Positions 1 to 64,000 of a DNA stretch of 64,000 nt are shown here, one piece after another; the first letter of the stretch is position 1, and the number at the start of each line of letters is the position of its first letter. Location of the stretch: contig MEPB01000058.1 in the NCBI GenBank assembly GCA_001769385.1, positions 1 to 64,000 of the forward strand, written 5' to 3'. Position numbers and translations under genes: made by a program. This DNA comes from Bacteroidetes bacterium RIFCSPLOWO2_12_FULL_35_15 (GTDB lineage: Bacteria; Bacteroidota; Bacteroidia; 2-12-FULL-35-15). The notes beneath the pieces were generated by a model. It was not told the DNA's origin and did no database searches. It saw nothing but the letters and a program-made list of their open reading frames with translations.

Positions 1-83
1 GCATTTTCAAAATAGAATTTTTCTGAAAATTATGCACCATTGATTTGCGCTTGCTTTATGGGACTTTTTGAGTGAACCCTAAC
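1..83 (+). repeat. Dispersed repeat tail cut by window edge
   Basis: This stretch is nearly identical to 11403-11485: both contain GAAAATTATGCACCATTG and GGGACTTTTTGAGTGAACCC with the same spacing. At 11.4 kb it follows directly on the ~135-bp repeat core, so the core of this copy probably lies just left of the window. No gene is seen in 84-213, which should carry the promoter of the next gene. Confidence 0.75.
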
Positions 84-213
84 TAATATTATTATCCCTT
101 CCATAAATTTTATTCCCTTCAATATCAATACTTTTATCTTTTGTAAAAGGATTCAATGAATTTCTTCTTTTACGATTAAGTAATAATTGTTATTTTCATC
201 AAAATCTATTCTC

Positions 214-3200
214 ATGAAAAATTTAAACACCGTTTTTTTTCTGATCTCTTTTTGCTTTTTAAGTAATGTCAATTATGCCGATAATGGGGCCTTAAAAAAA
301 GGCTGGTCCGCATTTATTACGAATGATCGTACGGAAGCGATCTTGCAATTTAAACAAGCAGCAAAAGATGCAGAAACGAAAGCAGAAGCAAATCTGGCCT
401 TGTCGTTAATAAGCAGGGATAATGGTGATAATGAATTAGCTTTTAATTATTTCATGGAGTTTTATAAATCTTCTGAAAACCCTTATCCTTATACATTTGC
501 TTTGTGGACCACACGTTGTATTAATAATGATTACAACAAAAAAAGTAAGAACCAGGTGGCATTATTAAAATTAATTGCGGAGGATCCCAAAGCAAATCAA
601 TGTATGCGTTCTTTGGCAAATTCAATGCTGGGTTATCATGCACAAAAAAGTAATGATTTTAAATCTTCGAAAGAATATTTTAATAAAGTGGATGTCGTGC
701 CTTTTGCACAAGCAGTGGGTCAATTTGAAAATGTTTCGGGAAGCGGATTTAATAAAGATTTTGGAGTACTGGCACATCCCAATTCAGATGCAATATTCAA
801 AAACAAAGTAGGCGCAGATGTAAAATGGTTGAATGTGAAAAATATTAGAAATGACAGGTGGTTTGATTTTGCATATAATTTCAATAATAGTGACGCTGTT
901 TGTTATGCTCAGTCATTTGTTAACAGTCCATCAGATCAGGAAGTCATACTGCGTGCAGGAGCATCCGGGGCAATCAAAATATGGGTAAATGATAAAATAG
1001 TGTGTTCAATTAATGAAGAGCAAAACACTGATCTGGATATTTACGGATTCACTATAAAATTAAACAAAGGGTATAATCGGATTTTAGTTCAGGTTGGGAA
1101 AAGTGAACTGGACAGATCTAATTTCATTGTTAGATTATTTGATCAAAAAGAAAATATTTTAACAGGACTCACGTACGCTCCTGATGCTCAGCCTTACTTA
1201 AAAGAAATAGTGTATAATGCAAAAGAGGTTCCGTTTTTTGCCGATAACTATTTTGAAGAAAAATTAAAATCCGACCCCGAAAATTTATTGTATTTGTTAA
1301 TGCAAGGCGAAATTAATTTGCGTAATGATAAAGCTTATGAAGCAAGAAAGTCATTTACAAAAGCCGCTTCCATGGCACCAAATTGCACCTACGTTACCGA
1401 AAGATTAATTGAATCTTATGTACGGGATGATAATACAACGTTACAAACAAAAGCCGTTGAAAGTATCAAAACGAAAGATCCGGACAGCTATTTCGCGATC
1501 AAAGAATTTTATGATGATGCAATAGAAAAAGAAGATTATGATGCCGCTGAAAAGTTATTGAGTAAATTAATTTCTATCTATGGAAATACATTTTTAACGG
1601 ATGCACTAAATCTTGATGTGTATGTAAAACGTAAAAAGTTTGACAATATCGTTACAGTTGGGAAAGAGCTGTATGATAAATATCCCGATAATTGGGAGAT
1701 CGTAAATTTAAAATATACAATTGAAACCAGTGTAAATAAAGATTACGATAAGGCAAATGATATTCTTGTAAAATACATAAAAACGAATAACAACGAAGAG
1801 GCAACAACTATTTTAGCAAATAATTATTTTAAAAAAGGAAACGTTCAAAAAGGATTTGATATCTATTTAAAACGAATAGAGAATTATCCTTATGCAACAG
1901 GCTATTATGAAGATGTTTCTGACCTGTATTTTTCAAAACAAGATTATGAAATATCCGAACAATGGACAAAAAAAACCTTGGAAATTTGTCCGTTCAATGG
2001 GTATTATTGGAATCAGTTAGGAAAAATATACGAAGCCATGAACAAAACCGAGGAAGCAAAAATTGCTTTCGCAAAGTGTATTTATTTCTCGCCAACAAAT
2101 TATGAAGCGCATAAATTGCTTCGTAAAATGGAAAATAAAAAAGATCTGTTTGAATATTTTGAAGAAAATGATATCGCGGCTTTATATAATAATTCCCCTA
2201 AAGCTGCTGCATTTCAGGAAGATAACAGTATTGTTTTGTTAAATGATATGCAGCGTATCGTATATCCGGAAGGCGCCACTGAACAGAAGACAGATATATT
2301 AATAAAAATATTCAACCAGGCAGGAATTGATTCCTGGAAAGAATATTCAATCGGATATAATGATTACACTCAACGTCTAATTATTGAAAAAGCAGAAGTA
2401 ATGAAACCCGATGGAAATAAGGTAAAATCAGAGGCCAATGGGAATCAATTGGTATTTACTTCTTTGGAGATTGGCGATGCAATTCATATTACTTATCGTA
2501 TAGAAGACTATGTATATGGACAATTGGCTTCCCATTTTACAGATCGGTTTAATTTAAATTTTAATTTGCCGGTTGGTAAAGCAAAGTATAGTTTATTGGT
2601 ACCTTCTAAAACAAAATTTAATTATAAAGTTTTAAATACAGATGTTCAACCAAAAATTACTTCACCTGAAGAAGGATATCAGCTGTATGTTTTTGAAAAA
2701 AATGATCTGGTTGGATTAAAAAGCGAACCGTATATGCCACCGTTAGATGATGTTGGAATGGTGGTAGATGTGTCTTCAATACCTGATTGGAGTGTGATCA
2801 GTAATTGGTATGCCGACCTGGCAAATACAAAAGCCAAATCTGATTTTGAGATCAAAGAAGTGGTAAGTGATATTTTTAAGGACAAACCAAAAACATTAAC
2901 TGAATTACAAAAGGCGAAATTTATTTACGAGTTCATCGAGAAGAATGTGAGTTATAGTAATGTTTCTTTCTTGCATGGAGCATTCATCCCACAAAAAGCA
3001 TCCCGCACTTTAAATACAAAACTTGGCGATTGTAAAGATGTTTCCACTTTATTTGTGGCCATGTGTAAAGAGGTGGGTATGGTTGCAAATCTGGTGCTGG
3101 TGAATACAAGGGACAATGGTGATAATAACCTTCCTCAACCAACTGTTGGGTTTAATCATTGTATAGCCCATTTAATAGCTGACAAAAAAGAATATTTTAT

Positions 3201-3975
3201 TGAACTAACAGACAATAAATTATCATTTTCCACCATAAGCAGTTTCCTGAATAATACATCCATACTTCAAATTCCTACCGAAACAAAAACTGTTTCAGGG
3301 CAATTAGAAAGGTTGAAAACAAAAAATACAGTACCCAATAATATCATTCGTAAATCAAGTATATCATTTAAAAATAACGACCTTTCAGTAAACAGAAACA
3401 CCATACGAACAGGAGTGTTTGCTGATGGAACACGATATGATTTTGCGGAGTTGGGAAAAGAGGAACAAATGAAAACAATGAGCCAGTCTATTGGTTCAGA
3501 TTTTACCACACCAATTAAATTAAACGAGTTAACATTTGAAAACCTTTCGGATCTGAAAGATACTGTTACTTATAAATTGAATTTCACAGTTTCAAATGCG
3601 TTGATGGAAGTGGCGGGGATGAAGATCATTAAAATTCCATGGTCCGAGTCATATTCAAGTTTGGATTTCCTGACCCTGGAAAAAAGAAAGTACAATTTTA
3701 ATCTATGGTACTTCTCGTCTTTCGAGCTTGCAAGTGAAGAATTATCAATTGAAATACCACCAGGTAAACTATTGGTGGAACTTCCTAAATCAGTCTTAAT
3801 AAATAATGATCTTATAAGTTATTCTTTAACTTATAAAATGGCAGGAACAAAACTATTGGCTACACGAACACTTAAATTTAATAAAGAAATAGTGACTCCT
3901 GAGCAATATAATAATTTCAAAGAATCATTTACAAAGATATCAGAAGCTGATTCGAAACAGATAGCGTTTAAGTAG
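214..3975 (+). CDS. Exported TPR and transglutaminase-like (DUF3857) protein
   Basis: A 1253-residue exported protein. I chose the ATG at 214 because it begins a clean signal peptide (MKNLNTVFFLISFCFLSNVNYA); an in-frame TTG at 187 would add nine residues ahead of it. The N-terminal half is rich in TPR-like helical repeats (about residues 10-160 and 370-660). A DUF3857-like beta domain follows, then a transglutaminase/cysteine-protease-like core with Cys940 in GDCKD, His982 in FNHC and Asp1000 in LTDN, which make a plausible catalytic triad. Such proteins are common in Bacteroidota and are presumed periplasmic or outer-membrane associated; the substrate is unknown. It stands alone, with a REP hairpin just after the stop codon. 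The domain assignment is firm and the function open. Confidence 0.88.
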   Translation: MKNLNTVFFLISFCFLSNVNYADNGALKKGWSAFITNDRTEAILQFKQAAKDAETKAEANLALSLISRDNGDNELAFNYFMEFYKSSENPYPYTFALWTTRCINNDYNKKSKNQVALLKLIAEDPKANQCMRSLANSMLGYHAQKSNDFKSSKEYFNKVDVVPFAQAVGQFENVSGSGFNKDFGVLAHPNSDAIFKNKVGADVKWLNVKNIRNDRWFDFAYNFNNSDAVCYAQSFVNSPSDQEVILRAGASGAIKIWVNDKIVCSINEEQNTDLDIYGFTIKLNKGYNRILVQVGKSELDRSNFIVRLFDQKENILTGLTYAPDAQPYLKEIVYNAKEVPFFADNYFEEKLKSDPENLLYLLMQGEINLRNDKAYEARKSFTKAASMAPNCTYVTERLIESYVRDDNTTLQTKAVESIKTKDPDSYFAIKEFYDDAIEKEDYDAAEKLLSKLISIYGNTFLTDALNLDVYVKRKKFDNIVTVGKELYDKYPDNWEIVNLKYTIETSVNKDYDKANDILVKYIKTNNNEEATTILANNYFKKGNVQKGFDIYLKRIENYPYATGYYEDVSDLYFSKQDYEISEQWTKKTLEICPFNGYYWNQLGKIYEAMNKTEEAKIAFAKCIYFSPTNYEAHKLLRKMENKKDLFEYFEENDIAALYNNSPKAAAFQEDNSIVLLNDMQRIVYPEGATEQKTDILIKIFNQAGIDSWKEYSIGYNDYTQRLIIEKAEVMKPDGNKVKSEANGNQLVFTSLEIGDAIHITYRIEDYVYGQLASHFTDRFNLNFNLPVGKAKYSLLVPSKTKFNYKVLNTDVQPKITSPEEGYQLYVFEKNDLVGLKSEPYMPPLDDVGMVVDVSSIPDWSVISNWYADLANTKAKSDFEIKEVVSDIFKDKPKTLTELQKAKFIYEFIEKNVSYSNVSFLHGAFIPQKASRTLNTKLGDCKDVSTLFVAMCKEVGMVANLVLVNTRDNGDNNLPQPTVGFNHCIAHLIADKKEYFIELTDNKLSFSTISSFLNNTSILQIPTETKTVSGQLERLKTKNTVPNNIIRKSSISFKNNDLSVNRNTIRTGVFADGTRYDFAELGKEEQMKTMSQSIGSDFTTPIKLNELTFENLSDLKDTVTYKLNFTVSNALMEVAGMKIIKIPWSESYSSLDFLTLEKRKYNFNLWYFSSFELASEELSIEIPPGKLLVELPKSVLINNDLISYSLTYKMAGTKLLATRTLKFNKEIVTPEQYNNFKESFTKISEADSKQIAFK

Positions 3976-4013
3976 AAAAAAGGAGAGGGGGAGTGTTGAA
4001 AATATTCTCGTTA

Positions 4014-4056
4014 AGCGGAGCGTCTCGCTCCGCTTCTTTTAACCGGCATCTTGCCG
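4014..4056 (+). repeat. REP hairpin (family of the 21-kb RAYT)
   Basis: A 9-bp stem AGCGGAGCG/CGCTCCGCT with loop TCT is followed by a short spacer and a second hairpin CGGCATCTTGCCG. The two-hairpin layout matches the copies flanking the transposase remnant at 21.0-21.6 kb. It lies just after the stop of the preceding gene. Confidence 0.8.
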
Positions 4057-4098
4057 TAAGCAAATAAAAATAATTGTGATTAAATTAGAAGATAAAAA

Positions 4099-4824
4099 TC
4101 ATTTCAGATCCCTCATAAACATTAATAAAGCCATCCAGTACTCATGATAATCTGCGGTTGATTTCCATAAGGCTTTTGAGCCATGTTCACCTTTTCCGGA
4201 AGGAGTACATTGTTTTTTGTTTGGAGATTTAATATCTTTTAGTAGTGTACTTACATCGGCAGCTTCCGCTTTTGCAGATGCAGCAAACAGTGGTTTGTCA
4301 TAATTTTTAATTGCCTCTTTTAAATTTAATTTGGCTCCAAAATGTTCACCCGGGCTAAATGCAATTACTGCTTTTACTTTATCATTGGTAGTTCCGATTT
4401 TTAATGCAAGAGAAGCACTATACGAGCTGCCCACCAATACTACTTTTTTATTGCTTTTTTTAAATGCATAATCTATTGCTGAAAGTATATCTTGTTCTGC
4501 ATCCAGAAAAGTGTTGGGTTTGTTTTTTGATTTTGCGCCAAATGCCGTTTCGTTATTTACTCCATTTACTGCGTCTCCTGAACGTAGATCAATGGCAATG
4601 CAATTGTATCCGAATTTTGTGAATTTAGGAGCTGTTTCCTTGTATTCTCCACGACTATAACCAGCCTGGTGACAAAGTATCATGTAGGGTAAGGAATCAC
4701 TTACAAAATAGAGGTCGGCCGTAATAATTACTCCATCTTTTGATAAAAAAGTGATACTGGTTTGAGATCTCATGGTGTGGATAAACAGAAGCAAGATCAA
4801 ACTAAGCAGAATATTTTTTTTCAT
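4099..4824 (-). CDS. Exported alpha/beta hydrolase family protein
   Basis: About 241 residues from the ATG at 4824, which opens a signal peptide (MKKNILLSLILLLFIHTMRSQ); an ATG four codons upstream is possible but poorer. The protein resembles dienelactone-hydrolase-type alpha/beta hydrolases: a strand ending in LCHQAGYSRGEY (oxyanion-hole region), AIDLRSG, a nucleophile elbow VLVGSSYSAS (GxSxS rather than GxSxG), FSPGEHFG, and a late GEHGSKAL that could supply the catalytic His. It is probably a periplasmic or surface esterase/hydrolase of unknown substrate. It is convergent with the preceding gene, with a REP element between, and is monocistronic in this window. Confidence 0.8.
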   Translation of the reverse strand: MKKNILLSLILLLFIHTMRSQTSITFLSKDGVIITADLYFVSDSLPYMILCHQAGYSRGEYKETAPKFTKFGYNCIAIDLRSGDAVNGVNNETAFGAKSKNKPNTFLDAEQDILSAIDYAFKKSNKKVVLVGSSYSASLALKIGTTNDKVKAVIAFSPGEHFGAKLNLKEAIKNYDKPLFAASAKAEAADVSTLLKDIKSPNKKQCTPSGKGEHGSKALWKSTADYHEYWMALLMFMRDLK

Positions 4825-4952
4825 AATACAATTCATTTAGATAGAGCGAATGTAAGAAAAATAGTATAAAACATGCCTCGTCAAACTAAACTTAATTGAA
4901 TATTGTGATTTTTAGTTATGATGTATTTCGACCAAGAAGAAATCTTATCTCG

Positions 4953-5078
4953 ATTAGCAGATTTCTCTCTTCATTTCATTCCGTTCGAAATGAACTGTGT
5001 TAATTCATTTCGAGCGTAGGGAGAAACCTCTTCTTCGATTAACAGATTTCTCTCTTCATTTCATTCCGTTCGAAATGA
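4953..5078. repeat. Local direct duplication with inverted elements
   Basis: A ~40-bp block (CGATTAGCAGATTTCTCTC, then a TTCATTTCATTCCG segment, then TTCGAAATGA) occurs at about 4953-4993 and again, almost unchanged, at about 5036-5078. An inverted CATTTCGAGC segment lies between them. There is no coding signal. The gene-free interval 4837-5576 is otherwise filled by dispersed repeat material. Confidence 0.7.
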
Positions 5079-5252
5079 CACACACGGGTTAGGTGAAGAT
5101 GCCGAAAGTCGAAGAGCACAGGTCATCCTGAGTTTGTCGAAGAGTGCGGAACACTTGGACAAACACCCTTCGACTTCGTTTAGGAAAGGCTCAAACTTTT
5201 TCGACTTGCATACTCTTTTCGACTGAATGAAGAGTTTGATTGTGAAAGAGCG

Positions 5253-5383
5253 GGTGAGGATTGAACAAACACGATGAAGTTTCGCGGTGAACTTCAATTT
5301 TTTTGAAGGTCTTGGTGCGAGCTTTAGCCGCGCACTTAGACATTCATAAAAATGAAGAGAGGAGCGGAGGAATCGTTTGTTCT
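5253..5383 (-). repeat. Dispersed ~135-bp repeat core, copy A
   Basis: On the minus strand this reads AGAACAAACGATTCCTCC, then AAGTGCGCGGCTAAAGCTCG, then TTCACCGCG and GTTTGTTCAATCC. The same order is seen at 11274-11406, 16438-16572 and 25820-25957. A hairpin GTGCG/CGCAC encloses CGGCTAAAGCT. Open reading frames crossing this block look spurious because they translate repeat DNA. Confidence 0.8.
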
Positions 5384-5576
5384 TGATTTTTTGTTTCTTT
5401 TTGATCAAGCAAAAAGAAAAAGAGGTCAAGGAAAATAAGGATTTTGTATTTAAACGTTTGCTCCCGACACAATTAAAATTCTTTGAAAGCACCAACAACA
5501 TTGCTATTCGTGGTGTTAGTTGAACCCTGTTTACAAAAGCGTTGTTAACGAACTCCGCAAGGGCGACAAGCATCAT

Positions 5577-5613
5577 AAAAAAAGCCCTGATCTTATTAAA
5601 ATCAGGGCTTTTA
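5577..5613 (-). terminator. Rho-independent terminator of atpDC
   Basis: Stem AGCCCTGAT/ATCAGGGCT with a 9-nt loop, followed on the minus strand by a run of seven T. It lies 20-55 bp after the atpC stop codon. Confidence 0.88.
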
Positions 5614-5633
5614 TATTTCGTAAGAACAACTAT

Positions 5634-5873
5634 CTATGCCTCAGCAAGAATAATAATTTTATTATTTAATACTTCAACAACGCCTCCATTGATCTCAAAA
5701 TTCTCCACTTCTTTTTTAGCATTCGTAATTTTTACTGTTCCTTTTTTTAGTGTTGCAATAATAGGAGCATGGTTTTTTAAAACCCCGAAAGAACCTTCGG
5801 CACCTGGTAATTTTACAGCATCCACATCGCCACTGTACACTTTTTTATCCGGAGTTATAATTTCTAAAAACAT
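5634..5873 (-). CDS. atpC: F1F0 ATP synthase subunit epsilon
   Basis: A 79-residue epsilon subunit of the F1 central stalk. It has the N-terminal beta-sandwich only: the family hallmarks LEIITPDKKVYSGDVDAVKLPG, here seen as LEIITPDKK and AVKLPGAEGSFGVLKNHAP, are present. The C-terminal helical hairpin of longer (~135-residue) epsilon subunits is missing, which is usual in Bacteroidota and implies no epsilon-type autoinhibition through that hairpin. It lies downstream of atpD on the same strand, with ~80 bp between, and ends at a strong terminator. The other F1F0 genes are not in the window, so the atp genes are split as in many relatives. Confidence 0.95.
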   Translation of the reverse strand: MFLEIITPDKKVYSGDVDAVKLPGAEGSFGVLKNHAPIIATLKKGTVKITNAKKEVENFEINGGVVEVLNNKIIILAEA

Positions 5874-5956
5874 AGATTTGAGATTTGAGATTTAAGATTT
5901 GAGAATAGTTGTGAGTTCGATTTCTCAATACTCACATCTAATATCTCATGTCTATA

Positions 5957-7516
<1,560 letters not shown>

Positions 7517-7677
7517 TTATTCAGCTAAAAAAACGATTGTTAATATTTTTATAATTAATTTCGGCACTCCAAATTCACTCAAAAATTTATGGGATGGATA
7601 CTTGTTCTGAGCCTTGATTTTTAAGCAATTATCGAAACTTGTTTGTAATGCCTGAGTAAAAAATATTATTTTAAAGA

Positions 7678-8610
7678 ATGAAGGTTTATACCGATATTAA
7701 TGAATTTAAGAATGTGAAGAATGCGGTAGTTACTACCGGGACTTTTGACGGGGTTCATTTGGGACATCAGAAAATTATTTCCCGGTTAAAAGATGTGGCA
7801 AGATCCATTGATGGAGAGACCGTATTGCTCACTTTTTACCCGCATCCCAGGATGGTGCTTTTCCCTGAAGATAATGAACTGAAGTTAATAACAACCCAAA
7901 GCGAAAAAATAGAATTACTTGAGAAATTCGGGGTTGACCATTTGATCATTTATCCTTTTACAAAGGAGTTTTCAAGACTTTCATCAATAGAATTTGTACG
8001 AAATATTTTAGCGAATAAAATTAAAACCAAAAGACTTGTTATTGGCTATAATCATCATTTTGGAAGGAACAGGGAAGGTAGCTTCGAGCATTTGAAAGAG
8101 TATGGACCCTTATATGGTTTTGAAGTGGAAGAAATCCCTGCTGAAGACATTGATAGTAATGAAATCAGTTCTACGAAAATCCGAAAAGCATTGCAGTCAG
8201 GTGATATCAAAGTAGCTACCAGTTATTTAGGCCATTTTTATTCGTTAACCGGAAAAGTTATGGAGGGGAAGAAAAATGGCCAGGGTATTGGATTCCCAAC
8301 AATCAATTTACAGGTTAAAGATAAATATAAACTAATCCCGGCTGATGGGGTTTATGCAGTGAAAGTGAAACATAGTGGCATGATGTATGGAGGAATGTTG
8401 AACATCGGAAATAATCCAACGATAGAAGGGAAGGGGAGAAGCATAGAAGTTAATGTTTTCGGTTTTAATAAAGATATCTATCAGGAAGAGGCAACCATTT
8501 ATTTTATTGAACGACTTCGTGATGAGGTAAAGTTTAATAACTTAGAGGAATTGAAAAGCCAATTAGCAAAAGATAAAGAAAAAGCATTACAAATTTTAGA
8601 ACAGAACTAA
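7678..8610 (+). CDS. ribF: Bifunctional riboflavin kinase / FAD synthetase
   Basis: A 310-residue enzyme that makes FMN from riboflavin and FAD from FMN in the cytoplasm. The N-terminal adenylyltransferase half has the nucleotidyltransferase signature GTFDGVHLGHQ at residues 21-31 and EISSTKIRKAL near 160. The C-terminal riboflavin kinase half has GIGFPTINL near residue 200 and the MLNIGNNPT and VFGFNKDIY segments. The length matches the family. It is divergent from atpD across ~215 bp. Downstream is a short palindromic repeat rather than an obvious terminator. Confidence 0.96.
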   Translation: MKVYTDINEFKNVKNAVVTTGTFDGVHLGHQKIISRLKDVARSIDGETVLLTFYPHPRMVLFPEDNELKLITTQSEKIELLEKFGVDHLIIYPFTKEFSRLSSIEFVRNILANKIKTKRLVIGYNHHFGRNREGSFEHLKEYGPLYGFEVEEIPAEDIDSNEISSTKIRKALQSGDIKVATSYLGHFYSLTGKVMEGKKNGQGIGFPTINLQVKDKYKLIPADGVYAVKVKHSGMMYGGMLNIGNNPTIEGKGRSIEVNVFGFNKDIYQEEATIYFIERLRDEVKFNNLEELKSQLAKDKEKALQILEQN

Positions 8611-8658
8611 AAAGATTCCGTTTTAAATTTCTTAATATAATTTAACTGTATTGAGAAT

Positions 8659-8712
8659 GTCATTCCGACCACTTCGGCTTCGCTCAGTGTAAACTCCGCG
8701 GAGGAATCTTTA
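8659..8712. repeat. Short palindromic GTCATTCCGAC-type repeat
   Basis: The arms GTCATTCCGACC and CGGAGGAATCTTTA recur in opposite order at 13131-13214, where TAAAGATTCCTCCG precedes GGTCGGAATGAC. This is a short interspersed intergenic element with no coding potential. Confidence 0.55.
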
Positions 8713-8782
8713 TAATTATTAACATAATTATAAAAAATGTAAACAGGCCAAAGTAATTTTATTTCGTGCAAAAAAACAAATA

Positions 8783-9418
8783 TTGAAACCACAAAAAACA
8801 TATAAAAACATCCTGAGAATTTCTTCAATTGTATTGTTGCTAATTGTTTTGTCCTTTCAAAAAATAACCGCCCAAAATCAATTGCTGGATTCCCTTACCT
8901 TAGACACACTTACAGCCTATACCAATCTTCAGGAAGCATTAAAAAATCCGGAGCTGGTTATTAAGCTAGAATTAAGAAAAAAGAAATTGAAAGAATTCCC
9001 GATGGAAATATTTAAGTTCCCTAATCTTCAGTATCTGGATCTCAGTAAAAACGATATCAAAGAGATCCCTGCCGAAATAGGACAATTAAAGAACTTACAA
9101 TATTTTGCGATCTCAAAAAACGGTTTAGAATCATTGCCGCCACAAATCGGAGAATTAACTAATTTGTATTTTCTGAATGCCAATCAAAATGATCTCTCCA
9201 CATTACCTCCTCAAATAGGGAAACTTGTGAAGCTGAAAAAGCTTGATCTATGGAGTAATAATATTGATAAATATCCAAGCGAAATAAAAAACTTAACAAG
9301 TTTACGGATACTTGATCTTCGTGTAATTCTTATTCCGGATGAAGAACAGGATCGTGTTCAAAATTTATTGCCACATACAAAAATTTATTTTTCTCCTTAT
9401 TGTAAATGTCAGCAGTAA
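8783..9418 (+). CDS. Exported leucine-rich-repeat protein, TTG start
   Basis: A 211-residue protein. The only start that keeps the signal peptide is a TTG at 8783: reading upstream in frame there is no ATG before the stop at 8720, and the next internal Met lies inside the repeats. The signal peptide (about residues 1-31, ending KITAQ) is followed by four to five LRRs of the bacterial 23-residue type, such as LQYLDLSKNDIKEIPAEIG, LESLPPQIGELTNL and LSTLPPQIGKLVKL. A short Cys-containing tail (CKCQQ) follows. LRR proteins of this kind usually mediate protein binding at the envelope; the partner is unknown. Confidence 0.82.
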   Translation: MKPQKTYKNILRISSIVLLLIVLSFQKITAQNQLLDSLTLDTLTAYTNLQEALKNPELVIKLELRKKKLKEFPMEIFKFPNLQYLDLSKNDIKEIPAEIGQLKNLQYFAISKNGLESLPPQIGELTNLYFLNANQNDLSTLPPQIGKLVKLKKLDLWSNNIDKYPSEIKNLTSLRILDLRVILIPDEEQDRVQNLLPHTKIYFSPYCKCQQ

Positions 9419-9520
9419 ATGCATTTTTATTGCGGCCAGCGGGAAAAAGTTTTAAAATAATAATTTACTTATTTAAAATGTTTGTGTTAGAAGGGGTTGA
9501 TAATATATTTTTGTTAGTAC

Positions 9521-9608
9521 GTCATTGCGAGGAACGAAGCAATCTCCACGTAAAGCATTGTTTATAGATTGTATTTCTGCTTCAATGCAGAATGTTCCTC
9601 GTAATGAC
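9521..9608. repeat. Inverted-repeat element between LRR and GSCFA genes
   Basis: The arms GTCATTGCGAGGAAC (9521-9535) and GTTCCTCGTAATGAC (9594-9608) are reverse complements except for one pair, and enclose ~58 bp. GTCATTGCGAGGAAC-type arms are common as intergenic repeats in bacterial genomes. No gene is seen in 9419-9714. Confidence 0.75.
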
Positions 9609-9714
9609 GCTCCGAAGGTGATTTTTTGTTCAAAACAGGAATTCTCATTTACGTACATAAATTTAAAAAGTCTATGATGGAGATTTTACAATCATTACTA
9701 ATGACACTTAATTC

Positions 9715-10689
9715 ATGAACTTTCATCTTCAATTCCCAATTACTCCTTTTCCTGAAAAAATAAAGTACTCCCAACCGTTTTTATTTTTAGGTTCTTGTTT
9801 TGCTGAAAATATTGGAGAAACAATGCAAGACTATAAATTTAATGTAAAAATAAATCCTCATGGAGTTTTGTATAATCCTTTGAGTATAACTGTTGCTTTG
9901 CGCAGATATATGGAGAACAAAGAGATGCAAGAAAATGATTTGTTTTTTGCAAATGATTGCTGGAACTCATGGGAACATCATAGTCGATTTTCAAACATCA
10001 GTAAACAAGATTGCTTAGAGGAAATAAATCAGAATATTTCTACCACTCATGAAGATCTAAAAAAAGTTGAATGGTTATTCATAACCTTTGGTTCTGCGTT
10101 TGTTTATAAGCGAAAAGATACAGGTGGATTAGTTGGAAATTGTCACAAAATTCCTCAAAAAGAATTTACTAAGCACTTATTAACTACTAATGAAATTATT
10201 GTCGATTACAACAATTTAATCAAAGAAGTACATCTCATCAATCCGAAACTAAAAATTGTTTTTACCATTAGTCCGGTTCGATATATGCGTGATGGAGCAC
10301 TGGAGAATACAAGGAGCAAAGCACGGTTAGTTGAAGCGGTTCATGAATTAGTAGATATACATGCTAATGCATTTTATTTTCCTGCTTACGAATTAGTAAT
10401 TGATGATCTCCGTGATTATCGTTTTTATAAAACAGATCTGGTTCATCCCAACGAACAAGCAATTGAATATGTTTTTGAGAAATTAATGACAGCATCTTTT
10501 GATGAAGAAACGAAATCTCTTTTCGAAAAAATAAAAGAACTAAAAGCAGCAGCTTCGCACCGGCCTTTTAATTCAACAACGGCATCACACAAAAAATTTA
10601 AAGCAACTTATTTGGATCGTTGCATTCAATTAAAAGAAAAATTTCCTTATTTGGATTTAAGTGATGAGGTGAAGAGGTTTGGTGTGTAA
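9715..10689 (+). CDS. GSCFA domain protein
   Basis: A 324-residue GSCFA-family protein, with the name-giving motif GSCFAENIG at residues 26-34. It also has INPHGVLYNP, LFITFGSAFVYKRK, VFTISPVRYMRDG and a C-terminal KTDLVHPNEQAIEYVFEK block. The last resembles the terminal Asp-x-x-His of SGNH hydrolases, and the GSCFA motif may supply the Ser; that catalytic reading is an inference. No signal peptide is seen, so it is probably cytoplasmic. The family is widespread in Bacteroidota and has no firmly assigned substrate that I know of. It is followed by a long gene-free repeat field. Confidence 0.9.
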   Translation: MNFHLQFPITPFPEKIKYSQPFLFLGSCFAENIGETMQDYKFNVKINPHGVLYNPLSITVALRRYMENKEMQENDLFFANDCWNSWEHHSRFSNISKQDCLEEINQNISTTHEDLKKVEWLFITFGSAFVYKRKDTGGLVGNCHKIPQKEFTKHLLTTNEIIVDYNNLIKEVHLINPKLKIVFTISPVRYMRDGALENTRSKARLVEAVHELVDIHANAFYFPAYELVIDDLRDYRFYKTDLVHPNEQAIEYVFEKLMTASFDEETKSLFEKIKELKAAASHRPFNSTTASHKKFKATYLDRCIQLKEKFPYLDLSDEVKRFGV

Positions 10690-10717
10690 AGAGTTTTATT
10701 GTCTTTTATTTTAGAGC

Positions 10718-10924
10718 CTGTTTAAATTTTGTTCAAGTATAAAAAAATCATTATAAGTAAAAGTGCGAGTCACTTCGAGTGCGACTAAAAGGAGCGTATC
10801 GAGAAGTTTGGAATTATTAAACAATAAATCTTGGCACATTCTCGATACACCTTCCTAAAAAGGAAGGCTACTCGAACTGACAACCCGCTTCCTATAACAA
10901 ATAATTTGAACAAAATTTAAACAG
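10718..10924. repeat. MITE-like element with perfect 19-bp inverted ends
   Basis: CTGTTTAAATTTTGTTCAA at 10718-10736 is the exact reverse complement of 10906-10924. The interior pairs further: GGAGCGTATCGAGAAG near 10795 faces CATTCTCGATACACCTTCC near 10845. There is no ORF. A related copy in the opposite orientation begins at 15801 and shares the GGGTTGTCAGTTCGAGTAGC and CTTCTCGATACGCTCC segments. Confidence 0.85.
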
Positions 10925-10938
10925 TCTCCCTAGTTGGT

Positions 10939-11035
10939 CGGAGCGTCCTCGCTCCGTCCTTTTTTACCAGCATCTTGCCGAAGAAAAAATAAGGCGAGAC
11001 GTCATGTTAAAACAAGCGTAGCGAGACGCTACGCT
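10939..11035. repeat. Paired REP hairpins in opposite orientation
   Basis: A REP unit CGGAGCG/CGCTCCG followed by a CAGCATCTTGCCG segment (10939-10980) faces a second hairpin AGCGTAGCG/CGCTACGCT at 11015-11035 whose outer flank TTAAC is inverted. Compared with other copies, the stem pair G-C in AGCGGAGCG is replaced by T-A in AGCGTAGCG, a compensatory change. Confidence 0.7.
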
Positions 11036-11273
11036 TAACTTGGGCGTTTGTTCATTCCTTGCGCGCGAGCTTTGTTTATGCTTTGCAGAAGACTTTATTG
11101 ATTGCATAAATTAAATTACAGCAATGCAATAGGGTTCACTCTAACACTAAGAAAAGCAATGTTGTCGGATCATTTAAGCCTTTTTTATTTGATGCAAACA
11201 TTTCTATTAAAAACATGAAATTTCTTTGCACCTTTTTTCTTTTTTCATGATAAAAAAGAAACAAAAAATCTAG

Positions 11274-11484
11274 ATCAAACGATTCCTCCCCGCCTCTCTC
11301 CATTTTTCTGAATGCCTATGTGCGCGGCTAAAGCTCGCACCAAGGCCTTCATAAAAAATGGAGTTCACCGCGACTCTGCACCGCGTTTGCTCATTCCTCA
11401 CGCGCCTTTTCAAAATAGCATTTTTCTGAAAATTATGCACCATTGATTTGCGCTCACTTTACGGGACTTTTTGAGTGAACCCGA
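11274..11484 (+). repeat. Dispersed repeat core, copy B, with tail
   Basis: The core at 11274-11406 has GTGCG (11320-11324) pairing with CGCAC (11336-11340), and an outer stem CTCCATTTTT (11298-11307) that is a perfect complement of AAAAATGGAG (11354-11363). The tail 11403-11484 matches the window's left edge. The stretch 11050-11125 matches 25950-26015, and 11575-11660 resembles 26040-26110. The gap 10690-11809 therefore holds repeat DNA only; short ORFs crossing it are not convincing. Confidence 0.8.
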
Positions 11485-11702
11485 ATTGGTATAGGTGCGG
11501 CTGACGTCCACAAAAAGTGTGAACCACAAGTTTCATGGAGATATGGCGTAAGGCTTTTGTAGGTAAAAAGAAGACTTGGGGTTGGTTTTTGTGGTCGCCT
11601 TTTCTTGCTGCCACACAAGCTCGCTCAAATATCTATTAGATATTTGCCGCTATCTTTTGGAGAATCAAAAGAGAGAAAGGGGAAATGTGGTTTCGAACAG
11701 TT

Positions 11703-11742
11703 ATGGCGTCCCGCTACGTCCTTTTTTACCGGCATCTTGCCG
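11703..11742 (+). repeat. Degenerate REP unit
   Basis: TGGCGTCCCGCTACGTCC is followed by CCGGCATCTTGCCG. The second hairpin is intact, but the first stem has lost much of its pairing compared with the copies at 4014 and 20932. Confidence 0.6.
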
Positions 11743-11773
11743 AAGAAAAATAATAAGGCGTCTCGCCATAAAA

Positions 11774-11806
11774 CAAAAATACCGCTTAATTCAAGCGGTG
11801 TTTTTT
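11774..11806 (-). terminator. Terminator after clpX
   Basis: Stem ACCGCTT/AAGCGGT (11781-11799) followed on the minus strand by ATTTTTGTTTT. It sits immediately after the clpX stop codon at 11810. Confidence 0.75.
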
Positions 11807-11809
11807 GTA

Positions 11810-13060
11810 TTATGCTACTTTCAATTTATTAAGAGTAGATCTTTTGAGTTTATCTTTCGCATACCGCAACGTTACACTTATTTCTTTAACACTTGCATCC
11901 GAAGGTGTATCAAACATCAGATCCATCATGATCGCTTCGCAAATAGAACGTAAGCCACGAGCACCTAATTTAAACTCCATTGCTTTTTCAACAATAAAAT
12001 CCAATACCCCTTTTTCAAATTTTATTTTCACTCCATCCATTTCAAATAAATGGCTGTATTGTTTTATCAAGGCATTTTTGGGTTCGCTTAAAATGCGCAA
12101 TAAGGTGGAAGCATCCAATGGACTTAAATAGGTTAACACCGGCAAACGACCTATCAATTCAGGAATCAAACCAAAACTTTTTAGATCTTGCGGAGAAACA
12201 TATTGTAATAAATTATCTTTATCAATGTTGGCAACCTCTTTGTTTACAGTATATCCAACAGCTTGTGTATTTAAACGGTTTCCGATATTCCGGATGATTC
12301 CATCAAATGCACCACCACAAATAAATAAAATATTTTTTGTGTTGACCTGGATCATTTTTTGTTCAGGATGTTTGCGTCCGCCTTGTGGCGGAACACCAAC
12401 AGTTGAACCTTCTAATAATTTTAATAAACCTTGCTGAACACCTTCACCGGAAACATCGCGGGTAATGGAAGGGTTATCGCTTTTGCGGGCAATTTTATCA
12501 ATCTCATCAATAAAAACAATTCCTCTTTCAGCGGCAGCCACATCAAAATCCGCAGCCTGTAATAAACGGGATAAAATACTTTCTACATCTTCACCAACAT
12601 AACCTGCTTCAGTAAGAACAGTTGCATCGGCAATACAAAAGGGTACATTCAACACTTTGGCAATGGTACGTGCTAAAAGGGTTTTTCCTGTTCCGGTTTC
12701 CCCGATCATTATTACATTCGACTTCTCAATCTCCACATCATCTTTCTGAGCAGTTTTAGATTGTGTTTGTATCAAACGTTTGTAATGGTTGTAAACAGCT
12801 ACCGAAAGCACTTTTTTCGCTTCATCTTGTCCGATCACATATTCATCCAGGTGTTTTTTTATTTCAATCGGCTTCAGCAGATGCAATGCACTAAACAAAG
12901 ACGAGTTACCTCGTTGGCTCACTTCATCACGTACTATGGTTTGTGCCTGTGTAACGCAATGATTGCAGATATGCCCGGTAATGCCTGCAATTAAAACATC
13001 GGTGTCTTGTTTGCTTCGTCCGCAAAACGAACATTTAATTTCTTTTTCTTCTTTTGCCAT
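11810..13060 (-). CDS. clpX: ATP-dependent Clp protease unfoldase ClpX
   Basis: A 416-residue AAA+ unfoldase that recognises substrates and feeds them into ClpP. The N-terminal zinc-binding domain has Cys10, Cys13, Cys32 and Cys35. The Walker A GETGTGKT is at about 120-127, the Walker-B/sensor region reads [12 protein letters not shown], and pore-loop and RRxLG-like segments follow. The IGF-type loop that docks on ClpP is not canonical by eye. It is downstream of tig and clpP on the same strand, but separated from clpP by 228 bp containing an inverted repeat, so it may have its own promoter. Confidence 0.97.
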
Positions 13061-13130
13061 TTTTGTTTTTTACCGCTAGCGCAGGGGCGCAAAGCGGATT
13101 TTTATTCATTAACTCAAGTTTAAATTTAAT

Positions 13131-13214
13131 GTCATTTCGAGCTTGTCGAGAAATCTTTACTGTTTGCAATTATGCTCCTAAATATAAAGATTCCTCCGCT
13201 TCGGTCGGAATGAC
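13131..13214. repeat. Inverted repeat between clpP and clpX
   Basis: GTCATTTCGAGCTTGTCGAG at 13131 faces CGGTCGGAATGAC ending at 13214, with AAATCTTTA and TAAAGATTCCTCCG as inner arms. The same arms are seen at 8659-8712. It is a short interspersed element, placed where it could affect clpPX readthrough. Confidence 0.65.
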
Positions 13215-13288
13215 AATGGTTACTAATAGCGAATGGTTACGAATTAGATTTGTAAATTCGTAACCATTCGTTTATTCGTAAGCTATAT

Positions 13289-13963
13289 TTATTTTACTTT
13301 TATTAAGATCTCATCCACCATTCCGTAAGCTTTTGCTTCTTCGGAGGTCATCCAGCAGTCACGGTCACTATCGGCCCATACTTTTTCATAGGTCTGTCCG
13401 CTATGTTTAGCAATGATATCGTACAATTCTTTTTTCAATTTCTGAATCTCACGTGCGGTGATCTCGATGTCAGAAGCTTGTCCTTCGGCACCGCCCATTG
13501 GCTGGTGTATCATTACACGGGCATGTTTTAATGCGGCACGTTTGCCTTTTACACCGGCACACATTAATACAGCACCCATGGATGCTGCCATTCCGGTGCA
13601 AATGGTTGCTACATCCGGTGAAATATATTGCATGGTATCATAAATACCTAAACCAGCGTAAACAGATCCACCCGGACTGTTCAAATACACCTGGATATCT
13701 TTTTTTGCATCTACTGATTGTAAAAACAATAGCTGAGCCTGCATAATGTTTGCTACCTGATCATCGATCCCTGTACCAAGGAAAATGATACGATCCATCA
13801 TTAAACGAGAGAAAACGTCCATTTGAGCAACGTTTAACTGACGCTCCTCAATGATATAAGGAGTCATATTGGAGACATTGTGTTTTGTATATGAATCAAA
13901 TGTGTTCCCACTAATTCCTTTGTGCTTTACAGCATATTTACGAAATTCATTGTTATCGAACAT
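13289..13963 (-). CDS. clpP: ATP-dependent Clp protease proteolytic subunit
   Basis: A 224-residue serine protease that forms the 14-mer degradation chamber. The catalytic triad is visible: Ser128 in GMAASMG, His153 in MIHQPMGG and Asp202 in DSDRDCWMT. The N-terminal propeptide region is longer than in E. coli, ending around the IIEERQL segment where family members mature. It is followed by clpX and preceded by tig in the conserved tig-clpP-clpX order; ~75 bp separate it from tig, with a TACTTTTA box upstream of its start. Confidence 0.97.
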   Translation of the reverse strand: MFDNNEFRKYAVKHKGISGNTFDSYTKHNVSNMTPYIIEERQLNVAQMDVFSRLMMDRIIFLGTGIDDQVANIMQAQLLFLQSVDAKKDIQVYLNSPGGSVYAGLGIYDTMQYISPDVATICTGMAASMGAVLMCAGVKGKRAALKHARVMIHQPMGGAEGQASDIEITAREIQKLKKELYDIIAKHSGQTYEKVWADSDRDCWMTSEEAKAYGMVDEILIKVK

Positions 13964-14038
13964 AGTATTTTTAGTTTAAAAGTTTAAAGTATAGTGATAA
14001 AAGTACAAACAATAATTAAACCTGAAAAAAATTATTGC

Positions 14039-15382
14039 CTATTTGGCAGTTTTGAAAAAATCATCATAAGCAACTTCTTTATTTTCCAATGTAAATTTGG
14101 TTTTAAATAATTCCATTACTTTTTGTCCGTATAGTTTTTCATATAATTTTTTTGCTTCTTCTTCATTGGATAAAACACGTTGAGCTGTTTTATCTAAGTC
14201 TTCATCACTCATAGGAGCTTGTCCCATTTGACCAAATTGCTGAAGGATCAATTGTTTTGTATGTGCTATTAATTCTTCGCTTGCTACTTTAATATCATTT
14301 TCTTTAATGATTTTATTCTCGATCAATTGCCATTTCAAGCCTTTTGAATAACCATCAAATTCCAATTCAATTTGTTCAGCTGTTACCGGCTTTTCATTTA
14401 CCGCAACGATCCATCGTTTTAAAAATTCAGTAGGCAAATTAAAGTTGATCTTATTCATTAAATATTCAACTACTTCGTTGTAAAACTTGCGTTCACTGTC
14501 ATTTACGAACATGTTTGCCAACTCATCTTTTATCTTTGCTTTAAATTCTTCTTCGCTGGTAATATTTCCGGGACCGTAAATCTTATCAAATAATTCCTGG
14601 TTAATTTCAGCAGCACCTAAGCGACTAATACTTTTAACGGTAAATTGTATTTTTGAGGTTAAGTTCTCAGCAGCTTCCTTTTCAATTCCAAGTAATGTTG
14701 CTAGTTCGGTAGCATTTTCAGAAATTTTTTGAGCATCTAAAACTACTTTATCTTCTTTTTTAATACCTGTTAAAGCTTTTTTAGTAGCCTCATCTTTTAC
14801 TCTTTCCAAAAACAAGGAGCCTGTTTTGAAGATTCCGCCTGCCAAAATTTCTCCGGTTGCATCCAACTCTACAAAATCTCCATTTAACAGATCGCCTTCA
14901 CCTGAAACCTCAACCGGTTCCACTTTTCCGTAGCGTTTTGCGATATCGGTAGTGTATTTGGTAACCAAGGCATCATCAACCTTAACGGTGTGATATTCAA
15001 ATTTATCTTTTGCAGAAAGTTCCACATTAAATTTAGGCGCAAGGCCCATTTCATATAGAAATTCAAATTCCTGCTGGTTATCCCAATCAATAACACTATC
15101 AGCTTTAGGCAAAGGATTACCAAGAACTTCAATTTTGTTTTCGTTCAGATATTTATACAATGAATCGTTAAGCAATTTATTGATCTCATCCACCATAATG
15201 GACTTGCCATACATTTTTTTGATCATTCCGGTAGGAACTTTCCCCGGACGGAATCCCGGTATGTTCGCTTTTTTCTGGTAATCTTTTAAAGCAGTTTCTA
15301 CTTTTGGTAAATAATCTTCTGCAACCACTTTTACTTTCAGTACTGCATTTAACTCGTCAATATTTTCTTGAATAATGTTCAT
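14039..15382 (-). CDS. tig: Trigger factor chaperone
   Basis: A 447-residue ribosome-associated chaperone. The ribosome-docking signature is present as GFRPGKVPTGMIKK at about residues 43-56. The middle region (about 160-260) corresponds to the FKBP-like domain but is divergent: the typical Bacteroidota form lacks the canonical PPIase active-site residues. The C-terminal part is helical arms. The protein lies in the family length range. It is the first gene of tig-clpP-clpX, with a good TACTTTTG -7 box upstream. Confidence 0.93.
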   Translation of the reverse strand: MNIIQENIDELNAVLKVKVVAEDYLPKVETALKDYQKKANIPGFRPGKVPTGMIKKMYGKSIMVDEINKLLNDSLYKYLNENKIEVLGNPLPKADSVIDWDNQQEFEFLYEMGLAPKFNVELSAKDKFEYHTVKVDDALVTKYTTDIAKRYGKVEPVEVSGEGDLLNGDFVELDATGEILAGGIFKTGSLFLERVKDEATKKALTGIKKEDKVVLDAQKISENATELATLLGIEKEAAENLTSKIQFTVKSISRLGAAEINQELFDKIYGPGNITSEEEFKAKIKDELANMFVNDSERKFYNEVVEYLMNKINFNLPTEFLKRWIVAVNEKPVTAEQIELEFDGYSKGLKWQLIENKIIKENDIKVASEELIAHTKQLILQQFGQMGQAPMSDEDLDKTAQRVLSNEEEAKKLYEKLYGQKVMELFKTKFTLENKEVAYDDFFKTAK

Positions 15383-15431
15383 TTTGTAAAATGTTTAATT
15401 GATATTTTTTTGTTTGATTTTTAAAGGGACA

Positions 15432-15439
15432 CAAAAGTA
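15432..15439 (-). promoter_or_regulatory. Putative -7 box of tig
   Basis: On the minus strand this reads TACTTTTG, matching the Bacteroidota -7 consensus TAnnTTTG, about 50 bp upstream of the tig start. No convincing -33 TTTG was found at the usual distance. Confidence 0.5.
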
Positions 15440-15503
15440 CAAAAAAATTTGGATGTTCAGGCTTCCTTTCCAGGCAAAAATTCCCATAAATTCTAATTTT
15501 TAT

Positions 15504-15791
15504 TTAGCAGCCCTTAACTAATTTCCCGTCTTTATAATATTGGGTTTTAACGACTTTCCCGTGTACAATAGTAAGCCATTTCCCTTGTTTAAGGTTATTT
15601 GCATCTGTAAAATTAGTTGTATCTCCGGGAGCAACGTAATCATCTACTACATTTCTGGTCCATTTAGCCATCGAATCGGCAGCATAATCTTTAGGAGCAT
15701 TATTGCTCTCAGGTAGATCATTGGTTTCGGAAGGATTGTTTTGACAAGCCAAAAGAAACAAAAATAGCGAAGAGAATATTATTTTTTTCAT
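15504..15791 (-). CDS. Small lipoprotein with MORN-like tail
   Basis: A 95-residue predicted lipoprotein. The signal peptide MKKIIFSSLFLFLLAC ends in a lipobox LLAC (Cys16), followed by an acidic, Asn/Glu-rich linker. The C-terminal part (LKQGKWLTI, TQYYKDGKLVKG) looks like a single MORN-type strand pair. Membrane anchoring is well supported and the function is unknown. It lies upstream of tig on the same strand, ~120 bp away, and probably has its own promoter. Its 5' side abuts the repeat element that begins at 15801. Confidence 0.75.
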   Translation of the reverse strand: MKKIIFSSLFLFLLACQNNPSETNDLPESNNAPKDYAADSMAKWTRNVVDDYVAPGDTTNFTDANNLKQGKWLTIVHGKVVKTQYYKDGKLVKGC

Positions 15792-15800
15792 ATACTAAGC

Positions 15801-16144
15801 CGCTGTTTAAATTTTAATAAAAATATTTGTTATGCACGCGGGTTGTCAGTTCGAGTAGCCTTCCTTTTTTAGGAAGGTGTATCGAGAATGTGCGAAGATT
15901 TATTGTTAATAAAACTTCTCGATACGCTCCTTTTTTCGCAACGAAGTGACCGCGCACTTTTACGTATAATAATTTTAAATTTTAATAAAAGAACCTGATT
16001 CCGGATATTTTTACCATTCTAATTTCGACCAGAGTGAGAAATCTCAATAAAATTAAGCTAAAAATGAGGTTTCTCCCGGAGTTTATCATGAGCAAACCGA
16101 AGGAGTCGAAACATATAATACATTTTGAGTACATTTAAACAGCG
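15801..16144. repeat. Second MITE-like element and nested repeats
   Basis: CGCTGTTTAAAT (15801-15812) is the exact reverse complement of ATTTAAACAGCG (16133-16144). The left 190 bp is an inverted relative of 10718-10924. The right part has a GAGAAATCTC...GAGGTTTCTC stretch (16030-16075), typical of another short intergenic repeat. The true right end could be near 15995 instead. No gene is seen from 15792 to 17318. Confidence 0.6.
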
Positions 16145-16437
16145 TCTAAAATTAAAAAAATGATTAGTAATTCCTACCTATTTTGAATTTCATGAAAAGC
16201 CCGCTTTTGTTCAGATTCTTTCCTGCTTTTGATGGCAAAGCATAGTTTTGTGCAAAAGAGAATTGTATCTGGTGCATCTGAGTGTTGTCAACGTTTTTCT
16301 TTTTTGAAAGTTTATTCATAGGAGAACATGTGAACAACTTTTGAGCTTGATCAAAATGAACAGAGGGATTTTCAGTTCATTTTTTTCTTTCCTTCTTTTC
16401 TCTTGACAGAAAAGAAGCAATTCTTCAGAGAAGAACA

Positions 16438-16572
16438 AGAACAAACGATTCCTCCACTCCTCTCTCCATTTTTATGAATGTCTAAGCACTCGGCTAAAGC
16501 TCGTGCCAAGACCTTCAATAAAAACCGAGTTCACCGTAACACGACATCGCGTTTGTTCAATCCTTGCGCACG
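16438..16572 (+). repeat. Dispersed repeat core, copy C
   Basis: Same order of blocks as the copies at 5253, 11274 and 25820. The inner stem here is GCAC/GTGC around TCGGCTAAAGCTC, where copies A and B have GTGCG/CGCAC. Two stem pairs have changed on both sides. Flanking it, AGAATTG-ATCTGGTGCATC-type sequence occurs twice (near 16259 and 16602). Confidence 0.8.
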
Positions 16573-16956
16573 GTTTCATAAATAGAATTTTGCATAAAAT
16601 AGAATTGCATCTGGTGCATCTGAGTGTTGTCAGTTCGAGTGTTTTTCTTTTTTGAAAAACTTATCGAGAACGTGTGAGGGTTTTAATATTAGGATTTGTA
16701 ATGATCGAATTAATGTGCTTATTAACATTTTTTTTCTTTTTTTCTTTTTGCTTGATCAAAAAGAAAGAGGGCAAATGTACAATCAACTTATTGAACAATC
16801 GATCTTATTTATTTAAACGGGAAATGTAATTGTTTTTGTGGAAAATGCTTCCCGTACATTTTAATCAGCCAGCTGCATAAAGGAGCGAAACCAGTAAAGA
16901 TCAGCTAAGTGTAATGAAAAATGCCGTTACTCTGTTTTCTATTTGTCCGGGCTTAG

Positions 16957-17019
16957 GGGGGTAATATTACCCCCTCTAGCGGGTAATATTACCCGTGCTA
17001 AAAAGGGGTAAAATTACCC
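16957..17019. promoter_or_regulatory. Three spaced GGGTAATATTACCC palindromes
   Basis: Perfect palindromes of 18 bp (16957-16974) and 16 bp (16980-16995) and a third imperfect one, GGGTAAAATTACCC (17006-17019), have centres 22 and 25 bp apart. Regular spacing near two helical turns suggests an operator array. The nearest gene on the right starts at 17319; no good -7 box is seen next to the array. It could equally be a repeat cluster. Confidence 0.5.
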
Positions 17020-17318
17020 GTTTTAATTGTATTGAAAAATGTGTAGGTTTGGCTCGTCATTTTTATACATATAAACAAAGCAGTTTACAAGGGTTTAAAA
17101 AAATTGTATGACATTTTATAATTAATGTTTTCAACAGAATAAGAAATGAAGCCCTTTGAATTGGCTTTGTGGTTGGAATTAGTTTATTATTGTGGAAATG
17201 GTGAATGAGGAGGGGAATTGGTTTGGGGAAATTTAAAAATAAGGAGAAAGTAGGGACGTATACAGATGCTAGTGGCAAGAATAAAGACAGACAATCAGAA
17301 TAACAAACAGGGATTCAT

Positions 17319-18239
17319 ATGGCAAAATTTTTAACAGGGAACGAACTAAACTCGGAATTAGAAAAATTATTTGAAAGCGCGGACGAGCAAATAATTCTCA
17401 TCTCTCCTTACATCAAACTTCACGACCGTTATGCTTCGACATTGCGGACAAAAAAGGACAATCCTAAAATGAAGATTATTATTGTATTTGGCAAAAATGA
17501 AGAAGACCTTTCAAGAAGTATGAAGCAAGAAGATTTTAATTTCTTCAAAGAATTTCCAAACATTGAAATTCGTTACGAAAAAAGACTTCACGCCAAATAT
17601 TATTCAAGCGAATCTTCGGCAATCTTAACTTCAATGAATTTATATAACTTCTCCCAAGACAATAATATTGAAGCTGGGGTAATGACCAAAGCGACTTTGC
17701 TTGGAAGTCTTGCCAGTAATCTTATGACCTTTGTTACGGACGAGGACGGCTTTGACACAACTGCTCAGGCTTACTTTTTAAGAGTTATAGAGCAATCTGA
17801 ATTACTATTTAAAAAAGAGCCAGAATATGAAAGCATAATGCTTGGTTTATCAAAAAAATATAAATCATCAAGAACTGAAGTGGACAAGCTCACAGATTTT
17901 TTTGCAAACAAACCTAAGTATGAAAATAATAGTAGAAAAGACAATTCAGAAAAGAAACCAATAGTTAATGAAATTAAAACTGAGGAAAAAACAGAAACTG
18001 TAGGTGCGAATAAAATTTCCTCTGAAACAAAATTCCTTTCAACGACTGCTTTGTCAAAAGAAGTTAGACTTTCAAGCAAAGACCTGTTTGGTAAGTTTGA
18101 AAAACTCAATTGGATAGAAAGAAAAAATGATGACTGGGTATTAACGGCTTCAGGAAAAAATAAAGGGGCGCAGACAAAAAAGGGACAGTACGGAGAATAT
18201 ATTGCATGGCCCGATACAATAGTTAACGAAATAAAATAA
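17319..18239 (+). CDS. PLD-like domain protein with winged-helix-like C-terminus
   Basis: A 306-residue protein without a signal peptide. Residues 1-125 look like a single phospholipase-D/nuclease-type domain: IILISPYIKLHD, IIIVFGKNEEDL, then RLHAKYY with His91 and Lys93 and TSMNLYNFS with Ser105/Asn107. The HxKx4D signature carries Glu98 in place of Asp. A charged, Glu/Lys-rich linker (about 200-235) leads to a C-terminal domain with FLSTTALSKEV, WIERKNDDWVLTASG and YGEYIAWPD, which resembles a DNA-binding winged helix ending in a WP motif. PLD-like plus DNA-binding domains suggest a nuclease, possibly defence-related. It is 340 bp upstream of the reverse transcriptase. Confidence 0.75.
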   Translation: MAKFLTGNELNSELEKLFESADEQIILISPYIKLHDRYASTLRTKKDNPKMKIIIVFGKNEEDLSRSMKQEDFNFFKEFPNIEIRYEKRLHAKYYSSESSAILTSMNLYNFSQDNNIEAGVMTKATLLGSLASNLMTFVTDEDGFDTTAQAYFLRVIEQSELLFKKEPEYESIMLGLSKKYKSSRTEVDKLTDFFANKPKYENNSRKDNSEKKPIVNEIKTEEKTETVGANKISSETKFLSTTALSKEVRLSSKDLFGKFEKLNWIERKNDDWVLTASGKNKGAQTKKGQYGEYIAWPDTIVNEIK

Positions 18240-18301
18240 AGCAGAAAATATTATAGATGCAAACATTACCTTTTTTTTCTTTGAGGTGTTATTTCACCAG
18301 C

Positions 18302-18344
18302 AATAAATGATTGAAATACTTTGTTGGTGATATCACCAACAAAG
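18302..18344. repeat. Direct-repeat plus 26-bp perfect palindrome, left copy
   Basis: AATAAATGATTGAAATA (18302-18318) is followed by a 26-bp perfect palindrome (18319-18344) centred on GGTGATATCACC. The same 17-bp word followed by a near-identical palindrome recurs at 22645-22686. The two copies bracket 4.3 kb holding the RT, nuclease, RAYT remnant and outer-membrane gene. Confidence 0.75.
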
Positions 18345-18361
18345 GCTAACAGAAAAATAAT

Positions 18362-18484
18362 ATGTCATCACTGAAAGATCATTGTAAAGAAACGAAAAGA
18401 CTTTTGAGAAAAGTTCCAAAAGCAAATATTTCAAAATGGCTTTTGGAAGAAGGTTATTATCCTGAGCAGGTGCCCAGCAGCTAA
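18362..18484 (+). pseudogene. Truncated 40-residue N-terminal gene fragment
   Basis: An ATG at 18362 opens a 40-codon frame (MSSLKDHCKETKRLLRKVPK, then KWLLEEGYYPEQ) with protein-like composition that stops in CCCAGCAGCTAA. The text KxxKVPKANxSKWLLEEGYYPEQ looks to me like the beginning of a larger protein. I have a faint memory of such an N-terminus on some bacterial reverse transcriptases, which I cannot verify. The abrupt end coincides with the start of a cassette-junction-like sequence, so I read it as the 5' stub of a gene cut by recombination rather than a working small protein. Confidence 0.5.
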
Positions 18485-18579
18485 CATAAAATATACAATA
18501 CTTTAGCCGACACGTTCAAAAGTCTAACCCAGGCATAACATATTTGACAGTTATGTGCAACTATATTTAAAAAAACACG
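18470..18579. other. Cassette-junction-like sequence before RT
   Basis: GCCCAGCAGCTAACATAAAA at the end of the truncated frame and AGTTATGTGCAAC near 18548 form imperfect inverted ends. CATAACATATTTGACAGTTATG (18534-18555) is an inverted repeat inside. The layout (CTAAC on the left, GTTATG on the right, ~80 bp, no ORF) recalls the attC-like junctions between gene cassettes, but conserved attC boxes could not be defined by eye. Confidence 0.3.
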
Positions 18580-20193
18580 ATGGAAACAGACCACATACGA
18601 CTTGCAATTGAAAATATTGCTAAATACGGTGATACAGATATTTTCCCTTTCCCCATTGAGAAACTTGTTTTCTTTGATAAGAAAGAAGAAACTATTGCTC
18701 TTATAAAAAAAATTGATAGTGATTTTCATAATTACTTAACTCTTCATCCACCAGTAAATATTAACTCTTCTATACCATTAGGATATACAGGATTTCGATG
18801 GGCTACTCAAATTGACCCAATATGGAACGCCTATTTCTTAGCCGCAGTAATTAGCATAGCTAAAGAAATCGAAAGTACTAGAATTGGCAAAGAAGAAAAC
18901 ATAATTTATTCTTACAGATTTTCCCCAAACTTAGAAAACCCTATGCTTTTTGACACAACGTATAATTGGTTAAAATTTCAAAAAGACTCACTAGAATTCG
19001 TTAAAACAAATCTTGAATACAATTTTGTGGTTATATGTGATATAGCCGATTTTTATAATAGAATAAACCATCACCCTTTAGAAAATTCACTAAATAGGTT
19101 ACCTGTTTATAATGATATTCCCAAAAAAATAAAAAAACTTATTCATAAATTTTCTAACACAAAGTCATATGGACTACCAATTGGTGGGGAAGCGGCTCGT
19201 ATTCTCGCAGAGTTAGTTTTAAATAATACAGACAGACATCTTTATAACCAAGGAATTAAATTTAAACGCTTTGTTGATGATTTACATATTTTCTGTAAAA
19301 CTTTGCAAGAAGCTCATTCCGCTTTAAATTTCCTGTCAATAAAACTAATGCGAAATGAAGGATTAAATTTGCAAAAACATAAAACGCAAATACAATCTAG
19401 AATCGAATTTGATAAGCTTGTTTCATCAAGAATCAATGCCGATAGCGATAACGAAAAAGAGAAACATAGAGCTAAATTCATGTCTTTGCCAATTAATTAT
19501 GACCCTTATTCAGACAGTGCAGAAGATGATTATAGAAGAATAAAAAAAGAACTAGAAGAATTTGATATTGTCGGTTTACTGAATGATGAATTGAGAAAAG
19601 TCAGAATCCACCAACAATTTGGAACGAGATTAATTAAAACATTTGATGTTCTTGAACCAGAAGTTATTTCAAATGCTTTTAATTCAATAATTCCTAAGTA
19701 CGAAATTTTATATCCAATATTCCCGACTATAATGAAGTCTGCATATAAACACCATGCAAAACTTGAAAATAATACGAAAACTAAACTCCATTTGTCATTG
19801 AGGAAACTCGTATCTGAGAATTCTTATATAGTTCAGTCTGAAATAAACATGACATACTTGCTTAGGGTTCTTGGATTAGAGCATAGTCTTTTAAATGAAG
19901 AAACAGTAATTAAAGCGTATCATTTATTCGCAGACAGTATCTTAATAAAGAGTATTGTAATCCAAATCATGACTAGATGGAAAGCATACCACTGGTTGAC
20001 TGACAAAAAGGACACATTCTCTATAATGAACAAATGGGAAAGAAGAATGTTTATCGTAGCTGCGAATTTTATAGGAGATGAAGGTGAACATTGGTTAAAT
20101 TATAATAAAAAGGAATTTTCAGACTTAGAGAAATTAATAATGAATTGGTCGAAAGAAAAATCTTCAATTACTAATTGGGAATTACCGTTATGA
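18580..20193 (+). CDS. Reverse transcriptase of the UG/Abi (defence) type
   Basis: A 537-residue reverse transcriptase domain protein. Motif A is VICDIADFY with Asp154, motif B is GLPIGGEAARILAE at about 198-211, and the catalytic motif C is FVDD at 231-234; motif D-like KHKTQI follows at about 266-271. The LPxGxxAxRILAE form of motif B is typical of the unknown-group/Abi RTs that act in phage defence, and unlike group II intron RTs. No maturase, X or HNH domain is apparent, and no retron msr/msd was recognised beside it. About 270 residues follow the palm and look all-helical, as in other defence RTs. The stop codon overlaps the next ATG (ATGA), so it is translationally coupled to the nuclease. 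The exact RT group is not determined. Confidence 0.85.
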   Translation: METDHIRLAIENIAKYGDTDIFPFPIEKLVFFDKKEETIALIKKIDSDFHNYLTLHPPVNINSSIPLGYTGFRWATQIDPIWNAYFLAAVISIAKEIESTRIGKEENIIYSYRFSPNLENPMLFDTTYNWLKFQKDSLEFVKTNLEYNFVVICDIADFYNRINHHPLENSLNRLPVYNDIPKKIKKLIHKFSNTKSYGLPIGGEAARILAELVLNNTDRHLYNQGIKFKRFVDDLHIFCKTLQEAHSALNFLSIKLMRNEGLNLQKHKTQIQSRIEFDKLVSSRINADSDNEKEKHRAKFMSLPINYDPYSDSAEDDYRRIKKELEEFDIVGLLNDELRKVRIHQQFGTRLIKTFDVLEPEVISNAFNSIIPKYEILYPIFPTIMKSAYKHHAKLENNTKTKLHLSLRKLVSENSYIVQSEINMTYLLRVLGLEHSLLNEETVIKAYHLFADSILIKSIVIQIMTRWKAYHWLTDKKDTFSIMNKWERRMFIVAANFIGDEGEHWLNYNKKEFSDLEKLIMNWSKEKSSITNWELPL

Positions 20194-20912
20194 TTTCAGA
20201 AAAAACCTTCATCAGATACTATTCAAGTTTTTGGGAACAATTACTCCCAGGTATCGACAATTATATCCGTATGGTAAACTCTGGATTAAAGGAACGTTTG
20301 TTTACTCCAATAATTACAGATGATATTCCTAAAAGAAGAGCATTGATTAATGGGATGGCATTTAAACTTTTTCATAAATGTCATAACAAAGAAATAATTT
20401 TTGAAAATATTGCAAGTCTGGCCCCGGATTCTCCAGAGATTAATGAAATTCAAGATACGGTATTAAGAGACATGGCGAATCTAGACAATTCCGACACCTT
20501 TAAAGAAAAATTGTCATTGAACGAATTTATTATTTTACAAAATCTAACTCATCGCCTATATAAATATTTTTCAAAAAAAAAAGATGTAATAATTTATCCG
20601 AAATTTCAAGGATGCGGATTGCTTTTTAATTGTTCGGGAGATGCGATATATGAGAATAATTTAGTTGAAATTAAAGCTGGCAATACAAATTTTGGAAGGC
20701 ATGATTTCTATCAATTGTTTACTTATGGTGCTTTGAACTATGTTTCATATGACATAAACGAAATAAGTAGATTTGAATTATTTAATATTCGAACCGGTTT
20801 ATGTTGGAATGAGAATATTGAAAATGTATGTGAAATTATAGCAGGCACATCGTCAGCAGAAATTTATTCAGAAATAATAAATTATGTTTCAAATAATTAT
20901 AGGTCAATATGA
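20190..20912 (+). CDS. PD-(D/E)XK nuclease partner of the RT (McrC-like core)
   Basis: A 240-residue protein starting at the ATG that overlaps the RT stop codon (ATGA); a start five codons upstream inside the RT is less likely. The C-terminal half has the PD-(D/E)XK pattern: possible motif I Glu112 (NEFIILQNL), motif II Asp151 (SGDAIY), motif III Glu160-x-Lys162 (VEIKAG) and motif IV Gln175 with Tyr179 (HDFYQLFTYG). The last resembles the McrC and Cas4/RecB style Q-x3-Y. The N-terminal ~100 residues are helical and unassigned. Coupling to the RT suggests one system in which the RT product or a phage trigger controls the nuclease; that is an inference. No DNA-binding domain is obvious. Confidence 0.75.
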   Translation: MISEKTFIRYYSSFWEQLLPGIDNYIRMVNSGLKERLFTPIITDDIPKRRALINGMAFKLFHKCHNKEIIFENIASLAPDSPEINEIQDTVLRDMANLDNSDTFKEKLSLNEFIILQNLTHRLYKYFSKKKDVIIYPKFQGCGLLFNCSGDAIYENNLVEIKAGNTNFGRHDFYQLFTYGALNYVSYDINEISRFELFNIRTGLCWNENIENVCEIIAGTSSAEIYSEIINYVSNNYRSI

Positions 20913-20931
20913 CAAAAATAATCCCCCGTTA

Positions 20932-20974
20932 GGCGGAGCGTCCCGCTCCGCCTTCCTTAACCGGCATCTTGCCG
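20932..20974 (+). repeat. REP, left flank of RAYT remnant
   Basis: Stem GGCGGAGCG/CGCTCCGCC with loop TCC, then the second hairpin CGGCATCTTGCCG. It lies 60 bp upstream of the transposase remnant and is inverted relative to the copy at 21656-21696. Confidence 0.88.
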
Positions 20975-21032
20975 TATATGTAAAACAGCAGCAATATTTA
21001 TCTTACAAAAAATGTTTCAAAAGAATTAAAAA

Positions 21033-21598
21033 ATGTCAACAGGTTATCAAATTAAAGAGCAAGACAAATTATATTTTTTAACACTTCAAGTAACAGAATG
21101 GGTGGATATATTTTCACGACAAAAATATCGGGATATTATCATTGAAAATCTATCCTACTGTCAAAAGAATAAAGGGCTTGAAATATATGCCTGGGTAATC
21201 ATGAGTAATCATATTCATTTATTGGTTAAAAGCGAAAAAGAAGACTAAGCAATATATTGAGGGATTTTAAAAGTTACACCAGTAAAAAAATATTAGATGA
21301 AATTGATTCGTGTAATGAAAGCAGAAAAGAGTGGATGCTAAAACTATTTAAAGATTCAGCATTCAAGCATAAGCGTAATTCAGAATATCAATTTTGGACA
21401 CATGAAAATCATGCGGAGCACATTTTTTCAAATACGTTTATCGAACAAAAAATAGATTATATTCATAACAATCCTGTAAGAGCGGGAATAGTTGAAAAAC
21501 CTGAAGAATACAGATATTCAAGCGCAAAAAATTATGCAGGAGAAAAAGGATTATTGCAAATTGAAACAATTATGCGACAATGGAAAACTTATAAATGA
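21033..21598 (+). pseudogene. REP-associated tyrosine transposase (RAYT), frameshifted
   Basis: The first part (21033-21248, 71 codons) carries the HUH motif IMSNHIHLLV. It stops right after KSEKED. The second part (from ~21249 to 21598) continues in another frame with RDFKSYTSKKIL, FIEQKIDYIHNNPVRAGIV and YSSAKNYAG, all family hallmarks. Adding one T next to 21246 would restore KSEKEDLSNILRDFKSY, so a single-base deletion is the simplest cause. The spot is not an obvious slippery heptamer. Y1-type transposases of this family act on flanking REP hairpins, and inverted REPs lie on both sides here. Length and layout otherwise fit a complete ~189-residue protein. Confidence 0.88.
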
Positions 21599-21655
21599 AT
21601 TCTTTACTGATGTTCATTTGGAATAAAAGTGATTTTGCTTCGAATGAACGTAATT

Positions 21656-21696
21656 CGGCAAGATGCCGGTTAAAGAAATCGGAGCGGGACGCTCCG
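21656..21696 (-). repeat. REP, right flank of RAYT remnant, inverted
   Basis: CGGCAAGATGCCG is followed by a spacer and CGGAGCG/CGCTCCG (21680-21696). It is the reverse-order counterpart of 20932-20974, giving the REP-RAYT-inverted REP arrangement. Confidence 0.88.
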
Positions 21697-21788
21697 CTTA
21701 ACGGTGCGCAAAAAAAGCGGACAACAACTTATAACATAAACAACAATTACAAAAAAAATACATACAATAAATAAACAAAAACAAAACA

Positions 21789-22649
21789 ATGAAACCAACT
21801 CTACTCTTATTAACAACAGCTATTACAGGAACAATGATGATGACTATACAAAGCGCAAACGCTCAGGGAGCTTATATAAATGCAGGCGTAGGCTATGGTA
21901 TGAAAGCCGCTTCACAAACAATGCAATACACCGAGTCGGTTTCATCTGATACTATACTTACCTTTACAAGCGTGCATGGTTCACTTGGAAAAGGCTTAAA
22001 TTATGGCGGTGCATTGGGTTATATGTTTAATAAACATGTAGGAGCCGAAATAGGATTTAACTATTTAAAGGGCAGTCAAATTAAATCCAGCTACTCAGAT
22101 TATACCTTCATTTATACCCAGACGCAAACTATCACAACCCAGGCCACTATGCTACGCATTATTCCTACACTTGTTATTGCAATAGGAGATGGAGTGTTTC
22201 GTCCGTATGCCAAAGTTGGATTAGTAATGGGATTGATGGGCAAAACAACGGATAAATACTCCAGTCATGTAGGAGGTTATAGTTATGAAGAAACCTGGAA
22301 ATCCAGTGGTGGCATACCATTTGGTTTTTCATCGGCTCTTGGCTTAACTATGGAAGGTGATTTCATGGCAGTCTTTGCTGAGTTCGCAATGATCAATCAA
22401 TCATGGGCACCAAAAAAAAGTGTGATGACAGAATCAACCTATAATGGAACTGATCAATTGCCTTTACTGACAACCTATGAAAAAGAAACCAATTATGTTG
22501 ATAGTTATTCAGTAAGTCAAAACCCCGATCTAAGTTCACCTAATCAACAAACAAAACAGTATTTACCGATGAGTAGTTTTGGATTTAATGTAGGCTTACG
22601 TTTTAATTTAGGGAACTATTTGAAGAGTAAAAAAGCAGTAGCGAAATAA
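21789..22649 (+). CDS. Outer-membrane beta-barrel protein
   Basis: A 286-residue protein with a signal peptide (MKPTLLLLTTAI, ending SANAQ). The mature part has alternating beta-strands, glycine/aromatic rich, such as YINAGVGYGMKAA, GGALGYMFNKHVGAEIGFNY, FRPYAKVGLVMG, FAEFAMINQSW and a final SFGFNVGLRFNLG, typical of small porin-like barrels of 8-12 strands. It is probably a general outer-membrane protein of unknown ligand. The stop codon lies inside the 17-bp word of the right-hand direct repeat, which suggests that this boundary is recombinational. It is monocistronic. Confidence 0.8.
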   Translation: MKPTLLLLTTAITGTMMMTIQSANAQGAYINAGVGYGMKAASQTMQYTESVSSDTILTFTSVHGSLGKGLNYGGALGYMFNKHVGAEIGFNYLKGSQIKSSYSDYTFIYTQTQTITTQATMLRIIPTLVIAIGDGVFRPYAKVGLVMGLMGKTTDKYSSHVGGYSYEETWKSSGGIPFGFSSALGLTMEGDFMAVFAEFAMINQSWAPKKSVMTESTYNGTDQLPLLTTYEKETNYVDSYSVSQNPDLSSPNQQTKQYLPMSSFGFNVGLRFNLGNYLKSKKAVAK

Positions 22650-22686
22650 ATGATTGAAATAGGTTGTTGGTGATAACACCAACAAC
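22645..22686. repeat. Direct-repeat plus palindrome, right copy
   Basis: AATAAATGATTGAAATA (22645-22661) is identical to 18302-18318 and is followed by GTTGTTGGTGAT/AACACCAACAAC (22663-22686, one mismatched pair). It overlaps the stop codon of the outer-membrane gene. Confidence 0.75.
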
Positions 22687-22982
22687 TGCATAATGAATAT
22701 ATTGTTACAAACAATGAAGAAGGAACAATTATTACCTATTGGCTGGCTGATGGTAAAATTTACTTTCTTCGAAAAGTTATTGTGCCAGTTGAACCGCAAA
22801 GACAAATCATCTATTTATTTTTTATAAATACCTGATATAAAAAATATGTTCGCGATGCTTTCAATACAAACTGATTTAAGCGGTAAAAAACAGGTCGTTT
22901 GGAAGTTACCAAAATCACTAAAAAAGTAATTGATCTTACTCAATTTGAAATACCAAAAGGGTATAATAAATTTGAAAAATAA
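22686..22982 (+). pseudogene. Decayed DUF4412-like gene, 3' part
   Basis: Three coding-like pieces lie in series: EYIVTNNEEGTIITYWLADG (from ~22695), then LSIQTDLSGKKQVVW (from 22858) in a second frame, then EVTKITKKVIDLTQFEIPKG, ending NKFEK at 22982 in a third reading. Inserting one G near 22902 joins the last two. The end FEIPKGYNKF is typical of DUF4412-type envelope proteins. There is no start codon and there are several shifts, so I call a dead 3' remnant; its 5' part ends at the palindrome. Confidence 0.6.
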
Positions 22983-22997
22983 AATTATCCAAAAAAT

Positions 22998-23036
22998 AAA
23001 AATGCTCTGTAAATGATATTTACAGGGCATTTTTAT
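22998..23036. terminator. Hairpin terminator after the decayed gene
   Basis: AAAAATGCTCTGTAAA and TTTACAGGGCATTTTT pair around TGATA with one G-T pair, followed by ATTTTAAAT. It can act in both directions. The rest of 23037-23262 shows no gene and should carry the promoter of the next gene. Confidence 0.75.
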
Positions 23037-23262
23037 TTTAAATAGGCTCGAAATATAGATTCAAAAAATATCCAGAGCTGAGCGATCGATTAAAATCTTT
23101 TCGCATAGAGCCATTTTACATGAGGGTTTACATTTTTTTTCTTGCCGAATATCATTGTACAATTATTTTCAAAATATAATATTTGTGTTGTGATGGAATG
23201 GAATTAAATATTTTTTTGCAGGTAAAAAAAACCTAAAAAAATCAAATTTAATCGCCATTTGA

Positions 23263-24921
23263 ATGACAACAACTAGAAAATACAATCTTCTCTTTTTTTT
23301 AATTCTACTTTTTCAACTTTCCCTTTTTAGCCAAACATCCTATCAGGAATATCCTAATATCATTATAAATAGTAAAACAGAAAGTGTAATTTCTGTTTCA
23401 AACCAGGGAAACGCGTATTTGGAAATACCTCCCTGGCTAAAACCGGGAGGATGGAGATCCTATTATTTTACCAGCCATTTCACAAAAGTATTTTCAATAC
23501 CACTGTCCCTGGCGGATGAAAACTTAACCAACCTGAATCTTTCAGAATCATTTGAACCAACGATTGTATCGTGCCCTTTGAATTGGTGGAATACAAATCA
23601 TCCTCCAACTTCTAATACAGATCTTCAATTCAGGAGAAATTACCAGGGAATTTTTAGCGCTCATTCTTTTTATAATCAATATAAAGGGGACATCGTAATT
23701 GCTTATTCCCATGGGGAAAATAAAAATGCAATAGAAGGCCAGTATCAATATCAAAATACAGTATGGCCAACTTTTGTATTAGACCCGAATAATCCAAATA
23801 CATATTCAGGATACAGTAATGGCACGTATTACGACTGTTGGGAAAGTTATTTTGGTTTTGTAAATATGCAATGGATAGAAAATACTTCTTCAACACAATG
23901 GGCACAAAAATATTTTTGGGAAGAAGGGCCCATTGCATGGCCTTCAAATGGCTATATTACAAAAGGAAATCAAAAAGCCTCGTATGGTCTCAGGCATCCA
24001 TCTTCTATATTAAATAGTAATGATAATTATATATACATATATTATCTTGATACAAAAGAAGCCGCTATTATGGCCGAAGAAGGAAGAAGTTCGGGCATAA
24101 AATTAGTAAGAGTAAAAAAAGAAAATGCCGTATTCTCCACCATGTATGAAGTTTTTTATAACGGAAACTGGTATCCCTCTTTACCTCAAGGCTATACCAA
24201 AGAAAAAATGCTTGATTTCGTAAATGTTAAAGGCCCAAAATCCTCCGTTGTTGTTGGAGGTCCAAATACTATCCGGTTCACGGTTGCAAAAATACTGGAT
24301 GATGATTACTATTTAGGAGTGGAAGAGTATATAGATCCGATAACGAATCAAACCATTACAAATCTTCGTCTATCAAGAGATCTGATAAATTGGTCTTCTC
24401 CTAAAGCTATTTTAAGCAAAACTTCATCATGGGGAAGTTCTAAATATCATTACCCAATTTTCCTTGACCATGCAGGTTGGACAAATACTGAAATTTTTAA
24501 GAATAATTTTTATATCCTTGGGACAAAATCCGGGAAAACAGATAAAATTTACCGGATGAAGCTAAATATAAGTTTAACTGATCAAGTTGTTCAGCCTTTT
24601 CCAATTAGTGGAAAAGATTCTACAATTGAGGACGAGTCTTGCAAGTTCCAGGAAATGAAAGATGAAGACATTCTTTTTTCAAAAGAAGATAATTATCTGT
24701 ATGTAACATTACCGACTAATTCCTGCCAGTTAAAAAAAGAGGTATTCGTTTATGATATACAAGGTAAACTTATAAAAATTGAAATATTTGATGGGGAAAG
24801 CAACGCTTTCAAAATTGATGTTTCTGAAATAAAAGCTTTTGGAATATTTGTATTAGTTATTCAAACGGGAGATAATATACTAGCTAAAAAATTTATAGTT
24901 AATTATAATAATTACCACTAA
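23263..24921 (+). CDS. Secreted protein with T9SS sorting domain
   Basis: A 552-residue exported protein. It has a signal peptide (about residues 1-24, ending LFSQ), a long central region rich in aromatic strands (SYYFTSHFTKVF, DIVIAYSHGENKN, YGLRHPSSIL, DHAGWTNTEIF) and a C-terminal type A sorting domain of about 75 residues (VFVYDIQGKLIKIEIF, GIFVLVIQTGDN, KKFIVNYNN). The sorting tail predicts export by the type IX system and surface anchoring or release. The repeated open-strand pattern with LVRVKKEN and LRLSRDLINWSSP recalls five-bladed-propeller glycosidase-like folds, but no catalytic carboxylates could be assigned. It is monocistronic. Confidence 0.8.
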   Translation: MTTTRKYNLLFFLILLFQLSLFSQTSYQEYPNIIINSKTESVISVSNQGNAYLEIPPWLKPGGWRSYYFTSHFTKVFSIPLSLADENLTNLNLSESFEPTIVSCPLNWWNTNHPPTSNTDLQFRRNYQGIFSAHSFYNQYKGDIVIAYSHGENKNAIEGQYQYQNTVWPTFVLDPNNPNTYSGYSNGTYYDCWESYFGFVNMQWIENTSSTQWAQKYFWEEGPIAWPSNGYITKGNQKASYGLRHPSSILNSNDNYIYIYYLDTKEAAIMAEEGRSSGIKLVRVKKENAVFSTMYEVFYNGNWYPSLPQGYTKEKMLDFVNVKGPKSSVVVGGPNTIRFTVAKILDDDYYLGVEEYIDPITNQTITNLRLSRDLINWSSPKAILSKTSSWGSSKYHYPIFLDHAGWTNTEIFKNNFYILGTKSGKTDKIYRMKLNISLTDQVVQPFPISGKDSTIEDESCKFQEMKDEDILFSKEDNYLYVTLPTNSCQLKKEVFVYDIQGKLIKIEIFDGESNAFKIDVSEIKAFGIFVLVIQTGDNILAKKFIVNYNNYH

Positions 24922-25080
24922 AACTTAATCGTAAATTTCAGGAAATTGAATCAAAGTTTAAACTACATATACACTTTTTGTTGTTTTGCTTATGCAAAGA
25001 AATAAAAAAAGGAACGCGGATGACGCTGATTAAGCATATTAACGCAGATAAAATAAAACCATTTTTTATCATCTAAAATA

Positions 25081-25118
25081 AAAAAGTCCCGCTCTATTAC
25101 TAGAGCGGGACTTTTTTT
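25081..25118 (-). terminator. Terminator of the cold-shock gene
   Basis: AGTCCCGCTCTA pairs with TAGAGCGGGACT around TTAC, flanked by AAAAA and TTTTTTT, so it may work in both directions. It lies 20-60 bp after the cold-shock gene stop codon. Confidence 0.88.
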
Positions 25119-25140
25119 GGTAAATTATATTTTAATATAA

Positions 25141-25332
25141 TTATGCTAATCTTACGTTTACAGCATTTAAACCTTTTTTGCCTTCTTGAACTTCAAAAAG
25201 TACTTCGTCATTCTGACGAATTTCTTCTTTCAATCCTGACACGTGAACAAAGAATTCTTCATTTGTGTCATTAGCTTTAATGAATCCAAATCCTTTTGTT
25301 TCATTAAAAAACTTTACAGTTCCATTTTTCAT
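25141..25332 (-). CDS. Cold-shock domain protein (CspA family)
   Basis: A 63-residue single cold-shock domain. I use the ATG at 25332 because MKNGTVKFFNETKGFGFI is the universal N-terminus; an upstream in-frame ATG would add 11 unlikely residues and lies next to the predicted transcription start. RNP1 (KGFGFI) and RNP2 (FFVHVSGL) are both present. It binds single-stranded RNA/DNA as an RNA chaperone. A perfect TATCTTTG -7 box lies 33 bp upstream, and a strong terminator follows, so it is a monocistronic unit. Confidence 0.95.
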   Translation of the reverse strand: MKNGTVKFFNETKGFGFIKANDTNEEFFVHVSGLKEEIRQNDEVLFEVQEGKKGLNAVNVRLA

Positions 25333-25364
25333 TTTAATAATAATGTTTTGATTAATAATTAACA

Positions 25365-25372
25365 CAAAGATA
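25365..25372 (-). promoter_or_regulatory. -7 box of the cold-shock gene
   Basis: On the minus strand this reads TATCTTTG, a full match to TAnnTTTG. It predicts a transcription start near 25358 and a 5' leader of ~26 nt. Confidence 0.65.
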
Positions 25373-25662
25373 CACTAATTAAACCGAAATGCTTGAAATA
25401 ATTACATTTTAATAAAACATTGTCCTGAATTAGCTTTGTTGATTGGGCTTTTACGAAACAAAAAAAATGATATTTTTTGTTTTTCCAGGGATGAAAGGAC
25501 AGGCCCGGGATAAATTTTTCAGGAAAATTATCACTAAAAAAAGTGTTTCTTTCGAAACTTAACGTTCAGCCCCGCACTTTTTGTGGACGTCAGCCGCATC
25601 GCAGCTAATTTCTTTGTGCAAAATTTAATCTGGTAGGAGCGGGTAAGGCTTGGATCAAACGC

Positions 25663-25755
25663 CCTTCGACTTCGCTCAGGTCAGGCTTCTCGTGAAAAAT
25701 TCCAATAAAAAAGAGGAACCTTTGCAAGTTCCTCTTTTTGTGCGGGCGAAGGGAC
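25663..25755. repeat. Detached copy of tRNA-Leu 3' end plus terminator
   Basis: It contains CGACTTCGCTCAGG, CTTCTCGTGAAAAATTCC, a hairpin GAGGAACC/GGTTCCTC-type stem and TGTGCGGGCGAAGGGA, the same block that occurs three times in series at 26163-26445. The stretch 25756-26162 separates it from the tandem array and holds a dispersed repeat. Confidence 0.8.
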
Positions 25756-25819
25756 ATCCTATAACTGTTCGAAACCTTTTTTTTTCTTCTTTTCTCTTAA
25801 AAGAAAAGAAGCAAAAGTT

Positions 25820-25957
25820 CAAGAACAAACGATTGCTCCCCTCATCTCTCCATTTTTATGAATGTCTAAGCACTCGGCTAAAGCTCGTGCCAAGACCTTC
25901 AAAAAAAATAGAGTTCACCGCAACACGACATCGCGTTTGTTCAATCCTTGCGCGCGA
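25820..25957 (+). repeat. Dispersed repeat core, copy D
   Basis: AAGAACAAACGATTGCTCCC starts a copy with the GCAC/GTGC inner stem, as in copy C. It is followed by TTTGTTTATGCTTTGCAGAA, which also occurs beside copy B at 11069. The interval 25373-26429 has no credible gene; frames across it translate repeats. Confidence 0.8.
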
Positions 25958-26162
25958 ACTTTGTTTATGCTTTGCAGAAGGCTTTATTGATTGCATAAAT
26001 TGAATTAAAGCAATGCACTGAATTAGTATAGGTGCTGTTGTGGTGGCTTTTCTTGCCTTCACACATACTCGCTCAAATACCTAGCAGGTATTTGCCGCTT
26101 TCTTTTTGCGGCAGAAAAAGAAAGTAAAAGAATAAAATGTTTCGAACAGTAAAGGGGACATC

Positions 26163-26429
26163 CTTCGACTTCGCTCAGGACAGGCTTCTCGTGAAAAATT
26201 CCAATAAAAAAAGAGGAACCTTTGCAAGTTCCTCTTTTAGTGCGGGCGAAGGGAATCCTTCGGCTTCGCTCAGGTCAGGCTTCTCGTGAAAAATTCCAAT
26301 AAAAAAGAGGAACCTTTGCAAGTTCCTCTTTTTGTGCGGGCGAAGGGACATCCTTCGACTTCGCTCAGGACAGGCTTCTCGTGAAAAATTCCAATAAAAA
26401 AGAGGAACCTTTTCAAGTTCCTCTTTTTG
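26163..26429. repeat. Tandem copies of tRNA-Leu 3' end and terminator
   Basis: The block boundary GTGCGGGCGAAGGGA starts at 26240, 26334 and, as the genuine tRNA end, 26429, a period of 94-95 bp. Each copy has the same hairpin (GAGGAACCTTTGCAAGTTCC, with TTTTC in the copy next to the tRNA) and the same CTTCGACTTCGCTCAGGACA segment. Read on the minus strand, each is the last ~16 nt of tRNA-Leu followed by a terminator and ~50 bp of flank. Confidence 0.88.
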
Positions 26430-26511
26430 TGCGGGCGAAGGGACTCGAACCCCCACGCCTTGCGGCACCAGATCCTAAGTCTGGCGCGGCTGCCAATTAC
26501 GCCACGCCCGC
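26430..26511 (-). tRNA. tRNA-Leu (anticodon UAG)
   Basis: On the minus strand it starts GCGGGCGTGGCGTAATTGGC. The acceptor stem GCGGGCG pairs with CGCCCGC, the anticodon arm is CCAGA-CTTAGGA-TCTGG (UAG, reading CUA), there is a long class II variable arm (GCCGCAAGGC), and the T-arm contains GGTTCGAGTCC. The discriminator is A; CCA is not fully encoded. A hairpin terminator follows directly, and the 3' end is duplicated downstream (see the tandem array). Confidence 0.95.
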
Positions 26512-26667
26512 ATGTGTTTTTAAATTGGAAGGCAAAGATATATTTTTTTCAAATGCAAAAAAAATTCTTCTTGCATTTAAAAATAAATTAGTCGAAAAAG
26601 TGTTTAAAACTTCATCCCTTTGATGCATCATAAATTAGTACTTTTGAAACCTGTAAATTGTTTTTCA

Positions 26668-27564
26668 ATGCTTACTATTGATCCAAAAGAGGTTAAAACG
26701 TCCGTACTACATGGGTATTTACTCGGAGCTGTTGCTCCCCGTCCCATCGCGTTTTCCAGTACCATTGATAAAGAAGGCAACCCCAATTTAGCACCTTTTA
26801 GCTTTTTTAATGTTTTTAGTGCAAATCCACCAATTGTGATATTCTCACCCGCAAAAAGCGGACGAACAGGACTTAATAAACATACGTTTGAAAATATCAA
26901 AGAAGTTCCTGAAGTAGTTATTAATATGGTTAGTTATGATATTGTTCAACAAATGTCATTAGCAAGCACCGAGTATCCCAAAGGAGTAAATGAGTTTATA
27001 AAAGCAGGATTTACACCCATTGGTTCCGAATTAATAAAACCTTTCAGGGTAAAAGAATCTCCGGTTCAATTGGAGTGCAAAGTAAAACAGGTAATAGAAC
27101 TTGGGAATGAAGGTGGTGCAGGAAACTTAATTATTTGTGAAGTAGTGTTAATGCACATTAGTGAGGATGTATTAGATGAAAATAAACAAATAGATCCTCA
27201 TAAAATTGATCTGGTCGCTCGTCTTGGTGGGAACTGGTATAGCAGAACCAATGGAAAATCCTTATTTGAAGTAGGTAAACCATTGCAAAATTTGGGAATC
27301 GGAGTTGATTCGATCCCGGATTATATTCGCCACTCAAATGTACTGACAGGAAATAATATAGGGCAATTGGGTAACATTGAAAAACTTCCTTCTGCCACAG
27401 AAATTATTCAATATAAAAATTCGGGTGCTATTAACGAAGCATTTGATACCTATGGAAGGAACCTGAAAAAATTGGAAAATCATTTACATCATCTTGCCAA
27501 AGGCCTGTTGGAGAATGGAAAGGTGCAGGAAGCCTGGAAAGTATTATTATCCGTAAATCATTAA
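26668..27564 (+). CDS. Flavin reductase-like FMN-binding split-barrel protein
   Basis: About 298 residues from the ATG at 26668 (MLTIDPKEV); an in-frame start 48 bp upstream gives an implausible leader. The N-terminal ~190 residues are a flavin-reductase-like domain: GAVAPRPIAFSSTIDKEGN, NLAPFSFFNVFSANPP and VVINMVSYDIVQQM are typical of the DIM6/NTAB group that binds FMN. The C-terminal ~90 residues (DYIRHSNVLTGNNIGQLGNI onward) form a helical extension often found in Bacteroidota members. The substrate is unknown. It is followed at ~45 bp by the DUF3127 gene. Confidence 0.88.
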   Translation: MLTIDPKEVKTSVLHGYLLGAVAPRPIAFSSTIDKEGNPNLAPFSFFNVFSANPPIVIFSPAKSGRTGLNKHTFENIKEVPEVVINMVSYDIVQQMSLASTEYPKGVNEFIKAGFTPIGSELIKPFRVKESPVQLECKVKQVIELGNEGGAGNLIICEVVLMHISEDVLDENKQIDPHKIDLVARLGGNWYSRTNGKSLFEVGKPLQNLGIGVDSIPDYIRHSNVLTGNNIGQLGNIEKLPSATEIIQYKNSGAINEAFDTYGRNLKKLENHLHHLAKGLLENGKVQEAWKVLLSVNH

Positions 27565-27611
27565 TCAAAATCGAAATAATCAATAATTAATATTAACAAA
27601 AACTAAAAAAA

Positions 27612-27989
27612 ATGGATATCACAGGAATTTTAAAAGTAAAAAGTGAAGCACAACAAGTATCAGAAAAATTCAAGAAAAGAGAATTCGTTCTAACCGATAA
27701 TTCATCGCAATACCCGCAACATATTTCTTTTCAGTTAACTCAGGATAAATGTAATCTGATTGATAATTATGCTGTAGGTTCTGAAATAAAAGTACATTTT
27801 AATTTGCGTGGGCGTGAGTGGACAAGTCCTAAAGGCGAAATAAAATATTTCAATACATTGGAGGCTTGGCGCATCGAAACAATTAATGCGGGTTCAGGTG
27901 CTACACCTTCATCTTCTGCTGGTAATTTAGGTGATGTGGCCGAAACTACATTTACTGCAACAACTCAGGAAGACGACCTTCCGTTTTAA
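27612..27989 (+). CDS. DUF3127 protein with SSB-like C-terminal tip
   Basis: A 125-residue protein. The first ~95 residues are a DUF3127 domain (ITGILKVKSEAQQVSEKFKK, KREFVLTDNSS, VHFNLRGREW, YFNTLEAWRIE) with an OB-fold-like strand pattern. A flexible Gly/Ser/Thr linker follows and the protein ends EDDLPF, very close to the acidic-hydrophobic DDDIPF tip by which SSB recruits repair and replication proteins. Binding of nucleic acid is an inference from fold and tail. A strong terminator follows. Confidence 0.85.
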   Translation: MDITGILKVKSEAQQVSEKFKKREFVLTDNSSQYPQHISFQLTQDKCNLIDNYAVGSEIKVHFNLRGREWTSPKGEIKYFNTLEAWRIETINAGSGATPSSSAGNLGDVAETTFTATTQEDDLPF

Positions 27990-28009
27990 TAAGAAGCCTT
28001 GAAAAAAAA

Positions 28010-28050
28010 CGAGAGCCGGTTCAGATAACATCTGAACCGGCTCTCCTTTT
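28010..28050 (+). terminator. Terminator after the DUF3127 gene
   Basis: GAGAGCCGGTTCAGAT pairs fully with ATCTGAACCGGCTCTC around AAC, followed by CTTTTTATTT. One of the strongest hairpins in the window. Nothing further is seen in 28051-28290. Confidence 0.92.
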
Positions 28051-28290
28051 TATTTCTTGATTAATAACCTGGGCTCAATTAATAATTGATTTTTTAAATG
28101 GGAGCAGCAATTATTTACAAGCGCCTGTCATTTGTGACCTTCGGCTGCGTTCGGGATTAAACTTTGCGAAAAATCTTTTTTTTATTAGTCAGATGCCTTC
28201 ATTCCATTCAGCATGACATAACAACAAACACCTAATTTCATAAATAGCTCTGTTTGTTGATGTTTTCGAGAATTAAGTAATCGAAACAGG

Positions 28291-29538
28291 TTAATACATC
28301 AATTGTTCATCTTCAACAGATTTGGTGTCCAGTGAATCACGTAATCCATTGCCTAATAATACGAATGCAAGAACCATGATCATAATTGCTAATCCGGGTA
28401 GAAATGCCAGGTAGGGCGCATCGCCAATAATATAACCACGATGTGCATTGATCATAGCTCCCCAGGAAGCTGTTGGAGGCTGTGCGCCTATTCCTAAAAA
28501 ACTTAATCCGGCTTCAATTAATATCGCGGCAGCAAAATTAGCGGCTGATATTACAATTACCGGTCCCATTACATTAGGGAGAATATGACGCATAATAATT
28601 CTAAAATGGGAATATCCTAATGCTCTGCCGGCTTCAACAAATTCCATTTCACGTAAACTCATGATCTGTCCACGGATAACACGTGCTACCTCTACCCACA
28701 TTGTTAAACCAACAGCGATAAATACCTGCCAGAATCCTTTTCCCAAAGCTAAGGTGATGGCGATAACGAGCAGAAGGGTTGGAACTGACCAAACTACATT
28801 AATGAACCAGATGATAACATTATCAACCCAGCCGCGGTAATAACCGGCTAAGGCACCCATTAAAATCCCGATTATTAATGAAATAAGTACGGAAACAAAT
28901 CCAACAGAAAAGGAGACCCTGGTTCCAATCATCAAACGACTTAATAGGTCCCTCCCGGCAGGATCTGTACCTAAAAGGTATTTCTTTGTTATAATATTGT
29001 TCTTTTCAATTTCTGCCCTTAATTCCGTTACCGTTTTTCTGATTTTTTGATTGCTTCCAAACTCATAAAATTCTATGTACCCTTTCTCAATATTGTTAAC
29101 GATAGGGGAATTAAAATTAATCGCGTAAACAACATCTGCCAGATTAAATTTAATTTCCGTTCCAATTCGTTTCTCATCTCCTGTGTATTCTCTGACAACA
29201 ATATCGTTATCTTCAAATCGATAAATTGAAAAGGGGATAGATCTGTAATCGCTTATTTCGCCAAAAGCCATTTTGTATAAAAAATTTACCTTGTGGGAAG
29301 GTTCATTTTTTCGTTTCATTAACATTTCGGCTTTAAATCCAGGTGGCTTTTTTGATAATTCGAGCAATTGGTCATTTGCATCAGGTGTGCAATCAGGAGT
29401 TATTAAAAAACCTAATACAGCCATCAACATACACAATCCAATTACTATAAAACCAAACATGGCAAGCTTGTTTTTCTTAAGCCGTTGCCATGCATAGTAG
29501 GATAATGAATGTGAGTAACTATCTTCTTTTTTTGACAT
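28291..29538 (-). CDS. Peptide ABC transporter permease (OppC/DppC type)
   Basis: A 415-residue inner-membrane permease. An OppC-type N-terminus with one membrane span (about residues 23-47) is followed by an extracytoplasmic insertion of about 130 residues, longer than in E. coli OppC. The permease domain then begins at LLGTDPAGRDLLSRLMIGTR and carries the EAA loop EAGRALGYSHFRIIMRHILPN that docks the ATPase. No OppB, ATPase or binding protein gene is adjacent; it follows the glycosyltransferase gene with no gap (TGA then ATG), which is unexpected company and may only reflect compact packing. Confidence 0.9.
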   Translation of the reverse strand: MSKKEDSYSHSLSYYAWQRLKKNKLAMFGFIVIGLCMLMAVLGFLITPDCTPDANDQLLELSKKPPGFKAEMLMKRKNEPSHKVNFLYKMAFGEISDYRSIPFSIYRFEDNDIVVREYTGDEKRIGTEIKFNLADVVYAINFNSPIVNNIEKGYIEFYEFGSNQKIRKTVTELRAEIEKNNIITKKYLLGTDPAGRDLLSRLMIGTRVSFSVGFVSVLISLIIGILMGALAGYYRGWVDNVIIWFINVVWSVPTLLLVIAITLALGKGFWQVFIAVGLTMWVEVARVIRGQIMSLREMEFVEAGRALGYSHFRIIMRHILPNVMGPVIVISAANFAAAILIEAGLSFLGIGAQPPTASWGAMINAHRGYIIGDAPYLAFLPGLAIMIMVLAFVLLGNGLRDSLDTKSVEDEQLMY

Positions 29539-30699
29539 TCAATTTTTTATATTTCGGTCTTTCCAAGTGTATTTTCCAATAAATCCGAACAAACCAATGA
29601 GTACAATGTATAGAATATAAACAATTTGTTCGGGCAAGAAATAAATCAAAAAGCGTTTCTTGTTAAAAAAAGTTCCAGCTAAAAATAATAACAAAAAATC
29701 AATAATGCATTTTATTCCCAGAATAATAAGACCAATTTTAAGAATTAATAGATGGAAATCACTATTTGAATAGCTGAATCCGATAAAAAAGGAAGCTAAT
29801 AACAGGAGATTAAACAAATAGACAATTAATGAAATAATTTTCGTTTCAGAATTTAATGAACTAAAACCTTTCGAGGCCCAACGAATACGTTGATTGAAGA
29901 ATTCTTTTAACGTTGATTTTGCTTTTGTGAAAACCAAGGCATCCGGATGTTTTAAAAATTGTACCCCTTTCGGATAGTTGCGTTTAATTTTATACATCAA
30001 TAATACATCATCACCGGAGGCTGATCTATCAATGTTTTCAAACCCATTCACTTCATAAAACGCTTTTTTTGTATAAGCCAGATTTGCACCATTGCACATA
30101 ATTGCTTTGTTGAAATACAAAGATGATCCGCTACTTGCCATCAAAGCCATAAATTCGAGGCTCTGCATTTTTTCAAAACCATTCTTTTCATCATAAAAAC
30201 AAACCGGTGAAACGATCATTTGAGCATTTGATTGATTATAAAAATTGACAATGGTACTCACCCATTCAGGTCCCATAATGCAGTCGGCATCAGTGGTAAC
30301 AATTAATTCTCCTGTTGCCATTTTTATACCGGAGCTTATCGCTTGCTTTTTTCCACTATCTTGTTTTGGAATTGAAATTAATTTTATGTTGGGATGTTGA
30401 TTAGCAATTTTCTGAACTTCCCGAATAGTATCATCAGAAGAATGATCATCCACAATAATTATTTCCAGCTCTTTTGTGAAGTACGATTGTTTGATGATTG
30501 AATTCAAACAATTTGAAATCGTATGTTCTTCGTTTCGTGCGGCAATAATTATAGAAACGCTTGTTTTGGATGTATTTATTCCGAAAGTTGGAACTTTCAG
30601 TTTAACCCAAGCATAACAATAAGAAGCGATGATGGCAAAATATGCAATTCCAAAAGTGATTAAAGTAAAAGAAAATATAAAAAATAAATTAGCTATCAT
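29539..30699 (-). CDS. Membrane glycosyltransferase, family 2
   Basis: A 386-residue GT-A enzyme. The N-terminal membrane span (about 1-30) precedes the domain SVSIIIAARNEEHTISNCL, the first acidic site IIIVDDHSSDDT, the DxD-like TTDADC, and the acceptor motif QRIRWASKGF (QxxRW). Three or four C-terminal spans follow. QxxRW marks processive or polyprenyl/lipid-linked synthases; the sugar and acceptor are unknown. Its start overlaps the stop of the flippase-like gene by 4 bp, so the two are probably cotranscribed and work together on a lipid-linked or surface glycan. Confidence 0.88.
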   Translation of the reverse strand: MIANLFFIFSFTLITFGIAYFAIIASYCYAWVKLKVPTFGINTSKTSVSIIIAARNEEHTISNCLNSIIKQSYFTKELEIIIVDDHSSDDTIREVQKIANQHPNIKLISIPKQDSGKKQAISSGIKMATGELIVTTDADCIMGPEWVSTIVNFYNQSNAQMIVSPVCFYDEKNGFEKMQSLEFMALMASSGSSLYFNKAIMCNGANLAYTKKAFYEVNGFENIDRSASGDDVLLMYKIKRNYPKGVQFLKHPDALVFTKAKSTLKEFFNQRIRWASKGFSSLNSETKIISLIVYLFNLLLLASFFIGFSYSNSDFHLLILKIGLIILGIKCIIDFLLLFLAGTFFNKKRFLIYFLPEQIVYILYIVLIGLFGFIGKYTWKDRNIKN

Positions 30700-31661
30700 T
30701 TCTGGTTTTTAAAAAATTTGAGCTTCCAAACAAAAACTTCACCAATCAAGGCTGGAATTGCCAGATTGATTAGCCACAATAATAAGGATGCAGCCACAAT
30801 TCCTTTTGAATCATTAGTTACTACACTAAAAAAGTAAACTGCAGTTGCTCCCCGAACAGCAATTTCTGAAATTGCAAATGTTGGTATTATGGATGTAACA
30901 AGGAAAACAATTGAAATTAACATGAAAGAAAGTGCAAAATCAAGATGTATATTAAAAACTTTTAGTGCTAAATAATATTGAACTGAAAAAATAATATAAC
31001 GAAGGAAAGATAAGCCTAAGAGAATTATCACCTGTGAGCCTTTTGTTTCAAAAAAGATATTAAAATAGCTCTTTATTTTAGTGGAAAAATATTTTTTTGC
31101 CAAATACAGAAACAATAAACATATCAGGATCCCGCAAATAATTATAAGAAATAGTTTTACATTCCGGTTTTCGAATGCAACAATAGGGTGGGAGGAATCA
31201 TACCCCCTGTAATAATAAAAAAATAGTGAAGTTAAACCGATTAAAAGTGTAACGGATAACTGAATTATACTGCCTACAAAACTTTTTATTGTGGCTTTGA
31301 TTTTATCAGCTTTTTCTAAATAAAATATTCTTCCGGCAAATTCACCAACTCTATTTGGAGTAAAAATGCTTATCGTAATTCCTGAAAATATTGATTTAAA
31401 CGATTTTACAAAAGAAATAGGTTCGAGTGAATGTATTAAGATCTTCCATTTCAAAGCTTCTAATCCCCAATTGACAGGCATCAGAAGCAATGTGAAGGAT
31501 AGAAAAAAAACAGTCGACTCATTAAATAAATTTGTAAAATCAATTGAATTATTAGCAGCATTTATTTTTATAAGGATATACCAAAAGGAAAGAATTAAAA
31601 TGATTGTCTTAATCAAAAGACTTATAACTTTGTAAAAACGCTTATCTTGGAGATTATACAT
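30696..31661 (-). CDS. Flippase-like integral membrane protein (LPG-synthase TM family)
   Basis: About 321 residues from the ATG at 31661 (MYNLQDKRFYK). A longer frame begins inside the divergent ruvC coding region and would create a 41-bp overlap, so I reject it. About eight hydrophobic spans, with SIFSGITISIFTPNRVGEFAGRI and IPTFAISEIAVRGATAVYF, place it in the lysylphosphatidylglycerol-synthase membrane-domain/UPF0104 family. The C-terminal aminoacyl-transferase domain of MprF is absent, so a lipid or glycolipid flippase role is likelier. It precedes and overlaps the glycosyltransferase gene. Confidence 0.82.
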   Translation of the reverse strand: MYNLQDKRFYKVISLLIKTIILILSFWYILIKINAANNSIDFTNLFNESTVFFLSFTLLLMPVNWGLEALKWKILIHSLEPISFVKSFKSIFSGITISIFTPNRVGEFAGRIFYLEKADKIKATIKSFVGSIIQLSVTLLIGLTSLFFYYYRGYDSSHPIVAFENRNVKLFLIIICGILICLLFLYLAKKYFSTKIKSYFNIFFETKGSQVIILLGLSFLRYIIFSVQYYLALKVFNIHLDFALSFMLISIVFLVTSIIPTFAISEIAVRGATAVYFFSVVTNDSKGIVAASLLLWLINLAIPALIGEVFVWKLKFFKNQK

Positions 31662-31701
31662 AATTACAACAATATTAGTAAAAAGAGGCGTTATTTGAGC
31701 G

Positions 31702-32253
31702 ATGGCAACAGATAAAATAATTTTAGGCATTGATCCGGGCACAAATATAATGGGTTACGGACTGATCCATATTAAAGGCAATAAGATTGAACTGATTGTT
31801 ATGGGTGTGTTACGACTCGAGAAAATTGCAGATCCTGCTTTAAAGCTTCAAAAAATATTTGAAAAAGTTGTTCATTTAATTGAGGAGTATAAGCCGGATG
31901 AACTGGCGATAGAAGCACCTTTTTTTGGAAAGAATGTACAGTCGATGTTAAAGCTGGGAAGAGCCCAAGGCGTTGCAATAGCAGGAGCTTTATCAAAAAA
32001 CTTGCCGATTCAGGAGTATTCCCCAAAAAAGATTAAGCAATCTATAACCGGAAATGGGAATGCTTCAAAAGAACAAGTTTCTGAAATGTTAAAAACACTG
32101 TTGAATTTTAAGGAAACCCCTGAATTTCTCGATGCAACTGATGCATTAGGAGTTGCTGTTTGTCACCATTTTCAACGGAAACCCGGCACTGCCACAAAAA
32201 CGTATTCAGGATGGAAATCATTTTTGGCAGAAAATCCTAATAAAAAAATCTGA
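31702..32253 (+). CDS. ruvC: Holliday junction endonuclease RuvC
   Basis: A 183-residue resolvase that cuts Holliday junctions with RuvAB. The RNase-H-fold acidic residues are visible in ILGIDPGTNIMGYG, DELAIEAPFFGKN and the C-terminal LDATDALGVAVCH. QEYSPKKIKQSITGNGNASK is the typical DNA-contacting region. The length is normal. It is divergent from the flippase-like gene, with only 40 bp between start codons, so the promoters must overlap or reach into coding sequence. It converges with the HIT gene six bases later. Confidence 0.95.
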   Translation: MATDKIILGIDPGTNIMGYGLIHIKGNKIELIVMGVLRLEKIADPALKLQKIFEKVVHLIEEYKPDELAIEAPFFGKNVQSMLKLGRAQGVAIAGALSKNLPIQEYSPKKIKQSITGNGNASKEQVSEMLKTLLNFKETPEFLDATDALGVAVCHHFQRKPGTATKTYSGWKSFLAENPNKKI

Positions 32254-32259
32254 GGTCTT

Positions 32260-32655
32260 TTATTGAAATTGGGAACGAATTTTTTCTGCCATTGCTGATA
32301 GTTCATTGGCTGAAGGCTTTAATTTTGCTTGTGTAAAGTTGATATCATTCACAGTATGCATTGGTACTAAATGAATGTGTGCATGAGGTACTTCAAGTCC
32401 AATTACTGCTATACCAACCCGTTTGCAATCAACAACAGCTTTTATGGCTTTTGCAACATGTTTTGAAAAGACGATCATCTCAGAGAGATCACTGTCTGAA
32501 ATATCGAAAATATAATCAACTTCTTTTTTTGGAATAACTAATACATGTCCGTGAACAAGAGGGAAAACATCCAAAAAGGCTAAAAATTTATTGTCTTCAG
32601 CAATTTTATAGGAAGGGATTTCTCCGGTAACTATTTTGGTAAAAATACTGGACAT
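32260..32655 (-). CDS. HIT family nucleotide hydrolase/transferase
   Basis: A 131-residue histidine-triad protein. The signature is HAHIHLVPM (His-x-His-x-His) near residue 98, and IFTKIVTGEIPSYKIAED and DVFPLVHGHVLVIPKKEV are typical of the Hint/PKCI branch, which hydrolyses nucleoside phosphoramidates such as AMP-lysine. It is the second gene of greA-HIT, with a two-base gap, an arrangement common in Bacteroidota. Confidence 0.92.
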   Translation of the reverse strand: MSSIFTKIVTGEIPSYKIAEDNKFLAFLDVFPLVHGHVLVIPKKEVDYIFDISDSDLSEMIVFSKHVAKAIKAVVDCKRVGIAVIGLEVPHAHIHLVPMHTVNDINFTQAKLKPSANELSAMAEKIRSQFQ

Positions 32656-32657
32656 TG

Positions 32658-33131
32658 TTAACGTGATATTTCAACTAATTCAAATTTTATTGTACCTGAA
32701 GGGGTTGTAATATCAGCTGTTTCGCCAACTTTTTTTCCTAACAAGCCTTTTCCAATTGGAGAATCAACAGAGATTTTACCTAATTTTAAATCTGCTTCAT
32801 TTTCAGCAACAAGTGTATAGGTCATTATTGCTTTATTTGCCAGGTTCTTAATTTTAACTTTCGAAAGAATTAATGCTTTTGAAACATCCAATGTGGATTC
32901 ATCAATCAATCGGGCGTGACTCATAACTTCCTCTAATTTTGAAATTCTAAGTTCTAATAAACCCTGTGCTTCTTTTGCAGCGTCATATTCTGCATTTTCA
33001 GATAAGTCACCCTTATCACGTGCTTCTGCAATCTGTTTTGAAATGGAGGGACGTTCAATAGCTTTTAGCTGATGCAATTCATCTTGCAATCTTTTCAATC
33101 CTTCTACTGTAAAATAAGAAATTTGAGACAT
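32658..33131 (-). CDS. greA: Transcription elongation factor GreA
   Basis: A 157-residue factor that rescues backtracked RNA polymerase. The N-terminal coiled coil ends in the conserved tip GDLSENAEYDAAKEAQ at about residues 41-56, with the acidic residues that stimulate transcript cleavage. The C-terminal FKBP-like domain has SVDSPIGKGLLGKKVGE. It is cotranscribed with the HIT gene and separated from porV by a terminator. Confidence 0.96.
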   Translation of the reverse strand: MSQISYFTVEGLKRLQDELHQLKAIERPSISKQIAEARDKGDLSENAEYDAAKEAQGLLELRISKLEEVMSHARLIDESTLDVSKALILSKVKIKNLANKAIMTYTLVAENEADLKLGKISVDSPIGKGLLGKKVGETADITTPSGTIKFELVEISR

Positions 33132-33160
33132 GAGTTTGTTTTTTGTCTATTAGTAAAAAT

Positions 33161-33201
33161 TAAAGAGAATTCTTCCGATTCACTCGGAAGAATTCTCTTC
33201 T
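33161..33201 (-). terminator. Terminator between porV and greA
   Basis: AAGAGAATTCTTCCGA pairs with TCGGAAGAATTCTCTT around a 5-nt loop, followed on the minus strand by TAATTTTT. It separates the T9SS block from greA-HIT. Confidence 0.85.
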
Positions 33202-33222
33202 TAGAACAAATATAATAAAAAT

Positions 33223-34302
33223 TTATAAGTTTATTCTAGCTCCAATAGAATGAGTTCCTTGAAAAGGATTTGTTGCTCTGTAGGAATAATCAAGACCAAA
33301 AGTTGATTTGTTTTTTCCAAAAGGCATTTCTACTGTAAAACCCGCACTGGGTCCTGTAAATACATTTGTGCGGGTATCAGATTTTAAAAGACCTTCTTCA
33401 TAAGCATAACCAACCCGAACCATCAGAATGTTTTTCCAACCATATTCTAATCCTAATTTAAATTGATCTCTTTCAAAAGAGTTAGAAGTATATGTTCCCA
33501 TTACAGTAACTCTGTTTGTTTTTGATAGTACACTGTCTTTTTTAAAGTAAAAATCATAACCTGCACCAATGTTAAGTAATGAGGGCAATTCAAATTTGTC
33601 GGAACGTTGTTCAACTGTCATGGTACCACCTGAAGTGCTTGAAGGAACAGGAGTCTTGAATGATAAACCATCACCTCTGAATTGCATTCTTGGTCCTACA
33701 TTTTTTAAAGAAATTCCAAATTTTAACTGATCATGCTTACCTGATACATATTGAATTCCTGCATCAAATGCAACACCCATTGCTTTAATATTAGAAGTTT
33801 TTTCTGTAATCACTTTTAAAGCAAGTCCACCATAAATATTATCAGAAAATCCTTTTGCATACGATAATCCAATATTCATAAATTGCGGTGAATAGGTACC
33901 GATCCCTCCTTCGGGTTGTTCTGTGGTAGTAATAGGAATATCCCCGAAATCCATTGCCATGATACCTAATCCTAAGGCACCTGTTTCACCAACTCGTTGA
34001 GTTAAACCAAAGGAATTAATATTTATTCCGGTACCTACCAAATATTGTGTTCGTGCAAACAGGATCTCTGTCTTTTTTGTAAAGGCTGTTCCTGCAACAT
34101 TGGTGAACATTGCCTCCAAACCTCGTGATCCGGCAATATTGCATCCTGCCCAACCGGAGCTGCGTGCCCAAGGATTAATTAGTAATTCCGAAGCGCCAGC
34201 CTGACCTGCACGGTCAGGATTACCCGCCATAATACTATTGGTTGGCAACATAAAAAAACCAGCAATGGATAGTGGAGCTAATAATTTATAATATTTTTTC
34301 AT
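33223..34302 (-). CDS. porV: PorV-like outer-membrane protein of the type IX secretion system
   Basis: A 359-residue barrel with a signal peptide (about 1-26, ending SIMA). PorV-type features are AGQAGASELLINPWARSSGW, EAMFTNVAG, FARTQYLVGTGININSFG, YSPQFMNIGLSYAKGFSDNI and the last strand THSIGARINL, which ends on the barrel pattern. PorV shuttles T9SS cargo from the Sov pore to the attachment complex. PorV and PorQ are similar; the AG.AGASELLINPWARSSG start and length favour PorV. It sits beside a large T9SS cargo gene and a TonB receptor on the same strand. Confidence 0.87.
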   Translation of the reverse strand: MKKYYKLLAPLSIAGFFMLPTNSIMAGNPDRAGQAGASELLINPWARSSGWAGCNIAGSRGLEAMFTNVAGTAFTKKTEILFARTQYLVGTGININSFGLTQRVGETGALGLGIMAMDFGDIPITTTEQPEGGIGTYSPQFMNIGLSYAKGFSDNIYGGLALKVITEKTSNIKAMGVAFDAGIQYVSGKHDQLKFGISLKNVGPRMQFRGDGLSFKTPVPSSTSGGTMTVEQRSDKFELPSLLNIGAGYDFYFKKDSVLSKTNRVTVMGTYTSNSFERDQFKLGLEYGWKNILMVRVGYAYEEGLLKSDTRTNVFTGPSAGFTVEMPFGKNKSTFGLDYSYRATNPFQGTHSIGARINL

Positions 34303-34358
34303 ATCAAATTGTTTAAATAAATCCTTGTAATTTCTTTTTTATCTTTAAATAAAACTAA

Positions 34359-37300
34359 TTAATAAGATTCTAAATCTAAAGGTCGCATAACACCAAACCA
34401 TTTTAATGTTTTTTCACCCACATTGGGCACATCAATATAAATGATATACATTCCACTGGATATAGGTATTCTCGCTTGGTTTTGCAAATCCCAGTCCAAT
34501 GAGGTTTTTGGGTCATCCTTTTTGAATTTTCGTATCAAGGTACCACTTAAAGTATAGATTGAAACGGTACATTTTTCAGGAAGATTTGTAACTTTTACAA
34601 TTTTTTCTCCAGAGGTACGCTCATATTCCGAATAGGCATAATAAGGGTTTGGAACTATATTAATTATGTCCAGCGCATTTTTTGCAGCCTCATTATCATT
34701 GGTACTTGTTTTAATATCTGAAGTATTAAAGGTGTACATCGGAAAATTTCTATTTACAGGCGTAAGCGATGTATCAATAGGCAGAGTCGGATAAGACTGT
34801 GCTGCAGTATAACCTTTTTGGTAGGATTTTGTTACACGCAGCCTAACTTTAACAGCTGTTTCAAATAAACTATGGTTGTTGTTCAATAAAGGCATACCAA
34901 CCCACATGGCATCAGCGAATACTTCTCTTCTGTAAGAAACATTAGCTTGGTTTATCCATGCAGCGTCAAAAAGATCATGCAGTGTTTTTCCTTCATCATA
35001 TCTCGGGATATCTCTTAGTCCATTCCCCATCAGAGGATCATTGGAAAACTTAAGATCAGCATTATGGCCAAAAACATAAATGTAATGCTTACCCCCAAAT
35101 AATGGATCAAAACCAGGAGTTGAAAATACACTTGATGTTGGGTTCCATTTCATATCATTACCATTTTCGCTGGGTAACCAGGAGTCTTCACCAAATGCCA
35201 TATTCAATCGTTCGCCTGTTTCCAGGTTAATTGCATATCCTGGAAACCAACCCATACCGGTATGTCCATTCAAAAACCCTTCGGACACATTAAACCCTGA
35301 TTTAGTGGAGTCTCTTCCAGCTTTATCAACAGATGAAGCTCTACGCATATCCAATTTTCTAGCTCCACCAACTGCCAACAATTTTTCTTCCTGTAATTCC
35401 AAAACCGGGCATCTTGTCCAATTTTCAGGATGAGCATAATCAATTACTACATCAACACTTGCTAATTTTTCCAGTTTTGCTAAATCCTGGTTCGTAGGCA
35501 AAGCTGGCCCTCCTCTACAAACAAGTGGAGGTGCGACTGGTGTGGATGCACATAGTCTGTATGGCGCCCAGGTACCTGAAAGTAATTTTTCATAAATCTG
35601 CTGATCGTCCTCTCCAATTATATCATTGTAAACATTAGTTGGAGCAGTGAATGTAGCTGTTCCCGAACGAATCCAATTCATATCTGTTTCCCCTTCCTGA
35701 TCAGGAACACCTATTAACCAAAGTTTTGAAGGATCTGCAAAGGATGCTGTTGCTTCCAGGAACGAATTGTTTATACTATTAATAATATCTCCCGGATCGT
35801 AGGCATATTGTATATTTACGGATAAACCCCATTTTGGAATAACCTGTACACTTCCGGTAGGTTGCCCATTTATGATCTGTTCATTCGGGAGTTCAATTGT
35901 TGTTTCTGATTCTACAGTGTCATTTGTGGAGGTATTAATTAAAACCCAGGTAGAAAGGAGGTCAATTTTCTTTTGGCCTGCAGGGGGCAACAATTTTATT
36001 TGGAAATCTCCTTCCGGCACATTAAGAGGGTCAATAACTTTAATAGTTACAGGGCCATGGGAATTTGTATATGTTGGATTTGTAACCCGATGTGATGAGC
36101 TGGACAAAATTCTGGAAACCGTTTCATCTGTCAGGTCAAGAATATTTCCACCATTGCCTTGTCCCTCTATTCGGGTTAATTTTGGACCGGTTCCATAAGC
36201 TGAATTTTGTCCTGTACCATTTGCTTCAGGTGATGGAATATGAGGAATAGCAGAATGTGGAGTGAATACATTGTAGTCCGCATTTTTTCTTCCGGCAATA
36301 TAGGGTAGATAATCTTTTAAAGCATTTAAATTTGTTGGAATTTTTGTAGGGCTAAAGCCATAAGCAATAATTGCATAATAATACGTTTTATGATTAATTA
36401 AATGATTATCGCCTGCAGCAAATAAATCTTCAGTTACATTAATTGAGTGAGTGATTCCCTTATTAGTTCCATTAACCATTTGCTGAGGCAGCATCGCAGA
36501 AATGGTTGGGTCATTATAATAATTAACAATTTGTGAAACCCCATCAACTTTATCACATTGATAAACTAATCTTGCTTTACTAACATTTGATAGATCTGTT
36601 AAACTAACACTTCCATCTTTCAACTGGTAAACCTGGTATCCTTGAAAACGATAAAGAGAATCAGATCCGGTGGTTTTATCATAATCTTCGGAATAATTTT
36701 CGTTGTAATTGTTAGAACTTTTTGGATTAGACCAATATAAGATCAATTCATTGTCTAACTCCTGAATTGTTAAATTTGGAGCAGTAGGTCCATCGAGTGT
36801 AGCAAAGCAGTTATTAAACAATTCCTGAGCTTTGTCATCAGCACCTAATAAAAGCGCTACAGATGCCAAAGGTCCTCCTTGAGTTGCTCTTGCCCAGGGA
36901 ACCCCAACAGTAACCGTGTTTACTGCACCCGGATTTAATTTAAAGGGCCCGGCACTTTCAACAAATCGTCTGTCGTTTGGTACGTTTCCTGCTGTCACTT
37001 CGGTCCAGTTTGCCTGAGCAACACCCCCGGTTCCAAATCCTAATGGATCAGAGGTCCCAGGGAACATGTAATCACATGGTATTGAGCCTGTCAATCCGTT
37101 CCCGCCATAAGTTACAGGTGCTCCATTTTTCCATGTGCCTGTAAGATATTGATAGTGGTCATTTCCTGGTTCCGGATTTCCACTTATAGGGTCTGAAAGA
37201 TTATCAAAATACATAAACTTACACATTCCTAAACGTTCATTATCAATAATAGTATCTCCATAATTTGTAAAACTTTTTGGAACATTTGGCCAGCCAAGGT

Positions 37301-38393
37301 CATCAATTCCATTAGGGTCAGCAAATGGGCCCTCAAAAAAATCGATACCAACCGCAGGTGGGTTAACTCCATAAGCATCGACTTGTCCGGTTCCGTCCGT
37401 TTGAGTTCCGTTATAAAGAATTCCAAGCCCACGTTCCACATCACACCCAACATAATCATCCAAATAATTACCTAAATCGGCATCATCCCATATTCCAAAA
37501 AAAGTACTATCCAAGCGGAAAGAGGATTTGTTAATGATCTTGTATTTTAAAAAAGTTGCATTGTTAAGCTCATCGGTTGTAGCAAAAGCAAAAGCCTGGG
37601 CCTGCACTTCTAATCCTATTGCGGCACATTGGGTTTCAGTGTGAATATTGCCTTTATCATTAAATACCCAGTAAATACATTGATCACCAAATAATTCGGC
37701 CGCACATCCTCTGGTACCGGTAATATCAAAATCAGGAACATCACCATAATCAGGATCATAAATCCCGTTTCCATTATAATCATAATAAGGAGCCATAGGT
37801 TGGCCCTCAGGGCCATAAGCCGGCCATGAATTAATTACATCCATTGCAGTTGGAGAAGCCTGATTTGTTGGTGCGATTCCAGTAGCGTAATCAAAATAAG
37901 CTTTAACATCCGATCTGTTAATTTTCCAGAATTTATCCCAGGTTAAACAGGTGGTAGCATCAGTAGTAGCAGAGGAAGTCAAAGGGCCTGGCCAAAAGTC
38001 ATTTCTACCAAACTGGCGATATGTTTGAGCAGCAACTTTTAATTGTCCTCCGGCATCATATCCACCAATCCATAAAGATGTTGCAAATTGGGAGCTAGGG
38101 CCATTTCCAGCCGATCCATCAGCATTTGTAACTTTTGGAACCTGGTATCTGGCATTGTTTGTACCAAAAATATCCCACCACATGTCACCACCATTCAGGA
38201 TTTTTGCCCTAACATTATTTATGTCCAAATCCACCTCCGCAGAGGCATTGATGCATTGTCCCATTATAGACTTAGTCTGTGTGTTACTTGAAGGATTTGT
38301 AACAGGAGTGCCAATATTTTCTCTTGCATTGGAAACCGAAGAGAATGCTAAAATGGCTACAGAAATTGCAGTTGTAATGCGATTCGTTTTCAT
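34359..38393 (-). CDS. Large surface protein with T9SS type A sorting domain
   Basis: About 1344 residues from the ATG at 38393 (MKTNRITTAISVA), which opens a signal peptide ending SVSNA; a start nine codons upstream only adds charged residues. The mature part is beta-rich, with many short calcium-site-like Asp/Asn runs (YDYNGNGIYDPDYGDVPDFD, DDADLGNYLDDY) and a fibronectin-type stretch with LYWSNPKSS near residue 560. The C-terminal ~100 residues (IVPNPYYAYSEYE, VSIYTLSGTLIRKF, SSGMYIIYIDVPNVGEKTLK) are the sorting tail. Cotranscription with the TonB receptor and porV is likely; the gaps are 47 and 56 bp. Confidence 0.88.
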   Translation of the reverse strand: MKTNRITTAISVAILAFSSVSNARENIGTPVTNPSSNTQTKSIMGQCINASAEVDLDINNVRAKILNGGDMWWDIFGTNNARYQVPKVTNADGSAGNGPSSQFATSLWIGGYDAGGQLKVAAQTYRQFGRNDFWPGPLTSSATTDATTCLTWDKFWKINRSDVKAYFDYATGIAPTNQASPTAMDVINSWPAYGPEGQPMAPYYDYNGNGIYDPDYGDVPDFDITGTRGCAAELFGDQCIYWVFNDKGNIHTETQCAAIGLEVQAQAFAFATTDELNNATFLKYKIINKSSFRLDSTFFGIWDDADLGNYLDDYVGCDVERGLGILYNGTQTDGTGQVDAYGVNPPAVGIDFFEGPFADPNGIDDLGWPNVPKSFTNYGDTIIDNERLGMCKFMYFDNLSDPISGNPEPGNDHYQYLTGTWKNGAPVTYGGNGLTGSIPCDYMFPGTSDPLGFGTGGVAQANWTEVTAGNVPNDRRFVESAGPFKLNPGAVNTVTVGVPWARATQGGPLASVALLLGADDKAQELFNNCFATLDGPTAPNLTIQELDNELILYWSNPKSSNNYNENYSEDYDKTTGSDSLYRFQGYQVYQLKDGSVSLTDLSNVSKARLVYQCDKVDGVSQIVNYYNDPTISAMLPQQMVNGTNKGITHSINVTEDLFAAGDNHLINHKTYYYAIIAYGFSPTKIPTNLNALKDYLPYIAGRKNADYNVFTPHSAIPHIPSPEANGTGQNSAYGTGPKLTRIEGQGNGGNILDLTDETVSRILSSSSHRVTNPTYTNSHGPVTIKVIDPLNVPEGDFQIKLLPPAGQKKIDLLSTWVLINTSTNDTVESETTIELPNEQIINGQPTGSVQVIPKWGLSVNIQYAYDPGDIINSINNSFLEATASFADPSKLWLIGVPDQEGETDMNWIRSGTATFTAPTNVYNDIIGEDDQQIYEKLLSGTWAPYRLCASTPVAPPLVCRGGPALPTNQDLAKLEKLASVDVVIDYAHPENWTRCPVLELQEEKLLAVGGARKLDMRRASSVDKAGRDSTKSGFNVSEGFLNGHTGMGWFPGYAINLETGERLNMAFGEDSWLPSENGNDMKWNPTSSVFSTPGFDPLFGGKHYIYVFGHNADLKFSNDPLMGNGLRDIPRYDEGKTLHDLFDAAWINQANVSYRREVFADAMWVGMPLLNNNHSLFETAVKVRLRVTKSYQKGYTAAQSYPTLPIDTSLTPVNRNFPMYTFNTSDIKTSTNDNEAAKNALDIINIVPNPYYAYSEYERTSGEKIVKVTNLPEKCTVSIYTLSGTLIRKFKKDDPKTSLDWDLQNQARIPISSGMYIIYIDVPNVGEKTLKWFGVMRPLDLESY

Positions 38394-38440
38394 ATTTTTA
38401 TTTTTAAGTATCATATCCAAAATTAAAGCGTAATTTAAAA

Positions 38441-41400
38441 TTAAAAGTTTAATGCTGCACCTAATCGAATAACCCGTGGAAGGCTATAATTAGAAGGATT
38501 ATTTACTTTTACATTATACAGATCTACAAATGATGTAGGACTGTTTTTTTGTGAAGTTGCAGTTTGCCCGTTTGATGATTCTAAATAACCATCATCATTT
38601 GCATTACCGGTTGCAGCATAAACATTATTGATATTTTTTGTATTTAAAACATTCAATATTTGTAAATAAATATTCAGTTGAGCATGCTTTTTTTCTTCTC
38701 CATCTTTTTTACCCCAGGTTAATTCAAGGTTTTTATCAATTCTTAAATTGATTCTATAGTTCCATGGTAAATAGGAACCATTTTTATCACCGGCAATGAT
38801 CTTACGTTCTGCGGATCCAAATGATGCTTCTTGAGTAATATTACTTTGTCTGGTGTATGGAGTGCCTGAGCCTGCGTTAAAAGTGATGTTTGCTCCAACG
38901 TTTTCAAAAACTTTTATTGCTTTTTCTTTATCGCTACCTTTTCGGAGAGTCAAAACAGGTCCTTTATAATCTTTTTCACCACCAAAACGATAATCAGCAT
39001 TTAATACGATGCTATGGCGTTGATCATAATCCAAAGCTGTTGGAATCCTTTGGTTTGGCTGTCCTGCTGCTGCTAAAGCTGCAGCATCAGATGTGCTGGA
39101 ACCTGTTCCGTCAGCAAATTGAAGGGTATAACTGGCGGTAAGCGAAATGCCTGAAGCAGCTCTTCTTAGGTCGTAAGTGACTGACAAGCCTTTTACGGTA
39201 CCAAAATCGATGTTCCCGAAGGTATTGTATGTAACAGGGTATGCTTGATATAGTTGTATGGCCTGCACCATGTTTCTCATCTCCCTGTAAAATAAGGAGA
39301 TATTAATTACTGAATTTTTCTTTTCACTAAGTACTTGTTGGAAGCCTAATTCATAATCTGTTGTTCTTTCAGGTTTTAAATTTGGATTATTAACAAATCC
39401 GCCAACGCTGGTTTCAATTCCTAAATATTGGATAGGATCTAATCTGTTAAAATCTGGTGGACGCTGAGTTAATACATCATAATGTGCATAGAAACTCGCT
39501 ACGTCTGAAATAGGGAACGAGAATGCGATACGAGGCATAAAGTTAATTTGAGGAGTATAATCTTCAAAAACTTTAGTGGAAATTTCTTTCCTTTTTGCAG
39601 CAGCCGGGTCAACTAAATAAGGATTAATAGCTCCGTTAAGTGTGCTGGATCCGGCTAATAAACTAGGGTCAGTTATTTGAATCCCTTCCGCATTGTACCA
39701 ATGATCTCCATCACGGAATCCTACAAATTTTGTTGGGTGACCACTAAATGCATCATTAACATATACAACATAATTATCTCCAATATTAGAAGGTTTGTCC
39801 TTACCAAATTCATCAACAAAATTTATTTCACCGGCTGTTTTTGCTTCATATAATAAATATTTGTCTTTAAGCACTTTTTGATTGGCATCAAAACGATCAA
39901 TACGAAGACCAATATTAAATTTTACATCTTTAAAATCAAATTTGTCCTGAATGTATCCTGCAATGTAAATTGGCTGATATGCTCCAATTTGACGAGTGAA
40001 ATTACCATTTGCATCTTTTTTAGTAAAAAAATCATCTAAACTTTTATTTCCCTTGATTTTTTTTCCGGTATGATCATAACCATAGTAAAACACATATCCG
40101 CTACCATTATTCAATAGGTCATCGGCACTAAACATATCGAGGCTGAAGGTAGATGGATCATAAGAATCGATATCCAGATAGTCAATACCATTAGGATCCA
40201 ATCCTAATTTTTCTCTTAAACTTCTGTCAAACTGATTTTGAGTTCCATCATTTAAACGGTTAAAATCATAAACAGGATCAGAACCGGATTGATCTGTATT
40301 TAAATAAGCAATGCTATCTAAACTTTTAAGATGATAATTTGCAAGGGCTCTCATTTGTGTCCACAAGCCAATAGGGCTAAGGGAATATGCTCTTTCAGTT
40401 CGTTGTTCATATTCAAATCCTAGTTGTATAGCATGTTTTTTGATATCGGCTGAAAAATTCGCAAATACACGAAACTGTTGGTTGTCAAAATAACTATACC
40501 CATTGTATTGACGACCTGTATTATACCATAGTGCATATATATTGCTGGGTCTGTCACCATTCATTAATCCTAGATCGTATTGAACATCTTCGGGTCCAAA
40601 AATGTAAGGATCTGAAGCATAAACCTGGTTGGTATATGTTACACCGGTTGGATTTATATCACTAGGGGTAAATGCAAGTCCGGCATTTTGGTAAGGCCCC
40701 ATTATATAAGCATCAACAGTGTCTTTATAAACATTACCGTTAATATCTCGTAATAATATTTCTTGATCTCTTTTGAATTCGTATGTTTTTTCTTTGGTTT
40801 GAACAAATTTTCCAATATAACCGTAATCAAAAACATTATCCTTATGATTATCATCCTGAGTTTTTGAATGAGTTTTTTCATAACTGGCCTGAAGTGTAAA
40901 ATAGGCATTTTTTATTGTTGAAGCAGATTTCTCTTCTTCTTTAGCAGTTGCAGAACTGAATTTTTGAGTCAGTTTTGCAAATGTTCTCCAGGTACTTGAA
41001 ATTTGTTGTGGATTATTTACAGGATTAAACAATGCATATTCGTAAACAAAACCATGGTTTCTATTATAATCAACTGAGCCTCCAAGAGTAATACCCATAT
41101 TGGTTGTTGGTTGGTATTGAACTTTTCCATTCAATCGCAAGGTACTGGAACCAACATTATTTCTTGCTTTAATTTTTTCCATATCATCTAAAGTCACAAA
41201 CTCCGCATTTGAAATAAACCCTTGTCCTCCCGGAGCCGGGCGAAGCGGTGCCTCTTCTAATTCAGTCAGTTTGTCTTTTTTAATCTGGTAAAATCCAATT
41301 GCTGATGGGTAGGGATCTTTTTCATTTACAGCTTCTCCTGAAATTGCAAATCCTAAAATAGATTTTTTGCTGCTGGTAAGCGTATCCTTTTTAGTTAAAA

Positions 41401-42187
41401 TCGGGCCATTTAATGAAAAACCAACATAATTATATCCAAACGCATCTAATCCTTTTTTCTCACCAAATCCGGAGGAAGAAAATTCAATGCTTCCACCATA
41501 AGTACTTGCAGGGCCTCTTGTTGTAATTGCAACAATACCACCTGTTTCGTCACCATATTCAGCAGGCGTTCCACCCACGATTGTTGTAATTTGCTCAACA
41601 CTTGCTTGCGAAACTCCGGGAGAACCAATAACTTTTTGACCATCCACATAATAAGCAGTACCATTACTTCTTGCACCACGAACATTTAATCCGCCTCCTT
41701 CATCTTTCTGATAAATACCGGCTGTAGTTGCAGCAACAGAATTAATGTTTTTTGAAGCCATATTTTGATACTCTTCACGAGTAACAGTTCCTCCTGATTT
41801 TGTATCCGGGTCAATTAATGGTTCTTTGTACTCTGTAATTTCAACTTCTTTTAATTGCTGGCCGGCAACCATTTCCATGTTTAGTGCAACTGTTTTTCCT
41901 ACAGAAACATTTACACCGGTTATCTCTACCGTTTGATATCCGACATAAGTGGCTTTTACATTATACTTTCCAGGATTCAAAGGCTTGATTGTTACTTCAC
42001 CATCAATATTGGTTGTGCCCACACCGGCTTGAATGCCGCCCATTTCAACAATTACGTTCGCAAAAGGAATTGTTTCTTTGTTAGCTTTATCTGTTAGCTT
42101 AACTTTGATTGCTGATTCGTTTTGTGCAAGCATCAATCCTGCTGATGCAACAACAATACATAAGGTGGATAATAATTTTCGTAGCAT
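38441..42187 (-). CDS. TonB-dependent receptor with carboxypeptidase-like N-terminal domain
   Basis: A 1248-residue outer-membrane receptor. Signal peptide (1-21, ending LMLAQ), then a carboxypeptidase-regulatory-like (CarboxypepD_reg) domain at about 27-115 (ETIPFANVIVEMGGIQAGVG, TTNIDGEVTIKPLNPGKYN), then a plug domain (about 130-225, with GGGLNVRGARSNGTAYYVDG) and a 22-strand barrel ending SLPRVIRLGAALNF. These proteins import ligands or, in T9SS organisms, accompany surface-protein export. No SusD partner is adjacent; the next gene is a T9SS cargo, so a non-polysaccharide role is possible. Confidence 0.93.
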   Translation of the reverse strand: MLRKLLSTLCIVVASAGLMLAQNESAIKVKLTDKANKETIPFANVIVEMGGIQAGVGTTNIDGEVTIKPLNPGKYNVKATYVGYQTVEITGVNVSVGKTVALNMEMVAGQQLKEVEITEYKEPLIDPDTKSGGTVTREEYQNMASKNINSVAATTAGIYQKDEGGGLNVRGARSNGTAYYVDGQKVIGSPGVSQASVEQITTIVGGTPAEYGDETGGIVAITTRGPASTYGGSIEFSSSGFGEKKGLDAFGYNYVGFSLNGPILTKKDTLTSSKKSILGFAISGEAVNEKDPYPSAIGFYQIKKDKLTELEEAPLRPAPGGQGFISNAEFVTLDDMEKIKARNNVGSSTLRLNGKVQYQPTTNMGITLGGSVDYNRNHGFVYEYALFNPVNNPQQISSTWRTFAKLTQKFSSATAKEEEKSASTIKNAYFTLQASYEKTHSKTQDDNHKDNVFDYGYIGKFVQTKEKTYEFKRDQEILLRDINGNVYKDTVDAYIMGPYQNAGLAFTPSDINPTGVTYTNQVYASDPYIFGPEDVQYDLGLMNGDRPSNIYALWYNTGRQYNGYSYFDNQQFRVFANFSADIKKHAIQLGFEYEQRTERAYSLSPIGLWTQMRALANYHLKSLDSIAYLNTDQSGSDPVYDFNRLNDGTQNQFDRSLREKLGLDPNGIDYLDIDSYDPSTFSLDMFSADDLLNNGSGYVFYYGYDHTGKKIKGNKSLDDFFTKKDANGNFTRQIGAYQPIYIAGYIQDKFDFKDVKFNIGLRIDRFDANQKVLKDKYLLYEAKTAGEINFVDEFGKDKPSNIGDNYVVYVNDAFSGHPTKFVGFRDGDHWYNAEGIQITDPSLLAGSSTLNGAINPYLVDPAAAKRKEISTKVFEDYTPQINFMPRIAFSFPISDVASFYAHYDVLTQRPPDFNRLDPIQYLGIETSVGGFVNNPNLKPERTTDYELGFQQVLSEKKNSVINISLFYREMRNMVQAIQLYQAYPVTYNTFGNIDFGTVKGLSVTYDLRRAASGISLTASYTLQFADGTGSSTSDAAALAAAGQPNQRIPTALDYDQRHSIVLNADYRFGGEKDYKGPVLTLRKGSDKEKAIKVFENVGANITFNAGSGTPYTRQSNITQEASFGSAERKIIAGDKNGSYLPWNYRINLRIDKNLELTWGKKDGEEKKHAQLNIYLQILNVLNTKNINNVYAATGNANDDGYLESSNGQTATSQKNSPTSFVDLYNVKVNNPSNYSLPRVIRLGAALNF

Positions 42188-42524
42188 ATTATTATTTATT
42201 TAAAATTATTTTATTCGTGCAAAATGAAGTGCGTAAATATAGGAATATTTCAATTTCATTTACAATTTTTTTTTGCCATTATTTTAACATCCAAATTTTT
42301 TTTTGCCAACACGCTTAAAACCAATGGGAATAAGCTAATCTGTTGTGTAAAACAAATAGAGCAAACAAAAAACATTAAAAAATTTGATTGGCAATTTTAA
42401 CAGTAAAATGCTGAAAAAAAATACAGGAGGGATGTTGTTTAGGATTTAATTCTGCACAATTATACTAATTAATTTTTAAATAGTTACATTTTTATCGAAA
42501 TATTTTTTGAGTAATCCGAAATAG
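42188..42524. other. Gene-free AT-rich interval
   Basis: 337 bp with no credible ORF. ATTTTTTTTTGCCA-like words occur twice near 42266 and 42294. The left end should carry the promoter of the TonB receptor (TATATTTA near 42238 on the minus strand resembles a -7 box). I see no hairpin terminator for the small gene that ends at 42525. Confidence 0.5.
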
Positions 42525-42842
42525 CTAGTGCCTTTTATATTTAAACCATCTTACTAAAAAGAATTCTTTTTTATTGGCTCTCATTTTATTTCCCTTACTT
42601 TTTTCTTTACGCATTCTTTTACGGGTTTCTTTTGTTTGAAGTCTTTTATGATGCTCTTTAATAGCCTTCTTTTCTTCCATTTCAATTTTGCGTTGTTCTT
42701 TCCATTTTTTTTTGACAGCTTTTCGCTGAGCATGTGTGGAGGCCGGAGCTTTATCTTTTTCAGATTTTTGTTCCTGTGCAAGAACTGATGCAGGAGCAAG
42801 GATAATAAGTAATAAAATTATTTTGCGAAACAAACTATTCAT
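42525..42842 (-). CDS. Small exported, very basic protein
   Basis: 105 residues from the ATG at 42842 (MNSLFRKIILLLIILAPASVLAQ), a clear signal peptide. The mature ~82 residues are dominated by Lys, Arg and Glu in a helix-favouring pattern (KKKWKEQRKIEMEEKKAI, KETRKRMRKEKSKGN) and end in FFLVRWFKYKRH. There is no Cys, so no lipid anchor. It is probably a helical periplasmic protein that binds an acidic partner; the function is unknown. Confidence 0.65.
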   Translation of the reverse strand: MNSLFRKIILLLIILAPASVLAQEQKSEKDKAPASTHAQRKAVKKKWKEQRKIEMEEKKAIKEHHKRLQTKETRKRMRKEKSKGNKMRANKKEFFLVRWFKYKRH

Positions 42843-42941
42843 AGAATATGTGTAGATGCGCAAATTTAATGATTATTGTGTTTTGTACATTTAATATTTA
42901 AATTAAAAAAAAGAGTAAATTTGTAATACAAAATTTGTTCA

Positions 42942-43367
42942 ATGCGATCATTATCTTATTTTTTAATTTCAATCCTCCTTGTTATTTTAATTGGAAGTTG
43001 TAAGAAAAATAATGACAATGGTGTTCCTAACACCACTGTTGATATTTATATTTATGCGAATAACCCTAGCTTTATCGATATTAATGTTCCGGGAGGTTGG
43101 GTTTATATTACAGGTGGGGCAAGGGGAATCCTGGTTTATCGGAAATCAACTTCTGAATTTATGGCGTATGATCGCAATTGCACCTATCAGTCGGCTGATG
43201 CCTGTGCAATAGTTAATGTTGATGCTACAAATATTATTGCAATAGATACCTGTTGCCATTCTAAATTTTCAATCTATGACGGATCTGTATTGCAGGCCCC
43301 TGCAGGACTTCCTTTGAAAGCATACAATACTACTTTTGACGGAAATGTATTGCATATCTATAATTAA
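42942..43367 (+). CDS. Lipoprotein with degenerate Rieske-like fold
   Basis: A 141-residue lipoprotein: signal MRSLSYFLISILLVILIGSC with lipobox Cys20. The rest follows a Rieske layout: strands FIDINVPGGWVYITGG and GILVYRKSTSEFMAYDRNCT, a second site IDTCCHSKFSIYDG and an end PLKAYNTTFDGNVLHIYN. The first ligand motif CxH reads CTY, and the second reads TCCH where CPCH would be expected, so two of four cluster ligands are missing. It probably lacks a 2Fe-2S cluster and has another, perhaps structural, role. It is divergent from the small basic protein. Confidence 0.7.
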   Translation: MRSLSYFLISILLVILIGSCKKNNDNGVPNTTVDIYIYANNPSFIDINVPGGWVYITGGARGILVYRKSTSEFMAYDRNCTYQSADACAIVNVDATNIIAIDTCCHSKFSIYDGSVLQAPAGLPLKAYNTTFDGNVLHIYN

Positions 43368-43406
43368 ATAAAATCACAATAGACCAGACATTCATTTCAA
43401 ATAAAA

Positions 43407-43437
43407 AATCCGTTGCAATAGTTGCAACGGATTTTTT
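43407..43437 (-). terminator. Terminator of ahcY
   Basis: AAATCCGTTGCAA pairs with TTGCAACGGATTT around TAG, with A and T runs on both sides; it can serve ahcY (minus) and the Rieske-like gene (plus). Confidence 0.88.
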
Positions 43438-43458
43438 TATTTTTCAAATATGATAAAT

Positions 43459-44778
43459 TTAATATCTATACATGTCTGATTTAAACGGACCTTCTACTTT
43501 TACACCAATGTATGTAGCTTGATCAGGAGTTAACACATCTAACTCGCAATTGATTTTTGCAAGATGTAAGCGTGCTACTTTTTCATCTAAATATTTCGGC
43601 AAGGTATAAACTTTGTTTTCATAATTAGCTGAATTGGTCCATAGTTCCAATTGAGCCAGAGTTTGGTTAGTAAATGAATTACTCATAACAAATGATGGGT
43701 GTCCGGTTGCACATCCCAGGTTAACTAAACGTCCTTCAGCAAGAACAATAATATCTTTTCCATCAATAGTATATTTATCTACTTGTGGCTTGATAACATC
43801 TTTTGTATTGCCGTAATTCTTATTAAGCCAAGCCATATCAATTTCTGTATCAAAGTGTCCGATGTTACAAACAATCGCATTGTTTTTCATTGCTTTAAAA
43901 TGGCGGTCAACAACAATGTTTTTATTACCTGTTGTTGTTACGATGATATCTGCTTCTTTTACAGCTTTATCCATTTTCATTACCTGGTATCCTTCCATAG
44001 CAGCTTGAAGCGCACAGATCGGGTCAATTTCAGTAACAATAACACGTACACCCTGTGAACTTAATGATTCTGCTGAACCTTTTCCAACATCACCATAACC
44101 TGCAACCACAGCTACTTTTCCGGCAAGCATTAAGTCAGTTGCTCTGCGAATTGCGTCCACCAATGATTCGCGGCAACCATATTTGTTATCAAATTTCGAT
44201 TTTGTAACAGAGTCATTTACATTAATTGCAGGCATGTGTAATGTTCCGTTTTTCATACGCTCATACAAACGGTGAACACCTGTTGTTGTTTCTTCAGAAA
44301 GACCTTTAATTTCTTTGATCAATTCCGGGAATTTATCAAATACCATATTTGTTAGATCCCCACCATCATCCAGGATCATGTTTAATGGTTTACGATCTTC
44401 ACCAAAAAATAATGTTTGTTCGATGCACCAATCAAATTCTTGTTCATTTAACCCTTTCCAGGCATAAACAGAAATTCCTGCAGCAGCAATAGCAGAAGCA
44501 GCATGGTCTTGTGTTGAAAAAATATTACATGATGACCAGGTAACTTCAGCACCTAATTCAATCAATGTTTCGATTAGAACAGCTGTTTGAATTGTCATAT
44601 GTAAACAGCCTGCAATGCGTGCTCCTTGTAATGGTTTTTGTGAACCATACTCTTCACGAAGAGACATTAAGCCCGGCATTTCTGCTTCAGCTAATTTTAT
44701 TTCTTTTCGTCCCCACTCTGCAAGAGACATGTCTTTTACTTTGTATTTTACAAATTTTTCCACTGATGTGTTTCCCAT
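43459..44778 (-). CDS. ahcY: Adenosylhomocysteinase
   Basis: A 439-residue NAD-dependent enzyme that splits S-adenosylhomocysteine to adenosine and homocysteine, completing the methylation cycle in the cytoplasm. Signatures are [40 protein letters not shown], the NAD fold [46 protein letters not shown] and the C-terminal FKSDMYRY. The length is full. The upstream region has a TAATTTCG box. It is a monocistronic unit with a strong terminator. Confidence 0.98.
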
Positions 44779-44875
44779 TTTTTTATTGTTTTTTTTAATT
44801 AAAAAAGAAATGCGAAATTAGTTGTTATTCTAGTAACAAACAAATCTCGCAAAATGATTTTGATATAATAAAATA

Positions 44876-45916
44876 TTATTTTGGTGCACTTGCAGACCAA
44901 ACCACTTTTCCGGTTTTATCGATATAAGATAAAACACCAGCATAACTAACATAAGCTAACCCTTTATAAAAGTCAGCATAATAATCAGAACCACGTGAAA
45001 TAACAAGCTTTCCGGTCTTATCAATATATTGCCATTTTGCATCCTTTAAGCTCCCGCTAACTAATGGAGATGTACTAATGCAAGCAAGGCCATCATTAAA
45101 GAAATAGGCTCCGGTATAAACAGGATTAATTACTACTTTTCCTGATTTATCAATGTATCCAAATTTTCCGGTTTTAAAATCGCCAATACGAATACATGCT
45201 AAACCATCTGAAAATGTCCAGGCACGATCGAATTGTGCCGGAATAATTTCTTTACCTGTTTTGTCAACATATCCCCATTTACCTGTTTTTTCATCCCCCA
45301 ATCTAAAATTGGCTAACCCTTCTGAAAATTCAAATGCTTCATCAAATTTAAAATCAATAACTGTTTTTCCTGATTTATCAATAAAGCCCCATTTCCCATT
45401 TTTCTTAACACGAGCTAAGCCCTCTTTATAATCCCATCCTCCTTCAAACTGAGGCTGAATAACCACGTTTCCTGTTTTATCAATATAAGCAAATTTTAAC
45501 CCTACTTGTAAGCGAGCCATTCCTTCTGAAAATTTATAAGCATGCTCACATTTGGGCTCAATAACTGTTTTCCCTGTTTTATCAATATAAACAAATTTTG
45601 CCCCTTGTTTTACACAAGCAAGGCCATCCGAGAAGTAGCCATCTACTTTTTGATCATATTGAGCAGGGATGACCAATTTCCCTGTATTGTCAATAAAACC
45701 GCGTTTACCACCTAGTTTTACAACTGCTAATCCTTCATAAAATTTTTCGGCATATTCAAACTGAGGTTGTAATACTACTTTTCCTGTTTTATTTATATAT
45801 CCATATTTACCTTTGTCGGCAAAAGGATACATTGTTTCCTGTGATTTTACAGTAATTTGGGTTAACAAACCAACTATAATTAACAATAATCTGATGTTGA
45901 GTGTTAATGGTTTCAT
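44876..45916 (-). CDS. Exported WG-repeat protein
   Basis: A 346-residue protein: a signal peptide (about 1-25) followed by nine to ten WG-type repeats of 30-36 residues, each with (K/Y)(W/F/Y)GYIDKTGKVVI, then a variable PQF and a GLA segment (for example GKYGYINKTGKVVLQPQFEY, GKWGFIDKSGKTVIDFKF). The repeats make a beta-propeller-like or solenoid surface, probably for binding. The partner is unknown. The start is the only ATG before the signal. No operon neighbour lies on the same strand. Confidence 0.87.
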   Translation of the reverse strand: MKPLTLNIRLLLIIVGLLTQITVKSQETMYPFADKGKYGYINKTGKVVLQPQFEYAEKFYEGLAVVKLGGKRGFIDNTGKLVIPAQYDQKVDGYFSDGLACVKQGAKFVYIDKTGKTVIEPKCEHAYKFSEGMARLQVGLKFAYIDKTGNVVIQPQFEGGWDYKEGLARVKKNGKWGFIDKSGKTVIDFKFDEAFEFSEGLANFRLGDEKTGKWGYVDKTGKEIIPAQFDRAWTFSDGLACIRIGDFKTGKFGYIDKSGKVVINPVYTGAYFFNDGLACISTSPLVSGSLKDAKWQYIDKTGKLVISRGSDYYADFYKGLAYVSYAGVLSYIDKTGKVVWSASAPK

Positions 45917-46066
45917 AACAGGGTAGCTTAAATTTTTTGTAAATATCTAAAAAAAAATGAAACCCGAAAACTTTTATTGGCATAAAAATGAAAAAATGCA
46001 GATAAATATTTGCTATGGCTCAAACGAATTAATTAATATTGTATTTAGAATATTATTCGTTAAATT

Positions 46067-46801
46067 ATGCAAAAAACAATTTTTTCTTCCATTTTAAAAA
46101 GTAAGGCGCTTAGAAAAAAGCAATTTGCAGTTTTAATTGATCCGGACAAATTTGAGTCTTCCAATGCGATAGAAATTTCCGAAACAGGAGGAGTTGATTT
46201 TATTTTTGTTGGTGGGAGTATCCTTACGAATGGAAATTTTGAAGAGTGTATCACTAGTTTAAAAAAGAAGACTAAAATTCCAATAATAATTTTTCCCGGA
46301 AATAATTTGCAAATCAGTAAAAATGCAGATGGAATTCTACTCCTTTCTTTGATATCAGGAAGAAATCCTGAGCTTTTGATTGGCAAACAGGTAATTGCTG
46401 CACCAATATTAAAAGCAAGTAATTTAGATATTTTGCCAACCGGCTATATATTAATTGATGGTGGAAAACCAACAGCCGTTTCGTATATGAGTAACACTAA
46501 TCCAATTCCGTTCGACAAAGATGATATAGCCATGTGTACTGCAATGGCTGGTGAAATGCTTGGCTTGAAACTGATATATATGGATGCCGGCAGTGGAGCA
46601 TTGAACGCTATTAGTGAAAAAATGATAAAGAAAGTGAGTTCCAACATTTCTATCCCATTAATAATTGGTGGAGGCATCAATACTCCCCAAAAAGCTATTC
46701 TTGCTTGTAAAGCAGGTGCTGACATAATTGTTGTAGGAAACGCAATCGAAAAAGATAGCTCATTAATAAAAAAAATTGGAAAAGCAGTACATTCAATCTA
46801 A
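46067..46801 (+). CDS. Geranylgeranylglyceryl phosphate synthase
   Basis: A 244-residue TIM-barrel prenyltransferase that joins glycerol-1-phosphate and a prenyl diphosphate. The first beta-strand FAVLIDPDKFESS, DFIFVGGSILTNG, IIIFPGNNLQIS, LLSLISGRNPELLIGKQV, YMDAGSGA and the phosphate-binding end LIIGGGINTPQKA with DIIVVGNAIEKD are typical. Archaeal enzymes make ether lipids; Bacteroidota carry bacterial members of unsettled biological role. It is followed by a TenI-like gene 19 bp downstream on the same strand, and no G1P dehydrogenase is in view. Confidence 0.93.
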   Translation: MQKTIFSSILKSKALRKKQFAVLIDPDKFESSNAIEISETGGVDFIFVGGSILTNGNFEECITSLKKKTKIPIIIFPGNNLQISKNADGILLLSLISGRNPELLIGKQVIAAPILKASNLDILPTGYILIDGGKPTAVSYMSNTNPIPFDKDDIAMCTAMAGEMLGLKLIYMDAGSGALNAISEKMIKKVSSNISIPLIIGGGINTPQKAILACKAGADIIVVGNAIEKDSSLIKKIGKAVHSI

Positions 46802-46820
46802 AAATTGAAAATTATTTTTT

Positions 46821-47456
46821 ATGAAATTAATAGTTATTTCAAGCTCACATAGTTCAGAAAACGAATCAAAAATAGTAACCCAACTTTTTGAAGCCGGACT
46901 CGAAACATTTCATTTGCGCAAACATAGGCTCTCTACGCGAAAAATGAAAGAATTCATCAAAGGTATTCCTAAGCATTTTCACAATCGTATTGTAATTCAT
47001 TCACATCATAATTTGGCCAGAAGCTTTAATTTAAAAGGTATTCATTTAACAAAATCGCATAAAAAACATAAATTCAAAACATGGCTAACATTAAAATTAA
47101 TTCATTTAAAAAATCCTAAAATCATTATTTCCACTTCGTTTACAACTATTGGTGAGTTGTTAGATACAACACATGAAAATCGATATGATTATGTGTTTTT
47201 GAGTCCTGTTTTTGATAGTTTAGCAAGTAGGTTTCAAGGAGGATTTACCGAATACAGTTTAAAATCTGCCTTGGAAAAAACAAAAAAAAATGTAATAGCC
47301 CGCGGTGGGATCGATGTTTCTGCAATAGAAAAGGCTCATCATATTGGATTTAAAGGATTAGCATTTTATACATCCATCTGGAAGAAAAAAGATCCGATTG
47401 AAGAATTCAATAAAATTGTTGAAAAATTCCAAGAGTTAAAAATACCAATCGAATAA
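46821..47456 (+). CDS. TenI/ThiE-like protein outside the thi operon
   Basis: A 211-residue TIM barrel of the thiamine phosphate synthase superfamily. It is closely related by eye to the 52007-52639 gene: both begin MKLIVIS, share LFEAGLE-FHLRK, IVIHSHHNLA and VFLSPVFDS, and both lack the KDK-type substrate loop and INDHVKLA segment of true ThiE. So it is TenI-like, perhaps a thiazole tautomerase or a regulator. The position of the phosphate site is GGIDVSAIEKAHHIGFKGLA. It converges with thiF, one base between the stop codons, and is probably cotranscribed with the GGGP synthase gene. Confidence 0.72.
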   Translation: MKLIVISSSHSSENESKIVTQLFEAGLETFHLRKHRLSTRKMKEFIKGIPKHFHNRIVIHSHHNLARSFNLKGIHLTKSHKKHKFKTWLTLKLIHLKNPKIIISTSFTTIGELLDTTHENRYDYVFLSPVFDSLASRFQGGFTEYSLKSALEKTKKNVIARGGIDVSAIEKAHHIGFKGLAFYTSIWKKKDPIEEFNKIVEKFQELKIPIE

Positions 47457-47457
47457 A

Positions 47458-48612
47458 TTAATATTGCTGAATAGTGTTATCTATCTGCATGGACCAGCCA
47501 TTAATTCCTTCGGAAAGATTTAATAAGTTTTTATAATTATGTTTTTGTTGAAGGAGCTCAATTGCAAGTCTGCTGCGCCTTCCGTGATGACACATTATAA
47601 TCACATTTTTATCCCGTGGTATTTTATGAATATTCTTTTCTAATTCATTTAATGGAATTAAAACACCATTCAAATTGCAAATATCATATTCAAATTTTTC
47701 CCGAACATCAATAATTATAAGCTGTTCATTTGAATCTAATTTTTGTTTTAATTGTGAGGGAGTTATTTCTTTAATAGTACTAATAACTTTATCTGTTTCG
47801 CATTTTACATAATCATACTTATCCTCAGAAAAATTCACTGTTGAATTCAGAGTATTCTTTTCAAATTCTAATTCCCGAAATTGAAGTGTTAATGCATCAA
47901 TAAATAGTAAACGCCCTGACAATACCTTCCCAATTCCTGTAATGATCTTTATAACTTCATTTGCCTGAAGTGTACCAAGGATCCCCGGTAATACACCAAT
48001 TACGCCAATCTCTGAGCAGTTGAGTGAATCTGTTGGAGGTTCAGGAAACAAGCAACGATAGGTTGGGCCATTCTTATAATTATATACACTTAACTGACCT
48101 TCAAATTTAAAAATAGATGCTGCAACTAATGGTTTATTAGTTTTTATGCAGACATCATTTAATAAATAGCGGGAAGAAAAATTATCGGTACCATCAACAA
48201 TAACATCGTATTCAGCTGCAATTTCAATTGCATTTGAAAATGAAAATTGTTTTGTATAAGAAGTGATTTGTATGTATGGATTTTGTTTTGATAATTTTAA
48301 TTTTGCAACTTCTGCTTTGTATTTTCCAATGTCATCGGTTGAATAAAGAATTTGCCTTTGTAAATTACTTTCATCGATTTTATCAAAATCAATTATTCCG
48401 ATATTCCCGACACCGGCAGCTGCTAAATACATTAAAACCGGGCAACCCAAGCCTCCTGCTCCAACAACTAAAACTTTTGCGTTTTTTAATTTTAGTTGAC
48501 CAAGTGAACCAATTTCCGGTAAAATGATATGACGGTTATAACGTCTTGTTTCACCCGCGGATAATGTTTCAAAATGAGAGTCCTTGTTTTTATTTTCAGT
48601 TTCAAAATTCAT
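47458..48612 (-). CDS. thiF: ThiF/MoeB-type adenylyltransferase with rhodanese domain
   Basis: A 384-residue E1-like enzyme from the ATG at 48612, one base after the thiH stop; an ATG ten codons upstream overlaps thiH. The N-terminal ATP-binding GAGGLGCPVLMYLAAAGVG, NLQRQILY and DGTDNFSSRYLLND are present, with Cys pairs near YRCLFPEP and LNCSEIG; the typical zinc CxxC pairs are incomplete. The C-terminal rhodanese domain holds the sulfur-carrying Cys in IIMCHHGRRSR. In this operon it should adenylate and thiolate the ThiS C-terminus; MoeB activity for molybdopterin is the alternative. Confidence 0.88.
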   Translation of the reverse strand: MNFETENKNKDSHFETLSAGETRRYNRHIILPEIGSLGQLKLKNAKVLVVGAGGLGCPVLMYLAAAGVGNIGIIDFDKIDESNLQRQILYSTDDIGKYKAEVAKLKLSKQNPYIQITSYTKQFSFSNAIEIAAEYDVIVDGTDNFSSRYLLNDVCIKTNKPLVAASIFKFEGQLSVYNYKNGPTYRCLFPEPPTDSLNCSEIGVIGVLPGILGTLQANEVIKIITGIGKVLSGRLLFIDALTLQFRELEFEKNTLNSTVNFSEDKYDYVKCETDKVISTIKEITPSQLKQKLDSNEQLIIIDVREKFEYDICNLNGVLIPLNELEKNIHKIPRDKNVIIMCHHGRRSRLAIELLQQKHNYKNLLNLSEGINGWSMQIDNTIQQY

Positions 48613-48613
48613 G

Positions 48614-49759
48614 TTACATTTTTTTTGTTGCTGCTGTTTCATAGATACTCGGGGTAAGAATCTTATCCCAGTCTTTCCAAATTACTTCGTAACCCTGCTT
48701 TTTTATTAGTTGTTCAATTTGTTGAGGAGAGCGTTCATCACTAATTTCAAATTGCTCGAGCGATTCCGGATCAACAGCATAGCCACCCGGATTTGTTTTT
48801 GAACCCGCACTCATCGAAGTAATTCCAAGCTTAAAAACATTGTCGCGGAACTTTTCATTTTCACGAGTAGAAAGAGATAATTCAACCTCCTCATTAAAAA
48901 TCCGATAAGCGCAAATCAACTGAACCATTTCTTTATCATACATGATTACTTTCGGTTCAATGATTCCTTCAGCTGGCCGCATCCTCGGAAATGATATAGA
49001 GTATTTCGTTTTCCAATGTTTTTTTTCAAGATAATTTAAATGCAATGCCGTAAAAAAAGAATCTGTTCTCCAATCTTCCAATCCGATGAGCGTTCCCAAT
49101 CCTATTTTATAAATTTCTGCGTTGCCCAACCTGTCTGGTGTTTCGAGGCGATAATTAAAGTTAGATTTTTTGCCTTTGGGATGATGCAATTTATAATCGT
49201 CTTTGTGATATGTTTCCTGATATACTAAAACAGTATTCAATCCTTCAGCAATTAACTCTTCATATTCATTTTGATCCAGAGGTTGTACTTCCATTGAAAT
49301 GTGCGAAAAATAATTGCGTAACAATCTGATCGCATTTTTCAGATAAGGAACACCAACAGTTTTTTCGGCCTCTCCGGTAACAAGCAATATATGGTCATAA
49401 CCCAATGTTTTTATAGCTTCCGCTTCCACTAAGATTTCGGAATCAGTTAAAGTTTTACGTTTTATTTTATTATCGAAACTGAAACCACAATAGGTGCAAA
49501 TATTCTGACATTCATTTGAAAGATAAAGCGGAGTATAAAATTGAATTGTTTTTCCAAACCGTTTTTGTGTAAGTTGATGACTTAGTTGTGCCATCTGTTC
49601 TATGTAGTTTGAACCAGCCGGAGATATCAATGCTTTGAAATCTTCCAAATCACGTTTGCTCGTTTTATTTAAGGCATGTTCCACATCCGTTTTTGTTTTG
49701 GAGTAGATGCTTTGTTTTACTTCCTCCCAATTGTATTTATCGAATAGTTTTGTAAACAT
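48614..49759 (-). CDS. thiH: 2-iminoacetate synthase ThiH
   Basis: A 381-residue radical SAM enzyme that splits tyrosine to give dehydroglycine for thiazole formation. The cluster motif ECQNICTYCGF (CxxxCxxC) is near residue 70, followed by KTLTDSEILVEAEAIK, HILLVTGEAEKTVGVPY and GTLIGLEDWRTDSF; the C-terminal SRENEKFRDNVFKLGITSMSAGS is typical. Oxygen sensitivity of the ThiH route suggests micro-oxic or anaerobic thiazole synthesis. A palindromic repeat separates it from thiG upstream. Confidence 0.95.
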   Translation of the reverse strand: MFTKLFDKYNWEEVKQSIYSKTKTDVEHALNKTSKRDLEDFKALISPAGSNYIEQMAQLSHQLTQKRFGKTIQFYTPLYLSNECQNICTYCGFSFDNKIKRKTLTDSEILVEAEAIKTLGYDHILLVTGEAEKTVGVPYLKNAIRLLRNYFSHISMEVQPLDQNEYEELIAEGLNTVLVYQETYHKDDYKLHHPKGKKSNFNYRLETPDRLGNAEIYKIGLGTLIGLEDWRTDSFFTALHLNYLEKKHWKTKYSISFPRMRPAEGIIEPKVIMYDKEMVQLICAYRIFNEEVELSLSTRENEKFRDNVFKLGITSMSAGSKTNPGGYAVDPESLEQFEISDERSPQQIEQLIKKQGYEVIWKDWDKILTPSIYETAATKKM

Positions 49760-49772
49760 TTTATTTTTTTTA

Positions 49773-49803
49773 TACCCTAAGGGTTTTGAAAACCCTTAGG
49801 GTA
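49773..49803. repeat. Palindrome between thiG and thiH
   Basis: 31 nt with 15-bp perfect arms TACCCTAAGGGTTTT and AAAACCCTTAGGGTA around one central G. It is followed on the minus strand by TAAAAAAAATAAAATG, the start of thiH, so the element lies just 5' of the thiH start. Confidence 0.88.
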
Positions 49804-49818
49804 ATGCATTAATTATAA

Positions 49819-50589
49819 TTAATCTTGTAAAAAAGAAGTCAGCGGACTACTTGCTTCAGCAGTTTTTTTGACTTTCGCTAATTTTGCTTCATAAGCCATT
49901 CGGCCTGCTTCTGTTGCCATTTTAAAAGCTCTTGCCATCAGTACAGGATTTTGGGAAACAGCAATTGCAGTATTCACCAAAATGGCATCAGCACCCATTT
50001 CCATTGCTTCGGCTGCATGTGATGGTGCGCCAATTCCGGCATCAATCACTACCGGAACATTACTTTGATCAATAATTATTTCCAGAAAACGTTTGGTTTG
50101 TAATCCGCTATTGCTGCCAATTGGAGAACCTAATGGCATAACAGCAGCAACACCAACTTCTTCTAAATGTTTGCAAAGAACAGGATCGGCATGAATATAC
50201 GGCAATACAATAAAGCCCAGTTTCACTAGTTCTTCAGCTGCTTTCAATGTTTCTATCGGATCGGGTAAAAGATATTTAGGGTCAGGATGGATCTCTAATT
50301 TAAGCCAGTTGGTTTCCAATGCTTCACGAGCTAATTGGGCTGCAAATATTGCTTCTTTGGCATTTCGTACACCGGAAGTGTTCGGTAACAAGTTAAACTG
50401 CGAATGAGCAAGATGTTTTAAAATATCATCATCATTATTATTCATATCAACTCGTTTTAAGGCCACAGTTACTAACTCTGAGCCGGAAGCCAATAATGAA
50501 TCTTCCATCATTTGTGAAGAACTAAACTTACCTGTTCCTGTGAACAAGCGAGAATTAAATTCCTTCCCGGCAATTATTAATTTATCCAT
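49819..50589 (-). CDS. thiG: Thiazole synthase ThiG
   Basis: A 256-residue TIM-barrel enzyme that forms the thiazole phosphate from DXP, thiocarboxylated ThiS and iminoacetate. Signatures are [22 protein letters not shown] with the Schiff-base Lys, [49 protein letters not shown] and AILVNTAIA. The length is typical. It overlaps thiE by 8 bp, so translation is coupled. Confidence 0.97.
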
Positions 50590-51235
50590 TTTTCAATTTT
50601 TTTTCTGTTTCAAATTTGATTTTATTCCTGAAACGCTTTACTGTCTCCATTTTATGTTCGCTTAAATTTATGGCGGAAGAAACTGCGATGCCATAAATTC
50701 CTGTATTCATCAATGTTTTAACATCTTCCACTTTTATTCCTCCAATAGCAATTATTGGAATAGTGATTCCTGCATCAATACATTTTTTTATGATTAGCTC
50801 GTACCCTTTAATTCCTAAAACCGGACTTAAATTTTGTTTGGTGGCTGTAAATCTAAAAGGACCTAAGCCAATATAATCAACCTGGGCAGCAGCAAGTTTT
50901 TCAATGTCTTCAAAGGTATTCGCTGTACCACCAATAATAAAATTGTTTCCAAGAACATCACGGGCCTCTTTCGGAGACATATCACTTTTTCCTAAATGAA
51001 CTCCATCTGCACGAATTGATTTTGCAAGTTTTACATGGTCATTAATAATAAATTTTGCATGATATTTTCTGCAAATAGCCTCTGTTTTAACAGCAATCTC
51101 CAAGCATTCATTATACGATTTATCTTTCATGCGTAACTGAACCCAGTCAACTCCTCCTTCACAAGCCCACTCCGCTAATTGGTCGTGTGATTCTCCCTCT
51201 ATTTCTTGAGTAATATATTGAAACCGTGAGATCAT
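50582..51235 (-). CDS. thiE: Thiamine phosphate synthase ThiE
   Basis: A 217-residue TIM barrel that joins HMP-PP with the thiazole phosphate. Here the catalytic-type segments are complete: [57 protein letters not shown] and [12 protein letters not shown]. This makes it the real coupling enzyme among the three ThiE-superfamily proteins in the window. It overlaps thiD by 4 bp and thiG by 8 bp. Confidence 0.95.
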
Positions 51236-52002
51236 AATTTGTGATATCCTAATAATGATTTATTGCTTCCTAAAAAATTTGAAGTGTATTCTTTGGCTCG
51301 TAAACAGGCAGGATGTATTTTAATTCCTTTTGCCAGATTCGCTGTAATTGCTGAAGACAATACACAACCTGAACCATGCTTTTGAAATACTTCTTTTGTT
51401 TTAGGTTTAAAAGAGAATAGTTTTCCTTCGTTCGTAAATAAATAATCTTTTCCTTTATTATCAATCGCATGTCCGCCCTTCAAATATACATTGCAGAATT
51501 GTTGTAACTGTTCTGCGTTTTTTAGTGCATCGTCAGCTGTTCCTAAAATTAATGCTTCCGGAATATTTGGAGTGATCAGATAAATTTCTTTGCAAATTGT
51601 TTGCACTAATTCTTTGTTCACATCCTTATGAAATTCATACCCTGCACTTGCTTTTAGAATTGGATCCCATATAAATTTCGGATTTTGGATCTTCGATTCA
51701 GGAAGTGTTTTGAAGTAGGAGATGAGCTGAAATAAGACTTCTAAATTTTCGATCAAACCAATTTTTATATATTCAATTTGAAAACGTTTTTGCAGGAGTG
51801 CAATTTGAGAAATAATTTTATCTAGCGAGATCCACTCAACTTGATTAAATTCAATATCGTTCTGAAATGTCAATGCAGATGGAACCCCCAACCCATAAAC
51901 TTTATTCGCTTCAAATGTTTTAATGTCGGCCAAAATGCCTGCACCTGCGCTGGGGTCAAACCCGGCAATGGTTAGTACGTATGGACGTGTATTGCTTGAC
52001 AT
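51232..52002 (-). CDS. thiD: Hydroxymethylpyrimidine/phosphomethylpyrimidine kinase ThiD
   Basis: A 256-residue ribokinase-fold kinase that phosphorylates HMP and HMP-P. Signatures are TIAGFDPSAGAGILADIKTF, GLGVPSALTFQND, IKIGLIEN, WDPILKASAG, ITPNIPEA, VYLKGGH and the anion hole KHGSGCVLSSAIT with the catalytic Cys/Gly region. It overlaps thiE. The C-terminal thiE-like fusions seen in some relatives are absent. Confidence 0.96.
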   Translation of the reverse strand: MSSNTRPYVLTIAGFDPSAGAGILADIKTFEANKVYGLGVPSALTFQNDIEFNQVEWISLDKIISQIALLQKRFQIEYIKIGLIENLEVLFQLISYFKTLPESKIQNPKFIWDPILKASAGYEFHKDVNKELVQTICKEIYLITPNIPEALILGTADDALKNAEQLQQFCNVYLKGGHAIDNKGKDYLFTNEGKLFSFKPKTKEVFQKHGSGCVLSSAITANLAKGIKIHPACLRAKEYTSNFLGSNKSLLGYHKL

Positions 52003-52006
52003 TTTA

Positions 52007-52639
52007 TTACAATATAAAAGGACCCTTGGCAGAGTTTTGAACCCTGACAGGGGTATATGCTTTAAGTAAATGTTTGTATTTTTTTACCGGATTTGATGAC
52101 ATCCAAATTGCTCCTAATGTTGCTATCCCATTAAAGCCTAAATCAATTGCTAGTGGAATGTTTTGCTCATTTATTCCGCCAAGTGCAATTACTTCAATCT
52201 TGGTATCTGTTTGGTGCAAAAATGTTTTTAGTTTTATTTTATCAAAAGTTGATTTATAATCTTGCTTAGAAATGCTATCAAATACAGGACTTAGAAAAGC
52301 ATATTGGAAATTTGCAGACACACTCTTTATTTCTTCCAATGAATGTACAGAAATGCTTTGATGCAGATTTTCAAATTGTTTATTCATAGAATTAAATGAA
52401 TTCCGTTTGGAGTAATGAACACCTTTTAACCCATATTCTAAAGCCAGCTGATGATGTGAATGCAACACTACTCTGTTTCTAAATTGTATCGAAATTCCTA
52501 GAATATATTGCTCTAATTCCTCTTTTGAAAGATCAGGTTTTCGCAAATGAAAATATTCCAAACCGGCTTCAAACAATGAACACAAAATTTCATGTTCATT
52601 GTTTAAATTAATAGGGTTGGATATAACGATTAATTTCAT
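52007..52639 (-). CDS. TenI/ThiE-like protein in the thi operon
   Basis: A 210-residue TIM barrel, paralogue of the 46821 gene (MKLIVISNP, ILCSLFEAGLEYFHLRKPDL, RVVLHSHHQLALEYGLKGVH, YAFLSPVFDS, IEVIALGGINEQNIPLA). It lacks several ThiE segments; the operon position between thiC and thiD suggests TenI-type thiazole tautomerase or a second, specialised coupling enzyme. It starts 15 bp after the RAYT stop codon. Its own start lies just after the palindrome at 52650. Confidence 0.75.
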   Translation of the reverse strand: MKLIVISNPINLNNEHEILCSLFEAGLEYFHLRKPDLSKEELEQYILGISIQFRNRVVLHSHHQLALEYGLKGVHYSKRNSFNSMNKQFENLHQSISVHSLEEIKSVSANFQYAFLSPVFDSISKQDYKSTFDKIKLKTFLHQTDTKIEVIALGGINEQNIPLAIDLGFNGIATLGAIWMSSNPVKKYKHLLKAYTPVRVQNSAKGPFIL

Positions 52640-52649
52640 TTTTTTTTAA

Positions 52650-52680
52650 TACCCTAAGGGTTTTCAAAACCCATAGGGTA
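52650..52680. repeat. Palindrome, 3' flank of the intact RAYT
   Basis: TACCCTAAGGGTTTT and AAAACCCATAGGGTA form 15-nt arms with one mismatched pair around C. The last codons of the RAYT (KEYPMGFENP) and its TAG stop are encoded within it, so the element and the gene end are fused. Confidence 0.9.
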
Positions 52681-53280
52681 TTCCTTTAAAATATCCATTT
52701 TGTGAAAATCCAGATATTCTTCTTTACTTCCAAACCACTCAATTACTTGTTGTCTTTCTAATAGTGTTTCTTTATCAGAAATTATTGAATGAAACGAGGA
52801 ATATTTCCATTGCAAAAAATCATTCACAAAATTGTGATGAACAGGATTAAAGTGAATATAATGTATGAGTTTAGTAAAATAATTGTTATTTGTAATCTGT
52901 TTTCTATTAAAACTTTGTACAAACAAACTTCCTTTTCTCCTAAATGCTTTGTTATAGGCTTTTGTATAAGCATTTAAAAAACTACCTACCTGATGTATTA
53001 ATGCCTCATAAATATTTTCTTGCTGATTTGATATTTTTGAATCTGTTGATTTGAAATACAACTTAAGCATTTCTTCCGATTTTACTTTGATTAGCAAATG
53101 AAAATGGTTAGGCATCAAACAATAAGCAAACGTTTCAAAAACAGGACCTAGATATTCCGCATATTTTTTAAGAAAATAAAGATAATTATCTTCATTTCGA
53201 AATAAATTATCAGAACCATTACTATGATCATAAATATGATAATAATTTTCGGGTTCTAAAGGAATTCGTTTATTTCCCAT
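52654..53280 (-). CDS. REP-associated tyrosine transposase (RAYT), intact
   Basis: A 208-residue Y1/HUH enzyme of the TnpA_REP family. N-terminal YYHIYDHSNGSDNLFRNEDN, the HUH metal motif YCLMPNHFHLLI (His-x-His), the catalytic-helix region AYTKAYNKAFRRKGSLFV and the closing LIHYIHFNPVHHNFV plus WKYSSFHS are all present, without frameshift. It lies between thiC and the TenI-like gene, flanked on both sides by similar palindromes, an arrangement expected of a RAYT with its own REP family. It differs in sequence and partner palindrome from the broken RAYT at 21 kb. Confidence 0.93.
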   Translation of the reverse strand: MGNKRIPLEPENYYHIYDHSNGSDNLFRNEDNYLYFLKKYAEYLGPVFETFAYCLMPNHFHLLIKVKSEEMLKLYFKSTDSKISNQQENIYEALIHQVGSFLNAYTKAYNKAFRRKGSLFVQSFNRKQITNNNYFTKLIHYIHFNPVHHNFVNDFLQWKYSSFHSIISDKETLLERQQVIEWFGSKEEYLDFHKMDILKEYPMGFENP

Positions 53281-53316
53281 CTACTCTTTCTTATTCTGTA
53301 TTTAAATTTATATTAA

Positions 53317-53346
53317 TACCCCAAGGGTTTTCAAAACCTTTGGGTA
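53317..53346. repeat. Palindrome, 5' flank of the intact RAYT
   Basis: TACCCCAAGGGTTTT faces AAAACCTTTGGGTA (30 nt, central C). Compared with the 49773 copy, TACCCT/AGGGTA has become TACCCC-A/T-TGGGTA, in part on both arms. It lies 11 bp after the thiC stop. Confidence 0.85.
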
Positions 53347-53356
53347 TGGCATTGTA

Positions 53357-55216
<1,860 letters not shown>

Positions 55217-55257
55217 TTATATGATTAATTTGATTGATGTATTTTTTCGAATAACCA

Positions 55258-55289
55258 TACCCTAAGGTTTTTTTTAAGCCCTTAGGGTA
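55258..55289. repeat. Palindrome between thiS and thiC
   Basis: TACCCTAAGG (left) and CCCTTAGGGTA (right) pair around a T/A-rich centre (32 nt). It is the fourth copy in the window; all four lie between genes of the thi operon. Confidence 0.85.
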
Positions 55290-55293
55290 TTTG

Positions 55294-55494
55294 TTATCCT
55301 CCTTGTGTAGCTTTTATTAAAATTATTTTGTCGTTTTTTTTGATGATACTTTTTTCCCAATCAGTACGTGGCAATACTTTGTTGTTTATTGCTACCGCAA
55401 CACCTTTTTCAACATTAATGTTTAGAGATTGAAACAATTGTGAAAGCGACTGAGTTTGCTTTAAAGCGTACTCTTTGTCATTGATGTAAATCAT
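55294..55494 (-). CDS. thiS: Sulfur carrier ThiS
   Basis: A 66-residue ubiquitin-like carrier that ends in TQGG, the GG tail that is adenylated by ThiF, thiocarboxylated and used by ThiG. VAVAINNKVLPRTDWEKSII is typical. It is the first gene after the TPP riboswitch. Confidence 0.95.
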   Translation of the reverse strand: MIYINDKEYALKQTQSLSQLFQSLNINVEKGVAVAINNKVLPRTDWEKSIIKKNDKIILIKATQGG

Positions 55495-55574
55495 ACTAAA
55501 ACAAATTAAGAATTTAAAACTTAAAGGGAGAAATGCTTAGAGAAAAAGGAAGCAAGAAATGAAAATTACTCTTA

Positions 55575-55683
55575 CAACTTAATTCCCTTCGGCAGCATTA
55601 TCTGCATCAGGTTCTGTTCTTCTAAAGAAGAACAAAGGGTTTTATCTCAGACTTTAAAAATTTATTTTAAAGACACCCCTATA
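55575..55683 (-). promoter_or_regulatory. TPP riboswitch (THI element)
   Basis: On the minus strand: AGGGGTGTC (P2/P1 side), a P3 arm, CTGAGA, ACCCTT, a variable stem GTTCTTC/GAAGAAC, GAACCTGATGCAGATAATGC and CTGCCGAAGGGAA. The invariable CUGAGA and CUGAUNNNG..AUGC cores are present. It precedes thiS by ~80 nt, so TPP should reduce expression of the operon, probably by blocking initiation since no obvious terminator follows. Confidence 0.93.
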
Positions 55684-55697
55684 AGTTTTTCTGAATA

Positions 55698-55705
55698 CAA
55701 AGATG
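55698..55705 (-). promoter_or_regulatory. Putative -7 box of the thi operon
   Basis: On the minus strand CATCTTTG, one change from TAnnTTTG, 15 nt before the riboswitch start. The spacing suits a transcription start at its edge. Confidence 0.45.
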
Positions 55706-55833
55706 ATTTTTTTTATGGATAAAAAAAAGTAAATACTGTTTATTATTAAATGGGTTGCATCCGTTCAGGCAGAAATATTTAAACAGAAAAATTAATCCGG
55801 TATCAGTATTAACATATTCGTTTTCTGAAAAAA

Positions 55834-56523
55834 TTACCCCCCAATAAGTTTAGCTACCATAAATGCAGCAGCAGCAGCAGCAGCACCAATTGCCATCACT
55901 TTTAGTGCTCCTGTAAATAAGGGTTGTCCGGTGGCTTTACTTTTAAAATATCCAAAAACAAATAAACAAATTAAGGTTATGACTGCAGAAATTTGTAACC
56001 CTGCTGAAGGTGTATCTGTAAAAAAGTAAGGGAGTAATGGTATTGTTCCCCCGATAATATATGATACTCCAATTGTCAGGGCGCTATGCGTAGCACGATT
56101 TGCATTTGGTTCTTCCAAACCAAGTTCAAATTTCATCATAAAATCTACCCACTTTTTCTTGTCTTTGCATAATTCTTCTACTAACATATGTTGTGATTCT
56201 TCGCTAAAACCATAGTCGGCAAATACTTCTTTTACTTCTTCTTTTTCTTTTTCGGGGACAGTTTCAACTTCTTCCCATTCGCGTTTTAATTCAGAATGAT
56301 AATGTTCCACTTCTGTTCTTCCCGCTAAATATCCTCCCAATCCCATGGCGATAGATCCTGCAATAATTTCAGCTACACCTGCTGTAATAACAATGTGATT
56401 GTCACTCACTGCACTACTTATCCCCGCTGCTAAAGCAAATGGAACTGTTAATCCATCAGACATTCCAATTACTATGTCTGTAATAAATGCAGAGTCGCGT
56501 AAATGTTTTTCGGTATGTATCAT
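55834..56523 (-). CDS. VIT1/CCC1-family metal transporter
   Basis: A 229-residue membrane protein of the VIT family: DSAFITDIVIGMSDGLTVPFA, ALAAGISS, AEIIAGSIAMGLGGYLAGRTE, then a cytoplasmic helical hairpin rich in Glu (about 80-130, metal-binding in this family) and spans with YIIGGTIPLLPYFF and GALKVMAIGAAAAAAAF. These proteins move Fe(II)/Mn(II). The length is typical. It is the first of a possible three-gene run with no promoter visible; the YdcF gene ends 30 bp upstream. Confidence 0.88.
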   Translation of the reverse strand: MIHTEKHLRDSAFITDIVIGMSDGLTVPFALAAGISSAVSDNHIVITAGVAEIIAGSIAMGLGGYLAGRTEVEHYHSELKREWEEVETVPEKEKEEVKEVFADYGFSEESQHMLVEELCKDKKKWVDFMMKFELGLEEPNANRATHSALTIGVSYIIGGTIPLLPYFFTDTPSAGLQISAVITLICLFVFGYFKSKATGQPLFTGALKVMAIGAAAAAAAFMVAKLIGG

Positions 56524-56553
56524 TAATTTTTTTTTACAATTATACTCTTTTTT

Positions 56554-57279
56554 TTAAATCCAACCTTTTAGTTTATAATATCCAAGAGCGGTAAATTCTC
56601 TTAAGCAAATAATTTCAATTTTTAAATAACTCCAGAAATTATATCTCATATTTATATTTTCGCCAACATCTGGAATATATTTTCTGCCGCCTAACTTTTT
56701 TCCATCAAATGACAGATCAATATTCATATCTGAATCCGTAGCCGGGCAGGCACCGATGTTTTTGAATCCTGCTTTTCTGAATACCAAAACAGATCGTAAA
56801 ACATGTTCAGGAGATGTAACGATCACAATTTTGGAATCAATAATTGTTGGAATTGTTTCAACTAAACCTAATGCTTGCGAGCGGGTATTAGTGCCAATGG
56901 TATCAAAAGAAATTTTTGTTGAATCGATATTTTTAGCAAGCAATTCATTTTTCATTTTCCAATAAACGGTGCTGTCTTTGGGATGTAAAATAATAACAAA
57001 AGCGCTTGGATATTTTTTTGAAACAGAGGCTGTATGGTATAGTCTCATTAGGTTGTCCTCGCTGGGCATGCCGCTCCCTCCGAGCATGACAATATAATCG
57101 GGGTTAAAATAATATTTCCCTTGTGTTGTGCCGAGCCAATAACGCGTCCAGTATGGTGCAGAAGTAAAAGCGAGGGCACACATAATAAATGCAATGCAGC
57201 CCAGAGTGATTGTAATAATTTTCGAAATTTTAAGAATATATTTTCCAATAATTTTGAAATAATCAAACGTTTTAGTCAT
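56554..57279 (-). CDS. YdcF/SanA-like membrane protein (DUF218)
   Basis: A 241-residue protein with one N-terminal span (about 15-40) and a DUF218 domain: NPDYIVMLGGSGMPSEDN, FVIILHPKDS, FDTIGTNTRSQAL and IVIVTSPEHVLRSVLVF. The fold is Rossmann-like; related proteins affect envelope integrity and vancomycin sensitivity. It is followed by the VIT gene and preceded, 14 bp upstream, by an exported hypothetical. Confidence 0.82.
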   Translation of the reverse strand: MTKTFDYFKIIGKYILKISKIITITLGCIAFIMCALAFTSAPYWTRYWLGTTQGKYYFNPDYIVMLGGSGMPSEDNLMRLYHTASVSKKYPSAFVIILHPKDSTVYWKMKNELLAKNIDSTKISFDTIGTNTRSQALGLVETIPTIIDSKIVIVTSPEHVLRSVLVFRKAGFKNIGACPATDSDMNIDLSFDGKKLGGRKYIPDVGENINMRYNFWSYLKIEIICLREFTALGYYKLKGWI

Positions 57280-57293
57280 TTCGCTTTTTCGAA

Positions 57294-57893
57294 TTATTGA
57301 GTTTTATTTTCCCAGTTTTTAAAGGTGATACTTCTTAGAGAAAGTTCTTTTCCAGTATCATATAAATCATCTCCAAAATTGTTTTTCTTTCCTGTTTTAT
57401 AATACCCTTTAACAACTAAATAAAAATTATAGTGTTTTTTATCTTTTAATGTGCATACCATATCATTCACAACATTACTGGTTTTAAATAATAAGGTGTT
57501 TATTTGAAAATCACTTGTGTTAAATTGATCTTCGGGAGTGAGTAATTTTAATTTCAGCGAATCTGATTTTGAATATTTTTTTTGGAATTCTTTACCGGAA
57601 GGAATAAATGATTTATATGCAACTAGTATATCTTCTTTGTTCCCATAACGATGCAATTCTATTTGGAAAATTTCCTGTTTTTTCATTTGTTCATCAAAAA
57701 ACATGATAACCCCTAAATCAGATATTTTTCGGCAATTTATAACATCGCCCTCTTTGAGAGTAGTTTTAAAATGGTTGGTTGTTATTATTGGTGCTTTTGC
57801 AGTATTAATCTGTATAAATTTAAGGTTATGTTTAAAAGAGCAAAAGAACAAGATTATAAGTGAGGAAATAATTAGGAATGATTTTTTTTTCAT
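57294..57893 (-). CDS. Exported hypothetical protein
   Basis: 199 residues with an N-terminal signal (MKKKSFLIISSLIILFFCSF); Cys18 may be a lipid site, though the box is weak. The mature part is beta-rich, with several LxVKG and YNFYLVVKGYYKTGKK strands and conserved-looking Asp/Lys. No family is recognised. It may be cotranscribed with the YdcF gene. Confidence 0.6.
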   Translation of the reverse strand: MKKKSFLIISSLIILFFCSFKHNLKFIQINTAKAPIITTNHFKTTLKEGDVINCRKISDLGVIMFFDEQMKKQEIFQIELHRYGNKEDILVAYKSFIPSGKEFQKKYSKSDSLKLKLLTPEDQFNTSDFQINTLLFKTSNVVNDMVCTLKDKKHYNFYLVVKGYYKTGKKNNFGDDLYDTGKELSLRSITFKNWENKTQ

Positions 57894-58074
57894 AAAAATT
57901 AAGATAAAATTTTATTGAAGCAGGTGCTTTTTTTGAAGCCCGCATCTGTTTCTTATGAGTTTCATTTCAAGTTTATGAGAAAACTGTGGAAAAATTACCT
58001 GACGCATAAACAATTGAAATTTTATAAAAAAACTCCTGTGTTTTTTTGAAGGGCGTTTTTAAATTTAAATCAAT

Positions 58075-58896
58075 TTACATGGTAACATCATATACTGTTC
58101 CGTTGATAGTAACTGTAGCTTGATCATCACATGTACCATTCCCAAAATCAACAATACGGGGAGCCAGATTGGCAGGAGTCAATGTTAACGATCCGCTTTC
58201 GATCCACTTACAATTCAAAGCAACGATGAGTGGGGAGTTTATGATCACGTTAAAAGTGTTTCCATGAACACCTGTTCCATTTGCCGAGCCGGTAATTGAA
58301 TATACATCGTCCCAGGGATTTAAATTAGTGCTTTCTCCGGCAATCCATTCGCGCGTTCGTGTTGAATTCCACTTAATAATTCCATTAGAAGTAGTAACAC
58401 TTGCATTTTGAACATTGATAGAATATGATAAATTACCATTTCCATTAATTCCATTATTAGTTATTGTATGTGTACCAACCTGCACTAAATTATTGTTGTG
58501 ATAATAATTATTTAATCCGATAGTAATTACAGTACCAGCGTTTCTATATTTTCCTGTAAAAGTTGCGGTAATTATTCCGCGTCTGTAATTTCCGTCCGCA
58601 CATAAGCAATTTGATGTGCCGAAGTTAATTGTTAAGGTTTTAGGCCAGGTAGTGGTATCAAGTATTGCCGGTGAAATACTGAAAGTGGCACAGCTTCCTG
58701 CTCTCAACTGAGATGTTGAATCAGAAAACTCACCTATTGATTTAAAAACACCTGCAAAAGCATTTTCTGCAGCCGAGTTGTCCCGGACAACCGTAGTATC
58801 CTTGTCTTCATTTTTATCAGATTTTTTACATCCGGTATAAATTGCACCTATGGTAAATAAAAGTGCAATGATGGCAATACTACTTTTTGTTTTCAT
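58075..58896 (-). CDS. Lipoprotein, paralogue pair member 1
   Basis: 273 residues. The signal ends IYTGC (lipobox, Cys22), followed by a Lys/Asp linker and a beta-rich domain with TLTINFGTSNCL, YRRGIITATFTGKY, VITIGLNNYYHNN and VTINGTVYDVTM. It shares this layout and many words with the 59160 gene, so they are a duplicate pair. The fold looks like a barrel or sandwich. The function is unknown. Confidence 0.75.
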   Translation of the reverse strand: MKTKSSIAIIALLFTIGAIYTGCKKSDKNEDKDTTVVRDNSAAENAFAGVFKSIGEFSDSTSQLRAGSCATFSISPAILDTTTWPKTLTINFGTSNCLCADGNYRRGIITATFTGKYRNAGTVITIGLNNYYHNNNLVQVGTHTITNNGINGNGNLSYSINVQNASVTTSNGIIKWNSTRTREWIAGESTNLNPWDDVYSITGSANGTGVHGNTFNVIINSPLIVALNCKWIESGSLTLTPANLAPRIVDFGNGTCDDQATVTINGTVYDVTM

Positions 58897-58959
58897 GGTT
58901 AAAATTTAAATTTAAGTATATCAAATTTAGGAATTTTTTAGAATCGTTTAATAATTTTA

Positions 58960-59062
58960 ATACCATTAGCTTATATAAAACAATTTTTTTTCTGACCTCA
59001 CCCTTAATCCCTCTCCGAAAGAGAGGGAAATAATTGGTATATTTTATATAAGCTAATGGTAT
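58960..59062. repeat. Hairpin element between the paralogues
   Basis: ATACCATTAGCTTATATAAAA-type arms (21 nt at 58960-58980 and 59042-59062) are perfect reverse complements; CAATT/AATTG extends the inner pairing. The core carries CTCTCCGAAAGAGAG, itself a hairpin. It is a MITE-like or attenuator-like element of 103 bp. Confidence 0.82.
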
Positions 59063-59111
59063 AATTTCAATGTCTTTTACAAATGCAGATTAATAAAAAA
59101 ATGGAAATAAA

Positions 59112-59144
59112 AATGCCCATTACAAAATTTGTAACGGGCATTTA
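59112..59144 (-). terminator. Terminator of the paralogue 2 gene
   Basis: AATGCCCATTACAAA pairs with TTTGTAACGGGCATT (one mismatch) around a short loop, with A- and T-rich flanks, 15-50 bp after the stop. Confidence 0.8.
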
Positions 59145-59159
59145 AAAAATTAAATAAAA

Positions 59160-60005
59160 TTATTGCATTACAACATTATAGGTTGTTCCGTTCATGGTTG
59201 CTGTTGCATTTCCATCGCATGTTCCTGATCCATAATCAAATCCTATCGGGTAATTTGGATAATCAGCTAATGTTAAAGTGAAGGTGCCACTTACAATCCA
59301 ATGACAGCCAACATTTACCCGTAAGGCAGTATTAATAGTTAAGTTATAGGCTCCGCCATCAGCAGAAACACCATTTGCAGTCCCGGTAATTAAATAAACA
59401 TCATCAAAAATATTAAAGTAAGTATTATAACCTGCATAATATTCCCTGTTTTGATTGGTGTTCCATGTACTTTGCTTGCCATTAGTCGGGTGTGTAACAA
59501 TTGCATTGTTCACCACCACATTGTAAACTAAATGTCCGTTCGAAACATGTCCCATATTGGTAATTGTTTGAGTTCCTTCCACATGGTAATCGTTATGATA
59601 ATAATTGGTAAGGGTTATTGTAATTACAGTAGCGGAATCTTGATACGGACCACTAAAAACAGCAGTAATAATCCCTCTCCTGTTGTTGTAATCAGCCCCC
59701 AAGCAATTGGTTGTTCCAAAATTTATTACAACCGTTTTTGGCCATGTTACTGGATAATCAAAAGGTGTGATAGTTGCACTTGCACAAGCCGAAAGAGACG
59801 ATGAGGAAGAGCGTAATGTACTTGAGCTGTCGGTTACAGTACTGATTTCTTTCCAGATTCCTGCAAAAGCATTGTCGGCAGTTGCATTGTCTGTAGCTGC
59901 AGTTGCATTGGCAGGTTTTGGATCTTCTTTTTTCTTGCATCCGGTATAAATAAACCCAATTGTAAGTATAAGTAGAATACTTGTGATGATTTTTTTAGTT
60001 TTCAT
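59160..60005 (-). CDS. Lipoprotein, paralogue pair member 2
   Basis: 281 residues with a signal ending IYTGC (lipobox, about Cys23), a Lys/Ala linker and the same beta-rich domain (VVINFGTTNCLGADYNNRRG, VITITLTNYYHND, TMNGTTYNVVM). It differs from its neighbour in Ser-rich (SSSTLRSSSSSLSAC) and central regions. The presence of a hairpin element between them fits a local duplication. Confidence 0.75.
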   Translation of the reverse strand: MKTKKIITSILLILTIGFIYTGCKKKEDPKPANATAATDNATADNAFAGIWKEISTVTDSSSTLRSSSSSLSACASATITPFDYPVTWPKTVVINFGTTNCLGADYNNRRGIITAVFSGPYQDSATVITITLTNYYHNDYHVEGTQTITNMGHVSNGHLVYNVVVNNAIVTHPTNGKQSTWNTNQNREYYAGYNTYFNIFDDVYLITGTANGVSADGGAYNLTINTALRVNVGCHWIVSGTFTLTLADYPNYPIGFDYGSGTCDGNATATMNGTTYNVVMQ

Positions 60006-60038
60006 TGATCTGGAGTTTTAGTGTTCGTTAAATCAAAA

Positions 60039-60551
60039 TTAAGAAATTTTTTCTAAAGTAATAAAATCGTGAGGGTAAATGTTCTTTTCATCTGTGATGC
60101 CATTTATTCGATTTATTTCGTGCCATTCATGAGCGTTCCATTCCGGGAAAAAGGAATCTCCTTCAAATGAATGGTAAATTCTGGTGAGGTAGATCTTATC
60201 AGCATAACGAAGAAATTGTTTATATATTTCGGCACCACCGATAATAAAAATTTCAGTATCACCTGTTTGTTTTGCTTTTTCAATTGCTTCTTCAATAGAA
60301 GAAACTAGGATTGCTCCAGGTGCATAATAATCCGCTTGTCTAGTAATTACAATGTTTGTGCGGTTAGGTAAGGGTCGGAATTTTTCGGGAATGGATTCGT
60401 AATTTTTTCTTCCGGTAATAATACAATGTCCGGTAGTTTTTTCTTTGAAATATTTCATGTCGGCAGGTAAATGCCAGATCAAAGAATTATCTTTCCCGAT
60501 CACATTATTTTCCGCAACAGCTACTATAATACTTATGGTTGATTGGTGCAT
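60039..60551 (-). CDS. folA: Dihydrofolate reductase
   Basis: A 170-residue enzyme reducing dihydrofolate to THF. NNVIGKDNSLIWHLPADMKY carries the catalytic acid (LPAD), TGRKNYESIP the NADPH site, and IFIIGGAEIYKQF the G-G-x-x-(I/V)Y motif. The length is typical. It is 136 bp downstream of thyA on the same strand: folate used by ThyA is regenerated here. Confidence 0.97.
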   Translation of the reverse strand: MHQSTISIIVAVAENNVIGKDNSLIWHLPADMKYFKEKTTGHCIITGRKNYESIPEKFRPLPNRTNIVITRQADYYAPGAILVSSIEEAIEKAKQTGDTEIFIIGGAEIYKQFLRYADKIYLTRIYHSFEGDSFFPEWNAHEWHEINRINGITDEKNIYPHDFITLEKIS

Positions 60552-60687
60552 TTGTTAATGAGTTGATTCGTGCATGTTTGGAAACATTGATTGGTGATAA
60601 AAATTCAATACATAAAAAGTTATTAAATTTGTAAAACGATAATTCACCCACTTTACCTAATAACTTATTTTACCTTTTCCCCTTTAC

Positions 60688-61482
60688 CTATACCGCTACA
60701 GCAGCTTTAATGTGAGGATGCGGATCATAACCTTCCAATGTAAAATCTTCGAACTTAAATCCGAAAATATCATTTACTTCGGGATTGATTTTTAAAGTTG
60801 GTAGTTTCCTGAAGTCCCTTGATAATTGAAGATTTGCTTGCTCGATATGATTGGAGTATAAATGAGCATCACCCAGCGTATGAATAAATTCTCCCGGCTT
60901 TAAATTACAAACCTGGGCCATCATCAATGTTAAAATAGCATAGGATGCAATATTAAAAGGAACACCTAAAAATATATCAGCACTGCGTTGATATAACTGG
61001 CAACTCAATTTTCCTTCCGCAACATAAAATTGAAAAAAGGCATGGCAGGGTGGTAATTTCATTTTGTCAATTTCACCTACATTCCATGCGCTCACTATCA
61101 TTCTGCGACTATCGGGAGTGTTTTTTATTTGGTTGACCACTTGCGTAATTTGATCAATGTGTCGCCCATCCGCAGTGGGCCAGCTGCGCCATTGTGAGCC
61201 GTAAACGGGACCAAGGTTTCCGTTTTCATCAGCCCATTCATCCCAAATACTAACACCATTTTCTTTTAAATACTTAATGTTAGTGTCACCTTTTAAGAAC
61301 CAAAGTAATTCATGCAAAATAGATTTCATATGAACCTTTTTTGTAGTCATCATAGGAAATCCTTCATTCAGATCAAAACGCATCTGATATCCGAAAACAC
61401 TTATTGTTCCTGTTCCGGTCCTGTCTGTTTTTTTTGCGCCTTTATCCAAAACATGGCGCATTAAATCGTGGTATTGTTTCAT
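60688..61482 (-). CDS. thyA: Thymidylate synthase
   Basis: A 264-residue enzyme that methylates dUMP to dTMP using methylene-THF. Nucleophile Cys146 in [65 protein letters not shown] and the C-terminal HIKAAVAV are typical. The length and order equal E. coli ThyA. It is placed with folA. Confidence 0.98.
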
Positions 61483-61510
61483 AATCTACGAATATCGAAT
61501 TTTTACGAAT

Positions 61511-61681
61511 TTACGAATCTGTGTGTGCGTCATTCTGAACTTGTTTCTGAATCTGCGTGTTAGTTTTGTTGAATTTTTCTTTGCAATGATTTTCAGGAAA
61601 ATCTTTTGAAAGATAATATTCTTTGTTTTTCTCAAAATCAGAAATTAATTCTTTGATAGTATTTAACTCCGTTTTTGACAT
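61511..61681 (-). pseudogene. Truncated N-terminal piece of a type IIG-like RM enzyme
   Basis: 56 residues from the ATG at 61681; a longer frame reaches 61717. KTELNTIKELISDFEKNKEYYL, split here as KTELNTIKELISDF and EKNKEYYLSKDFPENHCKEK, resembles the N-terminus of Eco57I/type IIG restriction-methylation enzymes, which normally continues into FxxLGWD. It stops instead after a short, off-family tail (NKTNTQIQKQVQNDAHTDS). It looks like a relic of a once larger defence gene. Confidence 0.55.
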
Positions 61682-61792
61682 AACCGGGTTTATAAAAAAT
61701 ATATTTTTGCTTTTCAAATTTAAGAAAGAGAATAAGGATATGAGGAAAACCGTATTTCAAGTTTTCAATACATTTCAACAAAATAAATGAAA

Positions 61793-63025
61793 CTACATCA
61801 ATATTCCTGCTATTGTAGCTGAAAGATAAGAAGCAAGAGTTCCCGCTAATAATGCTTTCATACCAAGTTTTGCAAGGTCGCTTCTGCGTTCGGGAACTAA
61901 GGCCCCGATTCCCCCAATTTGCATTCCAACGCTACTAAAATTAGCGAAACCACAAATAGCGATACTGATAATTAATGTTCCTTTATCCGTTAAGATAGGG
62001 ACAGCGTTACTGGTTAGGTTTTTAAAAGCAACAAACTCGTTTACGGTTAATTTTTGTCCTAATAATGTTGCTGCATTATTTACATCCTGCATAGGAATCC
62101 CCATTGACCAGGCCATAGGATAAAATAATTTTCCGAAAATAAAATCTAAAGTTAGTCCGGGATACATGTGCCCTAATATCCAATTGACCATTGCAATCAA
62201 AGCAATAAATCCGATTAACATTGCAATTACATTCATTGATATTTTAAATCCATCAGCTGCACCATGGCTTATGGCATCAATCAAATTGCTGTATTGACTT
62301 TTCACTTCCAGCTTTACACTTCCCATGGTTTGGGATTCTTCCGTTTCAGGAAATATAATTTTAGAAATAACAAGGGCACCGGGAGCCGCCATTAAACTTG
62401 CAGCGATCAGGTATTCAGCTTTCGCCCCCATTGTAGTATAGACCACTAAGATTCCTCCTGCAATACATGCTAAGCTTCCACTCATGGAGGCTAGTAATTC
62501 ACTTTTTGTCATTGTGGGTAAATACGGTCGAATCATTACTTGTGCTTCTACCTGGCCAACAAATGCGCTCGCTACATTGCTCAATGCTTCTGCACCACTA
62601 ACACGCATGATGAAATTCATAGCTTTAGCAATGACTGCAACAATGCGTTGCATTACCCCTATATGATAAAAAATAGCGACCAAAATACATACTAAAATAA
62701 TTGTGGAGGTGATGTTAAATGCAAACACGAACATGTGCGGAGTTGCATAATTAGAAACGTTCCCATCAAACCCAACTGAAGCAATTCCACCATACGCAAA
62801 GTTGGCACCTTCTTTAGCAAATTGTTCAATTTTTTGCATGCCTTTGCCAAGGTATTGAAAAAAGCGAGTGACAGGAGGCACTTTTAAAACCAATACGGCA
62901 ATGAAAACTTGTAATGCTATTCCACTTATAACCAATCTGTAGTTGATCGATTTACGATTATTCGAAAATAAATATGCAATACCAAATATTAGTACAATGC
63001 CTATTAAACCAATAAATCTATCCAT
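61793..63025 (-). CDS. Concentrative nucleoside transporter (NupC-like)
   Basis: A 410-residue inner-membrane transporter of the CNT family. ILVCILVAIFYHIGVMQRIV, SGAEALSNVASAFVGQVEAQ, TKSELLASMSGSLACIAGG, and CGFANFSSVGMQIGGIGALV with PERRSDLAKLG are family hallmarks. It uses Na+ or H+ to import nucleosides. It follows the DUF151 gene by ~25 bp on the same strand and they may form an operon. Confidence 0.94.
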   Translation of the reverse strand: MDRFIGLIGIVLIFGIAYLFSNNRKSINYRLVISGIALQVFIAVLVLKVPPVTRFFQYLGKGMQKIEQFAKEGANFAYGGIASVGFDGNVSNYATPHMFVFAFNITSTIILVCILVAIFYHIGVMQRIVAVIAKAMNFIMRVSGAEALSNVASAFVGQVEAQVMIRPYLPTMTKSELLASMSGSLACIAGGILVVYTTMGAKAEYLIAASLMAAPGALVISKIIFPETEESQTMGSVKLEVKSQYSNLIDAISHGAADGFKISMNVIAMLIGFIALIAMVNWILGHMYPGLTLDFIFGKLFYPMAWSMGIPMQDVNNAATLLGQKLTVNEFVAFKNLTSNAVPILTDKGTLIISIAICGFANFSSVGMQIGGIGALVPERRSDLAKLGMKALLAGTLASYLSATIAGILM

Positions 63026-63050
63026 TATTAATAAGTTGAGGAGGGTTTGT

Positions 63051-63644
63051 TTATGATTTTTTACGATTATTTATTTCATCACGTATACGGGAGGCTTTTT
63101 CATAATCTTCATCGCTTAATGCTGTTTCAAGCATTTGCTTTAGTTCTTCTGTAGATTTTTTTAATAGATCTGTTTCTTCAACTTCCACCAGATCTTCAGG
63201 ATTCACATTGTCGTTAGCAGCAGCAAGAGCTTCTTCATCTAAAATAATTCCGGCTTGAGATAAAATAAATTCGTAGGTATTGATCGGGCAGTTAAATCTG
63301 ACAGCAAGAGCAATAGCATCAGAAGTGCGGGCATCAATTTCAACTTCTTTTCCGTTATCACTACAAATTAATTTTGCAAAAAATATCCCTTCCACCAAAT
63401 TATAGATGATGACCTCACTAATTAAAATATTAAATCCTTCTGCAAAGCTTTTAAATAGATCATGGGTGAGTGGGCGGCTGGGGGTCATTTTTTCTAATTC
63501 AATGGCAATAGCCTGAGCTTCAAATCCTCCAATAATTATTGGTAATCTTCTTTTCCCTTTGGCTTCACCTAAAACAAGTGCATATGCACCCGTTTGTGTT
63601 TGACTGTATGATAACCCAACAATTTCTAATTTTACTTTTTTCAT
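63051..63644 (-). CDS. Bifunctional nuclease (DUF151) with UVR-type tail
   Basis: A 197-residue protein. The DUF151 domain (about 1-130) has VLGEAKGKRRLPIIIGGFEA, IAIELEKMTPSRPLTHDLF and IDARTSDAIALAVRF. The C-terminal ~40 residues read TEELKQMLETALSDEDYEKA and ASRIRDEINNRKK, a UvrB/UvrC (UVR)-like helical hairpin for protein contact. Related proteins degrade RNA/DNA. It precedes the nucleoside transporter, so nucleic-acid salvage is a plausible joint role. Confidence 0.9.
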   Translation of the reverse strand: MKKVKLEIVGLSYSQTQTGAYALVLGEAKGKRRLPIIIGGFEAQAIAIELEKMTPSRPLTHDLFKSFAEGFNILISEVIIYNLVEGIFFAKLICSDNGKEVEIDARTSDAIALAVRFNCPINTYEFILSQAGIILDEEALAAANDNVNPEDLVEVEETDLLKKSTEELKQMLETALSDEDYEKASRIRDEINNRKKS

Positions 63645-63745
63645 TTTACTTTTTTTAATCCCCCGCCATCAATGAAATGAGAGAATTTCAATTCTGATAA
63701 AACTAAATTACGAATAATTCGTACTCAACACTTTAAAATTAAAAA

Positions 63746-64000
63746 TTAATTCTGATTTGCTTTAAAATTTTTCACTGCCTGAATTAGTTTCGGCACAATT
63801 TCAAATGCATCACCTACAATTCCATAATCAGCAGATTTAAAGAATGGTGCATCTTTGTCGGAATTAATAACTACAATGGTTTTGCTTCCGCTTACTCCGG
63901 CAAGATGTTGAATGGCACCGGAGATTCCAATAGCAATATATAAGTTCGGTCGAATAGCCAAACCTGTTTGTCCAACATGCTCGTGGTGTGAACGCCAGTC
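63746..64000 (-). CDS. etfA: Electron transfer flavoprotein alpha subunit, 3' part
   Basis: The coding frame runs off the right edge; the visible ~84 residues start [20 protein letters not shown] and continue [39 protein letters not shown], then [13 protein letters not shown]. This is the FAD-binding C-terminal domain of EtfA, including the SGAIQH site. ETF passes electrons from acyl-CoA dehydrogenases to the respiratory chain. The etfB gene is presumably beyond the edge. Confidence 0.95.

Follow-up and report, generated by a model that had tools for sequence, protein, structure and literature searches.

Does the overlapping pair of a reverse transcriptase (RT) gene and a nuclease gene in Bacteroidetes bacterium RIFCSPLOWO2_12_FULL_35_15 represent a new combination or a known system, and how might its two enzymes work together? 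The pair lies in a 64,000-nucleotide window (contig MEPB01000058.1, positions 1 to 64,000), the whole stretch of DNA analysed here, with both genes on the forward strand. The RT gene (18580..20193) encodes 537 aa, and the nuclease gene (20190..20912), which begins with an ATG at 20190 and whose stop ends at 20912, encodes 240 aa. Read from the sequence, the stop codon of the RT gene and the start codon of the nuclease gene overlap in an ATGA (20190..20193), as a first-pass annotation had claimed. The residues that it listed are all where it placed them: FVDD at 231-234 and LPIG at 199-202 of the RT, and D151, E160-x-K162 and Q175-x3-Y179 in the nuclease.

Profile searches place the pair in a named system, DRT type 8, of which it is, by these matches, a member. 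The RT matches the PADLOC Drt8 family over residues 2-527 (520.7 bits, E=1.4e-156), with RT_UG21 as the second-best family at 130.5 bits, and also matches Pfam RVT_1 (5.6e-16). The 240-residue protein, for which a profile search had been advised, matches PADLOC RTasPDDEXK over residues 1-238 (212 bits, E=1.8e-63). Given these three E-values, the observation of an RT with this nuclease is not due to chance. The two PADLOC matches bear out the first-pass proposal of a two-gene system in which a UG/Abi-type defence RT is coupled to a PD-(D/E)XK nuclease. The accompanying suggestion that the pair fits no named DRT type and may be a new pairing falls, because PADLOC already lists both proteins as DRT components. 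DRT8 is characterized by a PD-(D/E)XK domain (PMC12596737) and is said to confer phage resistance (PMC13314766, PMC13213688). The window holds a Drt8-family RT, an associated PD-(D/E)XK protein and two intact active sites; both genes match their family models full-length, in the gene order and with the overlap seen in 89 relatives, and no feature was found that distinguishes the window pair from DRT8. It is a divergent member, with an RT that is 79% identical to a Carboxylicivirga copy and ~47% or less identical to the others. The pair is an intact, ordinary-looking DRT8 member, already known as a system rather than a novel combination. PDB searches returned no solved DRT8 RT or DRT8 nuclease among their matches. 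Clustering with group II intron RTs, which the first-pass annotation held to be incompatible with its reading, is excluded by score (TIGR04416, 61.7 bits, far under the cut-off of 300).

The two genes have been inherited together and have diverged in step. An RT alignment query, with search patterns derived from nuclease-associated RTs, found 147 relatives in bacterial and archaeal genome contigs, of which 80 were kept; viral contigs added 7 more loci, and there were plasmid matches as well. A single-protein query of the genome contigs found no relatives. Conservation was assessed over 89 RT-nuclease pairs from several phyla. In every relative except the more distant Drt8-like RTs, a nuclease ORF directly follows the RT, overlapping or abutting it, and the RT frame itself is broken in a few loci (L049, L052, L075). 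Homologues of the second gene are therefore coupled to RTs elsewhere, as had been expected of a genuine pair, and they keep the D/ExK residues: D151 (20640..20642), E160-x-K162 (20667..20675) and the QxxxY motif Q175-x3-Y179 (20712..20726) are each present in 89/89 relatives. On the RT side, the motif A aspartate D154 (19039..19041) and the catalytic D233 and D234 of the motif C FVDD (19270..19281) are likewise each found in 89/89, while position 232 varies among V, A and S. Distances among the RTs and among the nucleases correlate (rho 0.81; permuted maximum 0.15). No third conserved gene was found; every neighbour cluster is confined to 6 or fewer of the 81 loci.

This conservation bears on the reading in which the nuclease restricts phage DNA directly and the RT is a non-catalytic sensor, scaffold or antitoxin. 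The overlapping two-gene layout is typical of toxin-antitoxin and restriction pairs, yet a mere scaffold would not need the catalytic aspartates that all 89 RTs retain, and no modification enzyme is conserved alongside; such a division of labour seems very improbable.

The Drt8 profile reaches beyond the nuclease-bearing clade. Among 396 genomes of the phylum, a search with the Drt8 model found 7 strong RTs, 4 of them with a nuclease. In the tree, one branch (SH-aLRT 98) separates the sampled nuclease-free Drt8-like RTs from the others, a split that is indicative only because the branches are long, so the model is broader than the clade in which the nuclease occurs. One Drt8-family RT without a PD-(D/E)XK gene (L136:5236-7682, reverse strand) is followed by a Hypoth_Ymh / PD-Lambda-3_B protein resembling HEPN, and two other loci (L012, L013) have convergent neighbours carrying an R-N-N-x-F-H stretch; effector swapping may have occurred across the wider Drt8 family. 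Another Drt8-like RT (L011:5968-9653) is preceded by a HerA-like gene and followed directly by a retron RT-DUF3800 (type VII-A1) gene. On a Comamonas plasmid (L145:4040-5657), a shortened RT, annotated with 300 aa, lies just downstream of an IS3-family transposase, and an overlapping 241-aa gene occupies the nuclease position after it. The same class and genus also has proteins of ~240-350 aa (L104-L111) whose PD-(D/E)XK core is weakly related and also resembles PDC-S61; of these, L104-L108 have no adjoining RT, and the group is possibly a separate nuclease family.

The predicted structure of the RT indicates how it might make DNA. In the AlphaFold2 model (pLDDT 93.6), an N-terminal GDTDIFPFP motif is followed by the RT domain and an all-helical, HEAT-like C-terminal domain (approximately residues 314-528). 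The best Foldseek matches are UG15/DRT4, DRT6, Abi-P2, AbiA and AbiK, over ~470-640 alignment columns, and the best profile match in the PDB is 7r08 (Abi-P2). All five top folds are defence RTs with a helical domain. As modelled, the layout of the RT is that of class-1 UG/Abi enzymes, an RT domain joined to an all-helical C-terminus, and the C-terminal helical HEAT-like domain of that class is present in both the model and its fold matches. AbiK, AbiA and Abi-P2 have been assigned to class 1, for which a HEAT-like helical domain and untemplated, protein-primed DNA synthesis are typical (PMC13174585, PMC12632851, PMC13275509). The nearest solved folds, DRT4/UG15 and DRT6, differ from DRT8 in gene content: DRT4 is a single RT and DRT6 is an RT homolog of DRT4 (PMC13314766), whereas in the RT clade of DRT8 the nuclease is always alongside.

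A class-1 fold argues against a templated alternative, in which the RT would copy a noncoding RNA in the manner of the class-2 systems DRT2, DRT9 and DRT10 and the cDNA would control the nuclease as in retrons. Retrons do combine an RT, a noncoding RNA and an effector, and class-2 DRTs use a noncoding RNA (PMC12632851). In the flanks of the DRT8 pair, however, no conserved RNA was found. The upstream and downstream flanks of the window pair show no similarity to those of its relative at 79% RT identity (L017; the alignment scored 10, and shuffled sequences reached up to 18), and two copies with 93% RT identity (L085, L092) share only 33 bp upstream. Rfam gave sub-threshold matches only, with no family near its curated score. 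Longer flank similarity is found in the Citrobacter/satellite group (L027, L030, L098-L101) and between L008 and L094, which are closely related loci in common mobile-element surroundings. A conserved noncoding RNA in cis is rejected on these grounds; a template RNA may instead act in trans or lie inside the coding region. Synthesis from a noncoding RNA is, overall, quite unlikely. The idea that GTTATGTGCAA (18550) marks a repeated or integron-like boundary was also rejected: the genome contains AGTTATGTGCAA a single time, and a looser pattern is no commoner in the window than by chance.

If synthesis is protein-primed, the best candidate for the primer is Tyr310. The stretch D308-P309-Y310-S311 (19501..19512) lies in the flexible linker between the RT and helical domains and is the lowest-pLDDT part of the RT model. 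D, P and Y are conserved in 100% of relatives and S in 97%, while other linker positions are mostly below 60%. AbiA primes from Tyr298/Tyr303 in a disordered loop between its RT and helical domains (PMC11077055), and an invariant DPYS in an otherwise variable linker that corresponds to this loop suggests Y310 as a putative priming site. AbiA and DRT8 have in common an RT, a helical domain, a nuclease-type effector and a conserved tyrosine in the RT-helical linker; they differ in that the AbiA effector is a C-terminal HEPN domain, whereas that of DRT8 is a PD-(D/E)XK protein encoded by a separate gene, and in that a primer role for Y310 is only a candidate one. Y310 could instead be conserved for folding or nuclease binding. 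Y112, Y159 and Y318 of the RT are also invariant or nearly so, and the more distant nuclease-free Drt8-like RTs do not strictly keep the DPYS motif.

The nuclease looks like a member of the RecB/Cas4/Dna2/MGME1 lineage, judging from its fold matches and its invariant QxxxY. Its AlphaFold2 model (pLDDT 95.1) has a helical N-terminal half and, in the C-terminal half, what appears to be a RecB/Cas4-like catalytic core. Foldseek ranks ACE1 (an Argonaute-associated Cas4-family protein), Dna2, AdnAB, MGME1 and Cas4 as the best folds, with weak scores: only ACE1 falls under an E of 0.001, and TM-scores are low. The QhxxY motif is named for RecB-like nucleases (PMC4625639). The earlier description of the nuclease as McrC-like does not hold, as Pfam gave no match at E<=1 and McrC is absent from the 50 best PDB fold matches. 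No cysteine column is conserved beyond 48/89 relatives, and with no conserved cysteine set the protein lacks an Fe-S cluster of the Cas4/AddB/Dna2 type. MGME1/RecB-type nucleases likewise have no four-cysteine Fe-S cluster. With Cas4, Dna2, MGME1 and RecB-type enzymes the DRT8 nuclease has in common its fold and three motifs (D, ExK and QxxxY); it differs in having no conserved cysteine set and no helicase and in being coupled to an RT.

What such a nuclease does beside an RT can be read in two main ways. The leading rival to a gated nuclease, rather unlikely in our estimate, is that the DNA product of the RT is itself antiviral, a mode of action proposed for DRT4 and DRT9. The nuclease would then be a processing or safety enzyme and would trim or release this DNA until a phage inhibits it. 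RecB/Cas4/MGME1-like nucleases, to which the fold matches point, work on DNA ends and single strands. The RT, moreover, resembles those of DRT4 and DRT6, which work without a nuclease partner (PMC13314766). Against this, no RT of the clade lacks the nuclease, a pattern that suits an effector equally well or better, and in AbiA and DRT1 the extra domain is either required for defence or the effector under regulation.

An even chance is given to the preferred reading, in which this DRT8 operon would be a two-gene abortive-infection system whose nuclease is gated by DNA that the RT makes. Such gating, already part of the first-pass proposal, is plausible and is suggested by analogy with DRT1 and retrons. 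In DRT1, an RT-nitrilase, a defence RT is tied to an enzymatic effector under protein-primed DNA control: the active sites of RT and effector are both needed, DNA adducts keep the effector dormant, and DNA synthesis activates it (PMC13275509). Unlike DRT8, DRT1 belongs to class 3, is a single polypeptide and has a nitrilase in place of a nuclease. In the gated-nuclease reading, the RT would make DNA without a nucleic-acid template, priming from a hydroxyl residue of its own, for which Tyr310 is the best candidate. Either the resulting DNA adduct or the complex that it forms with the RT would restrain or load the translationally coupled nuclease. If a phage then interfered with DNA synthesis or with the adduct, the nuclease would be free to degrade DNA, and this degradation would halt phage replication through abortive infection. 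It is conceivable, if doubtful, that DRT8 works like a nuclease retron without the RNA: untemplated DNA bound covalently to Tyr310 would restrain the RecB/Cas4-type nuclease, which would be unleashed when a phage attacks this DNA or the dNTP supply. Because reviews call the mechanism of DRT8 unresolved (PMC13314766, PMC13213688), the predictions gained for it are useful: class-1 untemplated synthesis, a named candidate priming residue and a RecB/Cas4-type effector. The interest of the locus lies in these testable predictions more than in novelty.

The genomic setting suggests that DRT8 is mobile. In the tree, the window RT groups with the one Carboxylicivirga copy and next with Pseudomonadota, not with most Bacteroidota copies. 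The pair sits in a variable interval (15383-26619) between the trigger factor gene on one side and tRNA-Leu and the gene at 26620 on the other; congeners (L139-L141) keep both flanks with unrelated genes between them and no DRT8. Other copies are cargo of P4-like satellites; one of them (L099) adjoins Psu, Ogr/Delta and AlpA. In E. coli, 105 of 5,426 complete genomes carry the L099 pair (104 at >=99% identity, 1 at 80-90%), with genes annotated as an RNA-directed DNA polymerase and a hypothetical protein, so that E. coli offers an experimental system for a pair of this type. Such mobility is usual among defence systems. As to a location in defence islands, 122 neighbours, counted without a background control, gave scattered matches to R-M and RT families, and no PADLOC family had more than 2 members among them.

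Two further features flank the window pair. Upstream of the RT, a gene at 17319-18239 (forward strand) encodes a PLD-like domain protein (Pfam PLDc_2) with a sub-cut-off resemblance to DISARM DrmC and a C-terminal part like PDC-S69; considered as a third component of the system, it was rejected, as it is not a conserved DRT8 neighbour. Downstream, ORF fragments in two frames (~21033-21598, forward strand) end in HNNPVRAGIV...YSSAKNY; a 113-aa piece of them has no Pfam match, and the whole looks like a frameshifted remnant of a REP-associated (Y1-type) transposase.
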